This document shows, piece after piece, positions 1-64,000 of a stretch of 64,000 nucleotides of DNA (position 1 is its first letter; each line of letters opens with the position of its first letter). The position numbers and the translations under genes are program-made. The stretch lies in assembly GCF_001661595.2 (NCBI RefSeq), contig NZ_LYPF02000004.1, positions 124,001 to 188,000 on the forward strand, in the 5' to 3' direction. The stretch comes from Crocinitomix algicola. Its GTDB lineage: Bacteria > Bacteroidota > Bacteroidia > Flavobacteriales_D > Crocinitomicaceae. The notes under the pieces were generated by a model that worked only from the letters and a program-made list of their open reading frames with translations, had not been told where the DNA came from and made no database searches.

Positions 1-1
1 G

Positions 2-394
2 AAAGTGCATAACCTTCCGGATCATGTTTATTTTAATCACTCTCAGCATGTTGTTGCAGGTGGAATTGATTGTAAACAATGTCATGGTAACATGAAAAAA
101 CAGACAGTGGCAAAAGTGATGTCTACTGAAGACTTGAATAATGTTGGTGTGACAGATGAAGATTATGATGAAAACAAAATTAAATTCACTAAACCAACAC
201 TAACAATGGGATGGTGTATTGAGTGTCACCGAGAATCTACAGTTGATATTGCTGGGGCTCCGGAAGGAAGTTATTATAATGTAATTCACGAGCGTTTATT
301 ACTAGACAAACGTACGTATCAAGAATATTTAGAAGATGATGTTGTGACAGTTGGCGAGCTTGGTGGTTTAGAGTGTGCAAAATGTCATTACTAA
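2..394 (+). CDS. actA: Alternative complex III multiheme cytochrome subunit ActA, C-terminal part (5' truncated by window edge)
   Basis: This is the C-terminal 130 or so residues of a multiheme c-type cytochrome. The reading frame is open back to base 2, so the GTG at 5 is an internal valine codon and not a start. Three CxxCH heme-binding motifs are visible (CKQCH, CIECH and CAKCH, the last almost at the C-terminus). ActA is the periplasmic pentaheme subunit of alternative complex III, which oxidises menaquinol and passes electrons on towards the terminal oxidase. The identity rests on the heme motifs together with the complete actB-actF genes that follow on the same strand, 28 bases downstream. 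The rest of the gene, including the signal or anchor sequence and the other hemes, lies outside the window. Confidence 0.88.
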   Translation, partial: KVHNLPDHVYFNHSQHVVAGGIDCKQCHGNMKKQTVAKVMSTEDLNNVGVTDEDYDENKIKFTKPTLTMGWCIECHRESTVDIAGAPEGSYYNVIHERLLLDKRTYQEYLEDDVVTVGELGGLECAKCHY

Positions 395-422
395 TTAGGA
401 TTAAAGAGGCTTATATATAGAT

Positions 423-3400
423 ATGGGAACAAATAGAAAATACTGGAAAGGTCTTGACGAATTAAATGAAACGCCGGAGTTCGTAGCTTCGACGAAGAAT
501 GAATTTCCGCAAGAATTAAGTGTTGACCAATTTTTAGCAGAAGATAAACTAAAAGAATCGTCTACAGGAAGAAGAGATTTCTTAAAGTTTTTAGGGTTTA
601 GTGTAGCGGCAGCAACGTTAGCGGCTTGCGAAGCTCCTGTAATTAAAGCAGTTCCTTATGCTGTTAAACCAGAAGATGTAACACCTGGTGTTGCTAATTG
701 GTATGCGTCAACTTATTATGATGGTGAAGCGTATAGCAGTATTCTAGTAAAGACTCGGGAAGGTAGACCAATTCATATTAAAGGGAACAAAGATCATGGA
801 TTTACAAGAGGAGCAACAAATCCTAGGATAGTTGGCTCTGTTTTGTCTCTTTATGATAGTGAAAGATTACAAAATCCAAAGATTGACGGTGCGGATGCAG
901 GTTGGTCTAAGGCAGATAAAGAAATTATAAAAGGTCTTAAAAAGACAGTGAAAGCTGGAAAGAAAATAGTGCTTCTTTCTAATACAGTTATTAGTCCTTC
1001 TACATTATCAATTATTGAACAGTTTAAGGCTGAAGTTGGAGGAGTTAATCCTCAAGCAACTGCGGTAGAAGGTGAAGGTGGTGTGTTAAATGCAACACCT
1101 GCTAATACTAACATTGAACATGTGCAATATGATGCTGTTTCTTACAGTGGTATTAGAAAGGCGAATTTAGAGTCATTCGGGAAAGACATAATTCCTGATT
1201 ATGATTTCTCTAAAGCTAAAACAATTGTTAGTGTTGGTGCAGATTTCTTCAATTCATGGGTTATGCCAGTTCAATTCATGGCAGACTATTTATTGACTAG
1301 AAATCCGGATAATGACTGGATGTCAAGACATTTCCAGTTTGAGTCCAATATGTCAATGACCGGTTCAAATGCGGATGTCCGTTCAATGATAAAACCTTCT
1401 GAACAAGGTAAAGTTTTAGCATTATTGCATAAAAAAGTAACTGGTTCAGCTGTACCTGGAATTAAAACAGAAGGGTTGGCTGAAGAGGTAGTTAAAAATA
1501 TAGAACAAGCAGCGAAAGAACTAAAGGCTTCAAAAGGGGAGTCGATTGTAGTTGCAGGTTCTAATAGAAAATCAATTCAAGTAATTGTTAATTCGATAAA
1601 TAGTGCTTTAAAGAACTATGAAGGTACAATTAACTTGAATGCACCAATTAACTTGTTCAAGTCAGAGGATGATAAAATGGATCAACTTGTGAAAGACATG
1701 AACGCTGGAAAAGTTGGCGCTTTGATTTCATGGGATACTAATCCAATTTATACTTATGGTAATTCTGCAAGTTTTAAAGCTGGTTTAGCAAAAGTAGGTT
1801 TAACGGTGTCAATGTCTAAATATGCGGATGAAACAGCAAGTTTATTCACCTATAATTGCCCAGATAGTCACGCTTTAGAAACGTGGAACGATTTTAATCC
1901 TAAAGGAGGGCATTATGCAATAGCACAGCCAACAATTCGCCCATTACATAATACACGTCCTGCAGCTGAATCTTTATTGGTTTGGGCAGGAATGGCAGAG
2001 CATGCTGGAAAAGATAGTAAAACCTATTATGAATTCATTAGAGGTTTGTGGGATAAATGGGGATACCAAATGGACAATGAGGGACACGATTCATTCCATA
2101 CTTATTGGTCTGAAATGGTTCATAACAGTTGTACATCGGATAAACCAAAATCAGCATCTGCGATACCGTTCAATGGCGACTTGTCTAAAGCAGGTAAAGC
2201 TGAGAGTAAAATTAAAGGAGGTACTTGGGAGATTGCTTTCTATCAGAAGGCAGGAATCGGAACAGGTATTCATGCGAACAATCCTTGGTTGCAAGAATTA
2301 CCAGACCCTGTATCTAAAGTGACTTGGGATAATTATGTAACAATGGCTCCTTCCGATATGGATGCCGCTGGATACAGTAAAAAATTAGGACAAGAACAAG
2401 CACAGAATGTAGTTGCAGTCCAAGTAGGTGAAAATTCAATAGAATTGCCAGTGTATCCTCAACCGGGTCAAGCTCCAGGTACAATTGGAATAGCTTACGG
2501 TTACGGTCGTGGTGAAGGAGGTGAGGCAATTGGTAAATCTGCTTACCAGCAAGAAGGAATTTATGGTGAAGCTTCAAAAACAATGATTGGAGCAAGTGCT
2601 TATAAACTAATTTCGAATAACGAATCAGAAGCGTTTGAAGCTTCTATTGCAGATACAGGTAAGACTTATATATTAGCGTGTACTCAAACACATGCAACTG
2701 TGATGGCAAGAAATTCCATCATGAAAGAGACAACTTTCAATACATATAAGAACGCAGACCCATCTGCTTATAATCATAGACATACATTACACTCAGGTTG
2801 GAATCATGACGTTGAGCTGACTGAAGAGTTTGATTTATGGGATGAACATCCAGTTGAGCACGTAGGACATCGATGGGCAATGACAATCGACTTGAATTCT
2901 TGTGTGGGTTGTGGTTCATGTGTAATCGCATGTAGCTCTGAAAATAATGTGCCTGTTGTTGGTCGGGATGAAGTTCGAAGAGGTAGAGAGATGCATTGGT
3001 TACGTATCGATAGATATTATGCTTCTGATAGTGAAGCAACAGTGGGTACTCGTAATCCAGACGATTTTAATGAAGGTGGTTTTGGTGCGTTAAAAAAGCC
3101 AGCTGAAAATCCTAAAGTGGCGTTTATGCCAATGATGTGTCAGCAGTGTAATCACGCTCCTTGTGAAACGGTTTGTCCAGTTGCTGCTACAACGCATTCC
3201 AATGAAGGTTTAAACCAAATGGCGTATAACAGATGTATCGGTACAAGATATTGTGCGAACAACTGCCCATATAAAGTGCGTCGTTTCAATTGGTTTAATT
3301 ACCCTTCTTACCGCAAATTTACAGAAGTTAACCCTGCACAAGACGATTTAGGTCGTATGGTATTGAATCCAGACGTTGTTGTAAGAACGCGTGGTGTAAT

Positions 3401-3785
3401 GGAGAAATGTTCATTCTGTGTTCAGAAAATACAGTCAGGAAAGTTAGTTGCTAAGAAAGAGAACCGTCCGGTTAAAGATGGTGATGCAATGACGGCGTGC
3501 GCCGATGCTTGTCCAGCTGATGCGATTACTTTCGGAGATTGGAATGATACGAACTCAGCGGTAAGAAAATCATCGGAAGAGAAGAGATCATACCAAGCAC
3601 TTGAAGAAATAGGTGTAAAACCAAATATTTGGTACAAGGTTAAAGTTAGAAATGAAATTAATGCGGAGTTAGATGAAATTCAAACAGCGCATGGACATGG
3701 TGGTCATGATGATCATGGTGACGCTCATGGAGACGATCACGGCCATGGACATGAAGAGACGCATGAAACAACTAACCACCATTAA
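423..3785 (+). CDS. actB: Alternative complex III iron-sulfur subunit ActB (molybdopterin-like plus ferredoxin domains)
   Basis: A 1120-aa protein in the fused form usual for Bacteroidota. It has a large N-terminal region related to molybdopterin oxidoreductases and a C-terminal region with cysteine clusters for Fe-S centres: CVGCGSCVIAC near residue 827, CQQCNHAPCETVCP near 907, CIGTRYCANNCP near 938, and CSFC (about 996) with CADACP (about 1026). A twin-arginine-like signal (RRDFLKF, Arg50-Arg51) is followed by a hydrophobic run and a lipobox-like Cys69, so Tat export and possible lipid anchoring are expected. In the known complex this subunit sits on the periplasmic face between ActA/ActE and the quinol-oxidising membrane subunits. 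The last 30 residues or so are extremely rich in His, Asp and Gly, an unusual tail that could bind metal. It belongs to the act-cox operon, with actC 38 bases downstream. Confidence 0.95.
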   Translation: MGTNRKYWKGLDELNETPEFVASTKNEFPQELSVDQFLAEDKLKESSTGRRDFLKFLGFSVAAATLAACEAPVIKAVPYAVKPEDVTPGVANWYASTYYDGEAYSSILVKTREGRPIHIKGNKDHGFTRGATNPRIVGSVLSLYDSERLQNPKIDGADAGWSKADKEIIKGLKKTVKAGKKIVLLSNTVISPSTLSIIEQFKAEVGGVNPQATAVEGEGGVLNATPANTNIEHVQYDAVSYSGIRKANLESFGKDIIPDYDFSKAKTIVSVGADFFNSWVMPVQFMADYLLTRNPDNDWMSRHFQFESNMSMTGSNADVRSMIKPSEQGKVLALLHKKVTGSAVPGIKTEGLAEEVVKNIEQAAKELKASKGESIVVAGSNRKSIQVIVNSINSALKNYEGTINLNAPINLFKSEDDKMDQLVKDMNAGKVGALISWDTNPIYTYGNSASFKAGLAKVGLTVSMSKYADETASLFTYNCPDSHALETWNDFNPKGGHYAIAQPTIRPLHNTRPAAESLLVWAGMAEHAGKDSKTYYEFIRGLWDKWGYQMDNEGHDSFHTYWSEMVHNSCTSDKPKSASAIPFNGDLSKAGKAESKIKGGTWEIAFYQKAGIGTGIHANNPWLQELPDPVSKVTWDNYVTMAPSDMDAAGYSKKLGQEQAQNVVAVQVGENSIELPVYPQPGQAPGTIGIAYGYGRGEGGEAIGKSAYQQEGIYGEASKTMIGASAYKLISNNESEAFEASIADTGKTYILACTQTHATVMARNSIMKETTFNTYKNADPSAYNHRHTLHSGWNHDVELTEEFDLWDEHPVEHVGHRWAMTIDLNSCVGCGSCVIACSSENNVPVVGRDEVRRGREMHWLRIDRYYASDSEATVGTRNPDDFNEGGFGALKKPAENPKVAFMPMMCQQCNHAPCETVCPVAATTHSNEGLNQMAYNRCIGTRYCANNCPYKVRRFNWFNYPSYRKFTEVNPAQDDLGRMVLNPDVVVRTRGVMEKCSFCVQKIQSGKLVAKKENRPVKDGDAMTACADACPADAITFGDWNDTNSAVRKSSEEKRSYQALEEIGVKPNIWYKVKVRNEINAELDEIQTAHGHGGHDDHGDAHGDDHGHGHEETHETTNHH

Positions 3786-3823
3786 TAGAATTAATATTTT
3801 TAGATAATACTAAAACGAAGCGA

Positions 3824-5533
3824 ATGCACAAGGAATCTGCAATTAGAGAACCGTTAATTTTAGGTCACAAAACGTATCATGACATTACAGAAGACGTTTG
3901 TAGATCTATTGAAGGTAAAGCTCCAAAAGCTTGGTATATCTTATTTGGTATTGCACTTTTATTAGGGCTTTACGGAGTAGGATGTATTTTGTACTTGCTA
4001 GGAACAGGTATCGGTACTTGGGGATTAAACAAGACTGTTCAATGGGCCTGGGATATTACTAACTTCGTTTGGTGGGTTGGTATCGGTCACGCAGGAACGT
4101 TAATTTCTGCAGTACTTTTACTATTCCGTCAAAAATGGAGAATGGCAATTAACCGTGCTGCTGAGGCAATGACAATATTTGCAGTATTCATGGCAGGTTT
4201 ATTCCCTTTAATTCACATGGGACGTCTTTGGGTAGGATACTGGGTAATGCCTATCCCTAACCAGTTCGGTTCTCTATGGGTTAACTTTAACTCGCCGTTA
4301 CTTTGGGATGTATTTGCGATTTCAACTTATTTATCTGTAGGATTTGTATTCTGGTACATCGGTTTATTACCTGATTTTGCAACAATCCGTGATAGAGCTA
4401 AAAACCCTGTATCTAAAAAGATGTATTCAATTTTATCTTTTGGATGGTCAGGTAGAGCAAAACACTGGAATCGTTTTGAGATTGTTTCACTAGTTTTAGC
4501 AGGTTTAGCAACTCCTTTGGTATTCTCTGTTCACTCTATCGTATCTTTTGACTTCGCAACGTCTGTAATTCCGGGATGGCATACTACTATTTTCCCACCT
4601 TATTTCGTGGCAGGAGCGGTATTCTCAGGATTCGCAATGGTACAGACGATAATGTTAATTGTAAGAAAGGGACTGCGACTAGAAGCATATCTCCACACAA
4701 AACATATTGAATACATGAACATCGTTATTATGGTAACTGGTTCAATTGTAGGTGTTGCTTACTTAACAGAGCTATTTATATCTTGGTATTCAGGTGTTGA
4801 GTATGAATCGTATGCATTTATTAATAGAGCAACTGGTGAATACTGGTGGGCGTATGCATCTATGATGACTTGTAACGTAATTTCTCCTCAGTTAATGTGG
4901 TTTAAAAAATTAAGAACGAGTCTGTTGTTTACATTCTTTATTTCTATTGTTGTGAACATTGGTATGTGGTTTGAACGTTTTGTAATTATCGTGACTTCAC
5001 TGCACGAAGACTTCTTACCTTCTTCTTGGAGTATGTTCCACCCAACTTGGACGGATATAGGAATATTCGTTGGTACAATCGGATTATTTTTTGTTTTCTA
5101 CCTAGCTTTTGCACGTTACTTCCCGGTTCTACCAATTGCTGAGTTAAAAACAATATTGAAATCATCTGGTGAATCGTACAAAAACGGAAGTGCGCCGGTA
5201 AGAACAAGTCCATCTCCCTCTAAACCGAAAGTGATTGAAGAGTCAGTTGAAGTAGAAGAGGTTTCGAATGAAGAAAAAACAAATAGAATTTCTTCATTGA
5301 TTGAGAAAATCGGTGCAGGTTCTGAAGAGAATAAAGATGACTTAAAACTGATTAGTGGTGTGGGGCCAAAATTGGAAGAGACACTTAATGAAATTGGAAT
5401 CTATTCATTCGAACAAGTTAGTAAAATGACAAAAAATGAATACGATTTATTAGATTCTATTACAGGATCGTTCCCAGGAAGAGCAGAACGTGATAACTGG
5501 GCTGAACAAGCTAAAAACTTAATGAATAAATAA
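3824..5533 (+). CDS. actC: Alternative complex III integral membrane subunit ActC (NrfD family) with an extra C-terminal HhH-like domain
   Basis: A 569-aa polytopic membrane protein of the NrfD/PsrC family, one of the two quinol-binding membrane subunits of alternative complex III. The first 440 residues or so hold about ten hydrophobic segments with conserved His, Trp and Arg residues. The family core ends there. What follows is a hydrophilic Pro/Ser/Glu-rich linker (about 440-503) and then a compact module at 504-569 containing DDLKLISGVGPKLEETLNE, which resembles the helix-hairpin-helix-like domain seen at the end of some NuoE and Bacteroidota L21 proteins. That added module is odd on a respiratory subunit. 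The gene lies between actB and actD (7 bases) with no room for a separate promoter. Confidence 0.94.
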   Translation: MHKESAIREPLILGHKTYHDITEDVCRSIEGKAPKAWYILFGIALLLGLYGVGCILYLLGTGIGTWGLNKTVQWAWDITNFVWWVGIGHAGTLISAVLLLFRQKWRMAINRAAEAMTIFAVFMAGLFPLIHMGRLWVGYWVMPIPNQFGSLWVNFNSPLLWDVFAISTYLSVGFVFWYIGLLPDFATIRDRAKNPVSKKMYSILSFGWSGRAKHWNRFEIVSLVLAGLATPLVFSVHSIVSFDFATSVIPGWHTTIFPPYFVAGAVFSGFAMVQTIMLIVRKGLRLEAYLHTKHIEYMNIVIMVTGSIVGVAYLTELFISWYSGVEYESYAFINRATGEYWWAYASMMTCNVISPQLMWFKKLRTSLLFTFFISIVVNIGMWFERFVIIVTSLHEDFLPSSWSMFHPTWTDIGIFVGTIGLFFVFYLAFARYFPVLPIAELKTILKSSGESYKNGSAPVRTSPSPSKPKVIEESVEVEEVSNEEKTNRISSLIEKIGAGSEENKDDLKLISGVGPKLEETLNEIGIYSFEQVSKMTKNEYDLLDSITGSFPGRAERDNWAEQAKNLMNK

Positions 5534-5540
5534 GAATCGC

Positions 5541-6086
5541 ATGGCTGATAGAGTAATATATGCAATGTACGACGATGATGATGTGCTCATGGATGGTGCT
5601 AAGAAATTAGTGGCAGAAGGAGTTCATATTACAGATGTTTTTTCACCATTCCCAATTCACGGAATTGATCCGGTAATTGGTGTTAAACACACACGTCTTG
5701 GGATCGTTTCTTTTATGTTCGGTCTCTTAGGTATGACCCTTGCTGTGGTTGGGTTCAAGTATTTCATGATTGATAATTGGCCAATGAATATTGGAGGTAA
5801 GCCGAACTTTAGTTTATTGGAAAACTTTCCTTCTTTCGTTCCAATTACATTTGAGTTTACCGTTTTATTCGCTGCACATGGTATGGCTATTACATACTTA
5901 TTAAGAAATAAAACTTTGCCAGGTATGCCTGCAGATAATCCTTATCCAAGAACAACTGATGACAGGTTTGTTATGGAAATTAGATTGTCTGAAAATGGTA
6001 ATTTCTCCGCAAGTGAATTGCACGCAAAAATTAAAGAAACAGATATAATCGAAATTGAGGAAAAAGATTACGTAGTTGTAAAGTAA
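5541..6086 (+). CDS. actD: Alternative complex III subunit ActD (DUF3341)
   Basis: A 181-aa protein matching the DUF3341/ActD family. It has a short soluble N-terminal region beginning MADRVIYAMYDDDD, two hydrophobic segments (about 53-75 and 101-122), and a soluble C-terminal part. ActD is a small two-helix membrane subunit of alternative complex III with a structural rather than redox role. I see no heme or Fe-S motif, as expected. It starts 7 bases after actC, so the two are very probably translationally linked. actE follows after 68 bases. Confidence 0.92.
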   Translation: MADRVIYAMYDDDDVLMDGAKKLVAEGVHITDVFSPFPIHGIDPVIGVKHTRLGIVSFMFGLLGMTLAVVGFKYFMIDNWPMNIGGKPNFSLLENFPSFVPITFEFTVLFAAHGMAITYLLRNKTLPGMPADNPYPRTTDDRFVMEIRLSENGNFSASELHAKIKETDIIEIEEKDYVVVK

Positions 6087-6154
6087 GCTCAATTAAAGAT
6101 TTTAAGATAAGAATTTGTAAGGAACTTTTCCTTGGACACAGAAAGAGATAAACA

Positions 6155-6907
6155 ATGAAACTGAAAGCTTTTAAAATACTAACAGTAACAGCATTCATCG
6201 CGACCGGAACCTTGGTTTCTTGTGTTGCTGATAGCAATGCTCCGGGATTGGAGTATATGCCGGACATGTATCGTTCGCCTGCTGTTGAAGCATATGTCGA
6301 TTATGGTGAGGTTGAAGGGAGATACGATTCGGCTGCTCATAATTTAGTAGCGAATAAATTCTCATATCTTCCACCGGTAGGAACAGTGCCATACGCTGAA
6401 GGTGATAATTATATAGCACCTTATAATCATGGAGGACCAATAGGTGTCGATAAATCTCATGGATTATTTGAAGTAAAGCAAGATTCTTTAGGATTAGAAA
6501 ATTCAAAAGCGGATATAAATCCAATTGCATATACTGACGAAGTAGCAAAAGAAGGTAAAGTTTTATATGAGCGTTTTTGTATTCACTGTCATGGTGAAAA
6601 AGGTGATGGCGCAGGTTCAGTAATCGAAAATTCTAACGGGAAATTTCCAAGACCAGGTGCTTATAAAAAAGAAATGACTGCTGGTGAGATGTACTATATT
6701 ATTACATATGGTAGAAATGCTATGGGCTCTCATGCTTCTCAAGTGAATCCGGTTGAACGATGGAAAATCGTTCATTATATAGAGAAACTTGCAGGGAAAG
6801 ATAAAAAAGTTACGGAAGAGAATACTGTGGCTGAATCTATAGTTGATTCAGTAATGGTAGAAGAGGTAGAAGCTATGGTTGATACATTGACCAATACAGC
6901 GCATTAA
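6155..6907 (+). CDS. actE: Alternative complex III monoheme cytochrome c lipoprotein ActE
   Basis: A 250-aa exported lipoprotein. The signal peptide ends at a lipobox with Cys23 (TLVSC). The body contains a single class I cytochrome c fold with the heme site CIHCH at residues 142-146, and a candidate axial Met in the NAMGSHASQV stretch about 45 residues later. ActE is the monoheme subunit that, with ActA, passes electrons from the Fe-S chain to the oxidase. The tail after about residue 215 is acidic and of low complexity. No heme c motif exists on the downstream coxB product, so ActE or ActA is the likely direct electron donor to CuA. That last point is inference. Confidence 0.94.
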   Translation: MKLKAFKILTVTAFIATGTLVSCVADSNAPGLEYMPDMYRSPAVEAYVDYGEVEGRYDSAAHNLVANKFSYLPPVGTVPYAEGDNYIAPYNHGGPIGVDKSHGLFEVKQDSLGLENSKADINPIAYTDEVAKEGKVLYERFCIHCHGEKGDGAGSVIENSNGKFPRPGAYKKEMTAGEMYYIITYGRNAMGSHASQVNPVERWKIVHYIEKLAGKDKKVTEENTVAESIVDSVMVEEVEAMVDTLTNTAH

Positions 6908-6941
6908 AAGAAATATAAATATTAATTAGAAAACGAGGTAC

Positions 6942-8168
6942 ATGGAATTTCAAATTTCAGCTAAAGCTAAAAAAACCATTTTCGGTGTAATTGGTGTCGG
7001 TTTGTTGGCATTTATAATCGGAATTGTTCAAAATATCGGTTCTGAGCAATTCGCAACACGATTGATGTCAAATTTATTAATTGATGGATTTTTCTTCTTT
7101 GCAATTGCGTTGGGTGCTTTATTTTTCCTAGCGTTGCAATATGCGACAGAGACTGGTTGGTCTGTGGCAATTAAACGAGTTGTGGAAGGCGTTGCTTCAT
7201 ACGTACTCGTAGGTATGGTAGTACTATTAGTAGTGTTCGGTATTTTAACTGTTACGGATGGAGGATTTTTTGGAGCTCTTACAAATCATGGTCATCATAC
7301 AGGTCATATCTACCAATGGATGGATAGTGAGATCGTTGATCATGACCCTTTAATTCAAGGAAAAGCTCCTTTTTTAACAAAATGGATGTTTTGGGTATTA
7401 ACGATTTTGTACATGTCAGTGTATTATCTCTTTTACAAAGGATTTAGAAAAAGAAGTTTACAGGAAGATTTAGAGGGGGGTACAAAAATTCACTTTAAGA
7501 ACTTTGCTAAAGGAGCGTTATTTTTAGTATTGTTTGGATATTTTAGTTCAACTTCAACTTGGCACTGGTTAATGTCGATTGATGCGCACTGGTTCTCAAC
7601 ATTATACGGATGGTATATTTTTGGAGGTATGTGGTGTACTGCGATGACAACTATTATGCTTTTAGTACTTTATTTAAAAAAGCTAGGTCACTTAGAACAG
7701 GTAAACGGAAGTCACATTCACGATATCGGGAAATGGATTTTTGCTACTAGCTTCTTATGGTCTTATTTGTTCTTCTCTCAGTTCATGTTATACTGGTACG
7801 CAAATATTCCGGAAGAAGCCATCTATTTTGTTTTTAGAATTGAGCACTATCCAGTTATTTATTGGGGAATGTTCTTAATCAATTTCATCATACCGATGCT
7901 GGTATTAATGTCTGCAGATGCAAAAAGAAATTCAGGTATTCTAATGTTTGTTTGTATTGCAATTATTATTGGACACTGGGGTGATGTCTACATGTTGGTT
8001 ACACCGGGTACAATGCAAGAACATGGAACAATTGGGTTTATGGAGATTGGTCTATTCTTAGCTTTTGCAGGAGTTTTCACATTCTTCGTTCTAAATACAT
8101 TAACAAAGGCTCCGTTAATGCCAAAGAATCACCCGTATTTGGATGAAAGTAAACACCATCATATTTAA
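6942..8168 (+). CDS. actF: Alternative complex III membrane subunit ActF
   Basis: A 408-aa polytopic protein matching ActF, the second large integral membrane subunit of alternative complex III and distantly related to ActC/NrfD. About ten hydrophobic stretches are visible, with conserved polar and aromatic residues such as STSTWHWLMSIDAHWFST (near residue 205) that are typical of the family. The start ATG at 6942 follows a purine-rich AAAACGAGG. The C-terminus ends in a His run (KHHHI), echoing the His-rich ends of other proteins in this operon. coxB begins 27 bases downstream. Confidence 0.93.
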   Translation: MEFQISAKAKKTIFGVIGVGLLAFIIGIVQNIGSEQFATRLMSNLLIDGFFFFAIALGALFFLALQYATETGWSVAIKRVVEGVASYVLVGMVVLLVVFGILTVTDGGFFGALTNHGHHTGHIYQWMDSEIVDHDPLIQGKAPFLTKWMFWVLTILYMSVYYLFYKGFRKRSLQEDLEGGTKIHFKNFAKGALFLVLFGYFSSTSTWHWLMSIDAHWFSTLYGWYIFGGMWCTAMTTIMLLVLYLKKLGHLEQVNGSHIHDIGKWIFATSFLWSYLFFSQFMLYWYANIPEEAIYFVFRIEHYPVIYWGMFLINFIIPMLVLMSADAKRNSGILMFVCIAIIIGHWGDVYMLVTPGTMQEHGTIGFMEIGLFLAFAGVFTFFVLNTLTKAPLMPKNHPYLDESKHHHI

Positions 8169-8195
8169 TAGTAGCAAGATTAAAAGAAGTTAGAA

Positions 8196-9515
8196 ATGGG
8201 AATGAAATTTGTTGTCTTAGTCGTAATCGTATTAGCTGTAATAGCTGTAGCTCAGATAATGCGTGTATATGAACTTTCTTCTAAGCTTAGAGGAAAGCGT
8301 GAAGAAGAGTTGAGTCTCAAAACGAATAATATCAATGCCTCTTTAATGTTGGTGTTCTTGTTAATATTTTTTGGGTCTTTCTTTTATATGTTGTTTGCCT
8401 ACGGTCGAGGTATGTTACCGAACGCGGCATCTGAAATAGGTCAGGATATTGACTGGTTGTATAATGTGAACTGGGTAATTGTTATCTTCGTGTTCTTATC
8501 TACAAACACGTTACTTTTTGTGTTTTCATGGAAATATGCGTATGATCCTAACAGAAGAGCGCACTGGTTTCCACATGATAACCGTCTAGAGATGATTTGG
8601 ACAATTATTCCAGCAGGTGCCTTAGCAGTAATTATCATTTTAGGTTTGATGACTTGGAACGAAATTACAGGTGAACCATCTGATGATGCTCAAATTGTGG
8701 AGATTTATGCAAAACAATTTGATTGGACTGCACGTTATTCTGGTGATGATAACAAATTGGGTTATTCTGACTATAAACTATTAGGTACTTTTGAAGATAG
8801 CGAGTCTGGAAAATCGTATTCTAACGCGCTTGGTGTTGTTTCGCACAATAGTATCAACTGGAGAGTGAAAGGGATCAACAATGAGATAGCAGAGCTTAAG
8901 GAAACAATAGAAAAAGAAGCAAATAATGAATTGGCTTTTTCTGAAGCACGAGTGAACCAAATGATTACTAAGGTTGAAAAATTGGAGCGAATTCGTGAGC
9001 GGGTACTTGACATGGTTGGTATGTATGATGATTCTGTTGTTAAATTTGCTGATGATGATTACATGGCAACGGAGTTATTCTTGGTAAAAGATCAAGAATA
9101 TTACTTTGTTTTACGTTCGCAAGATGTTCTACACTCAGCTTATTTCCCTCATTTTAGAGCTCAGATGAACTGTGTACCAGGTCAAAGAACAACTCTTCGT
9201 GTTAAGCCTATCTACACAACTCAAGAAATGCGTGAGATTACTGGAAACCCTGATTTCAATTATATTTTAATGTGTAATAAAATTTGTGGTGTATCTCACT
9301 CCAATATGAAGATGGCGGTGACCGTGGGAACTCAAGAAGAATTTGATGAATGGAGATACACAGATGGTATTACTTCAATGGCATTGCCTGATACCATTTC
9401 TGCGCCATCAAATTTGAACATGGAGCGAATGAAAATGCCAGAGGCAGCGCATCATGGTGACCATGGTGATGACCACCATTCTGATGATCATGGTCATGAA
9501 AACGGAGGTCATTAA
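8196..9515 (+). CDS. coxB: Cytochrome c oxidase subunit II with intact CuA site and a coiled-coil insertion
   Basis: A 439-aa subunit II of a heme-copper oxidase. The CuA ligands are all present in the order His313 (LHSAYFPH), Cys360, Cys364, His368 and Met371 (CNKICGVSHSNM). There is no CxxCH, so this is an aa3-type and not a caa3-type subunit. Hydrophobic segments lie near 4-22, 47-68, 92-112 and 134-153, more than the canonical two. Residues of about 195-290 form an insertion in the cupredoxin domain, and 228-275 reads as a coiled coil with heptad-like Leu/Ile/Val. The C-terminal 25 residues are His/Asp/Gly-rich. It lies directly between actF and coxA. The family usually runs 300-400 aa, and the insertion explains the extra length. 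Confidence 0.95.
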   Translation: MGMKFVVLVVIVLAVIAVAQIMRVYELSSKLRGKREEELSLKTNNINASLMLVFLLIFFGSFFYMLFAYGRGMLPNAASEIGQDIDWLYNVNWVIVIFVFLSTNTLLFVFSWKYAYDPNRRAHWFPHDNRLEMIWTIIPAGALAVIIILGLMTWNEITGEPSDDAQIVEIYAKQFDWTARYSGDDNKLGYSDYKLLGTFEDSESGKSYSNALGVVSHNSINWRVKGINNEIAELKETIEKEANNELAFSEARVNQMITKVEKLERIRERVLDMVGMYDDSVVKFADDDYMATELFLVKDQEYYFVLRSQDVLHSAYFPHFRAQMNCVPGQRTTLRVKPIYTTQEMREITGNPDFNYILMCNKICGVSHSNMKMAVTVGTQEEFDEWRYTDGITSMALPDTISAPSNLNMERMKMPEAAHHGDHGDDHHSDDHGHENGGH

Positions 9516-9562
9516 TAGATTTAATAATAGCTTAGTAAAAAAATTATATAATAGATTAAATT

Positions 9563-11350
9563 ATGTCAGCAGCAGCTCATACTGATCACGGACATCACAA
9601 GGAAAGTTTCATTACGAAATATTTGTTCTCTCAAGATCACAAAATGATCGGAAAACAGTTCCTCGTTACAGCTATATTTATGGCAATTGTAGCCGTAATT
9701 CTTTCCATTCTTTTTAGAATTCAATTGGCTTGGCCTGGAGAGAGTAATAGTGTTTTGTCTTTTTTCCTTGGTGATACTTGGGCACCAGATGGTGTTCTCG
9801 ATCGCGGAATGTACTTAGGTTTAGTTACCATACATGGTACTATTATGGTTTTCTTCGTATTAACCGGTGGATTGTCTGGAACATTCTCAAACCTTTTAAT
9901 TCCGTTACAAATTGGTGCGAGAGATATGGCTTCAGGTTTGCTGAATATGATTTCATATTGGTTATTCTTTTTGTCAAGTATTTTGATGCTTTATTCGTTG
10001 TTCCTAGAAACTGGACCAGCTTCTGCAGGTTGGACAATTTATCCACCACTTTCAGTTTATGAAGAAGCAATTCCAGGATCTGGTGCTGGTATGACGATGT
10101 GGTTAACTTCAATGACTATCTTTATTGCCTCGTCGTTGATTGGATCATTGAATTATATCGTAACAGTATTAAACCTACGTACAACAGGTTTAAAAATGAC
10201 AAGATTGCCACTTACAATTTGGGCTTTCTTTGTAACGGCTATAATTGGTGTTCTTTCGTTTCCAGTATTAGTATCTGCAGTTGTGCTGATGTTGATGGAT
10301 AGAGGATTAGGAACAAGCTTTTACGTGAATGATACAATCATTAATGGTGAAATTCTTGAGCAGTCAGGTGGATCTCCAATTTTATATGAGCATTTATTTT
10401 GGTTCCTAGGCCACCCAGAAGTTTATATTGTATTATTACCCGCACTTGGTTTGACATCTGAAATTATTTCTACAAATGCTAGAAAACCAATTTTTGGATA
10501 TAGAGCGATGATCGGTTCTATCTTGGCAATTGCCTTTTTATCATTTATTGTATGGGGGCATCATATGTTCGTTTCTGGAATGAATCCGTTCTTAGGTGGT
10601 GTATTCGTTTTTACAACTTTATTGATTGCAATTCCTTCAGCAGTAAAGGTTTTTAACTATATCACCACGCTGTGGAAAGGTAATATTAGATTTACTCCAG
10701 CGATGTTGTTTTCTATCGGCTTGGTTTCATCATTTATTACAGGTGGTGTTACAGGGATAATACTTGCTGATTCAGCTTTAGATATCGCGGTGCATGACAC
10801 TTATTTTGTTGTCGCTCACTTCCACGTTGTAATGGGATTATCTGCTATCTTTGGTATGTTCGCAGGTATTTATCATTGGTTCCCTAAAATGTACGGAAGA
10901 ATGATGAATTCAAAATTAGGTATGGTCCATTTTTGGCTTACTTTGGTTTCAGCTTATGGGGTATTCTTTCCAATGCACTTTGTAGGAATTGGTGGTGCAC
11001 CAAGGAGATATTATGATTACAGTGTCTATGAATTATTTGATTCCAACCAGTTCCAAATGATAATGGATTTAAATGTGGTAATATCGATTTTCGCAATAGT
11101 AGGTGGATTGGCGCAAATTATCTTCCTATTTAACTTCTTTTACAGTGCTTCTAAAGGTCAAAAGGCTGTTCAAAACCCTTGGAAAGGAAATACCTTGGAA
11201 TGGACAACACCAGTTGAACATGTGCATGGAAACTGGCCTGGTGAATTACCTGTGGTACATAGATGGCCATATGATTATTCAAAGCCTGGCGCGGAAGAGG
11301 ATTACATTCCGCAAACAGTGCCGTTGGCTCCAGGTGAAGAAGATCACTAA
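9563..11350 (+). CDS. coxA: Cytochrome c oxidase subunit I (aa3 type)
   Basis: A 595-aa catalytic subunit of the oxidase, with about twelve transmembrane helices. The CuB and crosslinked His-Tyr motif GHPEVYI lies near residue 282. The Glu in it marks an A1-type D-channel oxidase. The heme-binding HDTYFVVAHFHVVMG lies near 410. The enzyme reduces oxygen to water and pumps protons. The N-terminus is His-rich (HTDHGHH). Subunits III and IV, assembly factors and heme A synthase are not adjacent, because the operon stops here with an intrinsic terminator. Given the context, electrons come from alternative complex III. Confidence 0.96.
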   Translation: MSAAAHTDHGHHKESFITKYLFSQDHKMIGKQFLVTAIFMAIVAVILSILFRIQLAWPGESNSVLSFFLGDTWAPDGVLDRGMYLGLVTIHGTIMVFFVLTGGLSGTFSNLLIPLQIGARDMASGLLNMISYWLFFLSSILMLYSLFLETGPASAGWTIYPPLSVYEEAIPGSGAGMTMWLTSMTIFIASSLIGSLNYIVTVLNLRTTGLKMTRLPLTIWAFFVTAIIGVLSFPVLVSAVVLMLMDRGLGTSFYVNDTIINGEILEQSGGSPILYEHLFWFLGHPEVYIVLLPALGLTSEIISTNARKPIFGYRAMIGSILAIAFLSFIVWGHHMFVSGMNPFLGGVFVFTTLLIAIPSAVKVFNYITTLWKGNIRFTPAMLFSIGLVSSFITGGVTGIILADSALDIAVHDTYFVVAHFHVVMGLSAIFGMFAGIYHWFPKMYGRMMNSKLGMVHFWLTLVSAYGVFFPMHFVGIGGAPRRYYDYSVYELFDSNQFQMIMDLNVVISIFAIVGGLAQIIFLFNFFYSASKGQKAVQNPWKGNTLEWTTPVEHVHGNWPGELPVVHRWPYDYSKPGAEEDYIPQTVPLAPGEEDH

Positions 11351-11366
11351 AAAAACATTGATTCTA

Positions 11367-11394
11367 AAAGCCCGCTTTAATAGCGGGTTTTTTT
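11367..11394 (+). terminator. Intrinsic terminator closing the act-cox operon
   Basis: A 6-bp GC-rich stem, CCCGCT/AGCGGG (11371-11376 with 11382-11387), with a 5-base loop is preceded by an A run and followed by eight T residues. It sits 20 bases after the coxA stop codon. It separates the respiratory operon from ruvB, whose plausible start lies about 90 bases further on. Confidence 0.9.
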
Positions 11395-11481
11395 GTGCTT
11401 AAATTTTTCTTGTGTATAAGATTTCGTAGCGCTGGATTTTCACTTGAAAAATTCATCTTATCTTTATCTAAAATTAACAAG

Positions 11482-12501
11482 TTGGAATCATTTGATTATA
11501 GAGACGAGGAACAATTTTCGAAAGAAGCGGAAATTGATTATGTATTACGACCGAAATCGTTAAGTGATTTTGCCGGTCAAAAAAAAGTTACCGATAATTT
11601 AACAGTATTTGTAGAAGCTGCTAAACAACGTGAAGAGTCACTTGACCACGTACTTTTACATGGGCCTCCTGGGCTTGGTAAAACGACACTGGCTAACATT
11701 ATAGCTAATGAAATGGGAGTTGGAATAAAAATTACCAGCGGTCCTGTTTTGGATAAACCTGGTGATTTAGCTGGATTGTTAACGAATTTAGAGGAAGGTG
11801 ACGTTTTGTTTATTGATGAAATTCATAGATTAAGTCCAGTAATTGAAGAGTATCTATACTCTGCAATGGAAGATTTTATGATTGATATCATGATTGATAC
11901 TGGGCCAAGCGCGCGAACGGTACAAATCTCATTAAATCCGTTTACGTTAATTGGTGCAACCACACGTTCAGGTTTATTAACTGCTCCTTTGCGAGCACGG
12001 TTTGGAATTAATTCACGTCTGGAGTATTATGATGTTAAGGTACTGTCAGGAATAATAAGTCGTGCGGCTGGTATTTTAAATGTAGAAATACATGAAAATG
12101 CGGCGATGGAAATTTCCAGAAGAAGTAGGGGAACGCCTAGAATTGCAAATGCACTACTACGTAGGGTACGTGACTTCGCTCAAATTAAAGGAAATGGCGT
12201 GATTGATATAGAGATAGCAAACTTCGGTTTGGAAGCTTTAAATGTTGATCAGAATGGCTTAGATGAGATGGATAACAAGATTCTTTCAGTGATCATTGAT
12301 AAATTTAATGGTGGCCCTGTCGGTATGACCACAATAGCCACCGCTGTCAGTGAGAATCCAGGCACCATAGAAGAAGTGTATGAACCTTATTTGATTAAGG
12401 AGGGATATTTGATTCGAACGCCGAGAGGCAGAAAGGCCACCGAAAAAGCGTTTAAACATTTGGGTAGGAATTTAGGATATCACCAAAGTGGATTATTTTG
12501 A
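11482..12501 (+). CDS. ruvB: Holliday junction branch migration DNA helicase RuvB
   Basis: A 339-aa AAA+ motor that drives branch migration of Holliday junctions with RuvA. Walker A is GPPGLGKTT, Walker B is [12 protein letters not shown], sensor 1 is GATTRSG, and a C-terminal winged helix follows ([12 protein letters not shown] onward). The frame is open upstream to a GTG at 11395, but that codon overlaps the coxA terminator and would add 29 non-homologous residues. I therefore prefer the TTG at 11482, which gives the usual length near 340 aa. The exact start is uncertain, because no clear ribosome-binding site marks it. The stop codon overlaps the queG start. The partner gene ruvA is about 9 kb away in a different operon. 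Confidence 0.93.
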
Positions 12502-13439
12502 TGGACACTGCTTTACTAACGAGAAAAATAAAATCGAAAGCTGTTGACTTAGGTTTTATTTCGTGCGGTATATCAAAGGCAGGATTTCTTGAAGAGGAAG
12601 CACCAAGATTAGAGCGATGGTTGAATGAAGGAATGAACGGTAAAATGGCCTATATGGAGAACCATTTTGATAAACGTTTAAACCCCACTTTATTAGTCGA
12701 TAATGCTAAAAGTGTTATCTCGGTCCTACTCAATTATTTTCCAGAGAAAGATTTGTTTAAAAATGGTGATCTAAAGATTAGCAAATATGCTTATGGAACG
12801 GATTATCATTTTGTGTTAAGAGATAAATTAAATGAACTTTTACAGTCGATCGAAAAGTGGGTTGGTACGAAGCTCAATGCACGCTGCTTTACCGATTCCG
12901 CTCCTGTTTTGGATAAAGCATGGGCCCAGAAGGCAGGTTTGGGATGGATTGGCAAAAATGCTAATTTGTTATCGAAACAAGTGGGTTCATTTTTTTTTAT
13001 TGGGGAAATTATTCTTGATCTGGATTTAGAATATGACGTTCCTGTTAATGACCATTGTGGGTCTTGTACAAAATGTATAGATGCATGTCCAACAGAAGCG
13101 ATTATTAAACCTTATGTGGTGGATGGATCAAAATGTATATCGTATCTCACTATCGAGCTAAAAGATGAAATTATTCCGCGTCAATTTGCCGGCCAAATGG
13201 ATGATTGGATTTTTGGATGCGATGTTTGCCAAGATGTATGTCCGTGGAATCGATTTTCAATAGCCCATAAAACACCAGAGTTTATGCCGCATGATAAGTT
13301 GTCAGAGACTGATTTTAATGAGATTACTCAAGATGTTTTTAATGAATTGTTTAGAAAATCAGCGATTAAAAGAACAAAGTTTAAAGGTTTGAAAAGAAAT
13401 ATCACATTCATTAATGGGCAAAAAAAAGAGGATGCTTAA
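12501..13439 (+). CDS. queG: Epoxyqueuosine reductase QueG
   Basis: A 312-aa cobalamin-dependent iron-sulfur enzyme of the last step in queuosine biosynthesis, which reduces epoxyqueuosine in tRNA to queuosine. Two ferredoxin-type clusters are visible, [12 protein letters not shown] (near residue 190) and [10 protein letters not shown] (near 244). The family segment [15 protein letters not shown], with the presumed catalytic Asp, lies near 133. The ATG at 12501 shares its A with the ruvB stop codon, indicating coupled translation. A TTG one codon upstream is also possible. The tail is Lys-rich and the stop codon is embedded in the terminator stem shared with the opposing small gene. Confidence 0.95.
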
Positions 13440-13450
13440 ACATCCCCCTT
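13421..13450 (-). terminator. Intrinsic terminator of the 60-aa gene, overlapping the end of queG
   Basis: On the minus strand GGGGATG pairs with CATCCTC (one G-U pair) around a 6-base loop, followed by seven T residues. The same stem can work less well in the plus direction for ruvB-queG, where only three T residues follow. Confidence 0.65.
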
Positions 13451-13455
13451 TCCAA

Positions 13456-13638
13456 TTATTTTTTGAATGCGACCTGAAGAATTTTTGGGTACTTTTTTCC
13501 AAAGGTTTTTAAACACCACTCTTTAAATCCTTCAAGTTCGTCGGATTTAATCCACTTAAGCGCTTTAGAAAGCTCTTTTTGGAATAAAACCTTATCAAAA
13601 CTAACTTTAACTAAGATTTCTTTGCACAATTCTAACAT
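13456..13638 (-). CDS. Small conserved Bacteroidota protein of unknown function (60 aa)
   Basis: A 60-aa, Lys- and Leu-rich soluble protein starting MLELCKEILVKVSFDKVLF. There is no signal peptide or membrane segment. I recognise the pattern (an early Cys, VSFDKxLFxKEL, then WCLxTFG) from short uncharacterised proteins common in Bacteroidota genomes, but no function is established. It has its own strong terminator and runs convergent to queG. The predicted structure is a few alpha helices. Confidence that it is a real gene comes from this remembered conservation, the terminator at its end, and the lack of any competing frame. Confidence 0.72.
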   Translation of the reverse strand: MLELCKEILVKVSFDKVLFQKELSKALKWIKSDELEGFKEWCLKTFGKKYPKILQVAFKK

Positions 13639-13763
13639 AGCTTGTTAATTTTAGGTTTAGGTAAATTTAGTCATAATTAAACGATCTTGCAATTAGTAAA
13701 ACGTTAAATTATCAACAAGTATTTGCCAATAATAAAACGACTACCTTAGCTATTTATATACAC

Positions 13764-13796
13764 GAAAAAAGGCAAAGAATATTTTCCTTGCCTTTG
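13764..13796 (-). terminator. Intrinsic terminator of the TlpA/DUF6029/Omp28 operon
   Basis: On the minus strand AAAGGCAA pairs with TTGCCTTT, with three further inner pairs around an AT loop, and a run of six T residues follows. It lies about 30 bases past the stop codon of the Omp28-like gene. Confidence 0.8.
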
Positions 13797-13823
13797 TAAA
13801 AAAATGTTAATTCTTCATACGAA

Positions 13824-14750
13824 TTAAGGTTCCATAACATGCTTAATCACTTGCTCAACCTCGAAAGTTTCACGATTATAAACAACAATTAAAAAATGCA
13901 TATTACTTGGATTTAAATCATCGGGTAAAACATGACTAAAATCATTTCTAATTCTAGTACCAGCAGAAATATCCTCACTAGCGAGAAGACGCCCCCAAGT
14001 TTCATCAAAAACATTTCCTCGGTGAATATCATGATGTACGTAAAACGTATCTGTAACTTCTAACCCTCCTTCAATACGGTATAGTTGGGGACTGACATAA
14101 GAATCTTCAATGATATAAGTAACGATATTAAAAGTCCCATTCATATCATTTAGAAATTCGGTGTCAGTGTGTAAATATACTCCTTTGGTCTCTGGGAAAT
14201 AGGCCGATTTTGCTTGTATATTTACATTTAATTCAGAGGCTAAAACTTCTGAACTGATGTCTCCCCAATCACTCCAAGGAAAGAAAAATTTTCCATCTTC
14301 ATTGGCCACACGACTTACATTTCCACTTGGGTTACCAAAAAAACCAATGCCCATTTGAAAAAATGTGCTAGCCATTTCTAAACCGATAGGATTGGTAAAA
14401 TCTCGAGCGTACAATGCGTCTGTTTTTTGAAAATCACCATAGCCACCAACTTCTGCAGACCCATGAATTGCGGCGATAAAAACTCGATCAGGATTAGCAT
14501 CTTTGATTTCTTCAGCTTTTGCCGCAGCTGGAGGACAAAAAGAACATTTATGACCAGTGTAATCCGCTATTAGTATATTTTTATCGGTATTGGGATTGTC
14601 GCCAAATTCAGGATATTCATAGTCTAAAAAATTACCCGGGTATAAACTCGTATCTAATTCAGATTCAAAAACGACAGGAAACTCAACCTTATCACACGAT
14701 ACGAAAGTTAGAGTTATTAAAGGGAAAATAATACAAATTAACTTCTTCAT
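13824..14750 (-). CDS. Omp28-like outer membrane lipoprotein with thioredoxin-type CxxC
   Basis: A 308-aa lipoprotein. The start was set at the ATG at 14750, because it gives a clean signal peptide (MKKLICIIFPLITLTFVSC) with lipobox Cys19. The frame extends 25 codons further upstream into the neighbouring gene without making sense. Residues of about 55-150 have a thioredoxin-like layout: an ADYTGHKCSFCPP motif with Cys69 and Cys72, and a candidate cis-Pro at FFGNPSGN (Pro141). The C-terminal half is beta-rich, as in Omp28-related proteins. Apart from the lipid-anchored cysteine, the CxxC pair are the only cysteines in the mature protein. It is the last gene of a three-gene operon with an exported thioredoxin and a beta-barrel, 10 bases after the barrel gene. 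The molecular function of the family is not known to me. Confidence 0.85.
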   Translation of the reverse strand: MKKLICIIFPLITLTFVSCDKVEFPVVFESELDTSLYPGNFLDYEYPEFGDNPNTDKNILIADYTGHKCSFCPPAAAKAEEIKDANPDRVFIAAIHGSAEVGGYGDFQKTDALYARDFTNPIGLEMASTFFQMGIGFFGNPSGNVSRVANEDGKFFFPWSDWGDISSEVLASELNVNIQAKSAYFPETKGVYLHTDTEFLNDMNGTFNIVTYIIEDSYVSPQLYRIEGGLEVTDTFYVHHDIHRGNVFDETWGRLLASEDISAGTRIRNDFSHVLPDDLNPSNMHFLIVVYNRETFEVEQVIKHVMEP

Positions 14751-14760
14751 AAAAATCTTT

Positions 14761-16413
14761 TTAGAATGATTGAGTAAACGTAAATGTAAGACCATTTGTT
14801 GCCGGAACAGGACGACAAACTCCACCTACACATAAGATACCGGCACGTTGTTTCCCATACATAAACATAAACCTAGAGTTGTTATAAGTATAACCAAATG
14901 CTCCAAGAACATAATGGAGCTGCAGTTTTTCTTCGGGGTGCCCATAGTTATATTGATCAATAATAGTGAAGAACCAGTTAGGTGAAATCGTGTATTCAAC
15001 TACTAATGTTGCCCAGTTACCACGGTCAGTTTTTGTAAATAAGCCCTGTAATTCGGTTCGAATTGTATGATTTTTATTGATTTTATAAGACAAGTCTAAA
15101 ACGCCAATATCAGAATGTATATATCCAGTAGCAAGTTTTGTTATTGGATTTACATTATTGTTATACACAAAGTGGAAATAGTGAGCACTTGCTTTAAATT
15201 TCTTGTTTAACTTTCGAGTGACATGAAAGTTGAAATCAAAATTATAAACACTATCCGTCATTTGGAAAGGTTTAGCTGTATATGAAATTCGTCTTTTTTG
15301 CATGTCAGCATTGTCAGTGTTTCTCTCATATCCCGATGTCAAGGAAACATTCATATGTAAATCTGTACCGTATCGGCCGCCTAATTTTGTTTTCTTCGGA
15401 ATTTTGTAGAGCACATCTAATTGGTAAGCTACCTCACCAAATAAGTTCGTACCGTAAGGATATAAAGTTCCTGCTAAGTTGTAAGTGTGGTTGTTGGAGG
15501 TAGCAGGTAAATAATTAATGAACGCTTGTGTTCCTTCGATTGTACGATCTGAACGAAACAAAATATTGTCTAATGATTTTGCCGTTAAAAGTATACCTAA
15601 ACCTTTTTGAGAATAGCCAAAATTAATCAACGCTCCATGACCGGGATTATAAATATACCCGTTCAATTGCGTTGGATCATTTTCTTTGTAAATATATTCT
15701 CCATTGAGGTAAAAACGCTTATACTTCATGTCAATGCGACCACCATATGAACCTACGTTTTTAGGCAAGATTAACGTGTCGTTCGAAGCGGCTTGGTAGC
15801 GACTCACCAAACTCCCTCCAATGGTAATTTTAAAGTCTGATTGGTCAAAATTAGGAATGATACTATTGAGGTTGATTTCACCGTCAACACCTCTAATAAT
15901 ACCTTCTGAATTAACAAGGTTTCCTTCAATAAAATCTACTCGCTGTTTTCCCATTACACCTTTCAAAACGACACCATCAACTGGCGAAAATTTAATGCTA
16001 GCTCCATCCATCGCATTATCAAGACCTAAAGCCCTTTCTTCATAGGATCGCAAGATTAATCCACTTCCGAATTGCTCATAAAAATTTCCTGCTGTAACCG
16101 TAATGCGATCCCCCGCGTATTGGGCATAACGATACCCAATCCCTGTTCCAGTATAGAAATTTGGATAACCGGCAATAGAAGGTAAATAACTCTCGAACCG
16201 CGCTCCTGCACGAAATTTCCCGACCGAATAATTAACATTCATATATGAGTTCATAACGACCTTTTGTTCTGGTGCAACTGCACCAATCAAACTGTCATTA
16301 TTAAGGTATTGAACGTTAGTTTCCATGTTTCCGGTAACATTTCCGCCTTTACCGAGTTGAGAATAGGCACCAAATACAATTAGTGTAAAAACACAAAATA
16401 GTAGGTTTTTCAT
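14761..16413 (-). CDS. DUF6029-type outer membrane beta-barrel protein
   Basis: A 550-aa protein with a signal peptide (MKNLLFCVFTLIVFGAYS). It is an almost pure succession of amphipathic beta strands rich in Tyr, Phe and Gly, and ends in a terminal Phe as outer membrane barrels do. The match to the DUF6029 family is from memory of its features: a QFGSGLILRSYEER stretch near residue 115 and a Cys pair near the end. The mature chain has exactly two cysteines, Cys528 and Cys533, in ILCVGGVCRPVP, 18 residues before the C-terminus. It lies between the thioredoxin gene (38 bases upstream) and the Omp28-like gene (10 bases downstream). No transport or enzymatic role is established. Confidence 0.8.
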   Translation of the reverse strand: MKNLLFCVFTLIVFGAYSQLGKGGNVTGNMETNVQYLNNDSLIGAVAPEQKVVMNSYMNVNYSVGKFRAGARFESYLPSIAGYPNFYTGTGIGYRYAQYAGDRITVTAGNFYEQFGSGLILRSYEERALGLDNAMDGASIKFSPVDGVVLKGVMGKQRVDFIEGNLVNSEGIIRGVDGEINLNSIIPNFDQSDFKITIGGSLVSRYQAASNDTLILPKNVGSYGGRIDMKYKRFYLNGEYIYKENDPTQLNGYIYNPGHGALINFGYSQKGLGILLTAKSLDNILFRSDRTIEGTQAFINYLPATSNNHTYNLAGTLYPYGTNLFGEVAYQLDVLYKIPKKTKLGGRYGTDLHMNVSLTSGYERNTDNADMQKRRISYTAKPFQMTDSVYNFDFNFHVTRKLNKKFKASAHYFHFVYNNNVNPITKLATGYIHSDIGVLDLSYKINKNHTIRTELQGLFTKTDRGNWATLVVEYTISPNWFFTIIDQYNYGHPEEKLQLHYVLGAFGYTYNNSRFMFMYGKQRAGILCVGGVCRPVPATNGLTFTFTQSF

Positions 16414-16451
16414 AGGTTATGAATTAGCAATATATGGGTGATTTTGGAATG

Positions 16452-16970
16452 TTATTCTGTCAGCTTATAGATTTCGTCATACAATTTTTGTTCATCACCA
16501 GGAACATATCCAACATGCGAATAAACAATATTGCCCTCTCCATCTAATAAAAAGGTTTGTGGTGGATAATTTACACCCATCGCTCTTTTTAAATCGCTGT
16601 TTGGATCCAACCATATTTCATAGTCCCATGCTGCAGCATCTACAACAGGTCTTACCTTGCTTTTATTTCTTTCATCGTCAATTGATACAGCGACTAATTT
16701 AACACCTGTTTCATCAACGAGATCATCATACTCTTCAGCAATCGTATTTAATTCTAGTCGGCAAGGTTTGCACCATGTCGCCCAAAAAGAAACAATTATT
16801 GGATTTCCATCATTCGAAAGCTCGCCTGTATTTATTGAATTTCCGTCAATGTCTTGAATTTGAACTGAAGGCATCTTTTTACCTGTATCTCCACTGTCAT
16901 TAACAAAAGAGAAAATTCCAATCGAAGCTATTAAAGCTAATAAGGGTAGTTTTATTTTTTTCATAATCAT
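16452..16970 (-). CDS. Exported TlpA/ResA-like thioredoxin
   Basis: A 172-aa thioredoxin-fold protein with an N-terminal signal or anchor (about residues 3-22) and the active site WCKPC (Cys67, Cys70) in FWATWCKPCRLE. The cis-Pro lies in NYPPQTF (136-137). The family reduces or isomerises disulfides in the periplasm, for example in cytochrome c maturation or on secreted clients. Here it is the first gene of an operon with a DUF6029 barrel and an Omp28-like lipoprotein, so its clients may be those two proteins. ATG codons at 16970 and 16964 are both possible starts. A well-spaced Bacteroidota promoter lies just upstream. Confidence 0.9.
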   Translation of the reverse strand: MIMKKIKLPLLALIASIGIFSFVNDSGDTGKKMPSVQIQDIDGNSINTGELSNDGNPIIVSFWATWCKPCRLELNTIAEEYDDLVDETGVKLVAVSIDDERNKSKVRPVVDAAAWDYEIWLDPNSDLKRAMGVNYPPQTFLLDGEGNIVYSHVGYVPGDEQKLYDEIYKLTE

Positions 16971-17018
16971 ATTTTTTTGATTCTAATCCAAATTCTGAGC
17001 CAAAAAGGGATTAAGATT

Positions 17019-17049
17019 CAAATGTAGAAAAATATTGACCGTTTGCAAA
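17019..17049 (-). promoter_or_regulatory. Promoter of the TlpA/DUF6029/Omp28 operon
   Basis: Reading the minus strand, TTTG (17049-17046) and TACATTTG (17026-17019) match the Bacteroidota -33 TTTG and -7 TAnnTTTG consensus with a 19-base spacer. The -7 element lies about 50 bases from the tlpA-like start codon. Confidence 0.75.
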
Positions 17050-17275
17050 TAATATTATTCCACTATTCTTGTTCTCCCAAGTAATTGATTGGATGGTTCA
17101 GGATCCTTCAAATAGAAAGGGGAATATTATATCGTTTAACATTCTATCAATGTTTAGGTTTCTATGTGTAAAATTGAAGGCTGTCGTTAGGTAAATTCTA
17201 TTCTGATAGGTGAACTGTTCCATGAATTTCTTGGATTCCCAAAAAAATGACACATTTATAAATGTCTTGAGAATC

Positions 17276-17306
17276 TTGAATTTACTTCAATTTATGTGTA
17301 TCTTTA
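17276..17306 (+). promoter_or_regulatory. Probable promoter of the small T9SS cargo gene
   Basis: TTG at 17276-17278 and TATCTTTA at 17299-17306 (one mismatch to TAnnTTTG) are separated by 20 bases. They place transcription start a few bases before the ATG at 17320. Confidence 0.55.
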
Positions 17307-17319
17307 AACAATCAAAAAA

Positions 17320-18060
17320 ATGGATATGAAAAAAACACTTACCTTTTTAAGTTTATCACTTTTTCTTTCTGCCTCTTTTGGACAGGATGAATTTAAAATA
17401 ATGCTTCAAGGAGAAGAAACGGATATTTCAGGAACTGTGCATTCTGAACTAACTTACACAGAAGAGTCTCACATTAACTTTGATGTTGAAAATGTAAGTG
17501 GAGCAACAGTCGATGTGAGAATAGAAAGATATAAAGTTGTTGAGTTAGCGGGAACAGAAGATTATCTTTGTTGGGGTGCTGATTTTTTAACAGGAACTTG
17601 TTATCCAGCAGGAACAGTTTCTCCACATAATCCATGGGTGACTCCTGGTGATTTTGAGATGGGAGATGGTTCGGCAGGCTTATTATCATCTTATCATGTT
17701 TCGCATGGTATTGAAGGAACAGTGCAGTATAGATATTATATTATTAACGGAGATGATGAACGTTTAGATTCTGTTGATGTTGAGTATACTTTTGCTGTGG
17801 GATTAGAAGAAGAAGAAAATGTAACCGTATCTTTGTTTCCTAATCCGGCAACATCAGTAGTTAATATTGAATTAAATGAGAATATTCAAAATGTGGGATT
17901 TAGCTTGTACAACGTGTTAGGCGATCGTGTAATTGACCGTACGCTTAATGCTGGAATGAACTCGATAAATGTTTCTGCATTACCAAATGGAGTGTATTTC
18001 TACACGATTCGTAAAGAAGGGGATGTTGTAGAAACCAAAAAATTAGTGGTACGACACTAA
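17320..18060 (+). CDS. Small secreted protein with T9SS type A sorting domain
   Basis: A 246-aa protein. The signal peptide (about 3-21, ending SASFGQ) is followed by a roughly 140-residue beta-rich domain with a Cys pair (YLCWGADFLTGTCYP near 85-95) that I cannot assign to a named family. The C-terminal 75 residues are a type A T9SS sorting domain: SLFPNPATSVVNIEL, then LYNVLGDRV, then LPNGVYFYTIRKEG, ending KKLVV. Type A domains direct secretion through SprA and, in many cases, attachment to A-LPS. ATG codons at 17320 and 17326 are both possible. The gene is monocistronic, with its own promoter and a shared terminator. Confidence 0.85.
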   Translation: MDMKKTLTFLSLSLFLSASFGQDEFKIMLQGEETDISGTVHSELTYTEESHINFDVENVSGATVDVRIERYKVVELAGTEDYLCWGADFLTGTCYPAGTVSPHNPWVTPGDFEMGDGSAGLLSSYHVSHGIEGTVQYRYYIINGDDERLDSVDVEYTFAVGLEEEENVTVSLFPNPATSVVNIELNENIQNVGFSLYNVLGDRVIDRTLNAGMNSINVSALPNGVYFYTIRKEGDVVETKKLVVRH

Positions 18061-18081
18061 AATCATTGATATAATATGATT

Positions 18082-18112
18082 AAAAAGGGACTTTAGACGA
18101 GTCCCTTTTTTT
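18082..18112. terminator. Bidirectional terminator between a T9SS cargo gene and the sirtuin gene
   Basis: An 11-bp stem AAAAAGGGACT/AGTCCCTTTTT with a 7-base loop, flanked by A and T runs, sits between convergent stop codons and works in either orientation. Confidence 0.88.
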
Positions 18113-18797
18113 ATTTAGCTAATAATTCTTCCACCAAAAGGGGAATCATAGCACATGCATTTCCCTGATAATGATAAAAGTGTTGGTCGGTAATGTTCAT
18201 TTCATTTGGGTCGACTAAATAGCAAGTGGCATGATTTTTTACCGCATAGCGTAATCCAGCAGCAGGATAAACATTTAAGGAGGTTCCAACAACAATTAAA
18301 ATGTCTGCTTTACGAACAACGTTCTCGGCTTCAACCATTTTTGGTACTTCTTCACCAAACCAAACGACATGAGGGCGTAATTGATGGCCGTCAGGCGCTA
18401 AATCTCCAAGTTTTATACTGGTTTTAACGGGGTATAATTCGCGATCAGTTTTAACACTTCTGCCTTTTAAAATTTCTCCGTGTAAATGAATAATTTTTGA
18501 AGATCCTGCTCTTTCGTGCAAGTCATCGATGTTTTGTGTAATAATGGTGACATCATATAATCTTTCAAGTTCTTTTAAGGCTAAGTGAGCAGTATTTGGT
18601 TGTGCCCTTAAAACTTGCTCCCTACGTTGATCATAAAAATCTAAAACTAAGGCTGGGTTTCGATGCCAACCATCTATTGTTGCAACTTCATTAAGGTCGT
18701 ATTGCTCCCATAACCCATCTGAATCTCTGAAAGTTCCTAACCCACTTTCTGCACTAATTCCGGCTCCTGATAAGATGACTACACTTTTATTTTTCAC
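18111..18797 (-). CDS. cobB: Sir2-family NAD-dependent protein deacylase (zinc-less form)
   Basis: A 228-aa sirtuin. The NAD-binding motifs are present: GAGISAESGLGTFR (11-24) and TQNIDDLHERAG (88-98). The catalytic His is His106 in HLHGE. Tyr55 and Arg58 form the YxxR signature of class III sirtuins, which favour desuccinylation and demalonylation over deacetylation. The four zinc-binding cysteines of typical sirtuins are absent. The only cysteines are near residues 192 and 214. My recollection is that related Bacteroidota sequences share this loss. It is monocistronic and convergent to a T9SS cargo gene. The substrate preference is inferred only from the motif. Confidence 0.9.
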   Translation of the reverse strand: MKNKSVVILSGAGISAESGLGTFRDSDGLWEQYDLNEVATIDGWHRNPALVLDFYDQRREQVLRAQPNTAHLALKELERLYDVTIITQNIDDLHERAGSSKIIHLHGEILKGRSVKTDRELYPVKTSIKLGDLAPDGHQLRPHVVWFGEEVPKMVEAENVVRKADILIVVGTSLNVYPAAGLRYAVKNHATCYLVDPNEMNITDQHFYHYQGNACAMIPLLVEELLAK

Positions 18798-19085
18798 GTT
18801 GTTTGTCTTCGGTTAATATGATTACCAACAAAATATACAAAGGTCTTGCAGAATTTCAAAATTTAATTTATTTCAAATCGATTTAAAAAATAGTACAGAG
18901 AAGCCTTGTTGAAAAATAAACAGTTTTATAGAATTTTGAAGAATGTGTTCGTGTGTTGTAACTAAACATCAGTGAACATTGTTGTACCACCTGTAATAAG
19001 CCTTAAACTAGATTTAAACTATCATAGCAATTTATAGTCGTGATATTTATTTATATTTACCGGCTTAATCAAAATCAACTAAATT
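18798..19085. other. Divergent intergenic region upstream of maeB
   Basis: About 290 bases of AT-rich DNA between the sirtuin gene and maeB. The only element of note is TATATTTA at 19052-19059, one base off TAnnTTTG and without a clear -33 box, which could serve maeB. I see nothing else. Confidence 0.4.
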
Positions 19086-21353
19086 ATGGCCAAAATCAGA
19101 AAACAAGATGCTTTGGATTACCATGCAAATGGACGTCCAGGAAAGATAGAGGTCGTTCCCACAAAGCCTTATAACTCGCAAAGAGACCTGTCGCTAGCTT
19201 ATTCACCTGGCGTTGCAGACCCTTGTTTAGCAATTGCTGATAATAAAGCGGACGTCTATAAGTATACGGCGAAAGGTAATTTGGTTGCTGTTATTTCAAA
19301 CGGAACAGCAGTTTTAGGGCTTGGAGATATAGGACCTGAGGCTTCAAAACCCGTAATGGAAGGGAAGGGTTTACTTTTTAAAATTTTCGCTGACATAGAT
19401 GTGTTTGATATTGAGGTTGATGCAAGCGATGTTGATCAATTTATTGCTACCGTTAAAGCTATCGCTCCAACTTTCGGTGGGATTAATTTAGAAGATATTA
19501 AAGCGCCTGAAGCATTTGAAATTGAAACACGGTTAAAAGAAGAACTAAACATTCCTATCATGCATGATGATCAGCATGGTACAGCAATAATCTCTAGTGC
19601 TGCACTCATTAATGCATTAGAATTGGCAGAGAAAAAAATAGAGGAGGTTAAAATAACTGTTGTAGGTGCGGGTGCAGCTGCATTTTCGTGTGCTAAACTC
19701 TATTTAGCTTTGGGTGCCAAAGCAGAGAATATTTACATGTTTGATAGCAAGGGGTTGCTGTGTAAGGAAAGGGATAATTTAGATAAATATAAGTCAGCAT
19801 TTGCGGTTCATGAAAAGGACATTTCGCTCGCAGAGCTAATGAAAACTACTGATGTTTTCTTAGGATTATCAAAAGGAGGAATCGTTACAAAGGAAATGGT
19901 GAAGTCCATGCCAAACAATCCAATTGTTTTTGCCTTGGCAAATCCAGAACCTGAAATCTCTTATGCTGAAGCAACTTCTGTCCGTAACGATATTATTATG
20001 GCTACAGGACGTTCTGATAACCCCAATCAAGTAAACAACGTTTTAGGATTTCCATTCATTTTTAGAGGGGCATTAGATGTGAGAGCGACAAGAATAAATG
20101 AGGAAATGAAATTGGCTGCTGTACATGCTATTGCAGAGTTGGCTAAAGAGCAAGTGCCAGAAGAGGTGAATGAGGCGTATGGAGAGAAAAATATATCTTT
20201 CGGCAAAGATCAAATCATTCCAAAGCCATTGGATTCAAGATTAATAACTTTTGTTTCACCTGCAGTTGCAAAAGCAGCTATGGATTCAGGTGTAGCGCAA
20301 GAACCAATAGAAGATTGGGAGGAATATGAATTTGAATTGCGAAGAAGGTTAGGGTTGGATAATAAATTACTTAATGTTTTAACAGAAAAAGCAATTAAAA
20401 ACCCTAAACGAGTTGTTTTTGCAGAAGCAGATAATTATAAAATTTTAAAAGCAGCCCATTTAGCGGAAGAAGAAGGATATGCACAACCAATATTACTTGG
20501 TCGTAAACAAAAGATTTATGAGCTCATTGAAGAAATTGGGTTGGAATTTGAAAATGCAATTGTGATTGACCCGAAGGAGGAGGAAGAAGTGAAAACTTGC
20601 GAGTTGTATGGAAAAATTTTCTTTGAAAAAAGACAAAGAAAAGGATTTACCTTACACGAAGCTGTAAAGATCATGAGAGAACGTAATTATTTTGGTTCCA
20701 TGATGGTGGAAACTGGCGCTGCTGATGCGCTAATTTCAGGAATTACTCGAAACTACAAAGATGTGATCCGACCAGCGCTACAAGTTGTTGGAAAAACTGA
20801 AAATGTAGATAAAGTGGCTGGCATGTATGTATTAGTCACAAAAAGAGGTCCATTATTCCTAGCTGATACAACGGTTAATTTTGATCCAACAGCAGAGGAG
20901 TTAATGGAAATTACCAACATGGTAGCCAAAAAAGTGCGGCAGTTTAATGTACATCCTCGTATTGCACTTTTAACGTATTCGAATTTTGGTTCGGCGCCAG
21001 GAACGGATTCAAAAAAAATGTCAAAAGCGGTTTCTCTAATCAAAGAAAAGTACCCTAACCTTGTTGTTGACGGTGAGATTCAAGCTAATTTTGCATTGAA
21101 TAATGACCTAAGAAAAGAAAAATTTTCATTTTCGTCATTGGGGAACAAAAATGTTAACACATTAATTTTTCCAAATTTATCCTCAGGTAATATTGCTTAT
21201 AAATTATTGCAAGAGATGAATGAAGATGTGGATGCGATTGGACCAATTCTGTTGGGGATTAAGAAGTCAATTCATGTGCTGCAGTTGGGGAGTAGCGTAA
21301 GAGAAATTTCCAATATGGTTAAGGTAGCGGTAATGGATGCCCAAACGAAATAA
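19086..21353 (+). CDS. maeB: NADP-dependent malic enzyme with C-terminal phosphotransacetylase-like domain
   Basis: A 755-aa MaeB-type enzyme that decarboxylates malate to pyruvate and supplies NADPH. The malic domain occupies about 1-425. It holds LAYSPGVADPCLAI (with the catalytic Tyr), a GLGDIG motif, the metal-binding segment FGGINLEDIKAPEAF, and a nucleotide-binding VVGAGAAAFSCAKL. The C-terminal part, about 430-755, is a phosphotransacetylase-like domain, usually inactive for acetyl transfer and regulatory for acetyl-CoA. Length and layout are those of MaeB. ruvA begins 6 bases downstream, and sprA follows. This gene order is common in Bacteroidota. Confidence 0.95.
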   Translation: MAKIRKQDALDYHANGRPGKIEVVPTKPYNSQRDLSLAYSPGVADPCLAIADNKADVYKYTAKGNLVAVISNGTAVLGLGDIGPEASKPVMEGKGLLFKIFADIDVFDIEVDASDVDQFIATVKAIAPTFGGINLEDIKAPEAFEIETRLKEELNIPIMHDDQHGTAIISSAALINALELAEKKIEEVKITVVGAGAAAFSCAKLYLALGAKAENIYMFDSKGLLCKERDNLDKYKSAFAVHEKDISLAELMKTTDVFLGLSKGGIVTKEMVKSMPNNPIVFALANPEPEISYAEATSVRNDIIMATGRSDNPNQVNNVLGFPFIFRGALDVRATRINEEMKLAAVHAIAELAKEQVPEEVNEAYGEKNISFGKDQIIPKPLDSRLITFVSPAVAKAAMDSGVAQEPIEDWEEYEFELRRRLGLDNKLLNVLTEKAIKNPKRVVFAEADNYKILKAAHLAEEEGYAQPILLGRKQKIYELIEEIGLEFENAIVIDPKEEEEVKTCELYGKIFFEKRQRKGFTLHEAVKIMRERNYFGSMMVETGAADALISGITRNYKDVIRPALQVVGKTENVDKVAGMYVLVTKRGPLFLADTTVNFDPTAEELMEITNMVAKKVRQFNVHPRIALLTYSNFGSAPGTDSKKMSKAVSLIKEKYPNLVVDGEIQANFALNNDLRKEKFSFSSLGNKNVNTLIFPNLSSGNIAYKLLQEMNEDVDAIGPILLGIKKSIHVLQLGSSVREISNMVKVAVMDAQTK

Positions 21354-21358
21354 GCATT

Positions 21359-21934
21359 ATGATAGCACATTTAAACGGTCGACTAGTTGAAAAAACGCCT
21401 ACAAATATTGTGGTGGAATGTGGTGGTGTTGGATATTTTGTAAAAATAAGTCTAAATACCTTTTCAAGATTAGGTGAGGATGAGCATATAAAAATACACA
21501 CTCAACTTCAAGTTCGTGAAGACGCACACACACTTTACGGATTTCATGATATTAAGGAGCGAGAAATGTTTAACCATTTAATTTCAGTATCGGGAATTGG
21601 TGCTAATACAGCAATTTTAATGCTTTCAGCACTTACACCAGATGAAATTGCCGCAGGTATCTTAAATGAAGACGTTGATTTGATTAAAAGCATTAAAGGA
21701 ATAGGAGCGAAAACTGCTCAACGTGTCATAATCGACTTAAAAGATAAAGTAAATAAACTAGAGTTTGAAACTGAAAATATTTTTACCGTAAACAATACAA
21801 ATCAAAAAGATGCGTTAACTGCTTTATTGTCATTAGGCTTTGATAAGAAAAGAGCACAAAAGGCATTAGATAAAATCGCGACGGCTGACCAATCCGTTGA
21901 GGAAATGATAAAACAAGCATTAAAGGTACTCTAA
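21359..21934 (+). CDS. ruvA: Holliday junction branch migration protein RuvA
   Basis: A 191-aa DNA-binding subunit of the RuvAB complex. It has an N-terminal OB domain (MIAHLNGRLVEKTPTNIVVE), two helix-hairpin-helix motifs (VSGIGANTAILML and IKGIGAKTAQRVI, about 75-130), and a C-terminal domain III (about 140-191) that contacts RuvB. It lies 6 bases after maeB and 6 bases before the GTG of sprA, so it is surely cotranscribed with them. Confidence 0.95.
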   Translation: MIAHLNGRLVEKTPTNIVVECGGVGYFVKISLNTFSRLGEDEHIKIHTQLQVREDAHTLYGFHDIKEREMFNHLISVSGIGANTAILMLSALTPDEIAAGILNEDVDLIKSIKGIGAKTAQRVIIDLKDKVNKLEFETENIFTVNNTNQKDALTALLSLGFDKKRAQKALDKIATADQSVEEMIKQALKVL

Positions 21935-21939
21935 TAGAA

Positions 21940-24900
21940 GTGAAGCATTTTTTAGTAGCCATAATATCCCTATATGCATTCCAATTATTTGGTAATTCAT
22001 CCATCAAGCATGCAGGAATTTTAACACAAAATGTAGAAGAGGATTCCCCAAAGGTAGAATTGCCTTATCCGATCTACGATTATAATGATTATACAGATCA
22101 GAAAAAATCACCTATTAATTTAAATGATCCTGGTAACATTAATACCGAGATTGTTTACAATCCAGAAACTGGTAATTATGAGGTGATTCAGAAAATTGGA
22201 AACCAATATTACCGCTATCCTACATCAATGACTCAACAAGAGTTTATAGAATATCAACGAAAAAAAGCACTTAACGACTATACCCAAGAAAAAATTAACG
22301 AAGATAATGAACAACAACGAAATTTAATTCCACCATTAAAAGTAGGAGGAGAGGCATTCGATTTAATTTTTGGAGGAGATGAAATTAATATTCGACCGCA
22401 AGGTTCCGCACAACTGTCTTTTGGTGTAAATGTTTCACGATATGACAATCCGGCCTTACCAGAACGTCAGCGTCGTGTTGCAACTTTTGACTTTCAACAA
22501 CAGATTCAATTGAATATGGTTGGTCAAATTGGTGATAAGTTAAAACTAACCATCTCTCAAAATACTGAAGCGACGTTTAATTTTCAAAATCAGGTAAAAA
22601 TAGAGTATACTGGTTATGAGGATGAAATCATTCAAAAAATTGAAGCTGGTAACGTAAGTCTTCCGTTAAATACAACCTTAATTCAAGGTTCTCAAAGTCT
22701 TTTTGGTATTCGTACAGATCTCAAATTTGGACGTTTGACGGTTCAAACGATTTTATCGCAGCAAAAAGGGCAACGACAAGAGATAAATGTGTCAGGTGGG
22801 GCGCAAATTCAGGATTACGATGTAGAAGTAGATAACTACGAAGCGAACAAACATTATTTCTTGAATTATTATCATCGAGAACATTACGATGAGGCAATGG
22901 AGACTATGCCAATTGTAAACTCTCAGGTTGATATAACGAAAATAGAAGTATGGGTAACCAACAGAATTAATAGGGTTGAAGATACTCGAAACATTATTGC
23001 TTTTACGGATTTAGGTGAGGCCGATTTTGATAATTTAGAAGGAGGACCTTTAGTTGTAGGTGGTAGTGAATTGCCAAGCAATAACGCCAATAATCTCTAC
23101 GAAACAGTTAGTACTGATCCTAATATCAGAGGATTTTCTAATGCAGTTAACGCATTATCCGTAGTGACCGGTTCTCCTGGTCCATTTGCACAGTCTGTTC
23201 ATTATGAAAAAGTTGAAAATGCAAGAAAATTAAGTGAGCAAGAGTATACCTACAATGCCAAACTGGGATTTGTATCCTTGAAATCTCCTTTAAACCAAGA
23301 TGAGGTTCTTGGGGTAGCTTATCAATATACTTTTAACGGTAGAACTTATCAAGTTGGAGAGTTTTCAAATGACGTTCCGGTGGAAGAGGGTTCGAAAAGT
23401 GCACTAATACTAAAGCTATTAAAACCCACAATCATCAATCCTAAAAATAAAACATGGGACTTGATGATGAAAAACGTATACTCAATTGGTGCTTATCAAG
23501 TTAGTGCAGGAGATTTCACATTTGATATTTGGTATAATAATCCAGAAAAGAGTGTAAATATCAATTATTTGCCGTACGAAGGAGTAGACGATATTTTGTT
23601 AATGCAACAATTGGATTTGGATCGTCTGAATTTGAACCAACAATCATTTCCTGACGGGCGTTTTGATTTCGTTCCGATAAGCTACGATGGTAATCGAGCA
23701 ACGAATGGTGGAACAATTGATGCGCGGACCGGAAGGGTGTATTTTACAACCATTGAACCTTTTGGACAAACCTTAGCCGAAAAATTAGATGAACAAACTT
23801 CATTTTCATCAATTGAAATTAATAAAATTGCATTTACAGAATTATACGATTCAACTAAAACAGCCGCACAGCAAATCCCAAGTAAGAATCGATTTAGCAT
23901 CAAAGGAAGCTATAAATCTTCTGTGAGTTCAGAAATTTCTTTAAACGCTCTTAACGTACCGGAAGGAAGTGTAATTGTAACTGCTGGAGGAACAAGATTG
24001 ACCGAAGGAACAGACTATACTGTCGATTATAATTTAGGACGTGTTAAGATTTTAAACCAAGGAATTCTAGAATCTCAGACACCCATTAAGGTTCAATTAG
24101 AAAGTAATTCCCTTTTCGGATTTCAGTCAAAATCGCTTGTTGGTGCCCATTTTAACTATGAAATAAATAAGGATTTTAATGTTGGTGCGACGGTTATGAA
24201 TCTTACTGAAAAACCATTAACTCAGAAAGTAAATATTGGAGACGAGCCGATTAGCAATACGGTTTTAGGTACGGATGTAAGTTATCGAACAGAAGTTCCT
24301 TTCCTGACAAAACTAGTCGATTTTCTACCTGTAATCAGTACAAAAGAAAAATCAACAATCACGGCATATGGAGAGTTCGCTTATTTAATCCCAGGTACTC
24401 AGAGGGCAATTAGTAAAGAGGGAATTTCTTATATCGATGGATTCGAAGGAAGTCAAAGTGCAATTGATATTAAAAATAATCCACGTCTTTGGGCGCTGGC
24501 ATCTATTCCTCAAGGTCAACCGGATATGTTTCCTGAAGCATCCATCAAAACAGGTGTTGAGGCAGGTAAAAATCGAGCGCATCTGGCGTGGTACATGATT
24601 GATGAAACTGTTTTCTATCAAAATGCATCGACTACACCAGATCACATCAAAGATAATGCGGAAATTCTTGAAAATTCCCAAATGAGACAGCTCAAACAAA
24701 ATGAGTTATTTCCACAGCAACAACCTCCAGTAGGTACTGTTAACAATATTAGAACTTTTGATTTAGCGTATTATCCAGCTGAAAGAGGGCCGTATAATTA
24801 TGATACCGATGATTCGAGTATTGATGAAAACGATCGTTTCACCAACCCTGAAGAACGATGGGCAGGTATCATGAGGGCTTTAACTACAACAAATTTTGAG

Positions 24901-27900
24901 ACAGCAAACATTCAGTTTATTCAATTTTGGATGTTAGATCCTTTCAATGATGATGCCACGGTAGGGCAAACAGAAAATTTGGACGGTGGGGACTTATATT
25001 TTAATCTTGGTAATGTTTCTGAGGACATCCTACCGGATTCACGAAAAAGTTTTGAAAATGGATTACCAAGTGGTCCTAGTTATGACCCTTTCGATTATGA
25101 TACCACGGCATGGTCAGTGGTTTCAAATGAACAGGTAATAGTAAATGCATTTGACAATAACCCTTCAGCGAGACCATTTCAAGATGTTGGTTTTGACGGG
25201 ATGGACGATGCGACTGAAGCGACTTATTTTTCTTCTTTCATTAATTGGGTAAATTCTAGTGGTTTATCGGCAATTGCTAAAGATAAACTTCTTAATGATG
25301 CATCATCCGATAATTTTGAGTATTTCAGAAGTGATCGTGCAGATTCAGAAGAGTATGATATTTTAAGAAGATATAAATATTTTAATGGAACGGAAGGTAA
25401 CTCAAATACGCCAGAACAGTCTGCAGAAATGAACGCAGATGGCTATGCAACTTTAGGTACCCAATCACCAGATATAGAGGATTTAAATGTGGATAATAAC
25501 TTAAGTGAATCAGAGAGTTATTTCCAATATCATGTAAGTTTAAGACCATCGGATATGCAAGTTGGTAGAAATTACATTACCAATGAACAAATAGTTGATG
25601 TTAATGAAGATGGTAAAACTGAGAAATGGTATCAGTTTAAAATTCCTATCGAAAGTCCTGAGTCAATTATCAATGGAATTTCTGATTTTAGATCAATTCG
25701 TTTTATGAGAATGTTCTTAAATAATTGTAGTCATGAAATGGTGTTACGTTTTGCAAAATTAGAGTTGATACGGGGAGAATGGAGAAAATATTTGTTTAAC
25801 TTGAATGAGCCAGGAGAAGGGTTCCAAGACGATCCAAACTCAACTGAGTTTAACCTAGCGGCTGTAAACCTCGAAGAGAATGAAGGAAAAGAACCTGTTG
25901 GGTATGTATTACCGCCTGGTATTATCCGAGAACTAGATAATGGTTCTATAAATACGCGACAATTGAATGAACAGTCACTTTCACTTGAGATTTGCGGACT
26001 CAAAGATGGTGAAGCGCGAGCATCTTATAAAAATGTTGAGTTTGATGTTAGGTCTTACAAGAAGTTAAAAATGTTTGCACATGCCGAACAGCAAAATAGG
26101 GCAGGCTGGGTTGAAACAGATTTACAGGACGATCAATTGACTATATTTATCCGTTTAGGAACCGATTTTAACGAGAATTATTACGAGTATGAATTACCGT
26201 TAAAAGTCACCCCTTGGGGAACGACGGCTTCAACAAATAACGCTGATATAATATGGCCGAATGCAAATAATCTAGAGATAGTATTTGACTCTTTACTAAA
26301 CCTTAAGATTGATAGGGATGCTAATCCGGCAATACCGACAGAATTGGAGTATGTACGTAATTTGCCTCCAAACGATGAAGGAGCAATTGCTAGGATAAAA
26401 GTTAGAGGAAATCCAAATCTCCAAGGAATGAAAACCATTATGATTGGTGTTCGAAATCCTGGCGCAGATACAGAACACCCTTGGCAGTATGCAGAAGATG
26501 GACAAGAAAAATGTGCCGAAGTATGGGCCAACGAATTAAGATTAACAGATTTTGATCAATCGGGTGGTTGGGCATCTACTGCTCGTGTAAATATGCAATT
26601 GGCAGATTTTGCTAATGTCAATTTATCAGGTAATTATTCTACGCCTGGATGGGGTAGTATTGAGAAAAAAGTAAGCGAAAGACAGCGAGAAACTCATATG
26701 GGATTTGATGTTTCTACGAATGTGGAATTGGGACAATTTTTTGGAGATAAATTAAGGTTGCAAGTTCCCTTTTATGCCGGTTATTCTACGTCGATAATAG
26801 AACCCGAATACGACTTATTGTCTCCTGATGTGAAATTGTCGAATTACGATTTGGAAACCAGAAGAATCCGTTCACAACAATCGCGTGATGTCACAACGAG
26901 GAGGTCTTATAATTTTACGAATGTCCGTAAAGAACGAAAACCAGGAAAAGAAAATAGACTTTGGGATATTGAAAATTGGTCAGGAAGTTATTCTTATAAT
27001 GAACTTTATATGAGAGATATCAATACCGATCATGATGTAACGAAAACTTATCGTGGTGGTTTGAATTACACTTTCTCTAAAAAACCATTATTGGTTGAGC
27101 CATTCAAGGATGTCGCATTTTTCAAAAAATCAAAATGGTTTGGGCTATTAAGAGATTTTAATTTTTATGTAGGTCCCAAAGCACTTGGTTTTGGTACCGA
27201 AGTAACAAGGATGTATAACGAAAGACAAAATAGAAATGCACTGGATACGACCTTTATCTTTCGCCCAACATATCTTAAAAACTTTACATGGAACAGAAAT
27301 TATGATTTTAAATATGATCTTTCCAAGAATATTAAATTTTCATTTGTCGCCAATAATAGTGCTATAATTCTTGAGCCGGATGGAATTATAGATGGAAATG
27401 CAACTCAAGATTCGGATTTAAACGCTTATGAAAACTATCAGGATTTCAAGAAGTATATCCGAAGTGCACTTGACCCTTTTGATGGGGATTCGATTAAATT
27501 CGGTGGCTATACTATGAATTACGGACACAGTTATGATTTTTCGTATAAAGTACCATTGGATAAGTTACCATTAACAGATTGGCTAACAGCAAATGTCAAG
27601 CTGAGAAGTAGTTTTGATTGGGCACGAGCACCATTAGCGTTACCAGAAATTGGTCACACTGTTCAAAATTCTAGAAACTTTACGGTGAATGGTCAAGTTA
27701 ACATGGTGACATTGTATAATAAAATTGACTTTTTTAGAAAAATAAATACTGACAGAGGAGGGGCAGGTGGTCGCGGAGGCCGTCAACAAGTTGACCGAAA
27801 TCAACAAAATCAGCGAGATAAAAACAAGAAAACTGAGGGTGATCAAGAAGGAGAAGAGGATGAAGAAGAAGATGGCAAGAAGAAAAAGAAGAAAAGAGAA

Positions 27901-29337
27901 GGAATTCATCCTGTTTGGAAAACTACTGGTCGCCTGATTATGTCCTTCCGTAACTTGAATATTACTTATTCGGAAAATGATGGAATGATGTTACCTGGTT
28001 TTGCTCAAGAAACGAGTATTTTGGGAATGAATAATTTCGGAGCTCCGTCGTTCGCTTTTGTAGCCGGTCAGCAGAATAGAAACTTATGGGGACAAACTAC
28101 GAATGCATGGGGAGAATATGATGCGTTTGCGCCTTTTGCAGCCAATAATGAATGGTTAGTAGCCAATTCAAATTTAAACATTATGCACACGGTTTCGCAT
28201 ACGCAAACCTATAATGCTCGGGCAACTTTTGAACCATTTAAAGATTTAAGAATTAATGTAACGATTGATCGCAAATACACAAATAATGAAAATAGTTATT
28301 ATCGATACAATGATACATTGGTTTCACCTGGAGATACGGAATTAGGAGATTGGGAATATCAGAATAGGGTAAATGGAGGGTCTCTGAATTATACAACGAT
28401 TACGTGGAAAACGGCCTTTCAAAAGATAGACACAAATCAAACCTCGCCAGTGTTTAATGAATTAAGAGCGATGCGTCGAGATGTTTCGAAACAATTAGGT
28501 GAAGCTGCTGGGACCACATTACAAGATAATGGATATTATGATGGTTTTAATGGGAATCAACAAGATGTATTAATAGGATCTTTCTTGGCAGCATATACAG
28601 GTCTAGGGTCAGGAGATAAATTTTATGATATCTTTAAAGCTATTCCTTTACCGAATTGGGATATTCGCTATGATGGACTTTCTAAGATGGATTTTATGAA
28701 GGATTATGTTCGAAATTTCTCTATATCTCATGCTTATCGTTCAACGGTTTCAATCTCAAATTTCCAAACTAATCTCGGAGCATTTGACTTTGAAGGGAAT
28801 CAATTAAGGGATGCTTCGAATAACTTCATTGCAGGCGATCAAGTTAACAGCGTCACTATTACAGAGCAATTTTCACCATTTTTGGGAGTGGACGCAACAT
28901 GGATTGTTGGGGAAAATGGTTTAATTACAAAATTTGAGTACAAAAGAGATCGTTCATTAGCACTTTCGGTAACGAATCAGCAAATTACGGAAATGAGAGG
29001 AAAAGAATGGGTAATTGGATCTGGTTATAAATTCTCAAAAGTTAAATTACCATTTGAAATAATGGGTAAACGACCGGAAAGTGATTTAAACATTCGATTT
29101 GATTTATCTATACGAAATAACATCGCATTAAATAGAAATATTATAGAAGATAATTTCCAAATTACATCCGGTCAGAACATGTATTCAATTAAGTCTCGTG
29201 TAGATTATAATGTAGGACCAAACTTAAATGTTGCGCTTTACTTTGATCGAGTTGTAAATAAACCACAATTGTCTACTGCATTTAATACTGCTAATACAAG
29301 TGCAGGAATAGCATTAAGATTTAATTTAGCGCAATAG
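21940..29337 (+). CDS. sprA: T9SS outer membrane translocon SprA
   Basis: A 2465-aa giant outer membrane protein, the translocation pore of the type IX secretion system. It matches SprA (Sov in Porphyromonas) in length, its position after ruvA, its N-terminal plug-like segments, and its long run of beta-strand repeats ending in a C-terminal strand (ALRFNLAQ). It probably starts at GTG 21940, which gives a signal peptide ending near FQLFGNSS. Residues of about 1936-1988 form a low-complexity insertion: a Gly/Arg stretch, a Gln/Asn/Asp stretch, an acidic run and then a Lys run. SprA secretes the cargo proteins with type A and type B sorting domains found elsewhere in the window. Confidence 0.95.
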   Translation: MKHFLVAIISLYAFQLFGNSSIKHAGILTQNVEEDSPKVELPYPIYDYNDYTDQKKSPINLNDPGNINTEIVYNPETGNYEVIQKIGNQYYRYPTSMTQQEFIEYQRKKALNDYTQEKINEDNEQQRNLIPPLKVGGEAFDLIFGGDEINIRPQGSAQLSFGVNVSRYDNPALPERQRRVATFDFQQQIQLNMVGQIGDKLKLTISQNTEATFNFQNQVKIEYTGYEDEIIQKIEAGNVSLPLNTTLIQGSQSLFGIRTDLKFGRLTVQTILSQQKGQRQEINVSGGAQIQDYDVEVDNYEANKHYFLNYYHREHYDEAMETMPIVNSQVDITKIEVWVTNRINRVEDTRNIIAFTDLGEADFDNLEGGPLVVGGSELPSNNANNLYETVSTDPNIRGFSNAVNALSVVTGSPGPFAQSVHYEKVENARKLSEQEYTYNAKLGFVSLKSPLNQDEVLGVAYQYTFNGRTYQVGEFSNDVPVEEGSKSALILKLLKPTIINPKNKTWDLMMKNVYSIGAYQVSAGDFTFDIWYNNPEKSVNINYLPYEGVDDILLMQQLDLDRLNLNQQSFPDGRFDFVPISYDGNRATNGGTIDARTGRVYFTTIEPFGQTLAEKLDEQTSFSSIEINKIAFTELYDSTKTAAQQIPSKNRFSIKGSYKSSVSSEISLNALNVPEGSVIVTAGGTRLTEGTDYTVDYNLGRVKILNQGILESQTPIKVQLESNSLFGFQSKSLVGAHFNYEINKDFNVGATVMNLTEKPLTQKVNIGDEPISNTVLGTDVSYRTEVPFLTKLVDFLPVISTKEKSTITAYGEFAYLIPGTQRAISKEGISYIDGFEGSQSAIDIKNNPRLWALASIPQGQPDMFPEASIKTGVEAGKNRAHLAWYMIDETVFYQNASTTPDHIKDNAEILENSQMRQLKQNELFPQQQPPVGTVNNIRTFDLAYYPAERGPYNYDTDDSSIDENDRFTNPEERWAGIMRALTTTNFETANIQFIQFWMLDPFNDDATVGQTENLDGGDLYFNLGNVSEDILPDSRKSFENGLPSGPSYDPFDYDTTAWSVVSNEQVIVNAFDNNPSARPFQDVGFDGMDDATEATYFSSFINWVNSSGLSAIAKDKLLNDASSDNFEYFRSDRADSEEYDILRRYKYFNGTEGNSNTPEQSAEMNADGYATLGTQSPDIEDLNVDNNLSESESYFQYHVSLRPSDMQVGRNYITNEQIVDVNEDGKTEKWYQFKIPIESPESIINGISDFRSIRFMRMFLNNCSHEMVLRFAKLELIRGEWRKYLFNLNEPGEGFQDDPNSTEFNLAAVNLEENEGKEPVGYVLPPGIIRELDNGSINTRQLNEQSLSLEICGLKDGEARASYKNVEFDVRSYKKLKMFAHAEQQNRAGWVETDLQDDQLTIFIRLGTDFNENYYEYELPLKVTPWGTTASTNNADIIWPNANNLEIVFDSLLNLKIDRDANPAIPTELEYVRNLPPNDEGAIARIKVRGNPNLQGMKTIMIGVRNPGADTEHPWQYAEDGQEKCAEVWANELRLTDFDQSGGWASTARVNMQLADFANVNLSGNYSTPGWGSIEKKVSERQRETHMGFDVSTNVELGQFFGDKLRLQVPFYAGYSTSIIEPEYDLLSPDVKLSNYDLETRRIRSQQSRDVTTRRSYNFTNVRKERKPGKENRLWDIENWSGSYSYNELYMRDINTDHDVTKTYRGGLNYTFSKKPLLVEPFKDVAFFKKSKWFGLLRDFNFYVGPKALGFGTEVTRMYNERQNRNALDTTFIFRPTYLKNFTWNRNYDFKYDLSKNIKFSFVANNSAIILEPDGIIDGNATQDSDLNAYENYQDFKKYIRSALDPFDGDSIKFGGYTMNYGHSYDFSYKVPLDKLPLTDWLTANVKLRSSFDWARAPLALPEIGHTVQNSRNFTVNGQVNMVTLYNKIDFFRKINTDRGGAGGRGGRQQVDRNQQNQRDKNKKTEGDQEGEEDEEEDGKKKKKKREGIHPVWKTTGRLIMSFRNLNITYSENDGMMLPGFAQETSILGMNNFGAPSFAFVAGQQNRNLWGQTTNAWGEYDAFAPFAANNEWLVANSNLNIMHTVSHTQTYNARATFEPFKDLRINVTIDRKYTNNENSYYRYNDTLVSPGDTELGDWEYQNRVNGGSLNYTTITWKTAFQKIDTNQTSPVFNELRAMRRDVSKQLGEAAGTTLQDNGYYDGFNGNQQDVLIGSFLAAYTGLGSGDKFYDIFKAIPLPNWDIRYDGLSKMDFMKDYVRNFSISHAYRSTVSISNFQTNLGAFDFEGNQLRDASNNFIAGDQVNSVTITEQFSPFLGVDATWIVGENGLITKFEYKRDRSLALSVTNQQITEMRGKEWVIGSGYKFSKVKLPFEIMGKRPESDLNIRFDLSIRNNIALNRNIIEDNFQITSGQNMYSIKSRVDYNVGPNLNVALYFDRVVNKPQLSTAFNTANTSAGIALRFNLAQ

Positions 29338-29347
29338 TTATATTAAG

Positions 29348-29803
29348 ATGGGAGTCAGTATTCGAAATGCACGAAAAGAGGATATGGAGGCTGTTCTTGG
29401 TTTAATACAAGAGCTAGCGGATTATGAGAAAGCGGGAGATGAGGTTGTAGTTACAAAAGATGAGTTGGAATTGGATGGTTTTGGTCCGAATAAAGTTTTT
29501 GATTGTATTGTTGCTGATTTGGACGGGAAAGTGATAGGCTTTGCTTTGTTTTATACGAGCTATTCAACCTGGAAAGGTAAGTCACTTTATTTAGAAGATT
29601 TTCTTGTTACAGAAAAACATCGAAGAAAGGGAATAGGTGAAATGCTTTTTAATTCAGTCTATGAAATTGCCAAAGAACGCAACGTGAGAAGGTTTGAATG
29701 GCAAGTACTAGATTGGAATACACCAGCGATTAATTTCTATAAAAAGCAAGCGGCTCATTTAGATGAGACATGGATCAATTGTAAGTTATTCCCATCAAAT
29801 TAA
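29348..29803 (+). CDS. GNAT-family N-acetyltransferase
   Basis: A 151-aa single-domain acetyltransferase. The acetyl-CoA binding segment is LVTEKHRRKGIGEMLF (about 90-105, R/QxxGxG/A motif). The following WQVLDWNTPAINFYKKQ (about 118-134) is characteristic of the spermidine/spermine acetyltransferase-like branch, but the substrate cannot be read from sequence. It starts 10 bases after sprA and is probably the last gene of that transcript. Its stop codon overlaps the stop codon of the opposing prenyl synthase gene in a TTAA palindrome. Confidence 0.9.
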   Translation: MGVSIRNARKEDMEAVLGLIQELADYEKAGDEVVVTKDELELDGFGPNKVFDCIVADLDGKVIGFALFYTSYSTWKGKSLYLEDFLVTEKHRRKGIGEMLFNSVYEIAKERNVRRFEWQVLDWNTPAINFYKKQAAHLDETWINCKLFPSN

Positions 29804-30771
29804 TGATCACGACCTAAAAGGAATCCTGCGAGTGATTTTAAAGGACGTTTATGTTCAGCTGTAACAGCAATTCTACTTAAATTTTGCATTGCCTTTTCAT
29901 GATACTCTTCCATTTTTCTATTCGCTTTTTCACGAATATTTAATTCTTCATAAATAGCTTTAACTCCAGCAACTTTTATTTTTAGATCCTTTTCTAAGAG
30001 AAGTTGTTCAAGTCGTGTATATTGTTCAGGATTACTCTCATTTAAAGCGGTGAGGAGTAAATAGGTTTTTTTATTGGAGATGATGTCACCTCCCACTTGT
30101 TTCCCAAATTTATCTTGATCTGCATAAACATCCAAGATATCATCTTGAATTTGAAAGGCAATTCCAAGATTAAGTCCAAAATCATACAAGTCTTGTGCAT
30201 CATTATTATTTGCACCACCCACTATAGCGCCCATTTTTAAACTACACCCCAATAACACGGCAGTTTTGAAAGCAATCATATTAATATAGTCCGCCACAGA
30301 GACTATCGACTTTTCTTCAAAATCCATATCCAATTGCTGCCCTTCACATACTTCGGTTGCTGTTTTATTAAATAATGGAAGAATTTCACCTACAACTTTT
30401 GAATCGTGATTAGCAATTGCTTTATAAGCTTCAATAAGTAATGCATCACCACTTAAAATAGCAACGTTAGTGTTCCATTTTTCATGAACGGTAGTTTTTC
30501 CTCTTCTCAGTGGAGCGGCATCCATGATATCGTCATGAATTAATGAAAAGTTATGAAATAATTCAACAGCAATTGCGGCGTTTTTTGCTTTCTTAAAATC
30601 AGCTGAAAACATTTCGCAAGCCATTAATGCTAAAATAGGGCGCATACGTTTACCTCCAATTTGCATAAAATACCTCAAGGGGTCATACAGCGTCTGAGGT
30701 TCTTGCGGAAAAACATAGTCGCTTACTGCGCGCTCTATATATTTTTGATACTTGGAAATTAAATCTTCCAT
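29800..30771 (-). CDS. Polyprenyl synthetase, short-chain type (farnesyl or geranylgeranyl diphosphate synthase)
   Basis: A 323-aa trans-isoprenyl diphosphate synthase. The first aspartate-rich motif is DDIMD (80-84), in LIHDDIMDAAPLRRG. The second is QIQDDILDVYAD, near 212. Substrate-binding GGKRMRP lies at 39-45. The residue five positions before the first motif is Phe75. In characterised type I enzymes an aromatic residue at this place blocks chain growth, so a C15 or C20 product is likely. The stop codon overlaps that of the GNAT gene. It starts 31 bases after the MMPL exporter gene and is probably cotranscribed with it. A longer-chain paralogue lies at 55.9-56.9 kb. Confidence 0.9.
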   Translation of the reverse strand: MEDLISKYQKYIERAVSDYVFPQEPQTLYDPLRYFMQIGGKRMRPILALMACEMFSADFKKAKNAAIAVELFHNFSLIHDDIMDAAPLRRGKTTVHEKWNTNVAILSGDALLIEAYKAIANHDSKVVGEILPLFNKTATEVCEGQQLDMDFEEKSIVSVADYINMIAFKTAVLLGCSLKMGAIVGGANNNDAQDLYDFGLNLGIAFQIQDDILDVYADQDKFGKQVGGDIISNKKTYLLLTALNESNPEQYTRLEQLLLEKDLKIKVAGVKAIYEELNIREKANRKMEEYHEKAMQNLSRIAVTAEHKRPLKSLAGFLLGRDH

Positions 30772-30802
30772 CTTGCCATTTTAATTAGATTTCAAGAACA
30801 AC

Positions 30803-33421
30803 TTAACCTTCATTTTGTTCGATTTCAAGTTCATCTAGTTCAATGTCTTCTTCTTCATCATAAAGCTGAAAAAGTGGTTCGGCTAGTGCCTTGTTACTAA
30901 TTTTTTTCTCCATCCAAAGCAAGAGGCTTGGTAAAATTAAAAGGTTAGCGCACATCGCAACTAAAAGGGTGAGCGATACAAGAACACCCAACGCTTTTGT
31001 TCCACCAAACTGAGAAAATGCGAACATTAAAAATCCAAAGAACAAAACAATAGAAGTGTAAATCATACTTGTTCCTGTCTCTCTAAGTGCAGAAAGAATA
31101 CACTTTCTTAAATCATGTTCATGAAGTTTTAATTCTTGTCTAAACTTTGCTAAAAAGTGAATCGTGTCATCTACTGATATACCAAAAGCAATGCTAAAAA
31201 CTAATAATGTGGATGGTTTGATTGGAATTCCAGCATACCCCATAATTCCAGCCGTAAATAATAATGGAATGAAATTAGGTACGAGTGAGACTAAAACCAT
31301 TCGCCATGATCGGAAAAGAATAGACATTAAAATTCCAATCATAACAATAGCTATAGCAAGTGATATTACAAGATTGACAACAAGGTACTGCGTTCCATTA
31401 GAAGCAACCACTGATGTTCCAGTAAACGTTACGCCCCATTCATTTAATTCAATTGCTTTTTTCAAACTATCGTTAAAACTTTCTTCTTGATGATAGGGGT
31501 AAAATAATGCAGGGTTATCATTAAACTCTTCTAATAGCCTACTGTTGTTGCCAGTGTACATTTTTTTCAGGTCATAATAAATAACATCACTTTTGGCATA
31601 TAAAGCAGATAAACTTTTGTTTTTTTCTTTGCCAGATTGAGTTTTAATAACAGCAAAAATACTGTCAGTATAGGGTTTCAACGGGTTAATACGTTCAACA
31701 AAACCTGGACGCATGCTATCAATTATTTCCTGGATTTCATAGGAACCTAAATCTCTAATTTGAGTAGTAATTCTAGTAATTAATTGCGTGCTATCTAGAA
31801 AACCATTAGTTGCTGATGCATCTCCGGCAGTGTTCTCTACATAATCACTAATTAAATTTAATTTTGATAACGAAGGAATTTCAAATTTTTCTGGATTTCC
31901 ATTGCTAAAGGCCATGTTCGCAAGCTTAATGGCATCTGTAATGGATAAGGACTTGGAAAATTGACCGTAAGAAGCCAGATAGTTTTGAGCGTTTTCAATT
32001 TCTTCGAAACGATTAAAGAATGTGTTTTTCTTTTTCGTATTGAGCAAGATATCGAAAGGGATGGAACCACCAAAATTGTCCTCAATAAAATGTAAATCAT
32101 TGGTTATAGGGTCATGCTGAGGTAAATCACCTGTTATATTACCGGTTGCTTTGATTTGTAGCGTTCCAATGGCCGCGATAATGATCACGATTATCGATCC
32201 AACAAACACCCACTTTCTTTTATTTAGAGTTAAATTTTCTAGTTTTTCAACAGTATAGTGCAACCATTGTTTTTCAAGATGTTTTAAATGTTTATTTTTT
32301 GGAATTTTTGAATAACTCAAAATAATCGGAAGGATGGTGATCGAAAGAACAAATACAAATAAGATGTTCATAGAAGCAATAATCCCAAATTCAGAAAGTC
32401 GCTCGCTATTCGTAAAAATGAATGTAGAAAAACCAAGAGCAGTAGTTAAATTTGTGAGAAATGTTGCGTTACCTATTTTTTGTATAACACGAGATAATGC
32501 TTTTGCTTTGTTTCCATGGTTTTTGATTTCTTGATGAAATTTATTAATCAAAAAGATACAGTTTGGAATGCTAATTACAATGATTAATGGTGGGATAAGC
32601 ACCATTAAAATGGATAATTGATAATTTAACGCCCCAATACTTCCCAAAGACCAAATCACGCCAACAAAAACAACAACGTTTGCGATCACAACAATTTTTA
32701 TCGACCTAAAGAAGATAAATAATAATAAAGACGTTACGCCAATTGAAAGACCGATAAAAAGTCCTAATTCACCTTTTAATTTTTCACCAACTGCTACACG
32801 AATGTGCGGCATACCTGACACTCGAATTTCTCCTAATGTAGCTTCATATTCTTTACCGATAGCTTCGATATCAAATAGTACATTCGCTTTTTGCATGTCA
32901 CGCATGATTTCTTCATTGATGAAAACCATCATAATGGATGCGTTAGTTTCAGGGTTGTATAAAATTCCTTCATACAAAGGATTCCCGCGAATAATAATCT
33001 TTAAACTATCGATTTCACGTTGAGTTTCCGGTCTAGAATTAATGATACGATCAAAGAAAAATGTTTTCTCTTTACGATCTTTCCCAACCTGATAAATATG
33101 AGCTTCGGATAAGACAGAATCGACAGCATCAAAAGCCGCAACTCGTTGGCCAAAATCGTACCACGCTAAGAATTTTTCTTTTTTGTACAAATCTTCGGTG
33201 TTGATCGCAAAAATCAGCAATGATTCGTTACCCCCGAAAGACTTTTTTAGCAATTCATAATCTTGTTTGGGTTTCGAATCTTTCGGCAACATCGTACCGT
33301 AAGTATTGTCCACCTTTAAATTTGTCACAGCGAAATAGCCGAGATATACAGTAATACTTAGTATTATACTCAGAATTAGAATTCTGTTTCGAAGAATAAA
33401 TTGGGAAAGCTTAAACCACAT
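30803..33421 (-). CDS. RND/MMPL-family exporter
   Basis: An 872-aa integral membrane protein with the duplicated architecture of MMPL/Patched-like RND transporters. It has one N-terminal helix (about 15-34), a large periplasmic loop, a five-helix bundle (about 220-370), a further helix near 400-423, a second periplasmic loop (about 424-660) and a second bundle (about 665-840). The second bundle contains AFGISVDDTIHFLAKF, whose paired Asp residues are the usual proton-relay site. The C-terminal tail is acidic. Homologues export lipids, hopanoids, pigments or other hydrophobic compounds, and the substrate is unknown here. It lies between an M23 peptidase gene (97 bases upstream) and a prenyl synthase gene (31 bases downstream), which would fit an isoprenoid or envelope-lipid cargo. 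That is inference. Confidence 0.87.
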   Translation of the reverse strand: MWFKLSQFILRNRILILSIILSITVYLGYFAVTNLKVDNTYGTMLPKDSKPKQDYELLKKSFGGNESLLIFAINTEDLYKKEKFLAWYDFGQRVAAFDAVDSVLSEAHIYQVGKDRKEKTFFFDRIINSRPETQREIDSLKIIIRGNPLYEGILYNPETNASIMMVFINEEIMRDMQKANVLFDIEAIGKEYEATLGEIRVSGMPHIRVAVGEKLKGELGLFIGLSIGVTSLLLFIFFRSIKIVVIANVVVFVGVIWSLGSIGALNYQLSILMVLIPPLIIVISIPNCIFLINKFHQEIKNHGNKAKALSRVIQKIGNATFLTNLTTALGFSTFIFTNSERLSEFGIIASMNILFVFVLSITILPIILSYSKIPKNKHLKHLEKQWLHYTVEKLENLTLNKRKWVFVGSIIVIIIAAIGTLQIKATGNITGDLPQHDPITNDLHFIEDNFGGSIPFDILLNTKKKNTFFNRFEEIENAQNYLASYGQFSKSLSITDAIKLANMAFSNGNPEKFEIPSLSKLNLISDYVENTAGDASATNGFLDSTQLITRITTQIRDLGSYEIQEIIDSMRPGFVERINPLKPYTDSIFAVIKTQSGKEKNKSLSALYAKSDVIYYDLKKMYTGNNSRLLEEFNDNPALFYPYHQEESFNDSLKKAIELNEWGVTFTGTSVVASNGTQYLVVNLVISLAIAIVMIGILMSILFRSWRMVLVSLVPNFIPLLFTAGIMGYAGIPIKPSTLLVFSIAFGISVDDTIHFLAKFRQELKLHEHDLRKCILSALRETGTSMIYTSIVLFFGFLMFAFSQFGGTKALGVLVSLTLLVAMCANLLILPSLLLWMEKKISNKALAEPLFQLYDEEEDIELDELEIEQNEG

Positions 33422-33445
33422 TTATGTAAAGAAATTTTTCAGGGA

Positions 33446-33453
33446 CAAATGTA
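33446..33453 (-). promoter_or_regulatory. Possible -7 element for the exporter gene
   Basis: The minus strand reads TACATTTG, a perfect TAnnTTTG, 25 bases before the exporter start codon. No TTTG is found at the expected 17-23 base distance upstream, so this is tentative. Confidence 0.35.
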
Positions 33454-33518
33454 ATGAATCCAAACCAAATGGACGGATTGACCAGGACAATTGTACCAAA
33501 AAATCTGTTAAATGAAGT

Positions 33519-34376
33519 TTACTTAAATGAAATGTACTCTTCAGGATCTAAAACTTGACCATTTTTCCACATTTCAAAATGTAAATGAGGACCTGACGTA
33601 AGTTCACCAGAATTCCCTACAATTGCCACAGGGTCACCGGTTTGAACAAAGTCCCCTCGTTTTTTTAGAATACTCGAACAATGCTTGTAGATAGTCAATA
33701 AATCACCGCGGTGTTGGATTACTACAATTTGTCCTTCTGCTTGGGTCCAACCCGTTAAAACGATTCTACCCTCCAAACAAGCTTTGATAGGCTCATCAGC
33801 TAGCGTTACAATGTCAACTCCAAAATGACCTTTTTCTTTATCAAACGAATGAGAAACAAGTCCATTAACAGGAGTAAAGAAAAAATCTAGTGAGGTTGCT
33901 GTTTGATGATTTGAAATTCCTGCTGCTAAATTGGATTCAATTTTTGCTCTTAGTATTGAGTCAGATTCATTTTTTGAAAAGTCCGGAGTATAATTTTCCA
34001 ACGTATCTCCTAAAAAATTAGAGGAGCTATCTTGAAACATTCCTCCATTTAATATTTCTCGCAAGTCATTCAGGTAGATTTCATTTGCTCGAGTAGTAGC
34101 GTATAGAGAGTCAATCAACTTACGATTCGAATGAAGTGCTATTTCATTTTCATATGCATTATTTCCTGTAAAAACTGATTTTAAACCGGTGTATTTTACC
34201 AACGAAAATAAAGCTACAATAATGATAATTGTATATAATCCGAGCAAAGAAATGAGGTTAAATGAAGAAACACGAAAACTCCACTTTTCTTGATAAGTGC
34301 TATCGTCGATGAAGGTTAATTTGTGTTTTTCACGCGACCGATCAAAATAGGTTTTTATTTTATCTCTTAATCCCAC
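33519..34376 (-). CDS. Membrane-anchored M23 (LytM) metallopeptidase
   Basis: A 285-aa protein. There is a short cytoplasmic N-terminus, one transmembrane helix (about 41-63), a linker, and a C-terminal LytM domain (about 165-283). Zinc ligands are His184 and Asp188 (HFGVD) and His266, with catalytic His264 (PHLHFEMW). All are present, so an active endopeptidase that cuts peptidoglycan cross-links is likely. It should act in the periplasm on the cell wall. It is the first of three same-strand genes, followed by the exporter and the prenyl synthase. A -7 element lies just upstream of the start. Confidence 0.9.
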   Translation of the reverse strand: MGLRDKIKTYFDRSREKHKLTFIDDSTYQEKWSFRVSSFNLISLLGLYTIIIIVALFSLVKYTGLKSVFTGNNAYENEIALHSNRKLIDSLYATTRANEIYLNDLREILNGGMFQDSSSNFLGDTLENYTPDFSKNESDSILRAKIESNLAAGISNHQTATSLDFFFTPVNGLVSHSFDKEKGHFGVDIVTLADEPIKACLEGRIVLTGWTQAEGQIVVIQHRGDLLTIYKHCSSILKKRGDFVQTGDPVAIVGNSGELTSGPHLHFEMWKNGQVLDPEEYISFK

Positions 34377-34386
34377 GGTTGGCTCA

Positions 34387-34394
34387 CAAAGTTA
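34387..34394 (-). promoter_or_regulatory. Possible -7 element for the M23 peptidase gene
   Basis: The minus strand reads TAACTTTG (perfect TAnnTTTG) 11 bases before the start codon, which would give a very short leader. There is no well-spaced -33 box. Confidence 0.35.
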
Positions 34395-34532
34395 ACGGTA
34401 TATTCAATTAATTCGATGTCTTATGCAACTAATTCCACTATTTTAATCAATCAGACCTACATGTTACTCTTTTTTTTGAGTTTTTAACAACTATTTAGGT
34501 TTTGAAAACGTTATACTTACGCATGGATTACT

Positions 34533-34540
34533 TAAATTTG
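34533..34540 (+). promoter_or_regulatory. Possible -7 element for the choice-of-anchor L gene
   Basis: TAAATTTG is a perfect TAnnTTTG, 42 bases before the ATG at 34583. The nearest upstream TTTG (34501-34504) is 28 bases away, longer than usual. Confidence 0.4.
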
Positions 34541-34582
34541 GATGAACAAATTTGGACGTAATTTTAAGCGCCGAAATGTTAT

Positions 34583-36994
34583 ATGAAAAATTTCAAACTC
34601 ATCTTAATAGTCCTAACTTCGTTTAGCGTTGGAACGATGGGTTTTGCGCAGTTAACCACGTCAACGGCACTTAGTCCTGCCGAACTTGTTGAGTCTGTTT
34701 TAGTTGGTGACGGGGTAACCGTTTCTGGTGTGACTTATACGGGTGATGCTGAAGCAATCGGTTCGTTCAATGGTGCAAGTACCAACCTTGGGTTGAATAG
34801 CGGGATTATTTTAACTACGGGTACGGTTAAAAATGAAGTTGGTGGATTGGGTGGCGAACAAAGAGGACCCTTTGGTCCAAATGATACCGGTTCAGCTGGA
34901 AAGGCTAATGGACAACCAGGGTATGGTGCTTTAACCTCAATTGCTGGAGTAGAAACAGAAAATGCTGCAATCTTAGAATTTGATTTTGTTCCGCTCAGTG
35001 ATACGGTTCGATTTCGATATGTATTTGGGTCGGATGAATACCCCGAATTTGTTGGAGAAGGATATAACGATGTTTTTGCTTTTTTTATATCAGGACCGGG
35101 CTTCGGAGGAACATATAATATGGCACAAATCCCAGGTGGTGGTGGACCAGTTTCGATTGATAATATTAATAACGGACCAACCAACTCAGGTCCTTGTCAA
35201 AACTGTGAATTTTATATTGAAAATGGAACCGGCGATGAAGACCCTTTTGCTTCAAGCGAGTTTTATATTCAATACGATGGGTTTACTACAGTGATGGAAG
35301 CTGTGGCCGAAGTGCAATGTGGAGAAACGTATCATTTAAGAATTGCTATAGCAGATGCAGGTGACGAAATTTATGATTCTGGAATCTTTCTCGAAGCAAA
35401 TAGTTTAGCGAGTTATGCCCCGCTTGAAATGAGTGCAAGTCTTGATCTTGATGGTTTTGGTGATGGTACGACGATGGCGGAAGGGTGTGAAACTGCAACT
35501 GTTACGGTTAAAAGATCTTATTATTCTGAGTCGCTTAATATTCCTGTGGTTGTAACTGGTTCAGCAACGGAAGGTGTTGATTTTAGCGAAATTCCAGACA
35601 ATGTGTTTTTTCCGGCAGGAGTTTCAACAGTTACTTTTTCGTTTGATGCGTTTTTGGATGAACTCGACGAAGGTACTGAAGACTTGAAAATAGAATTGAA
35701 TCATCCTGACCCTTGTGGTGAAGATAATTTTGTAAGCATAGATATGGCGATAAGAGATGTTGATCCGCTTGAGATAAGTGTCGAAAATAAAGAAGTTTAT
35801 TGCCCAGGAGATGAGGTGGAATTGGAAGTCGTGGTTTCAGGTGGCTTACCTGAATATACGTATGATTGGAGTATAGGAGGTTCTGAACCAACAATAACCA
35901 TTACTCCGGAGTTTACAGCTATTTACGGAGTCACGGTTAATGATGAGTGTATTGGCGAGCCTGTAATCACATTTGGTACCGTGTTTGTTCCAGATTATCC
36001 TCCATTAGGTGTTAACACTTCGCCCGATACATCCGTATTGTGTCCAAATACTCCAAATGTTCTCTATGCAGAACCTTTTGGAGGAGAAGGTAGCTATGCC
36101 TATGAGTGGTATGCGAATGAAGAATTAATTGGAACAGGAACATTTGTTAATGTCTCTCCTATGGTTACCACAACGTATACAATAATCGTTACGGATGGAT
36201 GCGGAAATGTTGTAACAAAGGAGGTTACCATCACGGTAGAAGCTTCAGTCTTAGAGTTAGAAATGAGTCCAGATCAAGTTATTTGCCCTGGAGATTCTAC
36301 TGAAATTTATGTGATAGCAACTGAAGGACTTGGTGATTACACGTATTATTGGCTGCATTCTGGGGAAACAACTTCAAGTATTACAGTTGCACCCTATGAA
36401 ACAACTTCATACACTGTTTCGGTAGAAGACGCATGTCATACCTACGATATAAAAGGTACGACAACAGTTGAAGTCATTCAACCTATTGCTAATTTCGATG
36501 TTTTAACGAGAAATCCAATGGAAGGATTAAGAGTTTCCTTTAGAAATACCTCAGTTGATGGGGTGTCTTGGGATTGGGATTTAGGGAATGGAGAATCTTC
36601 ATCAGAGCATTCGCCAACCGTAATTTATAGGCCTGCTGGTTGGTACGATGTAACTCTAATTGCGTATAATGAAATTGGTTGCTCTGATACCATTACAAAA
36701 CCAATTTATATTAAGCCTGAGTTTTTCTTTTATGCGCCTAATGCATTTACCCCTGCTGATGGTAGATTTAATAATAGTTATGGTGTCAGTATAATTGGAG
36801 CGACCGATTTTGAGTTTCATATCTTTAACCGTTGGGGTGAATTGATTTATTATACAAATGATCGTTACTTTCAATGGGATGGTATGTATAAAGATGAGTT
36901 CGTAGCTGATGGTGTATACGTCTATAAAGCGAAAGTTGCAGATCAAGAATTTAAAGTGCACGAGTTTGAAGGTATAATTACTGTGCTGCGTTGA
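34583..36994 (+). CDS. Secreted choice-of-anchor L adhesin-like protein with T9SS type B sorting domain
   Basis: An 803-aa secreted protein with a signal peptide (about 1-22, ending MGFAQ). Residues 23-270 form a choice-of-anchor L domain, recognised from SGIILTTGTV and FRYVFGSDEYPEF. A Calx-beta-like stretch follows (about 280-395), then three Ig-like modules (about 400-630), each opening with a CPG or CPN turn and a Y-x-W strand. Next comes a PKD domain with WDWDLGNGESS (about 635-708). Last is the gliding-motility-associated (type B) sorting domain, from FYAPNAFTPADG with IFNRWGELIY to the end. The T9SS exports it. A role in adhesion or cell-surface structure is inferred from the domains only. 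Confidence 0.88.
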   Translation: MKNFKLILIVLTSFSVGTMGFAQLTTSTALSPAELVESVLVGDGVTVSGVTYTGDAEAIGSFNGASTNLGLNSGIILTTGTVKNEVGGLGGEQRGPFGPNDTGSAGKANGQPGYGALTSIAGVETENAAILEFDFVPLSDTVRFRYVFGSDEYPEFVGEGYNDVFAFFISGPGFGGTYNMAQIPGGGGPVSIDNINNGPTNSGPCQNCEFYIENGTGDEDPFASSEFYIQYDGFTTVMEAVAEVQCGETYHLRIAIADAGDEIYDSGIFLEANSLASYAPLEMSASLDLDGFGDGTTMAEGCETATVTVKRSYYSESLNIPVVVTGSATEGVDFSEIPDNVFFPAGVSTVTFSFDAFLDELDEGTEDLKIELNHPDPCGEDNFVSIDMAIRDVDPLEISVENKEVYCPGDEVELEVVVSGGLPEYTYDWSIGGSEPTITITPEFTAIYGVTVNDECIGEPVITFGTVFVPDYPPLGVNTSPDTSVLCPNTPNVLYAEPFGGEGSYAYEWYANEELIGTGTFVNVSPMVTTTYTIIVTDGCGNVVTKEVTITVEASVLELEMSPDQVICPGDSTEIYVIATEGLGDYTYYWLHSGETTSSITVAPYETTSYTVSVEDACHTYDIKGTTTVEVIQPIANFDVLTRNPMEGLRVSFRNTSVDGVSWDWDLGNGESSSEHSPTVIYRPAGWYDVTLIAYNEIGCSDTITKPIYIKPEFFFYAPNAFTPADGRFNNSYGVSIIGATDFEFHIFNRWGELIYYTNDRYFQWDGMYKDEFVADGVYVYKAKVADQEFKVHEFEGIITVLR

Positions 36995-37016
36995 TTCAAT
37001 TCTTTCATTACATTTG
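36991..37016 (+). promoter_or_regulatory. Possible promoter of the GH3-like/serine hydrolase gene
   Basis: TACATTTG at 37009-37016 is a perfect TAnnTTTG. A TTG at 36991-36993 lies 15 bases upstream, slightly closer than the usual spacing. It overlaps the last codons of the upstream gene. Confidence 0.45.
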
Positions 37017-37032
37017 TTGAAATCATTCGTCA

Positions 37033-39675
37033 ATGAAACCCTATTCTTACCTGTTTTTATTGTTGCTCCTTTTTAGCTGTACAGATAAAACCGTCGAGAC
37101 ACAACTTAAAGATGAAACACAAAATGATAATAATCCAATCGTAGATAGTTTGTTTGGTGTTTTGGATGAGGAAAAACAATATTTCCAGCACTTTATCCTT
37201 GAGTTTCCAGCAGCTTTTCAAAATAATTTAGATAGTCTCATTAATTGGGTTGCTCTTAAACAGCCTGGGGGGCTTCATTTTAAAGATTGGGATGTTGATA
37301 GCATAACCGTATTTCGAAATAAATTAGAAAAACTGGACATTATTCAACCGTTTATTGAGGTTAGTTATTTTGATTACCTAAACATTTCGCCTTACGCCTA
37401 TTGGTTATCCTCAGAAAAAAACAAAGACCATAATTTAAACAAAGTTTTTGAGAAAGACCGCATATCTTTTATTCATTTTGAAGATATTAAAAAGACAGAT
37501 ACTTTTTATAACTGGCTCAATAACTGGGAAAATAAAAAGAAACATGAATTTATTGTAGCCAATTATTCTGATTCGCATTTTAATGAACACTACAGTCGAT
37601 TTTTGAAGTCGGTAAGGCGTTCAAATCATCATCTCAATCTAGAATTAAATTACCTTGATACTGTAGACTTAAATGCTGTAAAATCGATTTATAATTACCA
37701 AGGTTTATTTTTTGTAAAATCAAAACCTCAAAAAATAAATCAACTAATTAATAATGGTGCTGATGTTGTACGAATTGATGCCCGTCATTTTAATTTGAAA
37801 GATATCCCATATACCCAATGGAAAAAGTCAAATTTTGATAAAGAAAAGTTTATAAAAAGCACGAAAAAAATTCTTTCGTATAAAAGAACTTTTGAAGATA
37901 CTTTGGAATTAAAAAGTCCAGAAGAGCTAAAGCTATTTACTGCACAAAATTTAATTCACAATTCACATTCCCTTTTGAGGGACAAAAATAGTCTAATACC
38001 ATTGTCTCCGGGATATAAAATTTTGGGAAGCTCGCAATTAAGTATTAATGCTAAAATCAAGCAGGGGGATAGAATTAGATTTGAGGATTTTAATTTTAAG
38101 AATACAATACCCGTACTAGAAAAGAAACGTGGTAAGCTGGTTGTTTTTATACCCGATACGTTGTCATTGGACAATGTAGAACAGTTGAATAAATTAACGA
38201 ATAGGAATGAAATAGTGTTTTGTATTTCTAATGTTAAACATATCAATGTATTGGATTCAGTTGGAACATTAGTTTATCAAAGAATAGATTCTATAAATGG
38301 AGGTGATCAAACTAACTTTATTCAAGCATTATCTGGGCATATGACTTTCAACGGTAATCTGCCTTTATCCAACAGTTTAATGGAAGGAATAAAAACGACA
38401 AAAAAGAAGCTGGCAAGAACTACACCAATATTTTGCGGAATTAGTGCAGACTCTTTGAATAATATTGATAAATCTGTCCGCGTAGCTATAAACGGAAGGG
38501 CTTTTCCAGGTTGTCAAGTGCTAGTTGCGAAAGACGGGAATATAATTTATGACAAAAATTTTGGACACCATACCTACCAACGAACGCAAAAAGTGACGGG
38601 AGAATCAATATACGATGTTGCTTCACTGACAAAAGTCGTTGCTACTACGATGATCGGGATGAGACTGTATGAAGCGGGGTTGTTTAAATTAAATGATAGT
38701 CTTTATCAATACCTTCCTGATTCGCTCGATGATTGTTTAAAACGGCCAAGTACCCTCAGAAATATAACCTTTCAAGAATTGTTTACTCATACAAGCGGTT
38801 TGCCGTCAGGTTTCCCAGTTTTACCTTATATGCAATACACGAATGAAGAAGTTGGTCGTTACGATAAATTTTATTGTGATAAACAAGATTCTCTCTACAC
38901 CATCCCAGTAGCAGAAAATTTATTTCTAGATGAAGAGTATAAAGACTCAATTTGGTTAAAACTGCATGAATTATGGATTGATCCTTCTAAGACTTACAGG
39001 TATAGTGATGTTAATATGAATGTTTTGTACGAAATATTTAAACATATTATTCGATCAAATAATCGAGTATTAAATGTTGACTTAAACGATTTAGCTGATG
39101 AGGATTTATTTGAATTTGTATTAACACGAGATGTGTATGATCGTTTAGAAATGGGGAATACAGGCTACAATCCTTTGATTCGAACAGCAAAAGAGCAAAT
39201 TGTTCCGACAGAGAATGAACGATTTTGGCGCAAGCAATTGCTTCAGGGTTATGTGCATGATCCAAATGCTGCGCTTTTAGGGGGTGTTGCAGGCAATGCA
39301 GGTATTTTCTCTACAACTAATGATTTAGCAATCCTAGGAGAGATGCTATTGAATGGGGGAGTGTATAACGATGAGCGCATATTGAATAAATCTACCATTG
39401 ATTTATTTACATCTTCTCAAGCTAATTCGTGGAGAGGTTTAGGGTTTAATAAACCCTCTTTTACTTCTACTGCTTACGGTTGTGCGGATAGTGCTCCTCC
39501 AGAAACTTATGGTCATACTGGTTTTACAGGAACATGTATTTGGATGGATCCAATAAATCATTTGACCTATGTATTTTTGTCAAATCGTGTACATCCCTCA
39601 GTTAATAATCGAATATATCAATATGCTATACGCTCAGCTATTCATCAAATTGTCTATGATGCAGAACTACTTTAG
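37033..39675 (+). CDS. Lipoprotein: degenerate GH3-like region fused to a class C beta-lactamase-type serine hydrolase
   Basis: An 880-aa lipoprotein with lipobox Cys16 (LLFSC). The C-terminal half (about 480-875) is a serine hydrolase of the penicillin-binding/beta-lactamase class C fold. Catalytic Ser531 and Lys534 are in ASLTK, Tyr657 is in YSDVN, and HTG is at 828-830, so the site looks intact. The N-terminal 460 residues show faint glycoside hydrolase family 3 traits: INNGADVVRID, and the domain-boundary pattern AQNLIHNSHSLLRDKNSLIPL (counted in two parts). Conserved GH3 motifs such as KHFPGHG are missing. Bacteroidota commonly encode intact GH3-hydrolase fusions near 1000 aa, and this one appears shortened and decayed in its first half. 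The likely site of action is the envelope, on muropeptides or esters. Confidence 0.85.
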   Translation: MKPYSYLFLLLLLFSCTDKTVETQLKDETQNDNNPIVDSLFGVLDEEKQYFQHFILEFPAAFQNNLDSLINWVALKQPGGLHFKDWDVDSITVFRNKLEKLDIIQPFIEVSYFDYLNISPYAYWLSSEKNKDHNLNKVFEKDRISFIHFEDIKKTDTFYNWLNNWENKKKHEFIVANYSDSHFNEHYSRFLKSVRRSNHHLNLELNYLDTVDLNAVKSIYNYQGLFFVKSKPQKINQLINNGADVVRIDARHFNLKDIPYTQWKKSNFDKEKFIKSTKKILSYKRTFEDTLELKSPEELKLFTAQNLIHNSHSLLRDKNSLIPLSPGYKILGSSQLSINAKIKQGDRIRFEDFNFKNTIPVLEKKRGKLVVFIPDTLSLDNVEQLNKLTNRNEIVFCISNVKHINVLDSVGTLVYQRIDSINGGDQTNFIQALSGHMTFNGNLPLSNSLMEGIKTTKKKLARTTPIFCGISADSLNNIDKSVRVAINGRAFPGCQVLVAKDGNIIYDKNFGHHTYQRTQKVTGESIYDVASLTKVVATTMIGMRLYEAGLFKLNDSLYQYLPDSLDDCLKRPSTLRNITFQELFTHTSGLPSGFPVLPYMQYTNEEVGRYDKFYCDKQDSLYTIPVAENLFLDEEYKDSIWLKLHELWIDPSKTYRYSDVNMNVLYEIFKHIIRSNNRVLNVDLNDLADEDLFEFVLTRDVYDRLEMGNTGYNPLIRTAKEQIVPTENERFWRKQLLQGYVHDPNAALLGGVAGNAGIFSTTNDLAILGEMLLNGGVYNDERILNKSTIDLFTSSQANSWRGLGFNKPSFTSTAYGCADSAPPETYGHTGFTGTCIWMDPINHLTYVFLSNRVHPSVNNRIYQYAIRSAIHQIVYDAELL

Positions 39676-39686
39676 ATAATATTTCA

Positions 39687-39694
39687 TATTTTTG
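39687..39694 (+). promoter_or_regulatory. Possible -7 element for the first VCBS lipoprotein gene
   Basis: TATTTTTG is a perfect TAnnTTTG, 20 bases before the ATG. A matching -33 box is not seen. Confidence 0.35.
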
Positions 39695-39714
39695 AGTAAA
39701 CCAACTGTATTAAT

Positions 39715-42700
39715 ATGAATTTGACTAAAGCTACCGCTTTAATGGGGCTATGCTATTTGGTATTCTCATGTATCAATAAACAACATAAACTAGAAATCCC
39801 CCAAGAAAATCAAGTCGAATTTGAGATGAGTTTTGAACAAGTGAGCCCATCTCATTCAGGTATTGATTTTATCAATTCTATTCAAGAGAATGACGAATTT
39901 AATTACTATAAGTATGAGGATATATACAGTGGTGGTGGTGTCGCTACTGGAGATGTGAATAACGACGGATTAATTGATATTTATTTTACAGGGAATCATG
40001 TTTCTGATAAATTGTATCTAAATCAAGGAGAGATGGTTTTTGAAGATGTAACAGACAAAGCCTTTGATTATGATTTAGCAAAAGGTTGGCATACAGCAGT
40101 AAACATGGTGGATATTAATGCAGACGGATGGTTGGACATTTTTGTGTGTAGGTCGGGTAAACTAAATCAACGAGCGCTATTTTCAAATTTACTTTTTATC
40201 AATAATCAAGACGGAACTTTTACGGAACAGGCAGAGGCTTACGGTTTGGCGCTAAAAAAAAGAACGATGAATGCCGCATTTTTTGACTACGATAATGACG
40301 GTGATTTAGATCTTTATATGCTCAATCATCCGCATCAATATGAAGAAGGACTTTTTTCTGGGCAGGAGTTAAGATCACTTAAAACTGTAGGGCCTGATGC
40401 TGATATGTTTCTTGAAAATCAGAACGGTTTGTTTGTAGATGTGTCTGAGAAGGTTGGAGTACGAAACAATATGTACGGTTTGGGAATAGGTGTAGCAGAT
40501 ATTGACGGGAATGGGTATTTAGATGTTTATGTTTCTAATGATTATGAAGATCCAGATTTACTCTACATGAACAACGGGGATGGCACCTTTACTGAAGAAG
40601 CAAAAAAGCGATTCAAGCATTTTTCTAATTTTTCAATGGGGAATGATATTGCCGATATTAATAATGACGGATTTTTGGATGTTGTTACACTAGATATGGC
40701 AGCGGAAGATCATGTGCGTTCAAAGCGGAATATGGGAGGAATGAGCACATCTTACTTCTGGCAAATTGTGGATGTAGGATTTCACTATCAATTTATGTTT
40801 AATTGTTTGCAGCTGAATAATGGCAATGGAACGTTTAGCGATATAGGGCAGATGGCAGGAATTTCGAAAACTGATTGGAGCTGGGCACCTTTGATTGCAG
40901 ATTTTGATAATGATGGATTTAAGGATTTGTTTGTGACCAATGGTTTTAAAAGGGATGTGAGGGATAATGACTATAATAATCAATACTTTAAAAAGAAACA
41001 AAGCGGAGGAATTGAAGATTTACAGCAAGAATTAGCATTAATTCCAGCTACTAAAATTGAAAATTATATGTTCCGAAATAACGGTAACCTGACTTTTGAA
41101 AAAGCAACAAAAGATTGGGGTTTAGATGTGCCAATCAACTCGAATGGAGCGGCATATGCAGATCTAGATAATGACGGTGATCTCGATTTAATCGTGAATA
41201 ATATGGAGGAGGAATCACTTATATTTGAAAATAAATTGCAAGGAAACTCAAATAACTATTTAAGGGTTAAGATTGATGGTTACAAAGATAATTCTCTAGG
41301 TCTAGGAACAAAGGTTTGGGTGTATACGGATGATGGTAGGCTATATCAAGAATTTCAAATCTCGAGGGGGTTTATTTCTAGCGTTGAACCTTATTTGCAT
41401 TTTGGTCTTGGTGATAGCAAGGTTAATAAAGTTGTTGCGAAATGGTTGGATGGTACTGTGGTTGAGGTGAGTCACCCAAAACCAAATAGCATATTGAATT
41501 TGAAGTATCAACAAGGAAAAATTAAATCAATCACGCAAAGTAAGCATGAGATGTTGTTCAAAGATATTACAGATTCTCTGCTTTCGCATAAACATGTTGA
41601 AGTTCCTTTTAATGATTTTGAAACAGAGGTTTTGTTACCGAATAAGCTGTCGCAGGCCGGTCCTTTTATTACTAAAGGAGATGTGAATGGAGATGGATTG
41701 GAAGATATATATATATCGGCTCCAAAAGGAGAAAAAGGACGCATGTTAGTTCAAACAAATCGTGGTTTTGTTGAAAAAAATGGACCTTGGCAAAAAGAAG
41801 TTGAACGCGAAGAAATGGATGCCTTGTTTTTTGATGCAGATAATGATGGCGATTTGGATTTGTATGTTGTGAGTGGAGGAAATGAGTATTATTTCGATTC
41901 TCCTTTTCTTGTTGATCAGCTATACATCAATGACGGAAAAGGTAACTTTAAAAATGAGTCCAAGCGTCTGCCACAAATTCCTATTGGCGGTCAAACTGTT
42001 GCAGCAGCTGATTATGATCAAGATGGAGATTTAGACTTGTTTGTTGGAGGAAGGCAAGTACCAGGCTATTATCCATATGTACCCAAAAGTTATTTGTTTA
42101 AAAATGAAGATGGTCGATTTATTGATGTAACGGGTTCTTCTCCAGATGTGCAAGGTGCGGGATTGGTTACGGATGCTTTATTTGATGATTTTGATCAAGA
42201 TGGAGACCCAGATTTAATAATTGTAGGAGAATGGATGCCAATTTCTTTTTATGAGAATAATCAAGGTGCTTTTTCAAATGTCACTGCTCTCTATAACTCA
42301 ACGCAATCCGTTGGTTGGTGGTATAGCATTGATAAGGGAGATTTAAATAATGATGGTAAATCTGATTTTGTTGTAGGAAATCTTGGTGAAAATAATAAGT
42401 TTCATCCAACCGTAGAAAAGCCCTTAGAGGTTTATTGTCATGATTTTGATGGAAATGGAACAAATGACATTGTTTTGGCAAAATACCAAGATAAGACGTG
42501 TTACCCAGTTAGGGGACGCCAATGCTCTTCTGAACAAATGCCTTTCATACAGAAAAAATTCCCAACTTATAGTGAATTTGCAGCGGCAGATTTAAATAAA
42601 ATCTACGGTGAAGCTAATTTGGATAAGGCTTTACATTTTACCGCAACCAGTTTTAGTTCAGTTGTGTTGGTTAGTAAAAATGGTAAATTCGAAGAGAAGC

Positions 42701-43038
42701 ATTTGGCAACAGAATGTCAGATGGCGCCTATAAATCGTTCAGTTTTTGCGGATGTTAATGATGATGGAAATATAGATGTTATTACTGCCGGGAACAATTA
42801 CGCGGCAGAAGTGGAAACAATTCGTTACGATGCTGGACGTGGTACAGTTCTACTCGGAGATGGCAGTGGAGGTTTAAAGGCACTTGCACCAACTGAGTCT
42901 GGTTTTTTTGATAATAATGATGTTAAGGATATGGAACTTGTAAAAATGCCCAATCAAACCATCGTAATTACAGTTTCAAATCAGGGTAAGGCTAAAACGC
43001 ATCGTGCCTTAAAACTAGTAAATAGCTTAACCTTATAA
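39715..43038 (+). CDS. VCBS/FG-GAP repeat lipoprotein with ASPIC/UnbV (CRTAC1-like) region, copy 1
   Basis: An 1107-aa surface or periplasmic lipoprotein (lipobox Cys19, LVFSC). It is a chain of FG-GAP/VCBS beta-propeller blades, each with a calcium-loop pattern of the DxNxDGxxD or DxDxDGDxD type, for example GDVNNDGLIDIYFTG and DYDNDGDLDLYMLN. A UnbV/ASPIC-like segment lies near 510-590 (FISSVEPYLHFGLGD). A second propeller follows from about 640 to 1000. The block EDHVRSKRNMGGMST (near 337) is shared almost exactly with the paralogue at 43985-47326. Homologues are frequent in Bacteroidota, often near SusCD-type loci, but no SusC or SusD gene is visible here. The function is unknown. Protein or glycan binding is a guess. 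Confidence 0.88.
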   Translation: MNLTKATALMGLCYLVFSCINKQHKLEIPQENQVEFEMSFEQVSPSHSGIDFINSIQENDEFNYYKYEDIYSGGGVATGDVNNDGLIDIYFTGNHVSDKLYLNQGEMVFEDVTDKAFDYDLAKGWHTAVNMVDINADGWLDIFVCRSGKLNQRALFSNLLFINNQDGTFTEQAEAYGLALKKRTMNAAFFDYDNDGDLDLYMLNHPHQYEEGLFSGQELRSLKTVGPDADMFLENQNGLFVDVSEKVGVRNNMYGLGIGVADIDGNGYLDVYVSNDYEDPDLLYMNNGDGTFTEEAKKRFKHFSNFSMGNDIADINNDGFLDVVTLDMAAEDHVRSKRNMGGMSTSYFWQIVDVGFHYQFMFNCLQLNNGNGTFSDIGQMAGISKTDWSWAPLIADFDNDGFKDLFVTNGFKRDVRDNDYNNQYFKKKQSGGIEDLQQELALIPATKIENYMFRNNGNLTFEKATKDWGLDVPINSNGAAYADLDNDGDLDLIVNNMEEESLIFENKLQGNSNNYLRVKIDGYKDNSLGLGTKVWVYTDDGRLYQEFQISRGFISSVEPYLHFGLGDSKVNKVVAKWLDGTVVEVSHPKPNSILNLKYQQGKIKSITQSKHEMLFKDITDSLLSHKHVEVPFNDFETEVLLPNKLSQAGPFITKGDVNGDGLEDIYISAPKGEKGRMLVQTNRGFVEKNGPWQKEVEREEMDALFFDADNDGDLDLYVVSGGNEYYFDSPFLVDQLYINDGKGNFKNESKRLPQIPIGGQTVAAADYDQDGDLDLFVGGRQVPGYYPYVPKSYLFKNEDGRFIDVTGSSPDVQGAGLVTDALFDDFDQDGDPDLIIVGEWMPISFYENNQGAFSNVTALYNSTQSVGWWYSIDKGDLNNDGKSDFVVGNLGENNKFHPTVEKPLEVYCHDFDGNGTNDIVLAKYQDKTCYPVRGRQCSSEQMPFIQKKFPTYSEFAAADLNKIYGEANLDKALHFTATSFSSVVLVSKNGKFEEKHLATECQMAPINRSVFADVNDDGNIDVITAGNNYAAEVETIRYDAGRGTVLLGDGSGGLKALAPTESGFFDNNDVKDMELVKMPNQTIVITVSNQGKAKTHRALKLVNSLTL

Positions 43039-43818
43039 AGATTTTGTTCTACCTCCATCTACTGGAACATTAATGCCGTTGATGTAACTGGCCGCTGGTG
43101 AAGCAAGAAATGCTATAGCATTCGCCACTTCTTCAGGTTCAGCAATTCGCTGCATAGGTGATGCATGTGACATTTCTTTTAATATCTCCCCATAAGATTT
43201 TCCAGTTTTTGCACTTTTATTTTCAATGATCGATTTTAAACGAACGGTATTGGTGGCTCCTGGTAAAACGTTGTTGACTGTAATGTTGTATTGACCCAAT
43301 TCATTCGCTAATGTTTTACTCCAATTGGCTACCGCTCCTCTGATTGTGTTAGAAACACCTAGATTTGGTAAAGGTTGTTTTACTGATGTTGAAATCACGT
43401 TGATAATACGACCATAGCCAGCTTTTATCATCAGTTCCTTAACATTAGTAACCAAAATATGATTGCATATTAAGTGCATATTAAATGCAGCCGTGAATTC
43501 TTCTATGTTTGCCGTGTTGATTGGTCCGCCAGCCGGGCCTCCTGTATTGTTAACTAATATTTCAACCGACTTCCCGTTCAGGAATTTTTTAAGTTTCGAT
43601 TCTAATTCTTGGGGTTGTGTGAAATCAACGACCAACAAATCATGAATTTGATTCTTAGAAGTGTCAAGACTGTTTTTAGCCGCCATTAGTTTTTCTTCGT
43701 TTCGAGCGATTAAAATAATATTTGCTCCAAGTGAAGCTAATTCACGAGCTGTTGCTAAACCAATTCCTTGTGTGCTTCCACAAACAATTGCAGTTTTATT
43801 TGTCAAATCTAAGTTCAT
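43033..43818 (-). CDS. SDR-family oxidoreductase lacking the canonical Tyr/Lys
   Basis: A 261-aa short-chain dehydrogenase-fold protein. The cofactor motif is GSTQGIG (14-20), the NNTGG motif lies at 90-94, and the C-terminal NVPVDGG is typical of FabG-like members. By alignment from Ser143, the catalytic Tyr and Lys of YxxxK fall on Ser156 and Arg160 (GVSNTIRGAV), so classical catalysis is doubtful or altered. The start ATG at 43818 is preferred over the upstream TTG at 43836, because a perfect -7 element lies 16 bases before it. The stop codon abuts that of the opposing VCBS gene with no gap. It lies between two VCBS paralogues on the other strand. Confidence 0.88.
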   Translation of the reverse strand: MNLDLTNKTAIVCGSTQGIGLATARELASLGANIILIARNEEKLMAAKNSLDTSKNQIHDLLVVDFTQPQELESKLKKFLNGKSVEILVNNTGGPAGGPINTANIEEFTAAFNMHLICNHILVTNVKELMIKAGYGRIINVISTSVKQPLPNLGVSNTIRGAVANWSKTLANELGQYNITVNNVLPGATNTVRLKSIIENKSAKTGKSYGEILKEMSHASPMQRIAEPEEVANAIAFLASPAASYINGINVPVDGGRTKSL

Positions 43819-43833
43819 TCGAAATTTTTTTAA

Positions 43834-43841
43834 CAAAGGTA
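43834..43841 (-). promoter_or_regulatory. Possible -7 element for the SDR gene
   Basis: The minus strand reads TACCTTTG, a perfect TAnnTTTG, 16 bases before the ATG at 43818. It supports that start, although no clear -33 TTTG is seen. Confidence 0.45.
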
Positions 43842-43951
43842 AAAATTACTTGTTTGTTTTAATAGTTTTGTTCAGAGTTCTTGATTAACATATATATATT
43901 GCACCTTCTTTTCGAAGGTGAAAAGGGTGAGTATAAGTAGAATTATATTAG

Positions 43952-43959
43952 TATATTTG
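43952..43959 (+). promoter_or_regulatory. Possible -7 element for the second VCBS lipoprotein gene
   Basis: TATATTTG is a perfect TAnnTTTG, 25 bases before the ATG at 43985. The -33 region has no obvious TTTG. Confidence 0.45.
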
Positions 43960-43984
43960 TTTGACAGCTAATTAAAACTTTGAT

Positions 43985-46900
43985 ATGAATAAATTGCGTT
44001 TATCTTTAATCGCTTCTTGTGCCTTGTTGGCATGTACGGGTTCATCAGATGAATCAAATAATAAAAACAATAACTCTGAAGAGAAAGTTGAGTCAATGCG
44101 ATTCGAAACATTAAGTTCGAACGACACTGGTATTGAATTTTTTAATACCATAGAAGAGACCGAAGAATTCAATTTTTACAACTACGAATATATATACAAT
44201 GGTGCTGGTGTTGCTGTTGGAGATGTAAATAATGATGGTTTGCCAGATTTGTATTTCTCAGGGAATCAAGTACAAGATAAGCTGTATTTAAATCAAGGTG
44301 ATATGAAATTTAAGGATATTACCGAAACGGCATTTGATGAAAATGCAAACGAAGGATGGCACACTGGTGTTACTATGGTTGATGTAAATGGAGATGGTTG
44401 GTTAGATATCTATGTTTGTCGCTCAGGAAACCCCAAAGACCGTTCGTTAATGGGGAATTTACTATTCATAAATAATGGAGATAATACTTTCACTGAAAAA
44501 GGAAAAGAATATGGAGTAGATGTAGCAAAACGTACAACTCAAGCCGCTTTCTTTGACTATGATAATGACGGAGATTTAGACTTGTATGTTATGAATCATC
44601 CGATTAAAGAACCAAGAGAACGGTTTGTTACCGTGAACGAATTTCTTAGGTTAAAAAAATATGGTGAGGATGCTGATGTTTTTCTAGAGAATAGAGATGG
44701 AAAATTTGTTGATATATCGAAAGAAGCAGGAATTGAAAACAATTGTTTCGGTCTAGGAATAGCTATAGGAGATGTGGATGGGAATGGTTTTGCTGATGTC
44801 TATATTTCAAATGATTATCAAGATCCTGACTTTTTATACATGAACAATGGAGATGGTACATTCTCTGAGGAAATAAAAGAGCGTACAAACCATATATCCA
44901 ATTATTCTATGGGGAACGATATAGCTGATTTCAATAATGATGGTGCCTTGGATATAATGACGCTTGACATGGCTGCAGAAGATCATGTCCGTTCAAAAAG
45001 AAATATGGGAGGAATGAGTACTAAGAATTTCTGGGATTTAGTAAGTGTGGGCTTTCATTATCAATATATGTTTAACGGACTGCAAATGAATAATGGTGAT
45101 GGTACATTTACGGATGTTGGTCAGCTGGCAGGAGTATCAAAAACTGATTGGAGTTGGGCACCGCTTTTTGCTGATTTTGATAATGATGGAAAAAAGGACC
45201 TTTTCATCACCAATGGATATCGCCGGGAAGCTAGAGACAATGATTATACGCGAACATATTCCATAAAAGAGGAGCGAGGAGAGATTGAAAATTTCGAAGA
45301 AGGGCTGGCGTTAATGCCTACTACTAAAATTTATAATTATATTTTCAAAAATGAGGGTGAAATTCACTTCTCAAAGAAAACAGAAGAATGGAATATTAAT
45401 GCACCAATTAATTCAAGTGGTGCGGCATACGCGGATTTGGATAATGACGGGGATCTCGATTTAATCATCAATAATATGGAAGAAATGTCTTTCATTATGG
45501 AAAACAAACTTGAAACGAGTAATAATTATGTGAAGATTAAAGTAACGGGTGAAGGGAAAAATTCTGAGGCAATCGGAGCTAAAGTGAAGGTGTTTACAGG
45601 AGATGAAATTCAATTTCAAGAATTGCATTATACAAGAGGGTATGAATCGAGTGTAGAACGTGAATTGCATTTTGGTATAGGCGATCATGATCAAGTGGAT
45701 AAAGTACAAATTCAATGGACAAATGGGGCAACTTTAGAGAAAACGAATATTGCGGCAAATAAGCGACATGAATTTGGCTTAGAGGATGCAAATAATGCTG
45801 ATATTTCTCCAGAAAAGGTGCAGCCACTTATGACTAACGTGTCTGATTCTTTATTTGATTTTGTTCATCACGAATTAATGGCTGATGACTTTAAAAGTGA
45901 GGTTTTATTGCCGAATAAGATGTCTCAATTAGGACCGTTTATTTCTAAAGGTGACGTGAATGGTGATGGGCGTGAAGATTTATATGTATCGGGTGCAGCG
46001 GATTTCAGCGGAAAACTTTATGTGCAACAAGCTAATGGTACCTTTAAAGAAAAAGCTGGACCATGGAATAAACAATCAAAGCGTGAAGAAATGGATTCAG
46101 AGTTTTTTGATGCCGATGGTGATGGTGATCTCGATTTGTATGTCGTTTCTGGAGGTAATGAATATAATTATCAATCAGAGTTGATGAAAGATCAATTATA
46201 CATTAATGATGGAAAAGGAAACTTTACGAATGAATCGAAAGATCGCTTGCCAAAAATGGAGTCTTCTGGGCAAAGAATTTTAATTGGAGATTATGATAAT
46301 GATGGTGACTTGGATCTTTATGTTCCTGGAAGACAAACGCCTGGATACTATCCTTTTGCTCCAAGAAGTTATTTATTGAGTAACGCTGGGAATGGAATTT
46401 TTAGTGATGCAACAGCTAGCGCTATGGATCCAAATCATACGGAAGATAAGCTTAATTTTATGGGACCAGGAATGGTAACAGATGGTCTGTTTGATGATTT
46501 TGATCAGGATGGTGATTTGGATATTGTACTTGTAGGAGAATGGATGCCAGTTACTTTTTTTGAGAATAATCAAGGTAAATTTATCGACGTAACCGACCGA
46601 ATGAATCCGAGCAAAGAAATTGGATGGTGGTATTCAATCTCTTCGGGTGATTTTAACGGTGACGGAATTAATGATTATGTCGCCGGAAATTTAGGAGGTA
46701 ACAACAAGTTTCACCCTTCAAAAGAAAAGCCGTTAGAGCTTTATTGTAGTGACTTTGACGAGAATGGCACCTATGATATCGTTTTAGCAAAATATCAAGA
46801 CAATATTTGTTATCCAGTTCGTGGTAAACAATGCTCTTCTGAACAAATGCCTTTTATCAACAAAAAATTCCCAACGTTTTCAGAATTTGCATCGGCAAAT

Positions 46901-47326
46901 CTGGAAAGTATATATGGTGAAGAAAAATTGAATCAGGCGTTGCACTATTCTGCAACATCCTTTAAATCATCAGTGTTACTGAGTGAAAATGGTGTGTTTT
47001 CTACACATAAATTACCTGTTTTTGCACAACTAGGTCCAATTAATGAGTCGATTGTAATGGACGTGAATAATGATGGGTTTTTAGATATAATTGCCGCGGG
47101 AAATAATTTTGCAGCTGAAGTTGAAACCATTCGTTATGATGGTGGAAGAGGGGTTGTTATGCTCGGGGATGGTAAAGGAAATTTTGAAGATTTGACTTTG
47201 TCCGAGTCTGGTTTTTATGAGCCGATGGATTGTAAAGATATGGTTTTAGTGAACTCAAATGGCCGTGAATTGGTGATTACCGTATCGAATCGTGCACCAT
47301 CGAAAACCTTTATTTTTAACAATTGA
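43985..47326 (+). CDS. VCBS/FG-GAP repeat lipoprotein with ASPIC/UnbV region, copy 2
   Basis: An 1113-aa paralogue of the protein at 39715-43038, collinear along its whole length. The lipobox is LLAC with Cys17. It has the same series of calcium-loop blades (GDVNNDGLPDLYFSG, DYDNDGDLDLYVMN), the same EDHVRSKRNMGGMST block, the ASPIC-like REL.FGIGDHD region, and the same late segment PVRGKQCSSEQMPFI. The copies differ throughout at non-motif positions, so the duplication is old and not a recent assembly or gene-conversion product. An SDR gene on the other strand separates them. No ligand or enzymatic activity is known to me. Confidence 0.88.
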   Translation: MNKLRLSLIASCALLACTGSSDESNNKNNNSEEKVESMRFETLSSNDTGIEFFNTIEETEEFNFYNYEYIYNGAGVAVGDVNNDGLPDLYFSGNQVQDKLYLNQGDMKFKDITETAFDENANEGWHTGVTMVDVNGDGWLDIYVCRSGNPKDRSLMGNLLFINNGDNTFTEKGKEYGVDVAKRTTQAAFFDYDNDGDLDLYVMNHPIKEPRERFVTVNEFLRLKKYGEDADVFLENRDGKFVDISKEAGIENNCFGLGIAIGDVDGNGFADVYISNDYQDPDFLYMNNGDGTFSEEIKERTNHISNYSMGNDIADFNNDGALDIMTLDMAAEDHVRSKRNMGGMSTKNFWDLVSVGFHYQYMFNGLQMNNGDGTFTDVGQLAGVSKTDWSWAPLFADFDNDGKKDLFITNGYRREARDNDYTRTYSIKEERGEIENFEEGLALMPTTKIYNYIFKNEGEIHFSKKTEEWNINAPINSSGAAYADLDNDGDLDLIINNMEEMSFIMENKLETSNNYVKIKVTGEGKNSEAIGAKVKVFTGDEIQFQELHYTRGYESSVERELHFGIGDHDQVDKVQIQWTNGATLEKTNIAANKRHEFGLEDANNADISPEKVQPLMTNVSDSLFDFVHHELMADDFKSEVLLPNKMSQLGPFISKGDVNGDGREDLYVSGAADFSGKLYVQQANGTFKEKAGPWNKQSKREEMDSEFFDADGDGDLDLYVVSGGNEYNYQSELMKDQLYINDGKGNFTNESKDRLPKMESSGQRILIGDYDNDGDLDLYVPGRQTPGYYPFAPRSYLLSNAGNGIFSDATASAMDPNHTEDKLNFMGPGMVTDGLFDDFDQDGDLDIVLVGEWMPVTFFENNQGKFIDVTDRMNPSKEIGWWYSISSGDFNGDGINDYVAGNLGGNNKFHPSKEKPLELYCSDFDENGTYDIVLAKYQDNICYPVRGKQCSSEQMPFINKKFPTFSEFASANLESIYGEEKLNQALHYSATSFKSSVLLSENGVFSTHKLPVFAQLGPINESIVMDVNNDGFLDIIAAGNNFAAEVETIRYDGGRGVVMLGDGKGNFEDLTLSESGFYEPMDCKDMVLVNSNGRELVITVSNRAPSKTFIFNN

Positions 47327-47375
47327 TTAATAGGATAATAATTTAATAACGTTACTATTATTTTTTTTTAAAACG

Positions 47376-47407
47376 TTTGATAATTTCCACATGTTTTATT
47401 ACATTAG
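47376..47407 (+). promoter_or_regulatory. Probable promoter of the FN3-repeat T9SS protein gene
   Basis: TTTG at 47376-47379 and TACATTAG at 47400-47407 (one mismatch to TAnnTTTG) are separated by 20 bases. The ATG follows 35 bases downstream. Confidence 0.5.
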
Positions 47408-47442
47408 CGAAATTAAATCTAAAAATAATTTAAAAACAAGTT

Positions 47443-50400
47443 ATGAAGAAAATTGACTTAGTACTTAAGCTACTATTCGCGGTAGTTTTTGTCGGCAGCG
47501 CTTCTGCTCAAGGTCTTACTCCGGGAGGAGTGGATTGTGAAAGTGCTACGCCAATCACAATAGGTAGTGGTTGGGTTATGCCGGCCTGTGGCGATCAATG
47601 GTACTCATTTACCGCACCATGTGATGGGGAATTCAACCTGTCAGATTGTGCTGCTGATGAGGGTCTAGCATTGGATTTAGCCAGATCAAATGAACGTAGA
47701 ATTTACACAAGCACTTGTGATGCACTTGTTCTCGAAACAACAACCTCATGGACTACATGTTCAACAACGCCAGTTGCGTTGGAGGCTGGAGAAACAGCGT
47801 ACGTGCAAATTATAGATCAGTGGAGTTGTGATAATTCAAGAGGAGATTATAGCTTCTCTGTAGAGTTTGATGATCCAGATTGTCCAGCACCGACTTCACC
47901 AGAGGCAATTCCTACAGAATGGGATGAAGCAATGTTAGCTTGGTTCGGTGATTCGGATCTTTTTGATGTTGTATATGGACCAGTTGGATTTGATCCTGAA
48001 ACTGAAGGAACTTGGATTGAAGACGTACCAGGCGATGGGTCTAGTGCTTTTATGATGTTGGACGGTTTAGCACAGTTAACATGTTATGAGTATTATGTTT
48101 ATTCGGTCTGCGATGGAATTAGGGGTTGCGTAGGAACAAAGTCTCAAACTTTCTGTACTCCAGCAATTTGTCCAATACCGGAGTATATTGGAGAATTCGC
48201 GATAACAAATACAACTACTAAACTAGAATGGGATCAAGGAGCATCGGAAGATGAATGGGATGTGTCTTACGGTTTTGAAGGGTATGAAATTGAAGGAGTT
48301 GGAGAAATAGGATTCTTAGGAGGATATGACGTAGATCATGAATATGACTTAACTGGATTGGATCCGGCTACATGTTATGATTGGTATGTTCGATCAGTTT
48401 GTTATGAAGATTTGGATGAGGATGGTTCAGATGAAACTTACTATTCTCTTTGGGTTGGTCCAAATGAGTGGTGTACAAATGCCAACTGTTTAGACCCTAC
48501 TGATGGTACAATGATTGCTTCGGGTGGTTTAACTGCGACACTTGAGTGGGAAGCAAATAATGATCCTGAAGAAAGTGAATGGAACTTACAATATGGTGAA
48601 CCAGGATTTGAATTAGGAACTGGAGTAACAATTACCAATGTTCCAACTAATCCATTTACAGTACCAGGATTGACTCCGGGAACAGATTACTGTTTCTACG
48701 TTCAAGCGGTATGTGGTGAAGGACCAGATTCATTATCAGGTTGGACAGGACCATACTGTTTTACAACTTCTACTTTCTGTGAAATGCCAAGTGGATTAGG
48801 AGCTGCGCCTTCTTCTCCGTCTGAAACAGGTTTAAGCTGGGTAGAAAATGGTGATGCTACTTCTTGGGAAGTAAGTTGGGGAGCTGGAATTGACGATCCA
48901 ATGGATGGTTCAATTGAAACAACAGATGTTTTCCCTTCATTAGCATTAACTGGATTAACAGCGGGTGAAGATTATTGCTACTTTGTTAGAGCTAATTGTG
49001 GAATGGGAGCTGATTCTGCTTCTGCATGGGCTGGACCTTATTGTTGGTCACAACCACCATTGTGTGCTACACCACACTCTTTAAACGTATTGAATATCAC
49101 AAATACTGCTGCTCATATTAATTTTGTTGCAACGGGTGGTGAAAATTATGATATCGAATGGGGTGCGCCATGTTTCGAGCCAGAAATGGGTGACGAAGCT
49201 GGATCTGTTGCTGGTACAACTGATTTACCTTACTACATGACAGGTATGACACCAAGTACTCCTTATTGGGCGTATGTAAGATCAAATTGTGGAGTTGACT
49301 CTGTATCAGCATGGGCTGGACCGATTTTATTCGGTACTGATATTACAAATGATAACCCTTGTGGTGCTGAAGAATTAGTTATGGGTGGTGAGCAAATCGT
49401 TCGTCACAACTTTGAAGCAACTGTATTACCAGGTGAAACAGGAATCGCGCCAGAAGCAGATGATTGTTATGGAAATAATGGATGGTGTTCAGGTGATGGA
49501 GTAGATAGATCTGTATGGTTCAAATTTACAGCACCAGCGTCAGGAAGAGCAAAAATCTCAACATTTGATCCAAGTGAGTGTGTTACGAATGGTTACACGG
49601 AAATCGCAGTTTATTCTAGTGGAGATTGTGGTGTGATTGGTGGATTTACGCCAATTTATGCTAACTCTTTAGCTGATGATGCTACTGAACCTCCTTATGG
49701 ATCGGAAGTTATAGCATGTGGTTTGACTCCTGGTCAAGAATACTATGTAATGGTTAATCCAATTAGTTATATCCAACCTGAAGTTCACTTCGGAATCACT
49801 TTAAGTGAAGTGGAAGAAATTTCAGCTGGATTAGGATTAAGTCCAACTATCTGTGCAGGTTCTTCTTATGATTTATTTAACGCAATTGCTGGTGAATCTG
49901 CTGAAGACGGAACTTGGTACAACCCAACTGTTGCTCCTGGAAATGAAATTTCAAATGAAGTTGTATTCCCAGATGAAGAAGGTTCATTTGATTTATACTA
50001 TGTGTTAGACAACGGATGTGATGCTGATACTGTAATGACAGTAGTATCTACTAACGAAGGTCTTTCTGCTGGTAATGATGGATTCTATACTGCTTGTAAT
50101 GATTATCCAATCGTTTTATCGGATCACTTAGGCGGTTCGCATGACGGTGGTGGAATCTGGGAGTATGTTGGAGTTGATGAGGACGTAGCTTTAGCTGGAG
50201 GTCTTTTCAATACTCTTGGAATGGGACCTGGAACATATCCTTTCCTTTATACAGTAGCAAACGAATATTGTCCAACTGACTCTGCTTGGGTATATGTAAC
50301 ATTATTCGATTGTGCTGGAACGGATGAAGAAACTCAAAACGAGTTAATGGTTTATCCAAACCCAGTTGAAGATGTATTAACAGTTCAAAACTTAAACATT

Positions 50401-50577
50401 GATGGTAACGCTGTTATCGAAGTATTGGATGTTGAAGGACGAATTGTAATCTCAAATACTGTAGGAAATGTATATGGACCATATCTATTAGATATGTCTG
50501 CTGTTGAAAGTGGAGTATACATTGTTAAAGTAACAAGCGAAAGTGCTGAACAAAAAGTACGAGTTATTAAGCAATAG
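47443..50577 (+). CDS. Secreted fibronectin type III repeat protein with T9SS type A sorting domain
   Basis: A 1044-aa secreted protein with a signal peptide (about 1-22, ending SASAQ). First comes a Cys-rich, PPC-like beta domain (about 25-145). Five FN3-like modules follow at about 147, 243, 349, 446 and 541. Each opens with C-x-x-P and has a mid-module W-x-x-x-Y/W-G strand (EWDVSYG, EWNLQYG, SWEVSWG) and a later Y-C/Y-x-x-V-R/Q strand. A second PPC-like domain lies at about 630-790, with VDRSVWFKFTAPASG. A further beta region follows, and the C-terminal 75 residues form a type A sorting domain (LMVYPNPVEDVLTVQ onward). The many paired cysteines suggest disulfide-stabilised modules outside the cell. 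A strong terminator follows. Confidence 0.88.
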   Translation: MKKIDLVLKLLFAVVFVGSASAQGLTPGGVDCESATPITIGSGWVMPACGDQWYSFTAPCDGEFNLSDCAADEGLALDLARSNERRIYTSTCDALVLETTTSWTTCSTTPVALEAGETAYVQIIDQWSCDNSRGDYSFSVEFDDPDCPAPTSPEAIPTEWDEAMLAWFGDSDLFDVVYGPVGFDPETEGTWIEDVPGDGSSAFMMLDGLAQLTCYEYYVYSVCDGIRGCVGTKSQTFCTPAICPIPEYIGEFAITNTTTKLEWDQGASEDEWDVSYGFEGYEIEGVGEIGFLGGYDVDHEYDLTGLDPATCYDWYVRSVCYEDLDEDGSDETYYSLWVGPNEWCTNANCLDPTDGTMIASGGLTATLEWEANNDPEESEWNLQYGEPGFELGTGVTITNVPTNPFTVPGLTPGTDYCFYVQAVCGEGPDSLSGWTGPYCFTTSTFCEMPSGLGAAPSSPSETGLSWVENGDATSWEVSWGAGIDDPMDGSIETTDVFPSLALTGLTAGEDYCYFVRANCGMGADSASAWAGPYCWSQPPLCATPHSLNVLNITNTAAHINFVATGGENYDIEWGAPCFEPEMGDEAGSVAGTTDLPYYMTGMTPSTPYWAYVRSNCGVDSVSAWAGPILFGTDITNDNPCGAEELVMGGEQIVRHNFEATVLPGETGIAPEADDCYGNNGWCSGDGVDRSVWFKFTAPASGRAKISTFDPSECVTNGYTEIAVYSSGDCGVIGGFTPIYANSLADDATEPPYGSEVIACGLTPGQEYYVMVNPISYIQPEVHFGITLSEVEEISAGLGLSPTICAGSSYDLFNAIAGESAEDGTWYNPTVAPGNEISNEVVFPDEEGSFDLYYVLDNGCDADTVMTVVSTNEGLSAGNDGFYTACNDYPIVLSDHLGGSHDGGGIWEYVGVDEDVALAGGLFNTLGMGPGTYPFLYTVANEYCPTDSAWVYVTLFDCAGTDEETQNELMVYPNPVEDVLTVQNLNIDGNAVIEVLDVEGRIVISNTVGNVYGPYLLDMSAVESGVYIVKVTSESAEQKVRVIKQ

Positions 50578-50596
50578 ATTTAATAAATAATAAGAA

Positions 50597-50628
50597 GAGA
50601 GGCGGGTTCATTGAATCCGCCTCTTTTT
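50597..50628 (+). terminator. Intrinsic terminator after the FN3-repeat gene
   Basis: AGAGGCGG pairs with CCGCCTCT, extended by GTTCA/TGAAT, and is followed by five T residues, 20 bases past the stop codon. Confidence 0.88.
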
Positions 50629-50693
50629 GTTTATAGATGAAATTGAAACTATTTTGTATTTTAGTCGCAAGAATAATTCATTAAAGAAAACAT

Positions 50694-51227
50694 ATGGCAA
50701 TTCAAGGACCTTTTAATTTAAAACAATGGATTGAGGATAATAGAGATTTACTTCAACCTCCTGTGTCAAATAAAAATTTATATACACAATCAGGCGATTA
50801 TATCGTAATGATTGTAGGTGGTCCTAATGCGCGCAAAGATTATCATTATAATGAGACCGAAGAATTATTTTATCAATTGGAAGGAGACATTCAGGTTACC
50901 ATTCAAGAAGAGGGTAAGGCTCGAAAAGTTGATATAAAAGCAGGAGATATGTTTTTGTTACCTGCAGGAATTCCTCATAATCCGGTTAGGCCGGCTAATT
51001 CAGTGGGTTTGGTTATAGAAAGAGTTCGAAAAGGTACTGATTATAAGGATGGTTTAATGTGGTTTTGTGATGCTTGCAATACCAAATTGCACGAAACTTT
51101 TTTCGAATTAAATAATGTGGAGAAGGATTTTCAACCTCGATTTAAAGAATTTTATAAATCAGAAGATTTAAGGACTTGTAAGAATTGTGGTGAGGTCATG
51201 GAGGTAGATGATCGGTTTGTCGATTAA
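50694..51227 (+). CDS. nbaC: 3-hydroxyanthranilate 3,4-dioxygenase
   Basis: A 177-aa cupin dioxygenase that opens the ring of 3-hydroxyanthranilate in the kynurenine pathway, leading to quinolinate or to further degradation. The iron ligands His51, Glu57 (HYNETEE) and His95 (GIPHNP) are present. The bacterial-type rubredoxin-like second metal site is complete, with Cys125, Cys128, Cys162 and Cys165. Length matches the bacterial enzyme. No other kynurenine-pathway gene is in the window. The gene stands alone between a T9SS cargo gene and an opposing large gene. Confidence 0.95.
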   Translation: MAIQGPFNLKQWIEDNRDLLQPPVSNKNLYTQSGDYIVMIVGGPNARKDYHYNETEELFYQLEGDIQVTIQEEGKARKVDIKAGDMFLLPAGIPHNPVRPANSVGLVIERVRKGTDYKDGLMWFCDACNTKLHETFFELNNVEKDFQPRFKEFYKSEDLRTCKNCGEVMEVDDRFVD

Positions 51228-51350
51228 CAACTCTTCTAAGGGCAGTATAAACATGCAAAAACCTTATTGCATAACATTTAATTTAGACTACCTTTTTTTA
51301 ATCAAAATTTTAGGTGTGAGCAAATAGTGATATTGTATTGTTATACTGGC

Positions 51351-54300
51351 TTATTTTAAAAGAACAACATGTCCTGTTAGTTCGAAGTCTTTACCGTTGA
51401 GATCAGTGTAAATAATTTGCCAAACATATACGTCGTCAGGAGCTAGATTACCATTATAAGAACCAGACCATTCTTCATCAATAGAATTCATGGTATAGAT
51501 AAGTTCTCCCCACCTATTAAATATTTGCATTTGAAATTTCACAATATTATGACCGATTGCTTTGAAGCTATTATTGAACGAATCGCCGTCAGGACTGAAA
51601 GCATTAGGAACATAAATAATAGGTTCAAACAATATTGGAACCTGGGCAGAATTTGTACAACCGTTTGAATCAGTTACTGTTGCGATATAAGCGGTGTTTG
51701 TTTCAGGAAAGACTACCGTTGTTGGGCAAATAGTACATTCTATGTTATAATCAGGCGTCCATAAAATTTCTCCATCTGCAATTGCCCAAATTGTTGATGT
51801 GTCTCCAATAATTGGATAGACTGCAGGAGAAACTTCTATTGGAGGAGGGTCAAAAAGGTATACATTGACAATAGCAGAGTCTTTGCAACCATAATCATCT
51901 GATACAAATACCGTGTACGTCATGTCGTGTAAAGGTTTTGAGGTTGTTACAGCGGCGTTAGGATTTGATAAATAACCAGAAGGATACCATTTGTAATAAT
52001 TACCGCCACTTGCCGTAAGAACAGTGCTCTCACCCGGACATATGGTAATATCTGGTGATACTTCAGCTTCAATTTCTATCACATGAACATAGACTGAATC
52101 CGTAACAGTTCCGCAAGCATTGGTGAAGTCGACAAGATATAATGTATCCACTAATGGTGAAAGGAAAGGGTTGTAGGCGGTTACATCACTAATTCTGTAG
52201 TCTGGATACCATAAGTAGTCAGTTGCACCTCCCGCAGTAACTCTGATACTATCTCCTTTACAAATCGTGGTTTCATCTTGGAGAATTGGGTTAGGCACAT
52301 CTAAATCTACATGAACTTTAACAGTATCTTCGACTAGGCAGCCATCTGCTGTGGTAATTTCGACGTTAAAAAAAGTCGTTATCGGAGGGCTAGCGATAGG
52401 ATTAGGTGAAGTAGGGTCATCTAAGAACTCGGGAGGTGTCCAATTATACGTGTCCCCACCTGAAGCGTTCAAAACTACTTGATCTCCTACACAGATTGCT
52501 GTGTCTGGGGAAGCATCTGTATCTGTTTCGAAGACGTAAACAGTAACTTCTAATTCTGTCATACCACAGATACTTTCTATCGTTACTGTGAATGTTGTTT
52601 CTTCATCAATGGTAGCAATAGGGTTTGCACTTGAAGGGTCACTTAATAAATCTTCAGGTCCCCATGAATAGGTATCACCTCCTGTAGCAAACAATTCGAC
52701 TGAAGTTCCAGGACATATAGTATCGGTTAATGTACCAGCTGTACCTTCAAAGATTTCAATAATTACTTCAATGTAGGCCGTGTCAGGCTCATAACATCCT
52801 TCGTCATCACTGACCACCAATCGAACAGTATAAGTACCTGGCTCTTCGTAAAAATGGGTAGGTTCAAACTCAGTGGATGTTTCACCATCGCCAAAGTCCC
52901 ATAGATAATTATCGCCATATAAACTTTCGTTGGTAAATATTACTGGGTCTGGGATACAAATTATTGGCGCACCTGTACTGAGAACAGCTTGAATTTTTGA
53001 GAGATCAAACTGAAAAACAGCCATATTACAATTGGAAGCCCCTTTGTCCGGAGCAAATACCCCTGGAGTGGTCGGAAAAACTCCTCCTGCACTCGCGCAA
53101 GCCGCACAGATGGCATGATATATTGTACCGTTTTTATCAAACCTACTCGTCCCTCCATCTACGTGATCACCGGTTGAAGATGGGTCTCCCATAAAAGTTC
53201 CATATTTCAAGTCGGCCATTTCCTGGGTGAACACTGCAAGATAAAAATTACTACCACCGGTATCGTCTTGATAGGCATCAGCAGTTGTTGGAAACCCTTC
53301 TGTTGTACTTCCTATGGCTCCGCCTACAGATTCATTTAAGACGCCGCCCCAACCAGCAATATAAATTTCATAACATTCGCTTATTAATAATGCCGTTGGT
53401 GAAATTTCTGCTACTCCTGTTCCTGCTCCAAAAACGGATGACCAAACGGTAGTGCCCAAATCGTTTGATATTTTGTGTATGAATTGACCGCTATTCGGGT
53501 TTATATAGTTGTCACCATCGGTTTGATAGGGGCCACTTGATTGTCCATAAATGTAAATATTATCATCAATATCAGTGTCAACTAAATAAGCTTGATCATA
53601 ATCATTCGTTCCTAAATAAGTTGCTTCTGCGGTATAAGCGGGGGCAATAAATTTCATCAAATAACCATCAACACTACCCCCTTGATAAGCGGGATGAATA
53701 TTACCACCTGTATTAGGAAGGTCATTACTGGTTGTACCACCTACGACTAAAATATCACCAGTAGAGGTAACTTTAATTGAATTTCCTGATTCATCACCAT
53801 TTCCACCAACAAAACTACTCCATAAGAGGGATGTTAAATTAGAATTGAACTTTGCAGCAATTGCATCTTTCCCACCTCCCAAAGAAGCATCAAAACCTCC
53901 TACTATGGGAAAATCAATTGATGTTGAAGTCGACGTAATATATACATTAGAAGATTCATCAACAACAACCTCACCGCGTAATTGATCACCATAATTATAA
54001 ACGACCTCACCTGTCTCAGAAATCCCGTCAAAACCAGATCCCCCCATAAAAGTCCCCCCAAGTATGGCGTCTCCAGCTTCGGATAATTTAATGAGAAAAA
54101 TATCTGCTCCTGCAGTGAAATTTATCCCGTCAATAACGGCACCTCCTCCTAGGTTGTTTTCTGCTTGGTAAGGTGAACCGCCTACGGGAAAATCAGTTGA
54201 GGATGTCGCCCCCATTATATATAAGTCGTTGTCCTCGTTTACAATTATACTATGAGGAGTCTCACTGCCAATTCCTCCAATATAAGTTGAATAAATGATG

Positions 54301-55232
54301 TCAGAACCGTCTGCATTGAATTTTGTAATTCCAACGTCTACAATACCTGCAAATGTATCGTCAAAAGTTCCAGGACTGGTTGGGTAACCACTGCCCATTA
54401 CAATTCCTCCGCCAATTAAATTTCCATTTATGTCAGGGCAAGCAGTCATTCCCCAGTTGTCTGAAGTTGAACCGGTAAAAGACGAGAAGGCGAGCTCGGG
54501 ATCGATGTAAAGAATTTTAGAAGTATCATATCCTTGAGGGAATTCAAACGACATTCTATTGTTTACAAGTCGGTAATGACAAGGGATTTTCTGTTTAATT
54601 CCATTTGTGATTTGATAAGCATAAGGAGCTTTTTCAATTAGATTACCAAAAGAAGTTACAATTACAAGTTCATCGTTTTTAAGCTGCAAATCATCTTGCC
54701 CCGTGTATTCCACTTTAAAATCATTGACGTTTCCACCAGGTTTAACAATCACATCATATTTTAAGGTGGACTTTTTTTGGTAGATCCTTAGGTCAATATT
54801 CGAATAAAGGTTTGCATAAAGTACTTCTTGATAGGCATGACTTTTTTTCACCCATTTTCTTTGATCGTTTCCAAGAAAGTAATTTTCATAGAAAGGAGAA
54901 GGTAACATCTCTTGAAAACTTGGTGTACTCGCATTTAGAAATTTTGTTTTAACTACGTGATGCTTAGTAACAGTATGGTTATGTCCCTCATGGGCGTGAT
55001 GATAATGCTCATGATTGGATGAAAAATCGTAAGTGAATCCAGTTTCTTCCAAGTACATGTTTCCGCCTGGGACTTCTATTTTATAAGCAACATTTTCATG
55101 CCATTGCCCATGGTTTGGACGCATCCAGATTTCATCTTGAGCAAAAGTGCCTGAGACGAATGGGATTAGGAATAAAATGTACCACAATCTAGTCATAAGC
55201 TTAAAAAGCGTTTTTTTTGGGTCTACGCGCAT
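51351..55232 (-). CDS. Giant secreted SBBP/PKD/Ig-repeat protein with T9SS type B sorting domain
   Basis: A 1293-aa secreted protein. A signal peptide lies at about 13-31, and the second Met (ATG at 55196) is an equally good start. The N-terminal domain (about 32-245) is of the type that precedes SBBP repeats and carries a His-rich stretch, HEHYHHAHEGHNH. SBBP beta-propeller repeats (about 250-740) contain STYIGG and SSFVGGNGDESGNSI motifs. A PKD domain (about 755-830) has YLWDFGDGETS. Five Ig-like modules follow, opening near 837, 909, 984, 1064 and 1141. The type B, gliding-motility-associated sorting domain (about 1201-1293) has YVPNAFSPDGDSFNN and IFNRWGELIY. The T9SS should secrete it. 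An adhesin or cell-surface role is inferred. Confidence 0.88.
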   Translation of the reverse strand: MRVDPKKTLFKLMTRLWYILFLIPFVSGTFAQDEIWMRPNHGQWHENVAYKIEVPGGNMYLEETGFTYDFSSNHEHYHHAHEGHNHTVTKHHVVKTKFLNASTPSFQEMLPSPFYENYFLGNDQRKWVKKSHAYQEVLYANLYSNIDLRIYQKKSTLKYDVIVKPGGNVNDFKVEYTGQDDLQLKNDELVIVTSFGNLIEKAPYAYQITNGIKQKIPCHYRLVNNRMSFEFPQGYDTSKILYIDPELAFSSFTGSTSDNWGMTACPDINGNLIGGGIVMGSGYPTSPGTFDDTFAGIVDVGITKFNADGSDIIYSTYIGGIGSETPHSIIVNEDNDLYIMGATSSTDFPVGGSPYQAENNLGGGAVIDGINFTAGADIFLIKLSEAGDAILGGTFMGGSGFDGISETGEVVYNYGDQLRGEVVVDESSNVYITSTSTSIDFPIVGGFDASLGGGKDAIAAKFNSNLTSLLWSSFVGGNGDESGNSIKVTSTGDILVVGGTTSNDLPNTGGNIHPAYQGGSVDGYLMKFIAPAYTAEATYLGTNDYDQAYLVDTDIDDNIYIYGQSSGPYQTDGDNYINPNSGQFIHKISNDLGTTVWSSVFGAGTGVAEISPTALLISECYEIYIAGWGGVLNESVGGAIGSTTEGFPTTADAYQDDTGGSNFYLAVFTQEMADLKYGTFMGDPSSTGDHVDGGTSRFDKNGTIYHAICAACASAGGVFPTTPGVFAPDKGASNCNMAVFQFDLSKIQAVLSTGAPIICIPDPVIFTNESLYGDNYLWDFGDGETSTEFEPTHFYEEPGTYTVRLVVSDDEGCYEPDTAYIEVIIEIFEGTAGTLTDTICPGTSVELFATGGDTYSWGPEDLLSDPSSANPIATIDEETTFTVTIESICGMTELEVTVYVFETDTDASPDTAICVGDQVVLNASGGDTYNWTPPEFLDDPTSPNPIASPPITTFFNVEITTADGCLVEDTVKVHVDLDVPNPILQDETTICKGDSIRVTAGGATDYLWYPDYRISDVTAYNPFLSPLVDTLYLVDFTNACGTVTDSVYVHVIEIEAEVSPDITICPGESTVLTASGGNYYKWYPSGYLSNPNAAVTTSKPLHDMTYTVFVSDDYGCKDSAIVNVYLFDPPPIEVSPAVYPIIGDTSTIWAIADGEILWTPDYNIECTICPTTVVFPETNTAYIATVTDSNGCTNSAQVPILFEPIIYVPNAFSPDGDSFNNSFKAIGHNIVKFQMQIFNRWGELIYTMNSIDEEWSGSYNGNLAPDDVYVWQIIYTDLNGKDFELTGHVVLLK

Positions 55233-55432
55233 CTTGATCCTTTAAAACCAGAAGCACATGGTTAAAAATACTAAATATCAAACATTTAGCAAGATATTTA
55301 ACACTCCATGTTGTTCATTTAATTGTATTCACAACAATAAGACGCTCTAAAAGGGGGAATAGTTTACCAAAGAGGAGAAAAAGTTAGACCTTTAATCAAA
55401 TGATTTACAAAAAATTAAAGGTTGAAATTGGT

Positions 55433-55882
55433 TTAATATTTAACGGAGTCTATTTTAGCTCCATTTTCATTGTAAAAATACCAAGTACCAATTTGATTAT
55501 TGTCTTTGTACTCGCCCATGTATCTCACCTTTCCGTTTGGATAAAAAGTTATTGAGTGACCGTTTTTAGCACCATTTATGTAATAAGACTCACTCCACTT
55601 AACACCATTTTCATAATATGAAATCCATAAGCCGTTGCGCTCTTTATTGTCGTTGAGGTTTCCTTCAATCTTTACAGCACCATTTGGGTAGAACTCTTGA
55701 TAGTCGCGTTTACGTTTGTTTATGACATTTTTATCGCTATTGATTTCTTTTTTTGATGACACAATTTCTTTTGTCTTGAAATCAGTTGAATCATTTGAGA
55801 ACTTGGTGTTTTTTTGCTCATTAGTCTCATTACTACAAGCATATATTCCAAGTGTTAATAGTGTAAAGATAATTAACCTCAT
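55433..55882 (-). CDS. MORN-repeat lipoprotein
   Basis: A 149-aa lipoprotein (lipobox Cys16, GIYACSN) with a Lys/Ser/Asn-rich linker to about residue 58, then three or four MORN-like repeats of the form YPNGAVKIEG, YYENGVKWSE, YPNGKVRYMG and YNENGAKIDS. Databases often label such proteins as YwqK-type antitoxins, but there is no toxin partner here and I would not assign that role. It starts 5 bases after the long-chain prenyl synthase stop codon, so the two are very likely cotranscribed. Confidence 0.82.
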   Translation of the reverse strand: MRLIIFTLLTLGIYACSNETNEQKNTKFSNDSTDFKTKEIVSSKKEINSDKNVINKRKRDYQEFYPNGAVKIEGNLNDNKERNGLWISYYENGVKWSESYYINGAKNGHSITFYPNGKVRYMGEYKDNNQIGTWYFYNENGAKIDSVKY

Positions 55883-55887
55883 AGCTT

Positions 55888-56865
55888 TTATTTTTCGCGA
55901 TAAACGGTGTACTCTACCAAACCTATTAATGCTTTTTTCGCTTCAGATTCTTCGAGATCATTTAGTAAAGCAAGTGCTTCATCTTTAATTTTAATCATTT
56001 TGTCGTAGGCAAATTTCACTCCACCTTGTTCGACAACAATTTTAATTGCTTTTTTTATGTGTTTGGGACTTTCGTTATGATTTTTGACAATGTTCTTTAA
56101 CTCACGTTTAATTTGTTTATCACTGTTATTAATTGCGTAAATTAAGGGTAAGGTCATTTTTTGCTCTCGTATATCATTCCCGGTCGGCTTACCAATTTTA
56201 TCACTATCTCCATAATCAAAAATGTCATCTTTTATTTGAAAAGCCATTCCTACCAATTCACCAAATTTTTTCATTTTATCAATAAGCACTTGATCAGATG
56301 AAACTGAAGCAGCCCCTGCTGCGCAACAAGAGGCAATTAAAGAAGCAGTTTTCTGACGAATGATATCATAGTAAACTTCCTCAGTAATGTCTAATTTCCT
56401 TGCCTTTTCAATTTGCAATAACTCTCCTTCTGACATTTCTTTCACAGCATCCGATACAATTTTAAGTAATTGAAATTGAGCTGTGTTTACAGATAACAAT
56501 AAACCTTGTGCAAGTAAATAATCACCGACTAAAACGGCGATTTTATTTTTCCACAATGCATTTACTGAGAATACACCACGTCTTTCATTTGCATCGTCAA
56601 CAACATCATCATGCACTAAACTTGCGGTATGCGATAATTCAATTAATGATGCGGCGGTATAGCTTGTATCCTCTACTTTACCGTGAATGGCTTTCGCTGT
56701 AAGAAAAACAAACATCGGTCTCATTTGCTTTCCTTTTCGCTTGATTATGTAATGCGTAATTTTGTCCAACAAAGCAACGTCGGACTTCATTGAGGCCTTA
56801 AACTTTTCTTCAAAGATTGCCATCTCTTCCGAAACATTTGCCTTTATTTCTTTGACACTGACCAT
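55888..56865 (-). CDS. Polyprenyl synthetase, long-chain type (menaquinone side chain)
   Basis: A 325-aa trans-prenyl diphosphate synthase. The first aspartate motif is DDVVD (86-90) in LVHDDVVDDANERRG. The second is QIKDDIFDYGDS. KGKQMRP lies at 44-50. The residue five before the first motif is Ala81, a small side chain that allows long products. The protein resembles octaprenyl or heptaprenyl diphosphate synthases that make the quinone tail. It follows truB by 52 bases with a -7 element between, and is probably both read through from the ftsX-truB operon and driven locally. Its product would feed the menaquinol-using alternative complex III. That link is inference. Confidence 0.9.
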   Translation of the reverse strand: MVSVKEIKANVSEEMAIFEEKFKASMKSDVALLDKITHYIIKRKGKQMRPMFVFLTAKAIHGKVEDTSYTAASLIELSHTASLVHDDVVDDANERRGVFSVNALWKNKIAVLVGDYLLAQGLLLSVNTAQFQLLKIVSDAVKEMSEGELLQIEKARKLDITEEVYYDIIRQKTASLIASCCAAGAASVSSDQVLIDKMKKFGELVGMAFQIKDDIFDYGDSDKIGKPTGNDIREQKMTLPLIYAINNSDKQIKRELKNIVKNHNESPKHIKKAIKIVVEQGGVKFAYDKMIKIKDEALALLNDLEESEAKKALIGLVEYTVYREK

Positions 56866-56870
56866 TCCGA

Positions 56871-56878
56871 CAAAGATA
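56871..56878 (-). promoter_or_regulatory. Possible -7 element for the long-chain prenyl synthase gene
   Basis: The minus strand reads TATCTTTG, a perfect TAnnTTTG, ending 6 bases before the start codon. A transcript from it would be almost leaderless. No clear -33 TTTG is present. Confidence 0.35.
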
Positions 56879-56917
56879 CGATTAGTGATTTGATTTTAGG
56901 TTTAAATTTTATTAAAA

Positions 56918-57631
56918 CTAATCAATATTATTACGGTCTAAGGCGCGTATAATATCAATCCATTCTTCTACAGTTTTAGCCTGGCTGAGTTCGTATTTCC
57001 CTATTGCTTCGCGTCTTAAAGCAGATAAATGAGCGCCGTTTTTCAATAACATCCCAAAGTCATGCGCTATACTTCGTATGTAAGTCCCTTTTGAACATTT
57101 AATTCTGAAATCTATTTTCGGAAGTTGAATTTGCGGTAATTCGAACAATGATATTTCGACTAGCTTCGGTTTTAGTTTTACCTCTTCACCTGCTCGAGCA
57201 AGGTCATAAGCTTTTTTACCTTTTACTTTTTTTGCTGAAAATATGGGTGGATATTGCTCATACTCCCCGGTCATAGTTGCAGCAATATTTTTAACTTGAT
57301 CAGAGGTGATTTGATCTATTGGAAAAGTTTGATCGATCTCTGTTTCTAAATCATATGATGGTGTGGTTGAACCAATAGTAATTGTACCTGTATAGGTTTT
57401 TTCAAGTCCCATAAATGATTCAATTTCTTTGGTTTTTTTACCGGTACAAATGATGAGTAAACCATCTGCTAGTGGGTCTAGCGTACCAGCATGGCCAACT
57501 TTGATTTTTTTTATTCCTAATGCTTGTTTTAATTCGTACCTCAATTTATTTACGACATCAAATGATGTCCATTTTAAGGGCTTATGAACAAGTAGTACTT
57601 CTCCTGCTAAAAAATTAAGTTGATTCATCAT
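56918..57631 (-). CDS. truB: tRNA pseudouridine(55) synthase TruB
   Basis: A 237-aa enzyme that isomerises U55 in the tRNA T loop to pseudouridine. The catalytic Asp is Asp52 in GHAGTLDPLADGLL. The KPxxWTSFDVV start (about 17-27) and GTYIRSIAHDFG (about 186-197) are family hallmarks. A second Met follows the first, so the start may be one codon later. It begins 5 bases after the uppP stop codon, within the ftsX-DUF3098-uppP-truB operon. Confidence 0.96.
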   Translation of the reverse strand: MMNQLNFLAGEVLLVHKPLKWTSFDVVNKLRYELKQALGIKKIKVGHAGTLDPLADGLLIICTGKKTKEIESFMGLEKTYTGTITIGSTTPSYDLETEIDQTFPIDQITSDQVKNIAATMTGEYEQYPPIFSAKKVKGKKAYDLARAGEEVKLKPKLVEISLFELPQIQLPKIDFRIKCSKGTYIRSIAHDFGMLLKNGAHLSALRREAIGKYELSQAKTVEEWIDIIRALDRNNID

Positions 57632-57636
57632 TCTAT

Positions 57637-58443
57637 TTACTGAATAAAAAAGGAACTGGAAATAGCGATTATTCCAACAATCAAACAGTAGATTGCAAAG
57701 TAAGATAATTTAGCTTTTTTGACGAGGGAAATCATCCAAGTGCAGGCAAATAAACCTGTTACAAAAGAAAAAATGAAGCCAACACCAAGAACCGTATAAT
57801 CGGTATCCAAGTACTGATTAGGATTTTGAAGAATTTCCAAAATGTCTTTAGCCATTTTTCCAAAAATTAATGGAACAACCATTAAAAAGGAAAAGCGAGC
57901 TGCTCTTTCGCGATCAATTCCGAGTAAAACAGATGTAGAAATTGTAGCACCAGAACGAGAAATACCAGGTAGAATTGCAATCATTTGGGAAACCCCAATC
58001 CAAAATGCATTGAGGAATCCAACGTCTTTTGACGTATTCTTTGCACGATCCGCTAAAAATAACAATGCCCCAGTTAAAAGAAGCATAAATCCAACAAAAA
58101 CAATCTGGCCTCCAAAAAAGCTAGCAATTTCATCTTCCAGCAATACCCCGACAAGAGCTGCTGGAACCATCGATACGATTATTTTAAGTGAAAATTTTAA
58201 TTCGTCATTCCATTTGAATTTTAAAAGTCCTTTTAAAATCTCACCAACTTCTTTTCTAAAAATTATTATGGTACTGGTGGCGGTAGCGAAATGCAAGACA
58301 GTGGTCATGAGTAAACTTTCGTCCTGATCTAAATTTTCGTTCATGAGATAGTTCGCCAATTCGATGTGACCACTACTACTAACGGGTAAAAATTCCGTTA
58401 ACCCTTGAACTATTCCAAGGATTATTGCTTCAAGTATGCCCAT
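57637..58443 (-). CDS. uppP: Undecaprenyl-diphosphate phosphatase UppP
   Basis: A 268-aa polytopic membrane phosphatase (BacA family) that converts undecaprenyl diphosphate to the monophosphate carrier used for peptidoglycan and surface glycans. Active-site motifs are GLTEFLPVSSSGH (14-26, with Glu17) and PGISRSGAT (near 168-176). About eight hydrophobic helices are visible. It lies 6 bases after the DUF3098 gene and 5 bases before truB. Confidence 0.96.
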   Translation of the reverse strand: MGILEAIILGIVQGLTEFLPVSSSGHIELANYLMNENLDQDESLLMTTVLHFATATSTIIIFRKEVGEILKGLLKFKWNDELKFSLKIIVSMVPAALVGVLLEDEIASFFGGQIVFVGFMLLLTGALLFLADRAKNTSKDVGFLNAFWIGVSQMIAILPGISRSGATISTSVLLGIDRERAARFSFLMVVPLIFGKMAKDILEILQNPNQYLDTDYTVLGVGFIFSFVTGLFACTWMISLVKKAKLSYFAIYCLIVGIIAISSSFFIQ

Positions 58444-58449
58444 TCAACC

Positions 58450-58686
58450 TTATTTCTCTTTACGACGTTTCATAATGCCATAAATAATAACGCCGTATCC
58501 AGCAATCACAAGGACAGGTGCAAGGGTAATTCTTCTAAAACTAAACAGTTCATCTTCCTTAAACACAGTAGGGTCTTCCGAACCGCCACCTATCATCAGA
58601 AAGAATCCAATTAAAGTGACGAGGAAGCCACCTAAGATTAAACGGTAATTTTCTGTTCCGAATACAAATTTTTCTTTTTCACTCAT
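58450..58686 (-). CDS. DUF3098 small membrane protein
   Basis: A 78-aa protein with two transmembrane helices (about 13-34 and 53-72) joined by a short loop with SEDPTVF. It is recognised as the DUF3098 family, found next to ftsX and uppP in Bacteroidota. The function is unknown. The charged C-terminus (KRRKEK) is probably cytoplasmic. Its fixed place between ftsX (36 bases) and uppP (6 bases) hints at a role in envelope growth or division, which is inference. Confidence 0.9.
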   Translation of the reverse strand: MSEKEKFVFGTENYRLILGGFLVTLIGFFLMIGGGSEDPTVFKEDELFSFRRITLAPVLVIAGYGVIIYGIMKRRKEK

Positions 58687-58722
58687 AATCTACGTATTAA
58701 CCTTAATGGTTTAGATGGTTAT

Positions 58723-59631
58723 TTAGTATAATTTGTCCAAATTTAACCTTAAATATTTTCTTAAAGCAAAATAGGTTGATGTTAATGTAATTAGAATTCC
58801 GAATACGATAATCCCACCTAAAACGATAAAAAATAGCTTTAAATCTGTCATGTTCAAAAACATAGGATTGTATGTTTGAAGCAAGAAAATTAAGCCAAGT
58901 ACCATGGTTCCTGCAATCAATCCTGATAGTAGTCCCTGCCCAATTGCACTCATAAAAAAAGGTCGTCGAATGAAGCCTGGGGTTGCTCCTACAAGCTGCA
59001 TCGTTTTTATTAAAAATCGTTTGGAGAATAATGCCAACCGTATTGTATTATTAATCATTGCAATTGCCACAAATAAAAGTAAGGCCGATAAAAACAACAT
59101 GAAATAAACAGCTTTTTGAATGCCTTGATTGTATTCTGAGAATATAGTTTCTGGATAAGAGACTTCTAAAATCCTTCCTTCATATTCACGCATTAACTCG
59201 GCTTCAATCCATTTCATACTGTCTAATTTGAAGTAGGATTTATTGAGTGTCATGACAATGGATTGATTAAGAGGATTTTCATTATCTAAAACCGCAAGCG
59301 CCGTATCTCCTCCGCCTATATCCTCCTTAATCTTATCCCAAGCTTCTTCCGCTGAACGGTAGAGCGCTGTATGTGAATAGTCTTTTTGTGCGATTTCTTC
59401 CTCAATTATTCCAAGCTCTAAATTGTTTACCGAATTGTCAAAGAATAAGTCAATTTCGAAGCTTTGAATTTTATCGTCTTTAAGATTATTTAAACCTAAA
59501 ACAAACCAAGAAACAGTTCCAAGTATAAAAAGTACGATAACAATTCCAACAATTGTCGCAACATAGGCGGTTTTCAGCCCTTTCTGACCTCTATTTGCAA
59601 TTCGTCCCATTTCAAGGGCTAAAATAGACAT
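58723..59631 (-). CDS. ftsX: Cell division protein FtsX
   Basis: A 302-aa permease-like protein. There is one N-terminal helix (about 25-47), a periplasmic domain (about 48-175) and three C-terminal helices (about 180-200, 226-250 and 266-290). This layout is typical of FtsX, which with the ATPase FtsE activates peptidoglycan hydrolases at the division site. ftsE is not adjacent, and in my experience Bacteroidota often keep it elsewhere. It is the first gene of the ftsX-DUF3098-uppP-truB operon and is divergent from the YceI gene. A nearby M23 peptidase (33.5-34.4 kb) could be a client, although nothing in the sequence proves it. Confidence 0.92.
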   Translation of the reverse strand: MSILALEMGRIANRGQKGLKTAYVATIVGIVIVLFILGTVSWFVLGLNNLKDDKIQSFEIDLFFDNSVNNLELGIIEEEIAQKDYSHTALYRSAEEAWDKIKEDIGGGDTALAVLDNENPLNQSIVMTLNKSYFKLDSMKWIEAELMREYEGRILEVSYPETIFSEYNQGIQKAVYFMLFLSALLLFVAIAMINNTIRLALFSKRFLIKTMQLVGATPGFIRRPFFMSAIGQGLLSGLIAGTMVLGLIFLLQTYNPMFLNMTDLKLFFIVLGGIIVFGILITLTSTYFALRKYLRLNLDKLY

Positions 59632-59668
59632 AATATTTAATTCATATTAAAAAAACCTCTTCATATAG

Positions 59669-59696
59669 TTTGTTTTTTAGGAATTATTTACATTTG
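59669..59696 (+). promoter_or_regulatory. Promoter of the YceI lipoprotein gene
   Basis: TTTG at 59669-59672 and a perfect TAnnTTTG (TACATTTG, 59689-59696) are spaced 16 bases apart. The expected transcription start falls at about 59701-59704, after the upstream ATG at 59698, which argues for translation from 59722. Confidence 0.6.
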
Positions 59697-59721
59697 CATG
59701 TCTAAACAAATAAATAACAAA

Positions 59722-60357
59722 ATGAAAAGAATAATTATTTTAGGTATTTGCGCAATGCCGTTTTTCTTTGCTTCTTGTGGAGGAGCAGAGTCTGAAGAAG
59801 GAACTACAACTGATTCTACTGTTGTTGAAGAGCAAATTGAAACTGTTGTAACAAGCTATACAATTGATACAGCAGCAACAGTTGTAAACTGGACAACTTA
59901 TGGAGCTGAAGGAATAGATCACCAAGGTACAATTGGAGCGTTAAGTGGAACTGCTGAAATCTCAACTACTGGAGAAGAGTCACAAATAACAGGAGCTTCT
60001 TTAGTAATTGATATGACTTCAATTAATGAAGAAAGCGAAAAATTAGTGGGTCACTTAATGGCACCTGATTTCTTCGATGTAAACACATATGCGACATCTG
60101 AATTCTCTTTTGATCGTCATGAAGCGGGAGTGGTTTATGGTTCAGTTTCAATCATTGGTAAATCTTTACCAGTTGAAGCACCAGTAACTGTATCTGAAGA
60201 AAATGGTTCATTAAACGTTCAAGTTGGTGAGTTTAAATTAGATTTTTCTTCTTTAGAAATGCCTTTCTATGTAGCAGAAGCTGACAAGCCAGAAGAAGAG
60301 AAGCACAACCCGGTAATTGGATTTACTGCTACTGTTGTTGGAACAGTTGCTCAATAA
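59722..60357 (+). CDS. YceI-family lipoprotein
   Basis: A 211-aa lipoprotein with signal peptide MKRIIILGICAMPFFFASC and lipobox Cys19, then a Ser/Thr/Glu-rich linker (about 20-45), then a YceI lipocalin-like beta-barrel (about 48-211). Family motifs are DTAATVVNWTTYG, HLMAPDFFDVNTYATSEFSF and the late EMPFYVAE. YceI proteins bind polyprenoid or other hydrophobic ligands in the periplasm, and the ligand here is unknown. The ATG at 59722 was chosen over 59698 because the promoter would start transcription downstream of the first ATG and because the signal peptide begins there. It is monocistronic with a strong terminator. Confidence 0.9.
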   Translation: MKRIIILGICAMPFFFASCGGAESEEGTTTDSTVVEEQIETVVTSYTIDTAATVVNWTTYGAEGIDHQGTIGALSGTAEISTTGEESQITGASLVIDMTSINEESEKLVGHLMAPDFFDVNTYATSEFSFDRHEAGVVYGSVSIIGKSLPVEAPVTVSEENGSLNVQVGEFKLDFSSLEMPFYVAEADKPEEEKHNPVIGFTATVVGTVAQ

Positions 60358-60373
60358 TTAATAATTGATAAAA

Positions 60374-60408
60374 AGAAAAGCCCCGGCAGTGTTGTCGGGG
60401 CTTTTTTT
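60374..60408. terminator. Bidirectional terminator between the YceI gene and hpd
   Basis: AGCCCCGGCA pairs with TGTCGGGGCT (one G-U pair), with an A run before it and seven T residues after it. It lies between convergent genes and works in both directions. Confidence 0.9.
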
Positions 60409-60437
60409 GTTTTAAACTTTTCCGTTTCAACAAACGG

Positions 60438-61607
60438 TTAAAGAGTTCCTCTTCGCTCTTGCTCTCTTTCAATTGATTCGAATAAGGCCTTAAAGTTTCC
60501 TGCACCAAATCCTTTTGCTCCCATTCGCTGTATAATTTCAAAGAATAAAGTGGGACGATCTTGTAGAGGTTTAGTAAATATTTGTAACAAATACCCTTCT
60601 TCATCAGCATCAACTAAAATGGATAGTTTCTGAAGTTCCTTGATGTCCTCTTTCATCATCTCCATATGACTGCCTAATCTGTTTGGAATTTCATCATAAT
60701 ACGCTTGTGGTGGTGGCGGTAAAAACTCAACTCCGTTCGCTTTTAATTGCGATATCGTTTTAATGATGTCGTCTGTTGCTAAAGCTAAATGTTGCACACC
60801 AGCTCCTTCGTAAAAATCTATGTATTCTTCAATTTGCGATTTTTTTGCTGCTTTTGCCGGTTCATTAATTGGGAATTTGATTCTACCATTTCCATTACTC
60901 ATTACCTTGCTCATTAAAGCAGAGTATTCTGTGTGGATTTGTTTGTCATCAAAAGATAAAAAGTTGACGAATCCCATAACATCTTCGTACCATTTTACCC
61001 AAACATTCATTTGATTCCAACCAACATTTCCTACCATATGATCAATATACTTTAGTCCAGACGATGGTGGGTTATAGTCAGACTCCCATGCTTCATAACC
61101 TGGTAAAAATTTACCGTTGTAGTTTTTTCTTTCTACAAACATATGTACCGTTTCACCGTAGGTATAAATACCAGAACGAACAACTTCACCATGTTCGTCT
61201 TTTTCAACTACAGGTTCAAGGTAAGGCTTTGCACCACGTTTTGTAGTTTCTTCAAAAGATTTTCGAGCATCATCAACCCATAGTGCAACAACTTTTACGC
61301 CATCACCGTGCTTAACAATATGCTCATTGATTTTTGATTGACTATTTAAAGGTGTAGTTAGCACTAATCGAATTTTGTCTTGCTTTAAAACATAACTAAC
61401 TGAATCTTTAGATCCCGTTTCTAACCCTTTGTAAGCAAAGGATTGAAATCCAAAGGCTGTTTTATAAAAGTGAGCTGCTTGTTTTGCATTTCCAACATAA
61501 AACTCAACATAATCTGTTCCCAATAAAGGTAAAAAATCCTGTGCTCCTTCAAATATTTTCTCTAGTCCGTATTCAACGGAACTTACTTCTTTTCTTTTTT
61601 CACTCAT
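60438..61607 (-). CDS. hpd: 4-hydroxyphenylpyruvate dioxygenase
   Basis: A 389-aa iron(II) enzyme that converts 4-hydroxyphenylpyruvate to homogentisate in tyrosine degradation. It has two vicinal oxygen chelate halves. The metal ligands are a His in YIDHMVGNV (near 188), a His in VQHLALATDDI (near 270) and a Glu in TLFFEIIQRMG (near 353). The C-terminal GFGAGNFKALFESIE is diagnostic. It starts 20 bases after hmgA, forming a two-gene operon for consecutive steps, and ends at a strong bidirectional terminator. Confidence 0.96.
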   Translation of the reverse strand: MSEKRKEVSSVEYGLEKIFEGAQDFLPLLGTDYVEFYVGNAKQAAHFYKTAFGFQSFAYKGLETGSKDSVSYVLKQDKIRLVLTTPLNSQSKINEHIVKHGDGVKVVALWVDDARKSFEETTKRGAKPYLEPVVEKDEHGEVVRSGIYTYGETVHMFVERKNYNGKFLPGYEAWESDYNPPSSGLKYIDHMVGNVGWNQMNVWVKWYEDVMGFVNFLSFDDKQIHTEYSALMSKVMSNGNGRIKFPINEPAKAAKKSQIEEYIDFYEGAGVQHLALATDDIIKTISQLKANGVEFLPPPPQAYYDEIPNRLGSHMEMMKEDIKELQKLSILVDADEEGYLLQIFTKPLQDRPTLFFEIIQRMGAKGFGAGNFKALFESIEREQERRGTL

Positions 61608-61627
61608 TTTTTAATAGTTTAGGTTAA

Positions 61628-62785
61628 TTAATGTAACCAGGATTTGTAATAATCCTTAAATTCTACTTCTACTGCTTGCTTGGTCATCTTTAGTGGTTTA
61701 AAAGTGTCTATCATCACTGCTAACTCAAGCGTTTCTTTCTTTCCAATACTTCTTTCATATGCTCCTGGATGAGGACCGTGAGGTATTCCTCCTGGATGCA
61801 AGGTGATTTGTCCTTTTTCAATATTATTCCTACTCATAAAATCCCCATCAACATAGTAAAGTACTTCATCAGAGTCTATATTGCTATGGTTGTATGGTGC
61901 TGGAATAGCATCAGGATGATAATCGTATAAACGAGGAACAAATGAACAAATTACAAAGGCATCTGTTTCAAATGTTTGATGAATAGGTGGAGGAAGGTGA
62001 ACACGACCCGTGATTGGTTCGAAATCATGAATTGAAAATGCGTACGGATAGTTGTACCCATCCCATCCAGCGACATTAAAAGGATGATGCTCGTAGGTAT
62101 AGTTATATAAAATTCCTTCTTTCTTTATTTTGACCAAAAACTCTCCGGATTCATCAAACGTTTCTAGTTCCGAAGGAGGTCTAAAATCACGTTCACAAAA
62201 AGGGGAATGTTCCAATAATTGACCAAAATGATTGCGATATCGTTTCGGTGTATATATTGGTCTTTTCGATTCTATGATTAATAGGCGATTTTTCTCATCG
62301 TCAAAGTCTATTTGATATATCATTCCTCTTGGAACAACAAGATAGTCGCCGTATGAAAATGGAATTTTTCCCATTTGCGTGCGAAGGGTTCCTGAACCTT
62401 CGTGGATGAAAATAACTTCATCTGCATCCGCATTTTTATAGAAATAATCGCGCAACGATTTTTTTGGTGCAGCAAGAATAATGTGGCAATCACTGTTCAC
62501 CAACATCGGTACTCGACTCACGATATAATCGTCAGCAGGTGGAACTTTGAATCCTTCCAGACTGCGCATTTGCATGTCTTTTTCTTGAGCGATTTCTGGA
62601 TTTAAATCAACCGATCCATTAATTGATTTGACAATGGTTGGAGGCTGAAGGTGATAAAGTAAAGATGACATCCCATCAAAACCTATGGTGCCAAATAACT
62701 GCTCATGATGTAATTCGCCATTTGCTTGACGAAAAACGGTATGTCTTTTGTGCGGAAAATTTCCAAGTTTATGATAAAAAGGCAT
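61628..62785 (-). CDS. hmgA: Homogentisate 1,2-dioxygenase
   Basis: A 385-aa ring-cleaving dioxygenase that turns homogentisate into maleylacetoacetate. It matches the bacterial homogentisate dioxygenase form: an N-terminal HKRHTVFRQANGELHHEQL, a cupin core with FIHEGSGTLRTQMG, and the late iron-binding region LHPGGIPHGPHPGAYE. It is the first gene of the hmgA-hpd operon, transcribed from a well-matched promoter about 150 bases upstream. Fumarylacetoacetase, the next enzyme, is not in the window. Confidence 0.94.
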   Translation of the reverse strand: MPFYHKLGNFPHKRHTVFRQANGELHHEQLFGTIGFDGMSSLLYHLQPPTIVKSINGSVDLNPEIAQEKDMQMRSLEGFKVPPADDYIVSRVPMLVNSDCHIILAAPKKSLRDYFYKNADADEVIFIHEGSGTLRTQMGKIPFSYGDYLVVPRGMIYQIDFDDEKNRLLIIESKRPIYTPKRYRNHFGQLLEHSPFCERDFRPPSELETFDESGEFLVKIKKEGILYNYTYEHHPFNVAGWDGYNYPYAFSIHDFEPITGRVHLPPPIHQTFETDAFVICSFVPRLYDYHPDAIPAPYNHSNIDSDEVLYYVDGDFMSRNNIEKGQITLHPGGIPHGPHPGAYERSIGKKETLELAVMIDTFKPLKMTKQAVEVEFKDYYKSWLH

Positions 62786-63111
62786 AATGTTTAAGATTGA
62801 TTTAATTAATAACTGATTTCAGTATTTGATATCTGAAAATCAATCATTCTGGATCCCTTTTGATAAGGAATTTTAATAGTATCGGAAGTGCTTCAAAAAT
62901 TCCAGCCATATCTATCTTCTTCAAGTATAAGCAAAGATAAGGATTCTAAGCATTTTTTCAATCAAAATCCGAAGTTCCTAAATGAAATAAATATATTTTT
63001 GCGAGATTTGACAGAATTAGACTGATTGGTCTTAAGTTTTTTGATGGTGTTAAATTTTAAATATTGGCGTAAAATTACGAACACAGTAATTGGCCTAATC
63101 AAATAGAGAAT
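62786..63111. other. Divergent intergenic region between hmgA and the threonine dehydrogenase gene
   Basis: About 330 AT-rich bases. It holds the hmgA promoter (listed separately) and a TATTTTTG at 62994-63001 that could be a -7 element for the rightward gene, although no -33 box is seen. The roughly 145-base hmgA leader shows no clear riboswitch or terminator fold by eye. Confidence 0.5.
62932..62966 (-). promoter_or_regulatory. Promoter of the hmgA-hpd operon
   Basis: On the minus strand TTTG (62966-62963) and TATCTTTG (62939-62932, perfect TAnnTTTG) are separated by 23 bases, within the range reported for Bacteroidota. It predicts a leader of roughly 140 bases. Confidence 0.6.
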
Positions 63112-64000
63112 ATGAAAAAAGTTTTAGTAATTGGTGCAGGTGGACAAATAGGAACGGAGCTGGTTGTAGGTTTAAGAAAACGATTTGGGAATGATAATAT
63201 AATTGCATCAGATGTAAAGGATGAGGTTAAAGATGCACTTAAAGATGGTCCTTATGAAAAACTGGATGTGATGAATGATGCTGATTTGAAAGAAGTTGTT
63301 GCAAAACATCAGATTACTGAAATATACTTATTGGCAGCGTTGTTGTCTGCAACCGCGGAGAAACACCCTGATTTTGCGTGGAAATTGAACATGGATGGCC
63401 TTTTTAATGTGTTGAATCTGGCAAAAGATGGTGTTATAGAAAAGATTTTTTGGCCAAGCTCAATCGCCGTATTCGGTCCAAATACTCCAAAAGATAATAC
63501 ACCTCAATACACTATTATGGAACCTTCGACGGTTTATGGAATTAGCAAGTTAGCAGGTGAACGCTGGTGCGAATATTATGCAAAACAATATGATGTTGAT
63601 GTGAGAAGTATTCGTTACCCGGGGCTTATATCCTATACTTCCCTTCCTGGTGGAGGAACAACTGATTATGCTGTAGATATCTTTTATTCGGCGAATAGAA
63701 ACGAAAAATTCACTTGTTTTTTGTCAGAAGAAACTGGATTGCCCATGATGTATATGGAGGATGCAATTCGGGCTACAATTAATTTAATGGAAGCCCCAAA
63801 AGAATCTATAAAAATTAGATCATCTTATAATTTAGCCGGTATTTCATTTACGCCTGTTGAAATATTCAATGCCATTAAAAGAGTGAGACCAAATTTTGAG
63901 ATTGAATATGCACCAGATTTTCGACAAAAAATCGCGGATTCTTGGCCAAGCAGTATTGATGACACGCATGCACGTCAAGATTGGGGTTGGGAGCCGGAGT
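63112..64000 (+). CDS. SDR-type L-threonine 3-dehydrogenase (3' end cut by window edge)
   Basis: The first 296 codons of an extended SDR/epimerase-like protein that is still open at the window end. The NAD-binding motif is VLVIGAGGQIGTELV (4-18), and the catalytic pattern is Ser117 with Tyr142 and Lys146 (YGISKLAGE). The segment VRSIRYPGLISYTSLPGGGT (near 195) and the KHPDFAWKLNMDGLFNVL stretch (84-101) match the UDP-galactose-epimerase-like threonine dehydrogenases, which oxidise threonine to 2-amino-3-ketobutyrate. That family is about 310-320 aa, so only some 20 residues are missing. Another NAD-dependent epimerase activity cannot be fully excluded. Confidence 0.85.
   Translation, partial: MKKVLVIGAGGQIGTELVVGLRKRFGNDNIIASDVKDEVKDALKDGPYEKLDVMNDADLKEVVAKHQITEIYLLAALLSATAEKHPDFAWKLNMDGLFNVLNLAKDGVIEKIFWPSSIAVFGPNTPKDNTPQYTIMEPSTVYGISKLAGERWCEYYAKQYDVDVRSIRYPGLISYTSLPGGGTTDYAVDIFYSANRNEKFTCFLSEETGLPMMYMEDAIRATINLMEAPKESIKIRSSYNLAGISFTPVEIFNAIKRVRPNFEIEYAPDFRQKIADSWPSSIDDTHARQDWGWEPE

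Follow-up and report, generated by a model that had tools for sequence, protein, structure and literature searches.

A four-gene cluster conserved in Bacteroidota suggests a candidate thiol-disulfide pathway from the periplasm to the cell surface

A stretch of 64,000 nucleotides from Crocinitomix algicola (the window) encodes a TlpA thioredoxin, a DUF6029 outer-membrane beta-barrel, an Omp28-family lipoprotein and a PorA-like secreted protein in one conserved gene cluster. We propose that the cluster may form a thiol-disulfide relay from the periplasm to the cell surface, in which the targets of Omp28 would be cysteine-pair proteins of the surface, the PorA-like protein first among them. The proposal is tentative and its probability is put just short of even. 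It draws on sequences and structural models: the linkage of the genes, four invariant cysteine pairs, the fusion of TlpA to the barrel, the thioredoxin fold of Omp28, the two alternative surface-export signals of Omp28 and the match to PorA.

The ORFs of TlpA, DUF6029 and Omp28 are all carried by the minus strand and form one operon (16970-13824), with spacings of 38 and 10 bases between the genes. An earlier note on this DNA had described three exported proteins with a cysteine pair in each, and this was confirmed (WCKPC in TlpA, C-x4-C in DUF6029, CxxC plus a lipobox in Omp28). Its description of the operon as a promoter-to-terminator unit is plausible but weak. Both candidate elements are present. 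A Bacteroidota-type promoter pattern, TTTG-N19-TANNTTTG (17019..17049, minus strand), precedes the TlpA ATG by 49 bases, and a candidate intrinsic terminator with a 12-pair stem, a 4-base loop and a T-run (13768..13795, minus strand) locates 3' of Omp28. Neither exceeds the chance count: for the TTTG-N19-TACATTTG pattern the window has 4 matches against 4 expected, and terminator matches across the stretch are not more frequent than in shuffled sequence.

The three families are strongly linked, which bears out the co-occurrence and gene order that the earlier note had proposed to check. TlpA adjoins DUF6029 at 59 of 69 loci, and Omp28 lies no more than three genes away at 52 of 69. Because the genome of the window encodes 17 AhpC-TSA genes, the adjacency of TlpA and DUF6029 would be expected by chance at only about 0.5%. 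Among 296 genomes, DUF6029 and Omp28 were found together in 58 and Omp28 alone in 4 (Fisher 4e-38, a type of value that is overstated since related genomes are not independent); one DUF6029 match (locus L070 of genome G227) was below the cut-off and was dropped. About one quarter of the sampled Bacteroidota genomes have DUF6029, and nearly all of these have the type IX secretion system (T9SS): the T9SS sortase was found in 78 of 80 genomes with DUF6029 versus 119 of 216 others. Non-pathogenic carriers of the cluster include Fluviicola chungangensis and Hymenobacter duratus. The literature searched gave no account of a conserved operon in which DUF6029 (PF19494) or Omp28 (PF11551) is joined by TlpA and a PorA-like gene.

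The TlpA/ResA-like thioredoxin (16452..16970, minus strand) has 172 residues, a signal peptide and the WCKPC motif (codons 16761-16772). It matches the AhpC-TSA/Redoxin domain (Pfam AhpC-TSA) above the curated cut-off (73.6 bits, 1.7e-20, cut-off 26), and W66, C67, C70 and P137, which is at the cis-Pro position, are invariant in 43 homologues. Its scores against the named NCBIfam families ResA (76.9 bits, cut-off 170) and DsbE (59.8 bits, cut-off 123) are below the cut-offs. Judged by these scores, TlpA is in the same superfamily as ResA and DsbE and outside those named families. Its best match in the PDB is 2m72, which we take to be PG_2175 of Porphyromonas gingivalis.

DUF6029 (14761..16413, minus strand) has 550 residues and matches PF19494 over its full length (residues 1-550, 585.6 bits, 1.3e-175, cut-off 27). 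The AlphaFold2 model is a barrel of roughly 24 strands (pLDDT 93.6, pTM 0.88). C528 and C533 (CVGGVC) are the only cysteines of the mature protein, as the earlier note had said; they are 22 and 17 residues from the C-terminus, near the 18 given there. The conservation of the pair, which the same note had left to be checked, is complete: C528, G531 and C533 are within the nine alignment columns that do not vary across 67 homologues, whose identity goes as low as 14%. In a sample drawn with the Pfam profile, C-x4-C is present at 67 of 69 DUF6029 loci, and the two exceptions are truncated or frameshifted ORFs. A count of 80/80 in the named genomes is biased because the scan pattern itself contained CVGG[VI]CRxVP, and it was excluded from the evidence for invariance. 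In the wide alignment every stretch was too variable for scanning contigs, and a closer alignment was used; no relative was found in the viral contigs searched. One alternative takes DUF6029 as a polysaccharide-export porin with accessory redox genes. A remote similarity of Wzi-like barrels to DUF6029, published from HHpred (PMC9603273), is what speaks for it. Against it, the immediate neighbours at the loci read are redox and T9SS genes, with no OPX or polysaccharide gene recognised among them, and the invariant residues of DUF6029 are cysteines and glycines. We regard this alternative as very improbable.

The cysteine pair is in a hairpin, the loop before the last barrel strand (residues 523-538; 14800..14847, minus strand, from the alignment and the model). 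The outer loops of the barrel model average 15.7 residues and the inner turns 4.5 residues, and by strand parity the hairpin is predicted to be extracellular. At locus L078, TlpA and DUF6029 are fused in one ORF, which would place TlpA at the periplasmic end of the barrel, provided that the termini are periplasmic as usual. A second candidate fusion, at L165 (684 residues), was rejected, since the additional N-terminal region does not match TlpA and seems to result from a start called too far upstream. The barrel profile had only spurious matches to PDB sequences, and the fold search returned generic barrels, among them usher-type and LptD-type barrels and 6r2q_B.

Another explanation, for which LptD with its need for disulfides would be a parallel, is that the cysteine pairs of the barrel (and of PorA) are structural and that TlpA and Omp28 are folding helpers, which form, isomerise or proof-read these disulfides during biogenesis, with no relay across the membrane. 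A staple would suit the tight hairpin that carries the pair at the outer mouth, and the usher-type and LptD-type barrels among the generic fold matches are in line with it. A structural disulfide would also be expected to give an invariant pair, which weighs against the relay. However, structural disulfides are often lost in some lineages, and the DUF6029 pair is retained even in the most divergent homologues; the helper Omp28, with its lipobox or T9SS tail, would furthermore be at the surface, whereas help with folding a barrel from the periplasm would be needed on the other side. We consider this explanation unlikely.

Omp28 (13824..14750, minus strand) is a lipoprotein of 308 residues with the lipobox cysteine C19, a thioredoxin-fold domain with CSFC (codons 14535-14546) and a C-terminal beta-sandwich. 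It starts at the ATG at 14750 (MKKLICIIFPLITLTFVSC-DKVE, followed by the lipobox) and not at the upstream GTG of the ORF list. Its match to PF11551 is above the cut-off (47.3 bits, cut-off 34.9), and its score against NCBIfam lipoprot_Omp28 (NF033782) is below (80.8 bits, cut-off 150), by which it is a divergent branch relative to NF033782. In 71 homologues that are lipoproteins, C19, C69, C72, H96 and P141 are invariant, and C19 follows a hydrophobic signal. The CxxC motif and the cis-Pro position are kept in 54/54 operon copies. Consistently with the earlier description as a thioredoxin-like lipoprotein, the model (pLDDT 93.8) has a thioredoxin fold, its best match in the PDB fold search is HBP35 of P. 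gingivalis (5y1a, E 2e-10, TM 0.58), and the Omp28 profile matches HBP35 over the full length (1.2e-8). Measurements on HBP35 showed thioredoxin activity and a form of the protein at the surface (PMC2907840). Both proteins combine a thioredoxin domain with a C-terminal beta-sandwich. In contrast, HBP35 is a T9SS cargo, whereas Omp28 of the window is a lipoprotein without Por_Secre_tail, in an operon with the barrel and TlpA; by these features it is a relative of HBP35 and not a member. A T9SS tail is present on 18 of the 54 operon-associated Omp28 proteins and a lipobox on almost all others, and either signal points to the cell surface. In family f23, which lacks the Pfam Omp28, other CxxC thioredoxin-like proteins, mostly with a lipobox, occupy its place.

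PorA is a surface protein upstream of PorXY-SigP in P. gingivalis, and it is reportedly restricted to Porphyromonas. The divergent gene next to the operon (17320..18060, plus strand), which is part of the same conserved cluster, encodes a single-copy PorA-like protein of 246 residues with a signal peptide, an Ig-like N-domain and a T9SS type A sorting tail (Por_Secre_tail, 55.8 bits, cut-off 27). Its only two cysteines, C84 (17569-17571) and C94 (17599-17601), are in the Ig-like domain and are invariant in 76 homologues, 68 of which have the T9SS tail. The profile matches the PorA N-domain 6kjk (1.5e-7) with the cysteine pairs aligned; that of PorA is in LCFGQC. The window protein resembles PorA (PG2172/PGN_0123) in this domain and its aligned pair, in the tail and in the size of about 246 residues, but the identity is low and the match is by profile only; it is a candidate for the PorXY-SigP role. 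The genome also encodes a T9SS sortase and a single PglZ protein, which is PorX-like. The module also indicates that PorA-like proteins extend beyond Porphyromonas. The earlier note had missed this gene as well as the link between Omp28 and HBP35; together they give the system a likely place, the cell surface, and a likely client.

PorA-like homologues were found at 96 of the searched DUF6029 loci. Both genes occur together in 41 of 48 genomes, and in 30 of the 41 they are within 10 kb (chance about 0.5% each); weak PorA-profile matches (E > 1e-10), which mostly cover the signal-peptide end alone, were omitted from the counts. In the profile-drawn sample, only 24 loci yielded a PorA-like gene no further than 1.2 kb from DUF6029. 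This neighbourhood and co-occurrence would also suit a third explanation, in which the outer-membrane barrel DUF6029 specifically exports or receives PorA-type proteins, moving or holding PorA together with TlpA and Omp28, and the cysteine pairs dock through mixed disulfides. The barrel of about 24 strands is large, and the locus tags of PorA (PG2172) and Omp28 (PG2173) are consecutive in P. gingivalis (PMC8754138, PMC9722745); by tag order PG2174 would be DUF6029. In P. gingivalis the T9SS translocon is not needed for PorA to reach the surface, and the factor that connects PorA there with the inner-membrane kinase PorY is an open point (PMC7712824). However, the PorA-like gene was not recovered at many DUF6029 loci, the PorA-like proteins have an ordinary T9SS tail, and the thioredoxin partners would be left unexplained. 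We hold this explanation to be quite improbable.

In the thiol-disulfide relay that we prefer, a DsbD-type protein (a DsbD_TM protein is encoded in the genome) would presumably feed electrons to the periplasmic TlpA, and TlpA would serve the DUF6029 barrel. The dithiol or disulfide on the hairpin before the last strand, at the outer mouth, would exchange electrons with Omp28, which is held outside, in this genome as a lipoprotein, in other lineages as a T9SS cargo. The targets of Omp28 would in turn be surface proteins that have a cysteine pair, first the neighbouring PorA-like T9SS protein. In this way the redox state of the PorA-like protein, and perhaps its PorXY-SigP signal, may be set from inside the cell or reported inward. 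Since disulfides are reduced by TlpA/ResA proteins and by HBP35, we favour the reductive direction. We infer the localisations, the electron transfer with its direction, the passage of electrons through the barrel and PorA as a client from the evidence above. TlpA and the hairpin would be on opposite sides of the membrane, periplasmic and extracellular, which speaks against the relay. The PorA-like gene was not found at many DUF6029 loci, so it cannot be the sole client. The idea of the earlier note, that the thioredoxin sets the redox state of its partners, gains partial support from the invariant C-x4-C and the linked families. The two outcomes by which that note would have been refuted, DUF6029 cysteines that vary among homologues and families that meet no more than by chance, were both looked for and neither was seen. 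The electron flow is a proposal, and the barrel pair may be a gate, a staple or an intermediate.

DsbD/CcdA to TlpA/ResA/CcmG relays work by dithiol exchange, and TlpA of the window belongs to that family by its Pfam domain, WCxxC and cis-Pro position. Those relays end in the periplasm, whereas TlpA here has a barrel of the outer membrane and a surface thioredoxin as its conserved partners. By analogy, the architecture is like that of the MtrCAB porin-cytochrome conduit, with a periplasmic redox protein, an outer-membrane barrel and a surface redox lipoprotein. MtrCAB uses haems, whereas the proposed relay would use thiols; no CXXCH haem motif was found in the four protein sequences of the cluster, and the similarity of the barrel to 6r2q_B is generic. 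To our knowledge, there is no precedent for a thiol-disulfide pathway that crosses the outer membrane of bacteria; the known relays stop in the periplasm.

The four-gene cluster, kept together across Bacteroidota, suggests an undescribed outer-membrane thiol pathway with a bearing on type IX secretion. A bolder form, which we find rather doubtful, is a full thiol-disulfide conduit through the outer membrane, by which the redox state of PorA-type proteins would be set or read; type IX secretion would then be redox-controlled, and the conduit would be the missing trans-envelope link of PorA. The module is a testable candidate for the surface export of PorA without the T9SS translocon and for the mediation between PorA and PorY, the open points of PMC7712824.

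The three cluster genes, which an earlier note had placed in one promoter-to-terminator unit, were borne out by open reading frames and Pfam searches, all on the minus strand: TlpA (16452–16970, Pfam AhpC-TSA), the DUF6029 barrel (14761–16413, full-length Pfam match, 585.6 bits) and Omp28 (13824–14750, Pfam Omp28). The TlpA/DUF6029 gap is 38 bases and the DUF6029/Omp28 gap 10 bases. Omp28 starts at the ATG at 14750, which opens a lipoprotein signal ending SC-DKVE. The limits of the unit stood less firmly: a candidate Bacteroidota-type promoter (17019–17049) and a candidate terminator with hairpin and T-run (13795–13768) are present, but neither type of match is commoner in the sequence than chance. 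No tRNA or Rfam family was found in the window. A fourth gene, divergent from TlpA (17320–18060), encodes a PorA-like T9SS cargo protein of 246 residues with exactly two cysteines, and is single-copy in the genome.

The DUF6029 profile PF19494 matched 80 of the 296 Bacteroidota genomes searched but none of the 14 control genomes, and up to 18 kb around its places was fetched for most of the 80. Full-length DUF6029 proteins carry two cysteines about 22 and 17 residues before the C-terminus. In an alignment of 67 proteins, sampled through the Pfam profile rather than the motif and as little as 14% identical to the window's own, just nine columns are invariant. C528 and C533 are among them, within C-x-x-G-[VI]-C, so the C-x4-C pair to which the earlier note had drawn attention is kept throughout this alignment; 52 of the 67 have no other cysteine beyond residue 40. 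The partners each keep a pair as well: W66, C67, C70 and P137 (cis-Pro position) are invariant in 43 TlpA sequences, the lipid-anchor cysteine, C69, C72 and P141 in 71 Omp28 lipoproteins, and C69, C72 and P141 in 54/54 operon-associated Omp28 copies. In one locus (L096, G023:C49:13213-14930) DUF6029 falls in two frames, covering 473 and 61 profile positions, through a frameshift or a sequencing error ahead of the cysteine hairpin.

The families are also linked. In the profile-drawn sample, TlpA adjoined or was fused to DUF6029 in 59/69 loci, Omp28 lay within three genes in 52/69, and at least two thioredoxin-type partners were found in 55/69. With 17 AhpC-TSA proteins scoring above cut-off in the window genome, chance adjacency of TlpA and DUF6029 would be about half a percent. 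Of 80 named loci, used for gene order only since their drawing pattern contained the cysteine motif, 74 have TlpA as the immediate upstream neighbour and 74 have Omp28 as the immediate downstream one; each side includes one truncation. DUF6029 occurred in 58/62 genomes with Omp28 versus 22/234 without it (Fisher 4e-38, too small a value because the genomes are related), and the co-occurrence covers about 20 families of the sample. One family, f23, has DUF6029 without Pfam Omp28; its loci (L061, L063–L068) encode one or two extra CxxC thioredoxin-like proteins at the Omp28 position of the same operon, most with a lipobox (e.g. L061, L064–L067) and with motifs such as NCPHCR. The surface partner may thus have been replaced there, with the thioredoxin fold retained.

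Several variants were seen. A lipoprotein Omp28 lies near the operon on the opposite strand in some genomes of the same class (L072, L097, L078); a 689-aa lipoprotein made of two Omp28 units directly follows DUF6029 in L092:3390-5459; and another Omp28-domain protein (369-aa frame) is encoded in the window genome, far from the operon (G000:C1:344510-345055). Two loci (L154, L157) have DUF6029 with the cysteine motif, yet no TlpA, Omp28 or PorA-like gene within the fetched stretch. Clusters about 50% identical to the window's occur in MAGs titled Polynucleobacter, Chryseobacterium gleum and Sphingomonadales (L122, L128, L132, L136), which are probably mislabelled bins.

AlphaFold2 predicted the window DUF6029 as a confident barrel (pLDDT 93.6, pTM 0.88) with 24 long strands, and a fold search returned generic large barrels only, including ushers, MtrB and LptD. 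Its loops average 15.7 residues opposite the termini and 4.5 on the terminal side. The last long loop contains the cysteine hairpin (525–536), which by strand parity would be extracellular. In L078:7939-9942, a single 667-residue reading frame directly joins a TlpA domain (21–140) to DUF6029 (158–667), and there is no second signal peptide between them. Since barrel termini are normally periplasmic, this fusion would put TlpA at the inner mouth of the barrel.

The Omp28 N-domain aligned to TlpA across the CxxC in profile-profile comparison, and the Omp28 model (pLDDT 93.8) shows a thioredoxin-like N-domain, with a beta-sandwich at the C-terminus. Its closest PDB fold is the P. gingivalis surface thioredoxin HBP35 (E 2e-10, TM 0.58), which the Omp28 profile matches over both domains; the profile also matches the Omp28 domain structure 2r2c. 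A surface form of HBP35 and its CxxC-dependent thioredoxin activity are documented (PMC2907840). A T9SS sorting tail was found on 18/54 operon-associated Omp28s and a lipobox on nearly all others. Because these are unrelated anchoring signals on the same protein at the same operon place, the alternation is best explained by a surface position. That position bears on the strongest rival, in which the cysteine pairs of the barrel and of PorA serve as structural disulfides and TlpA and Omp28 are folding helpers; we consider it unlikely, as it leaves unexplained why a thioredoxin would be kept outside.

The PorA-like N-domain has homologues in 96 fetched DUF6029 loci, and 66 of the copies are no more than 1.2 kb away from DUF6029. 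A set of 76 homologues keeps C84 and C94 without exception (spacing 3 to 14 residues), and 68 of the 76 carry a T9SS tail. The profile of this protein matches the PorA N-domain structure 6kjk (E 1.5e-7), with the cysteine pairs in register. Good matches (E below 1e-10) occurred in 48/296 genomes, 41 of them with DUF6029, and the best match lay within 10 kb of DUF6029 in 30 of these 41 versus about 0.5% expected. The T9SS sortase was found in 78/80 DUF6029 genomes versus 119/216 others; the window genome encodes the sortase together with a single PglZ (PorX-type) protein and a single DsbD_TM protein. In L034 (6863–8350), the PorA-like protein has repeated N-domains with one cysteine pair each (three pairs), and its gene adjoins at least four Omp28-family genes.

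In P. gingivalis W83, PorA is PG2172 and Omp28 is PG2173 (PMC8754138, PMC9722745), adjacent by tag number, and PG_2174, listed as an uncharacterised vesicle protein (PMC4335976), is by our inference a DUF6029 member. In the PorA study (PMC7712824), SigP and T9SS components were reduced when porA was deleted, PorA arrived at the surface independently of the T9SS translocon, the link from PorA to the inner-membrane kinase PorY was left as an open question, and homologues were reported in Porphyromonas only, with no disulfide mentioned. PorA binds the Sov-PorV translocon (PMC8754138). These open questions make DUF6029 attractive as an exporter or receptor of PorA, but in many DUF6029 loci no PorA-like gene was recovered, and we regard this role as more doubtful still than structural disulfides.

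We tentatively favour, at slightly under even odds, a thiol relay across the outer membrane. A DsbD-type donor would pass electrons to periplasmic TlpA, TlpA to the dithiol hairpin of the barrel, and the hairpin to surface Omp28 and on to PorA-type clients, reducing surface disulfides. Reduction is favoured as the direction since disulfides are reduced by TlpA/ResA-type proteins and by HBP35, but HBP35 also reportedly complemented an E. coli dsbA mutant (PMC2907840), so the flow may equally run the other way. Sequence and prediction support the gene linkage, all four invariant cysteine pairs, the fusion and the folds; localisation, electron flow, transit of the barrel and the client role of PorA are proposed. 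Within the literature searched, DUF6029 was named in one paper, as a possible polysaccharide porin (PMC9603273). The families are known; the module, as a TlpA-DUF6029-Omp28 operon, is not described in the literature searched. To our knowledge, an outer-membrane thiol relay has no described counterpart, and if true, it would be a new addition to the extracytoplasmic thiol relays.
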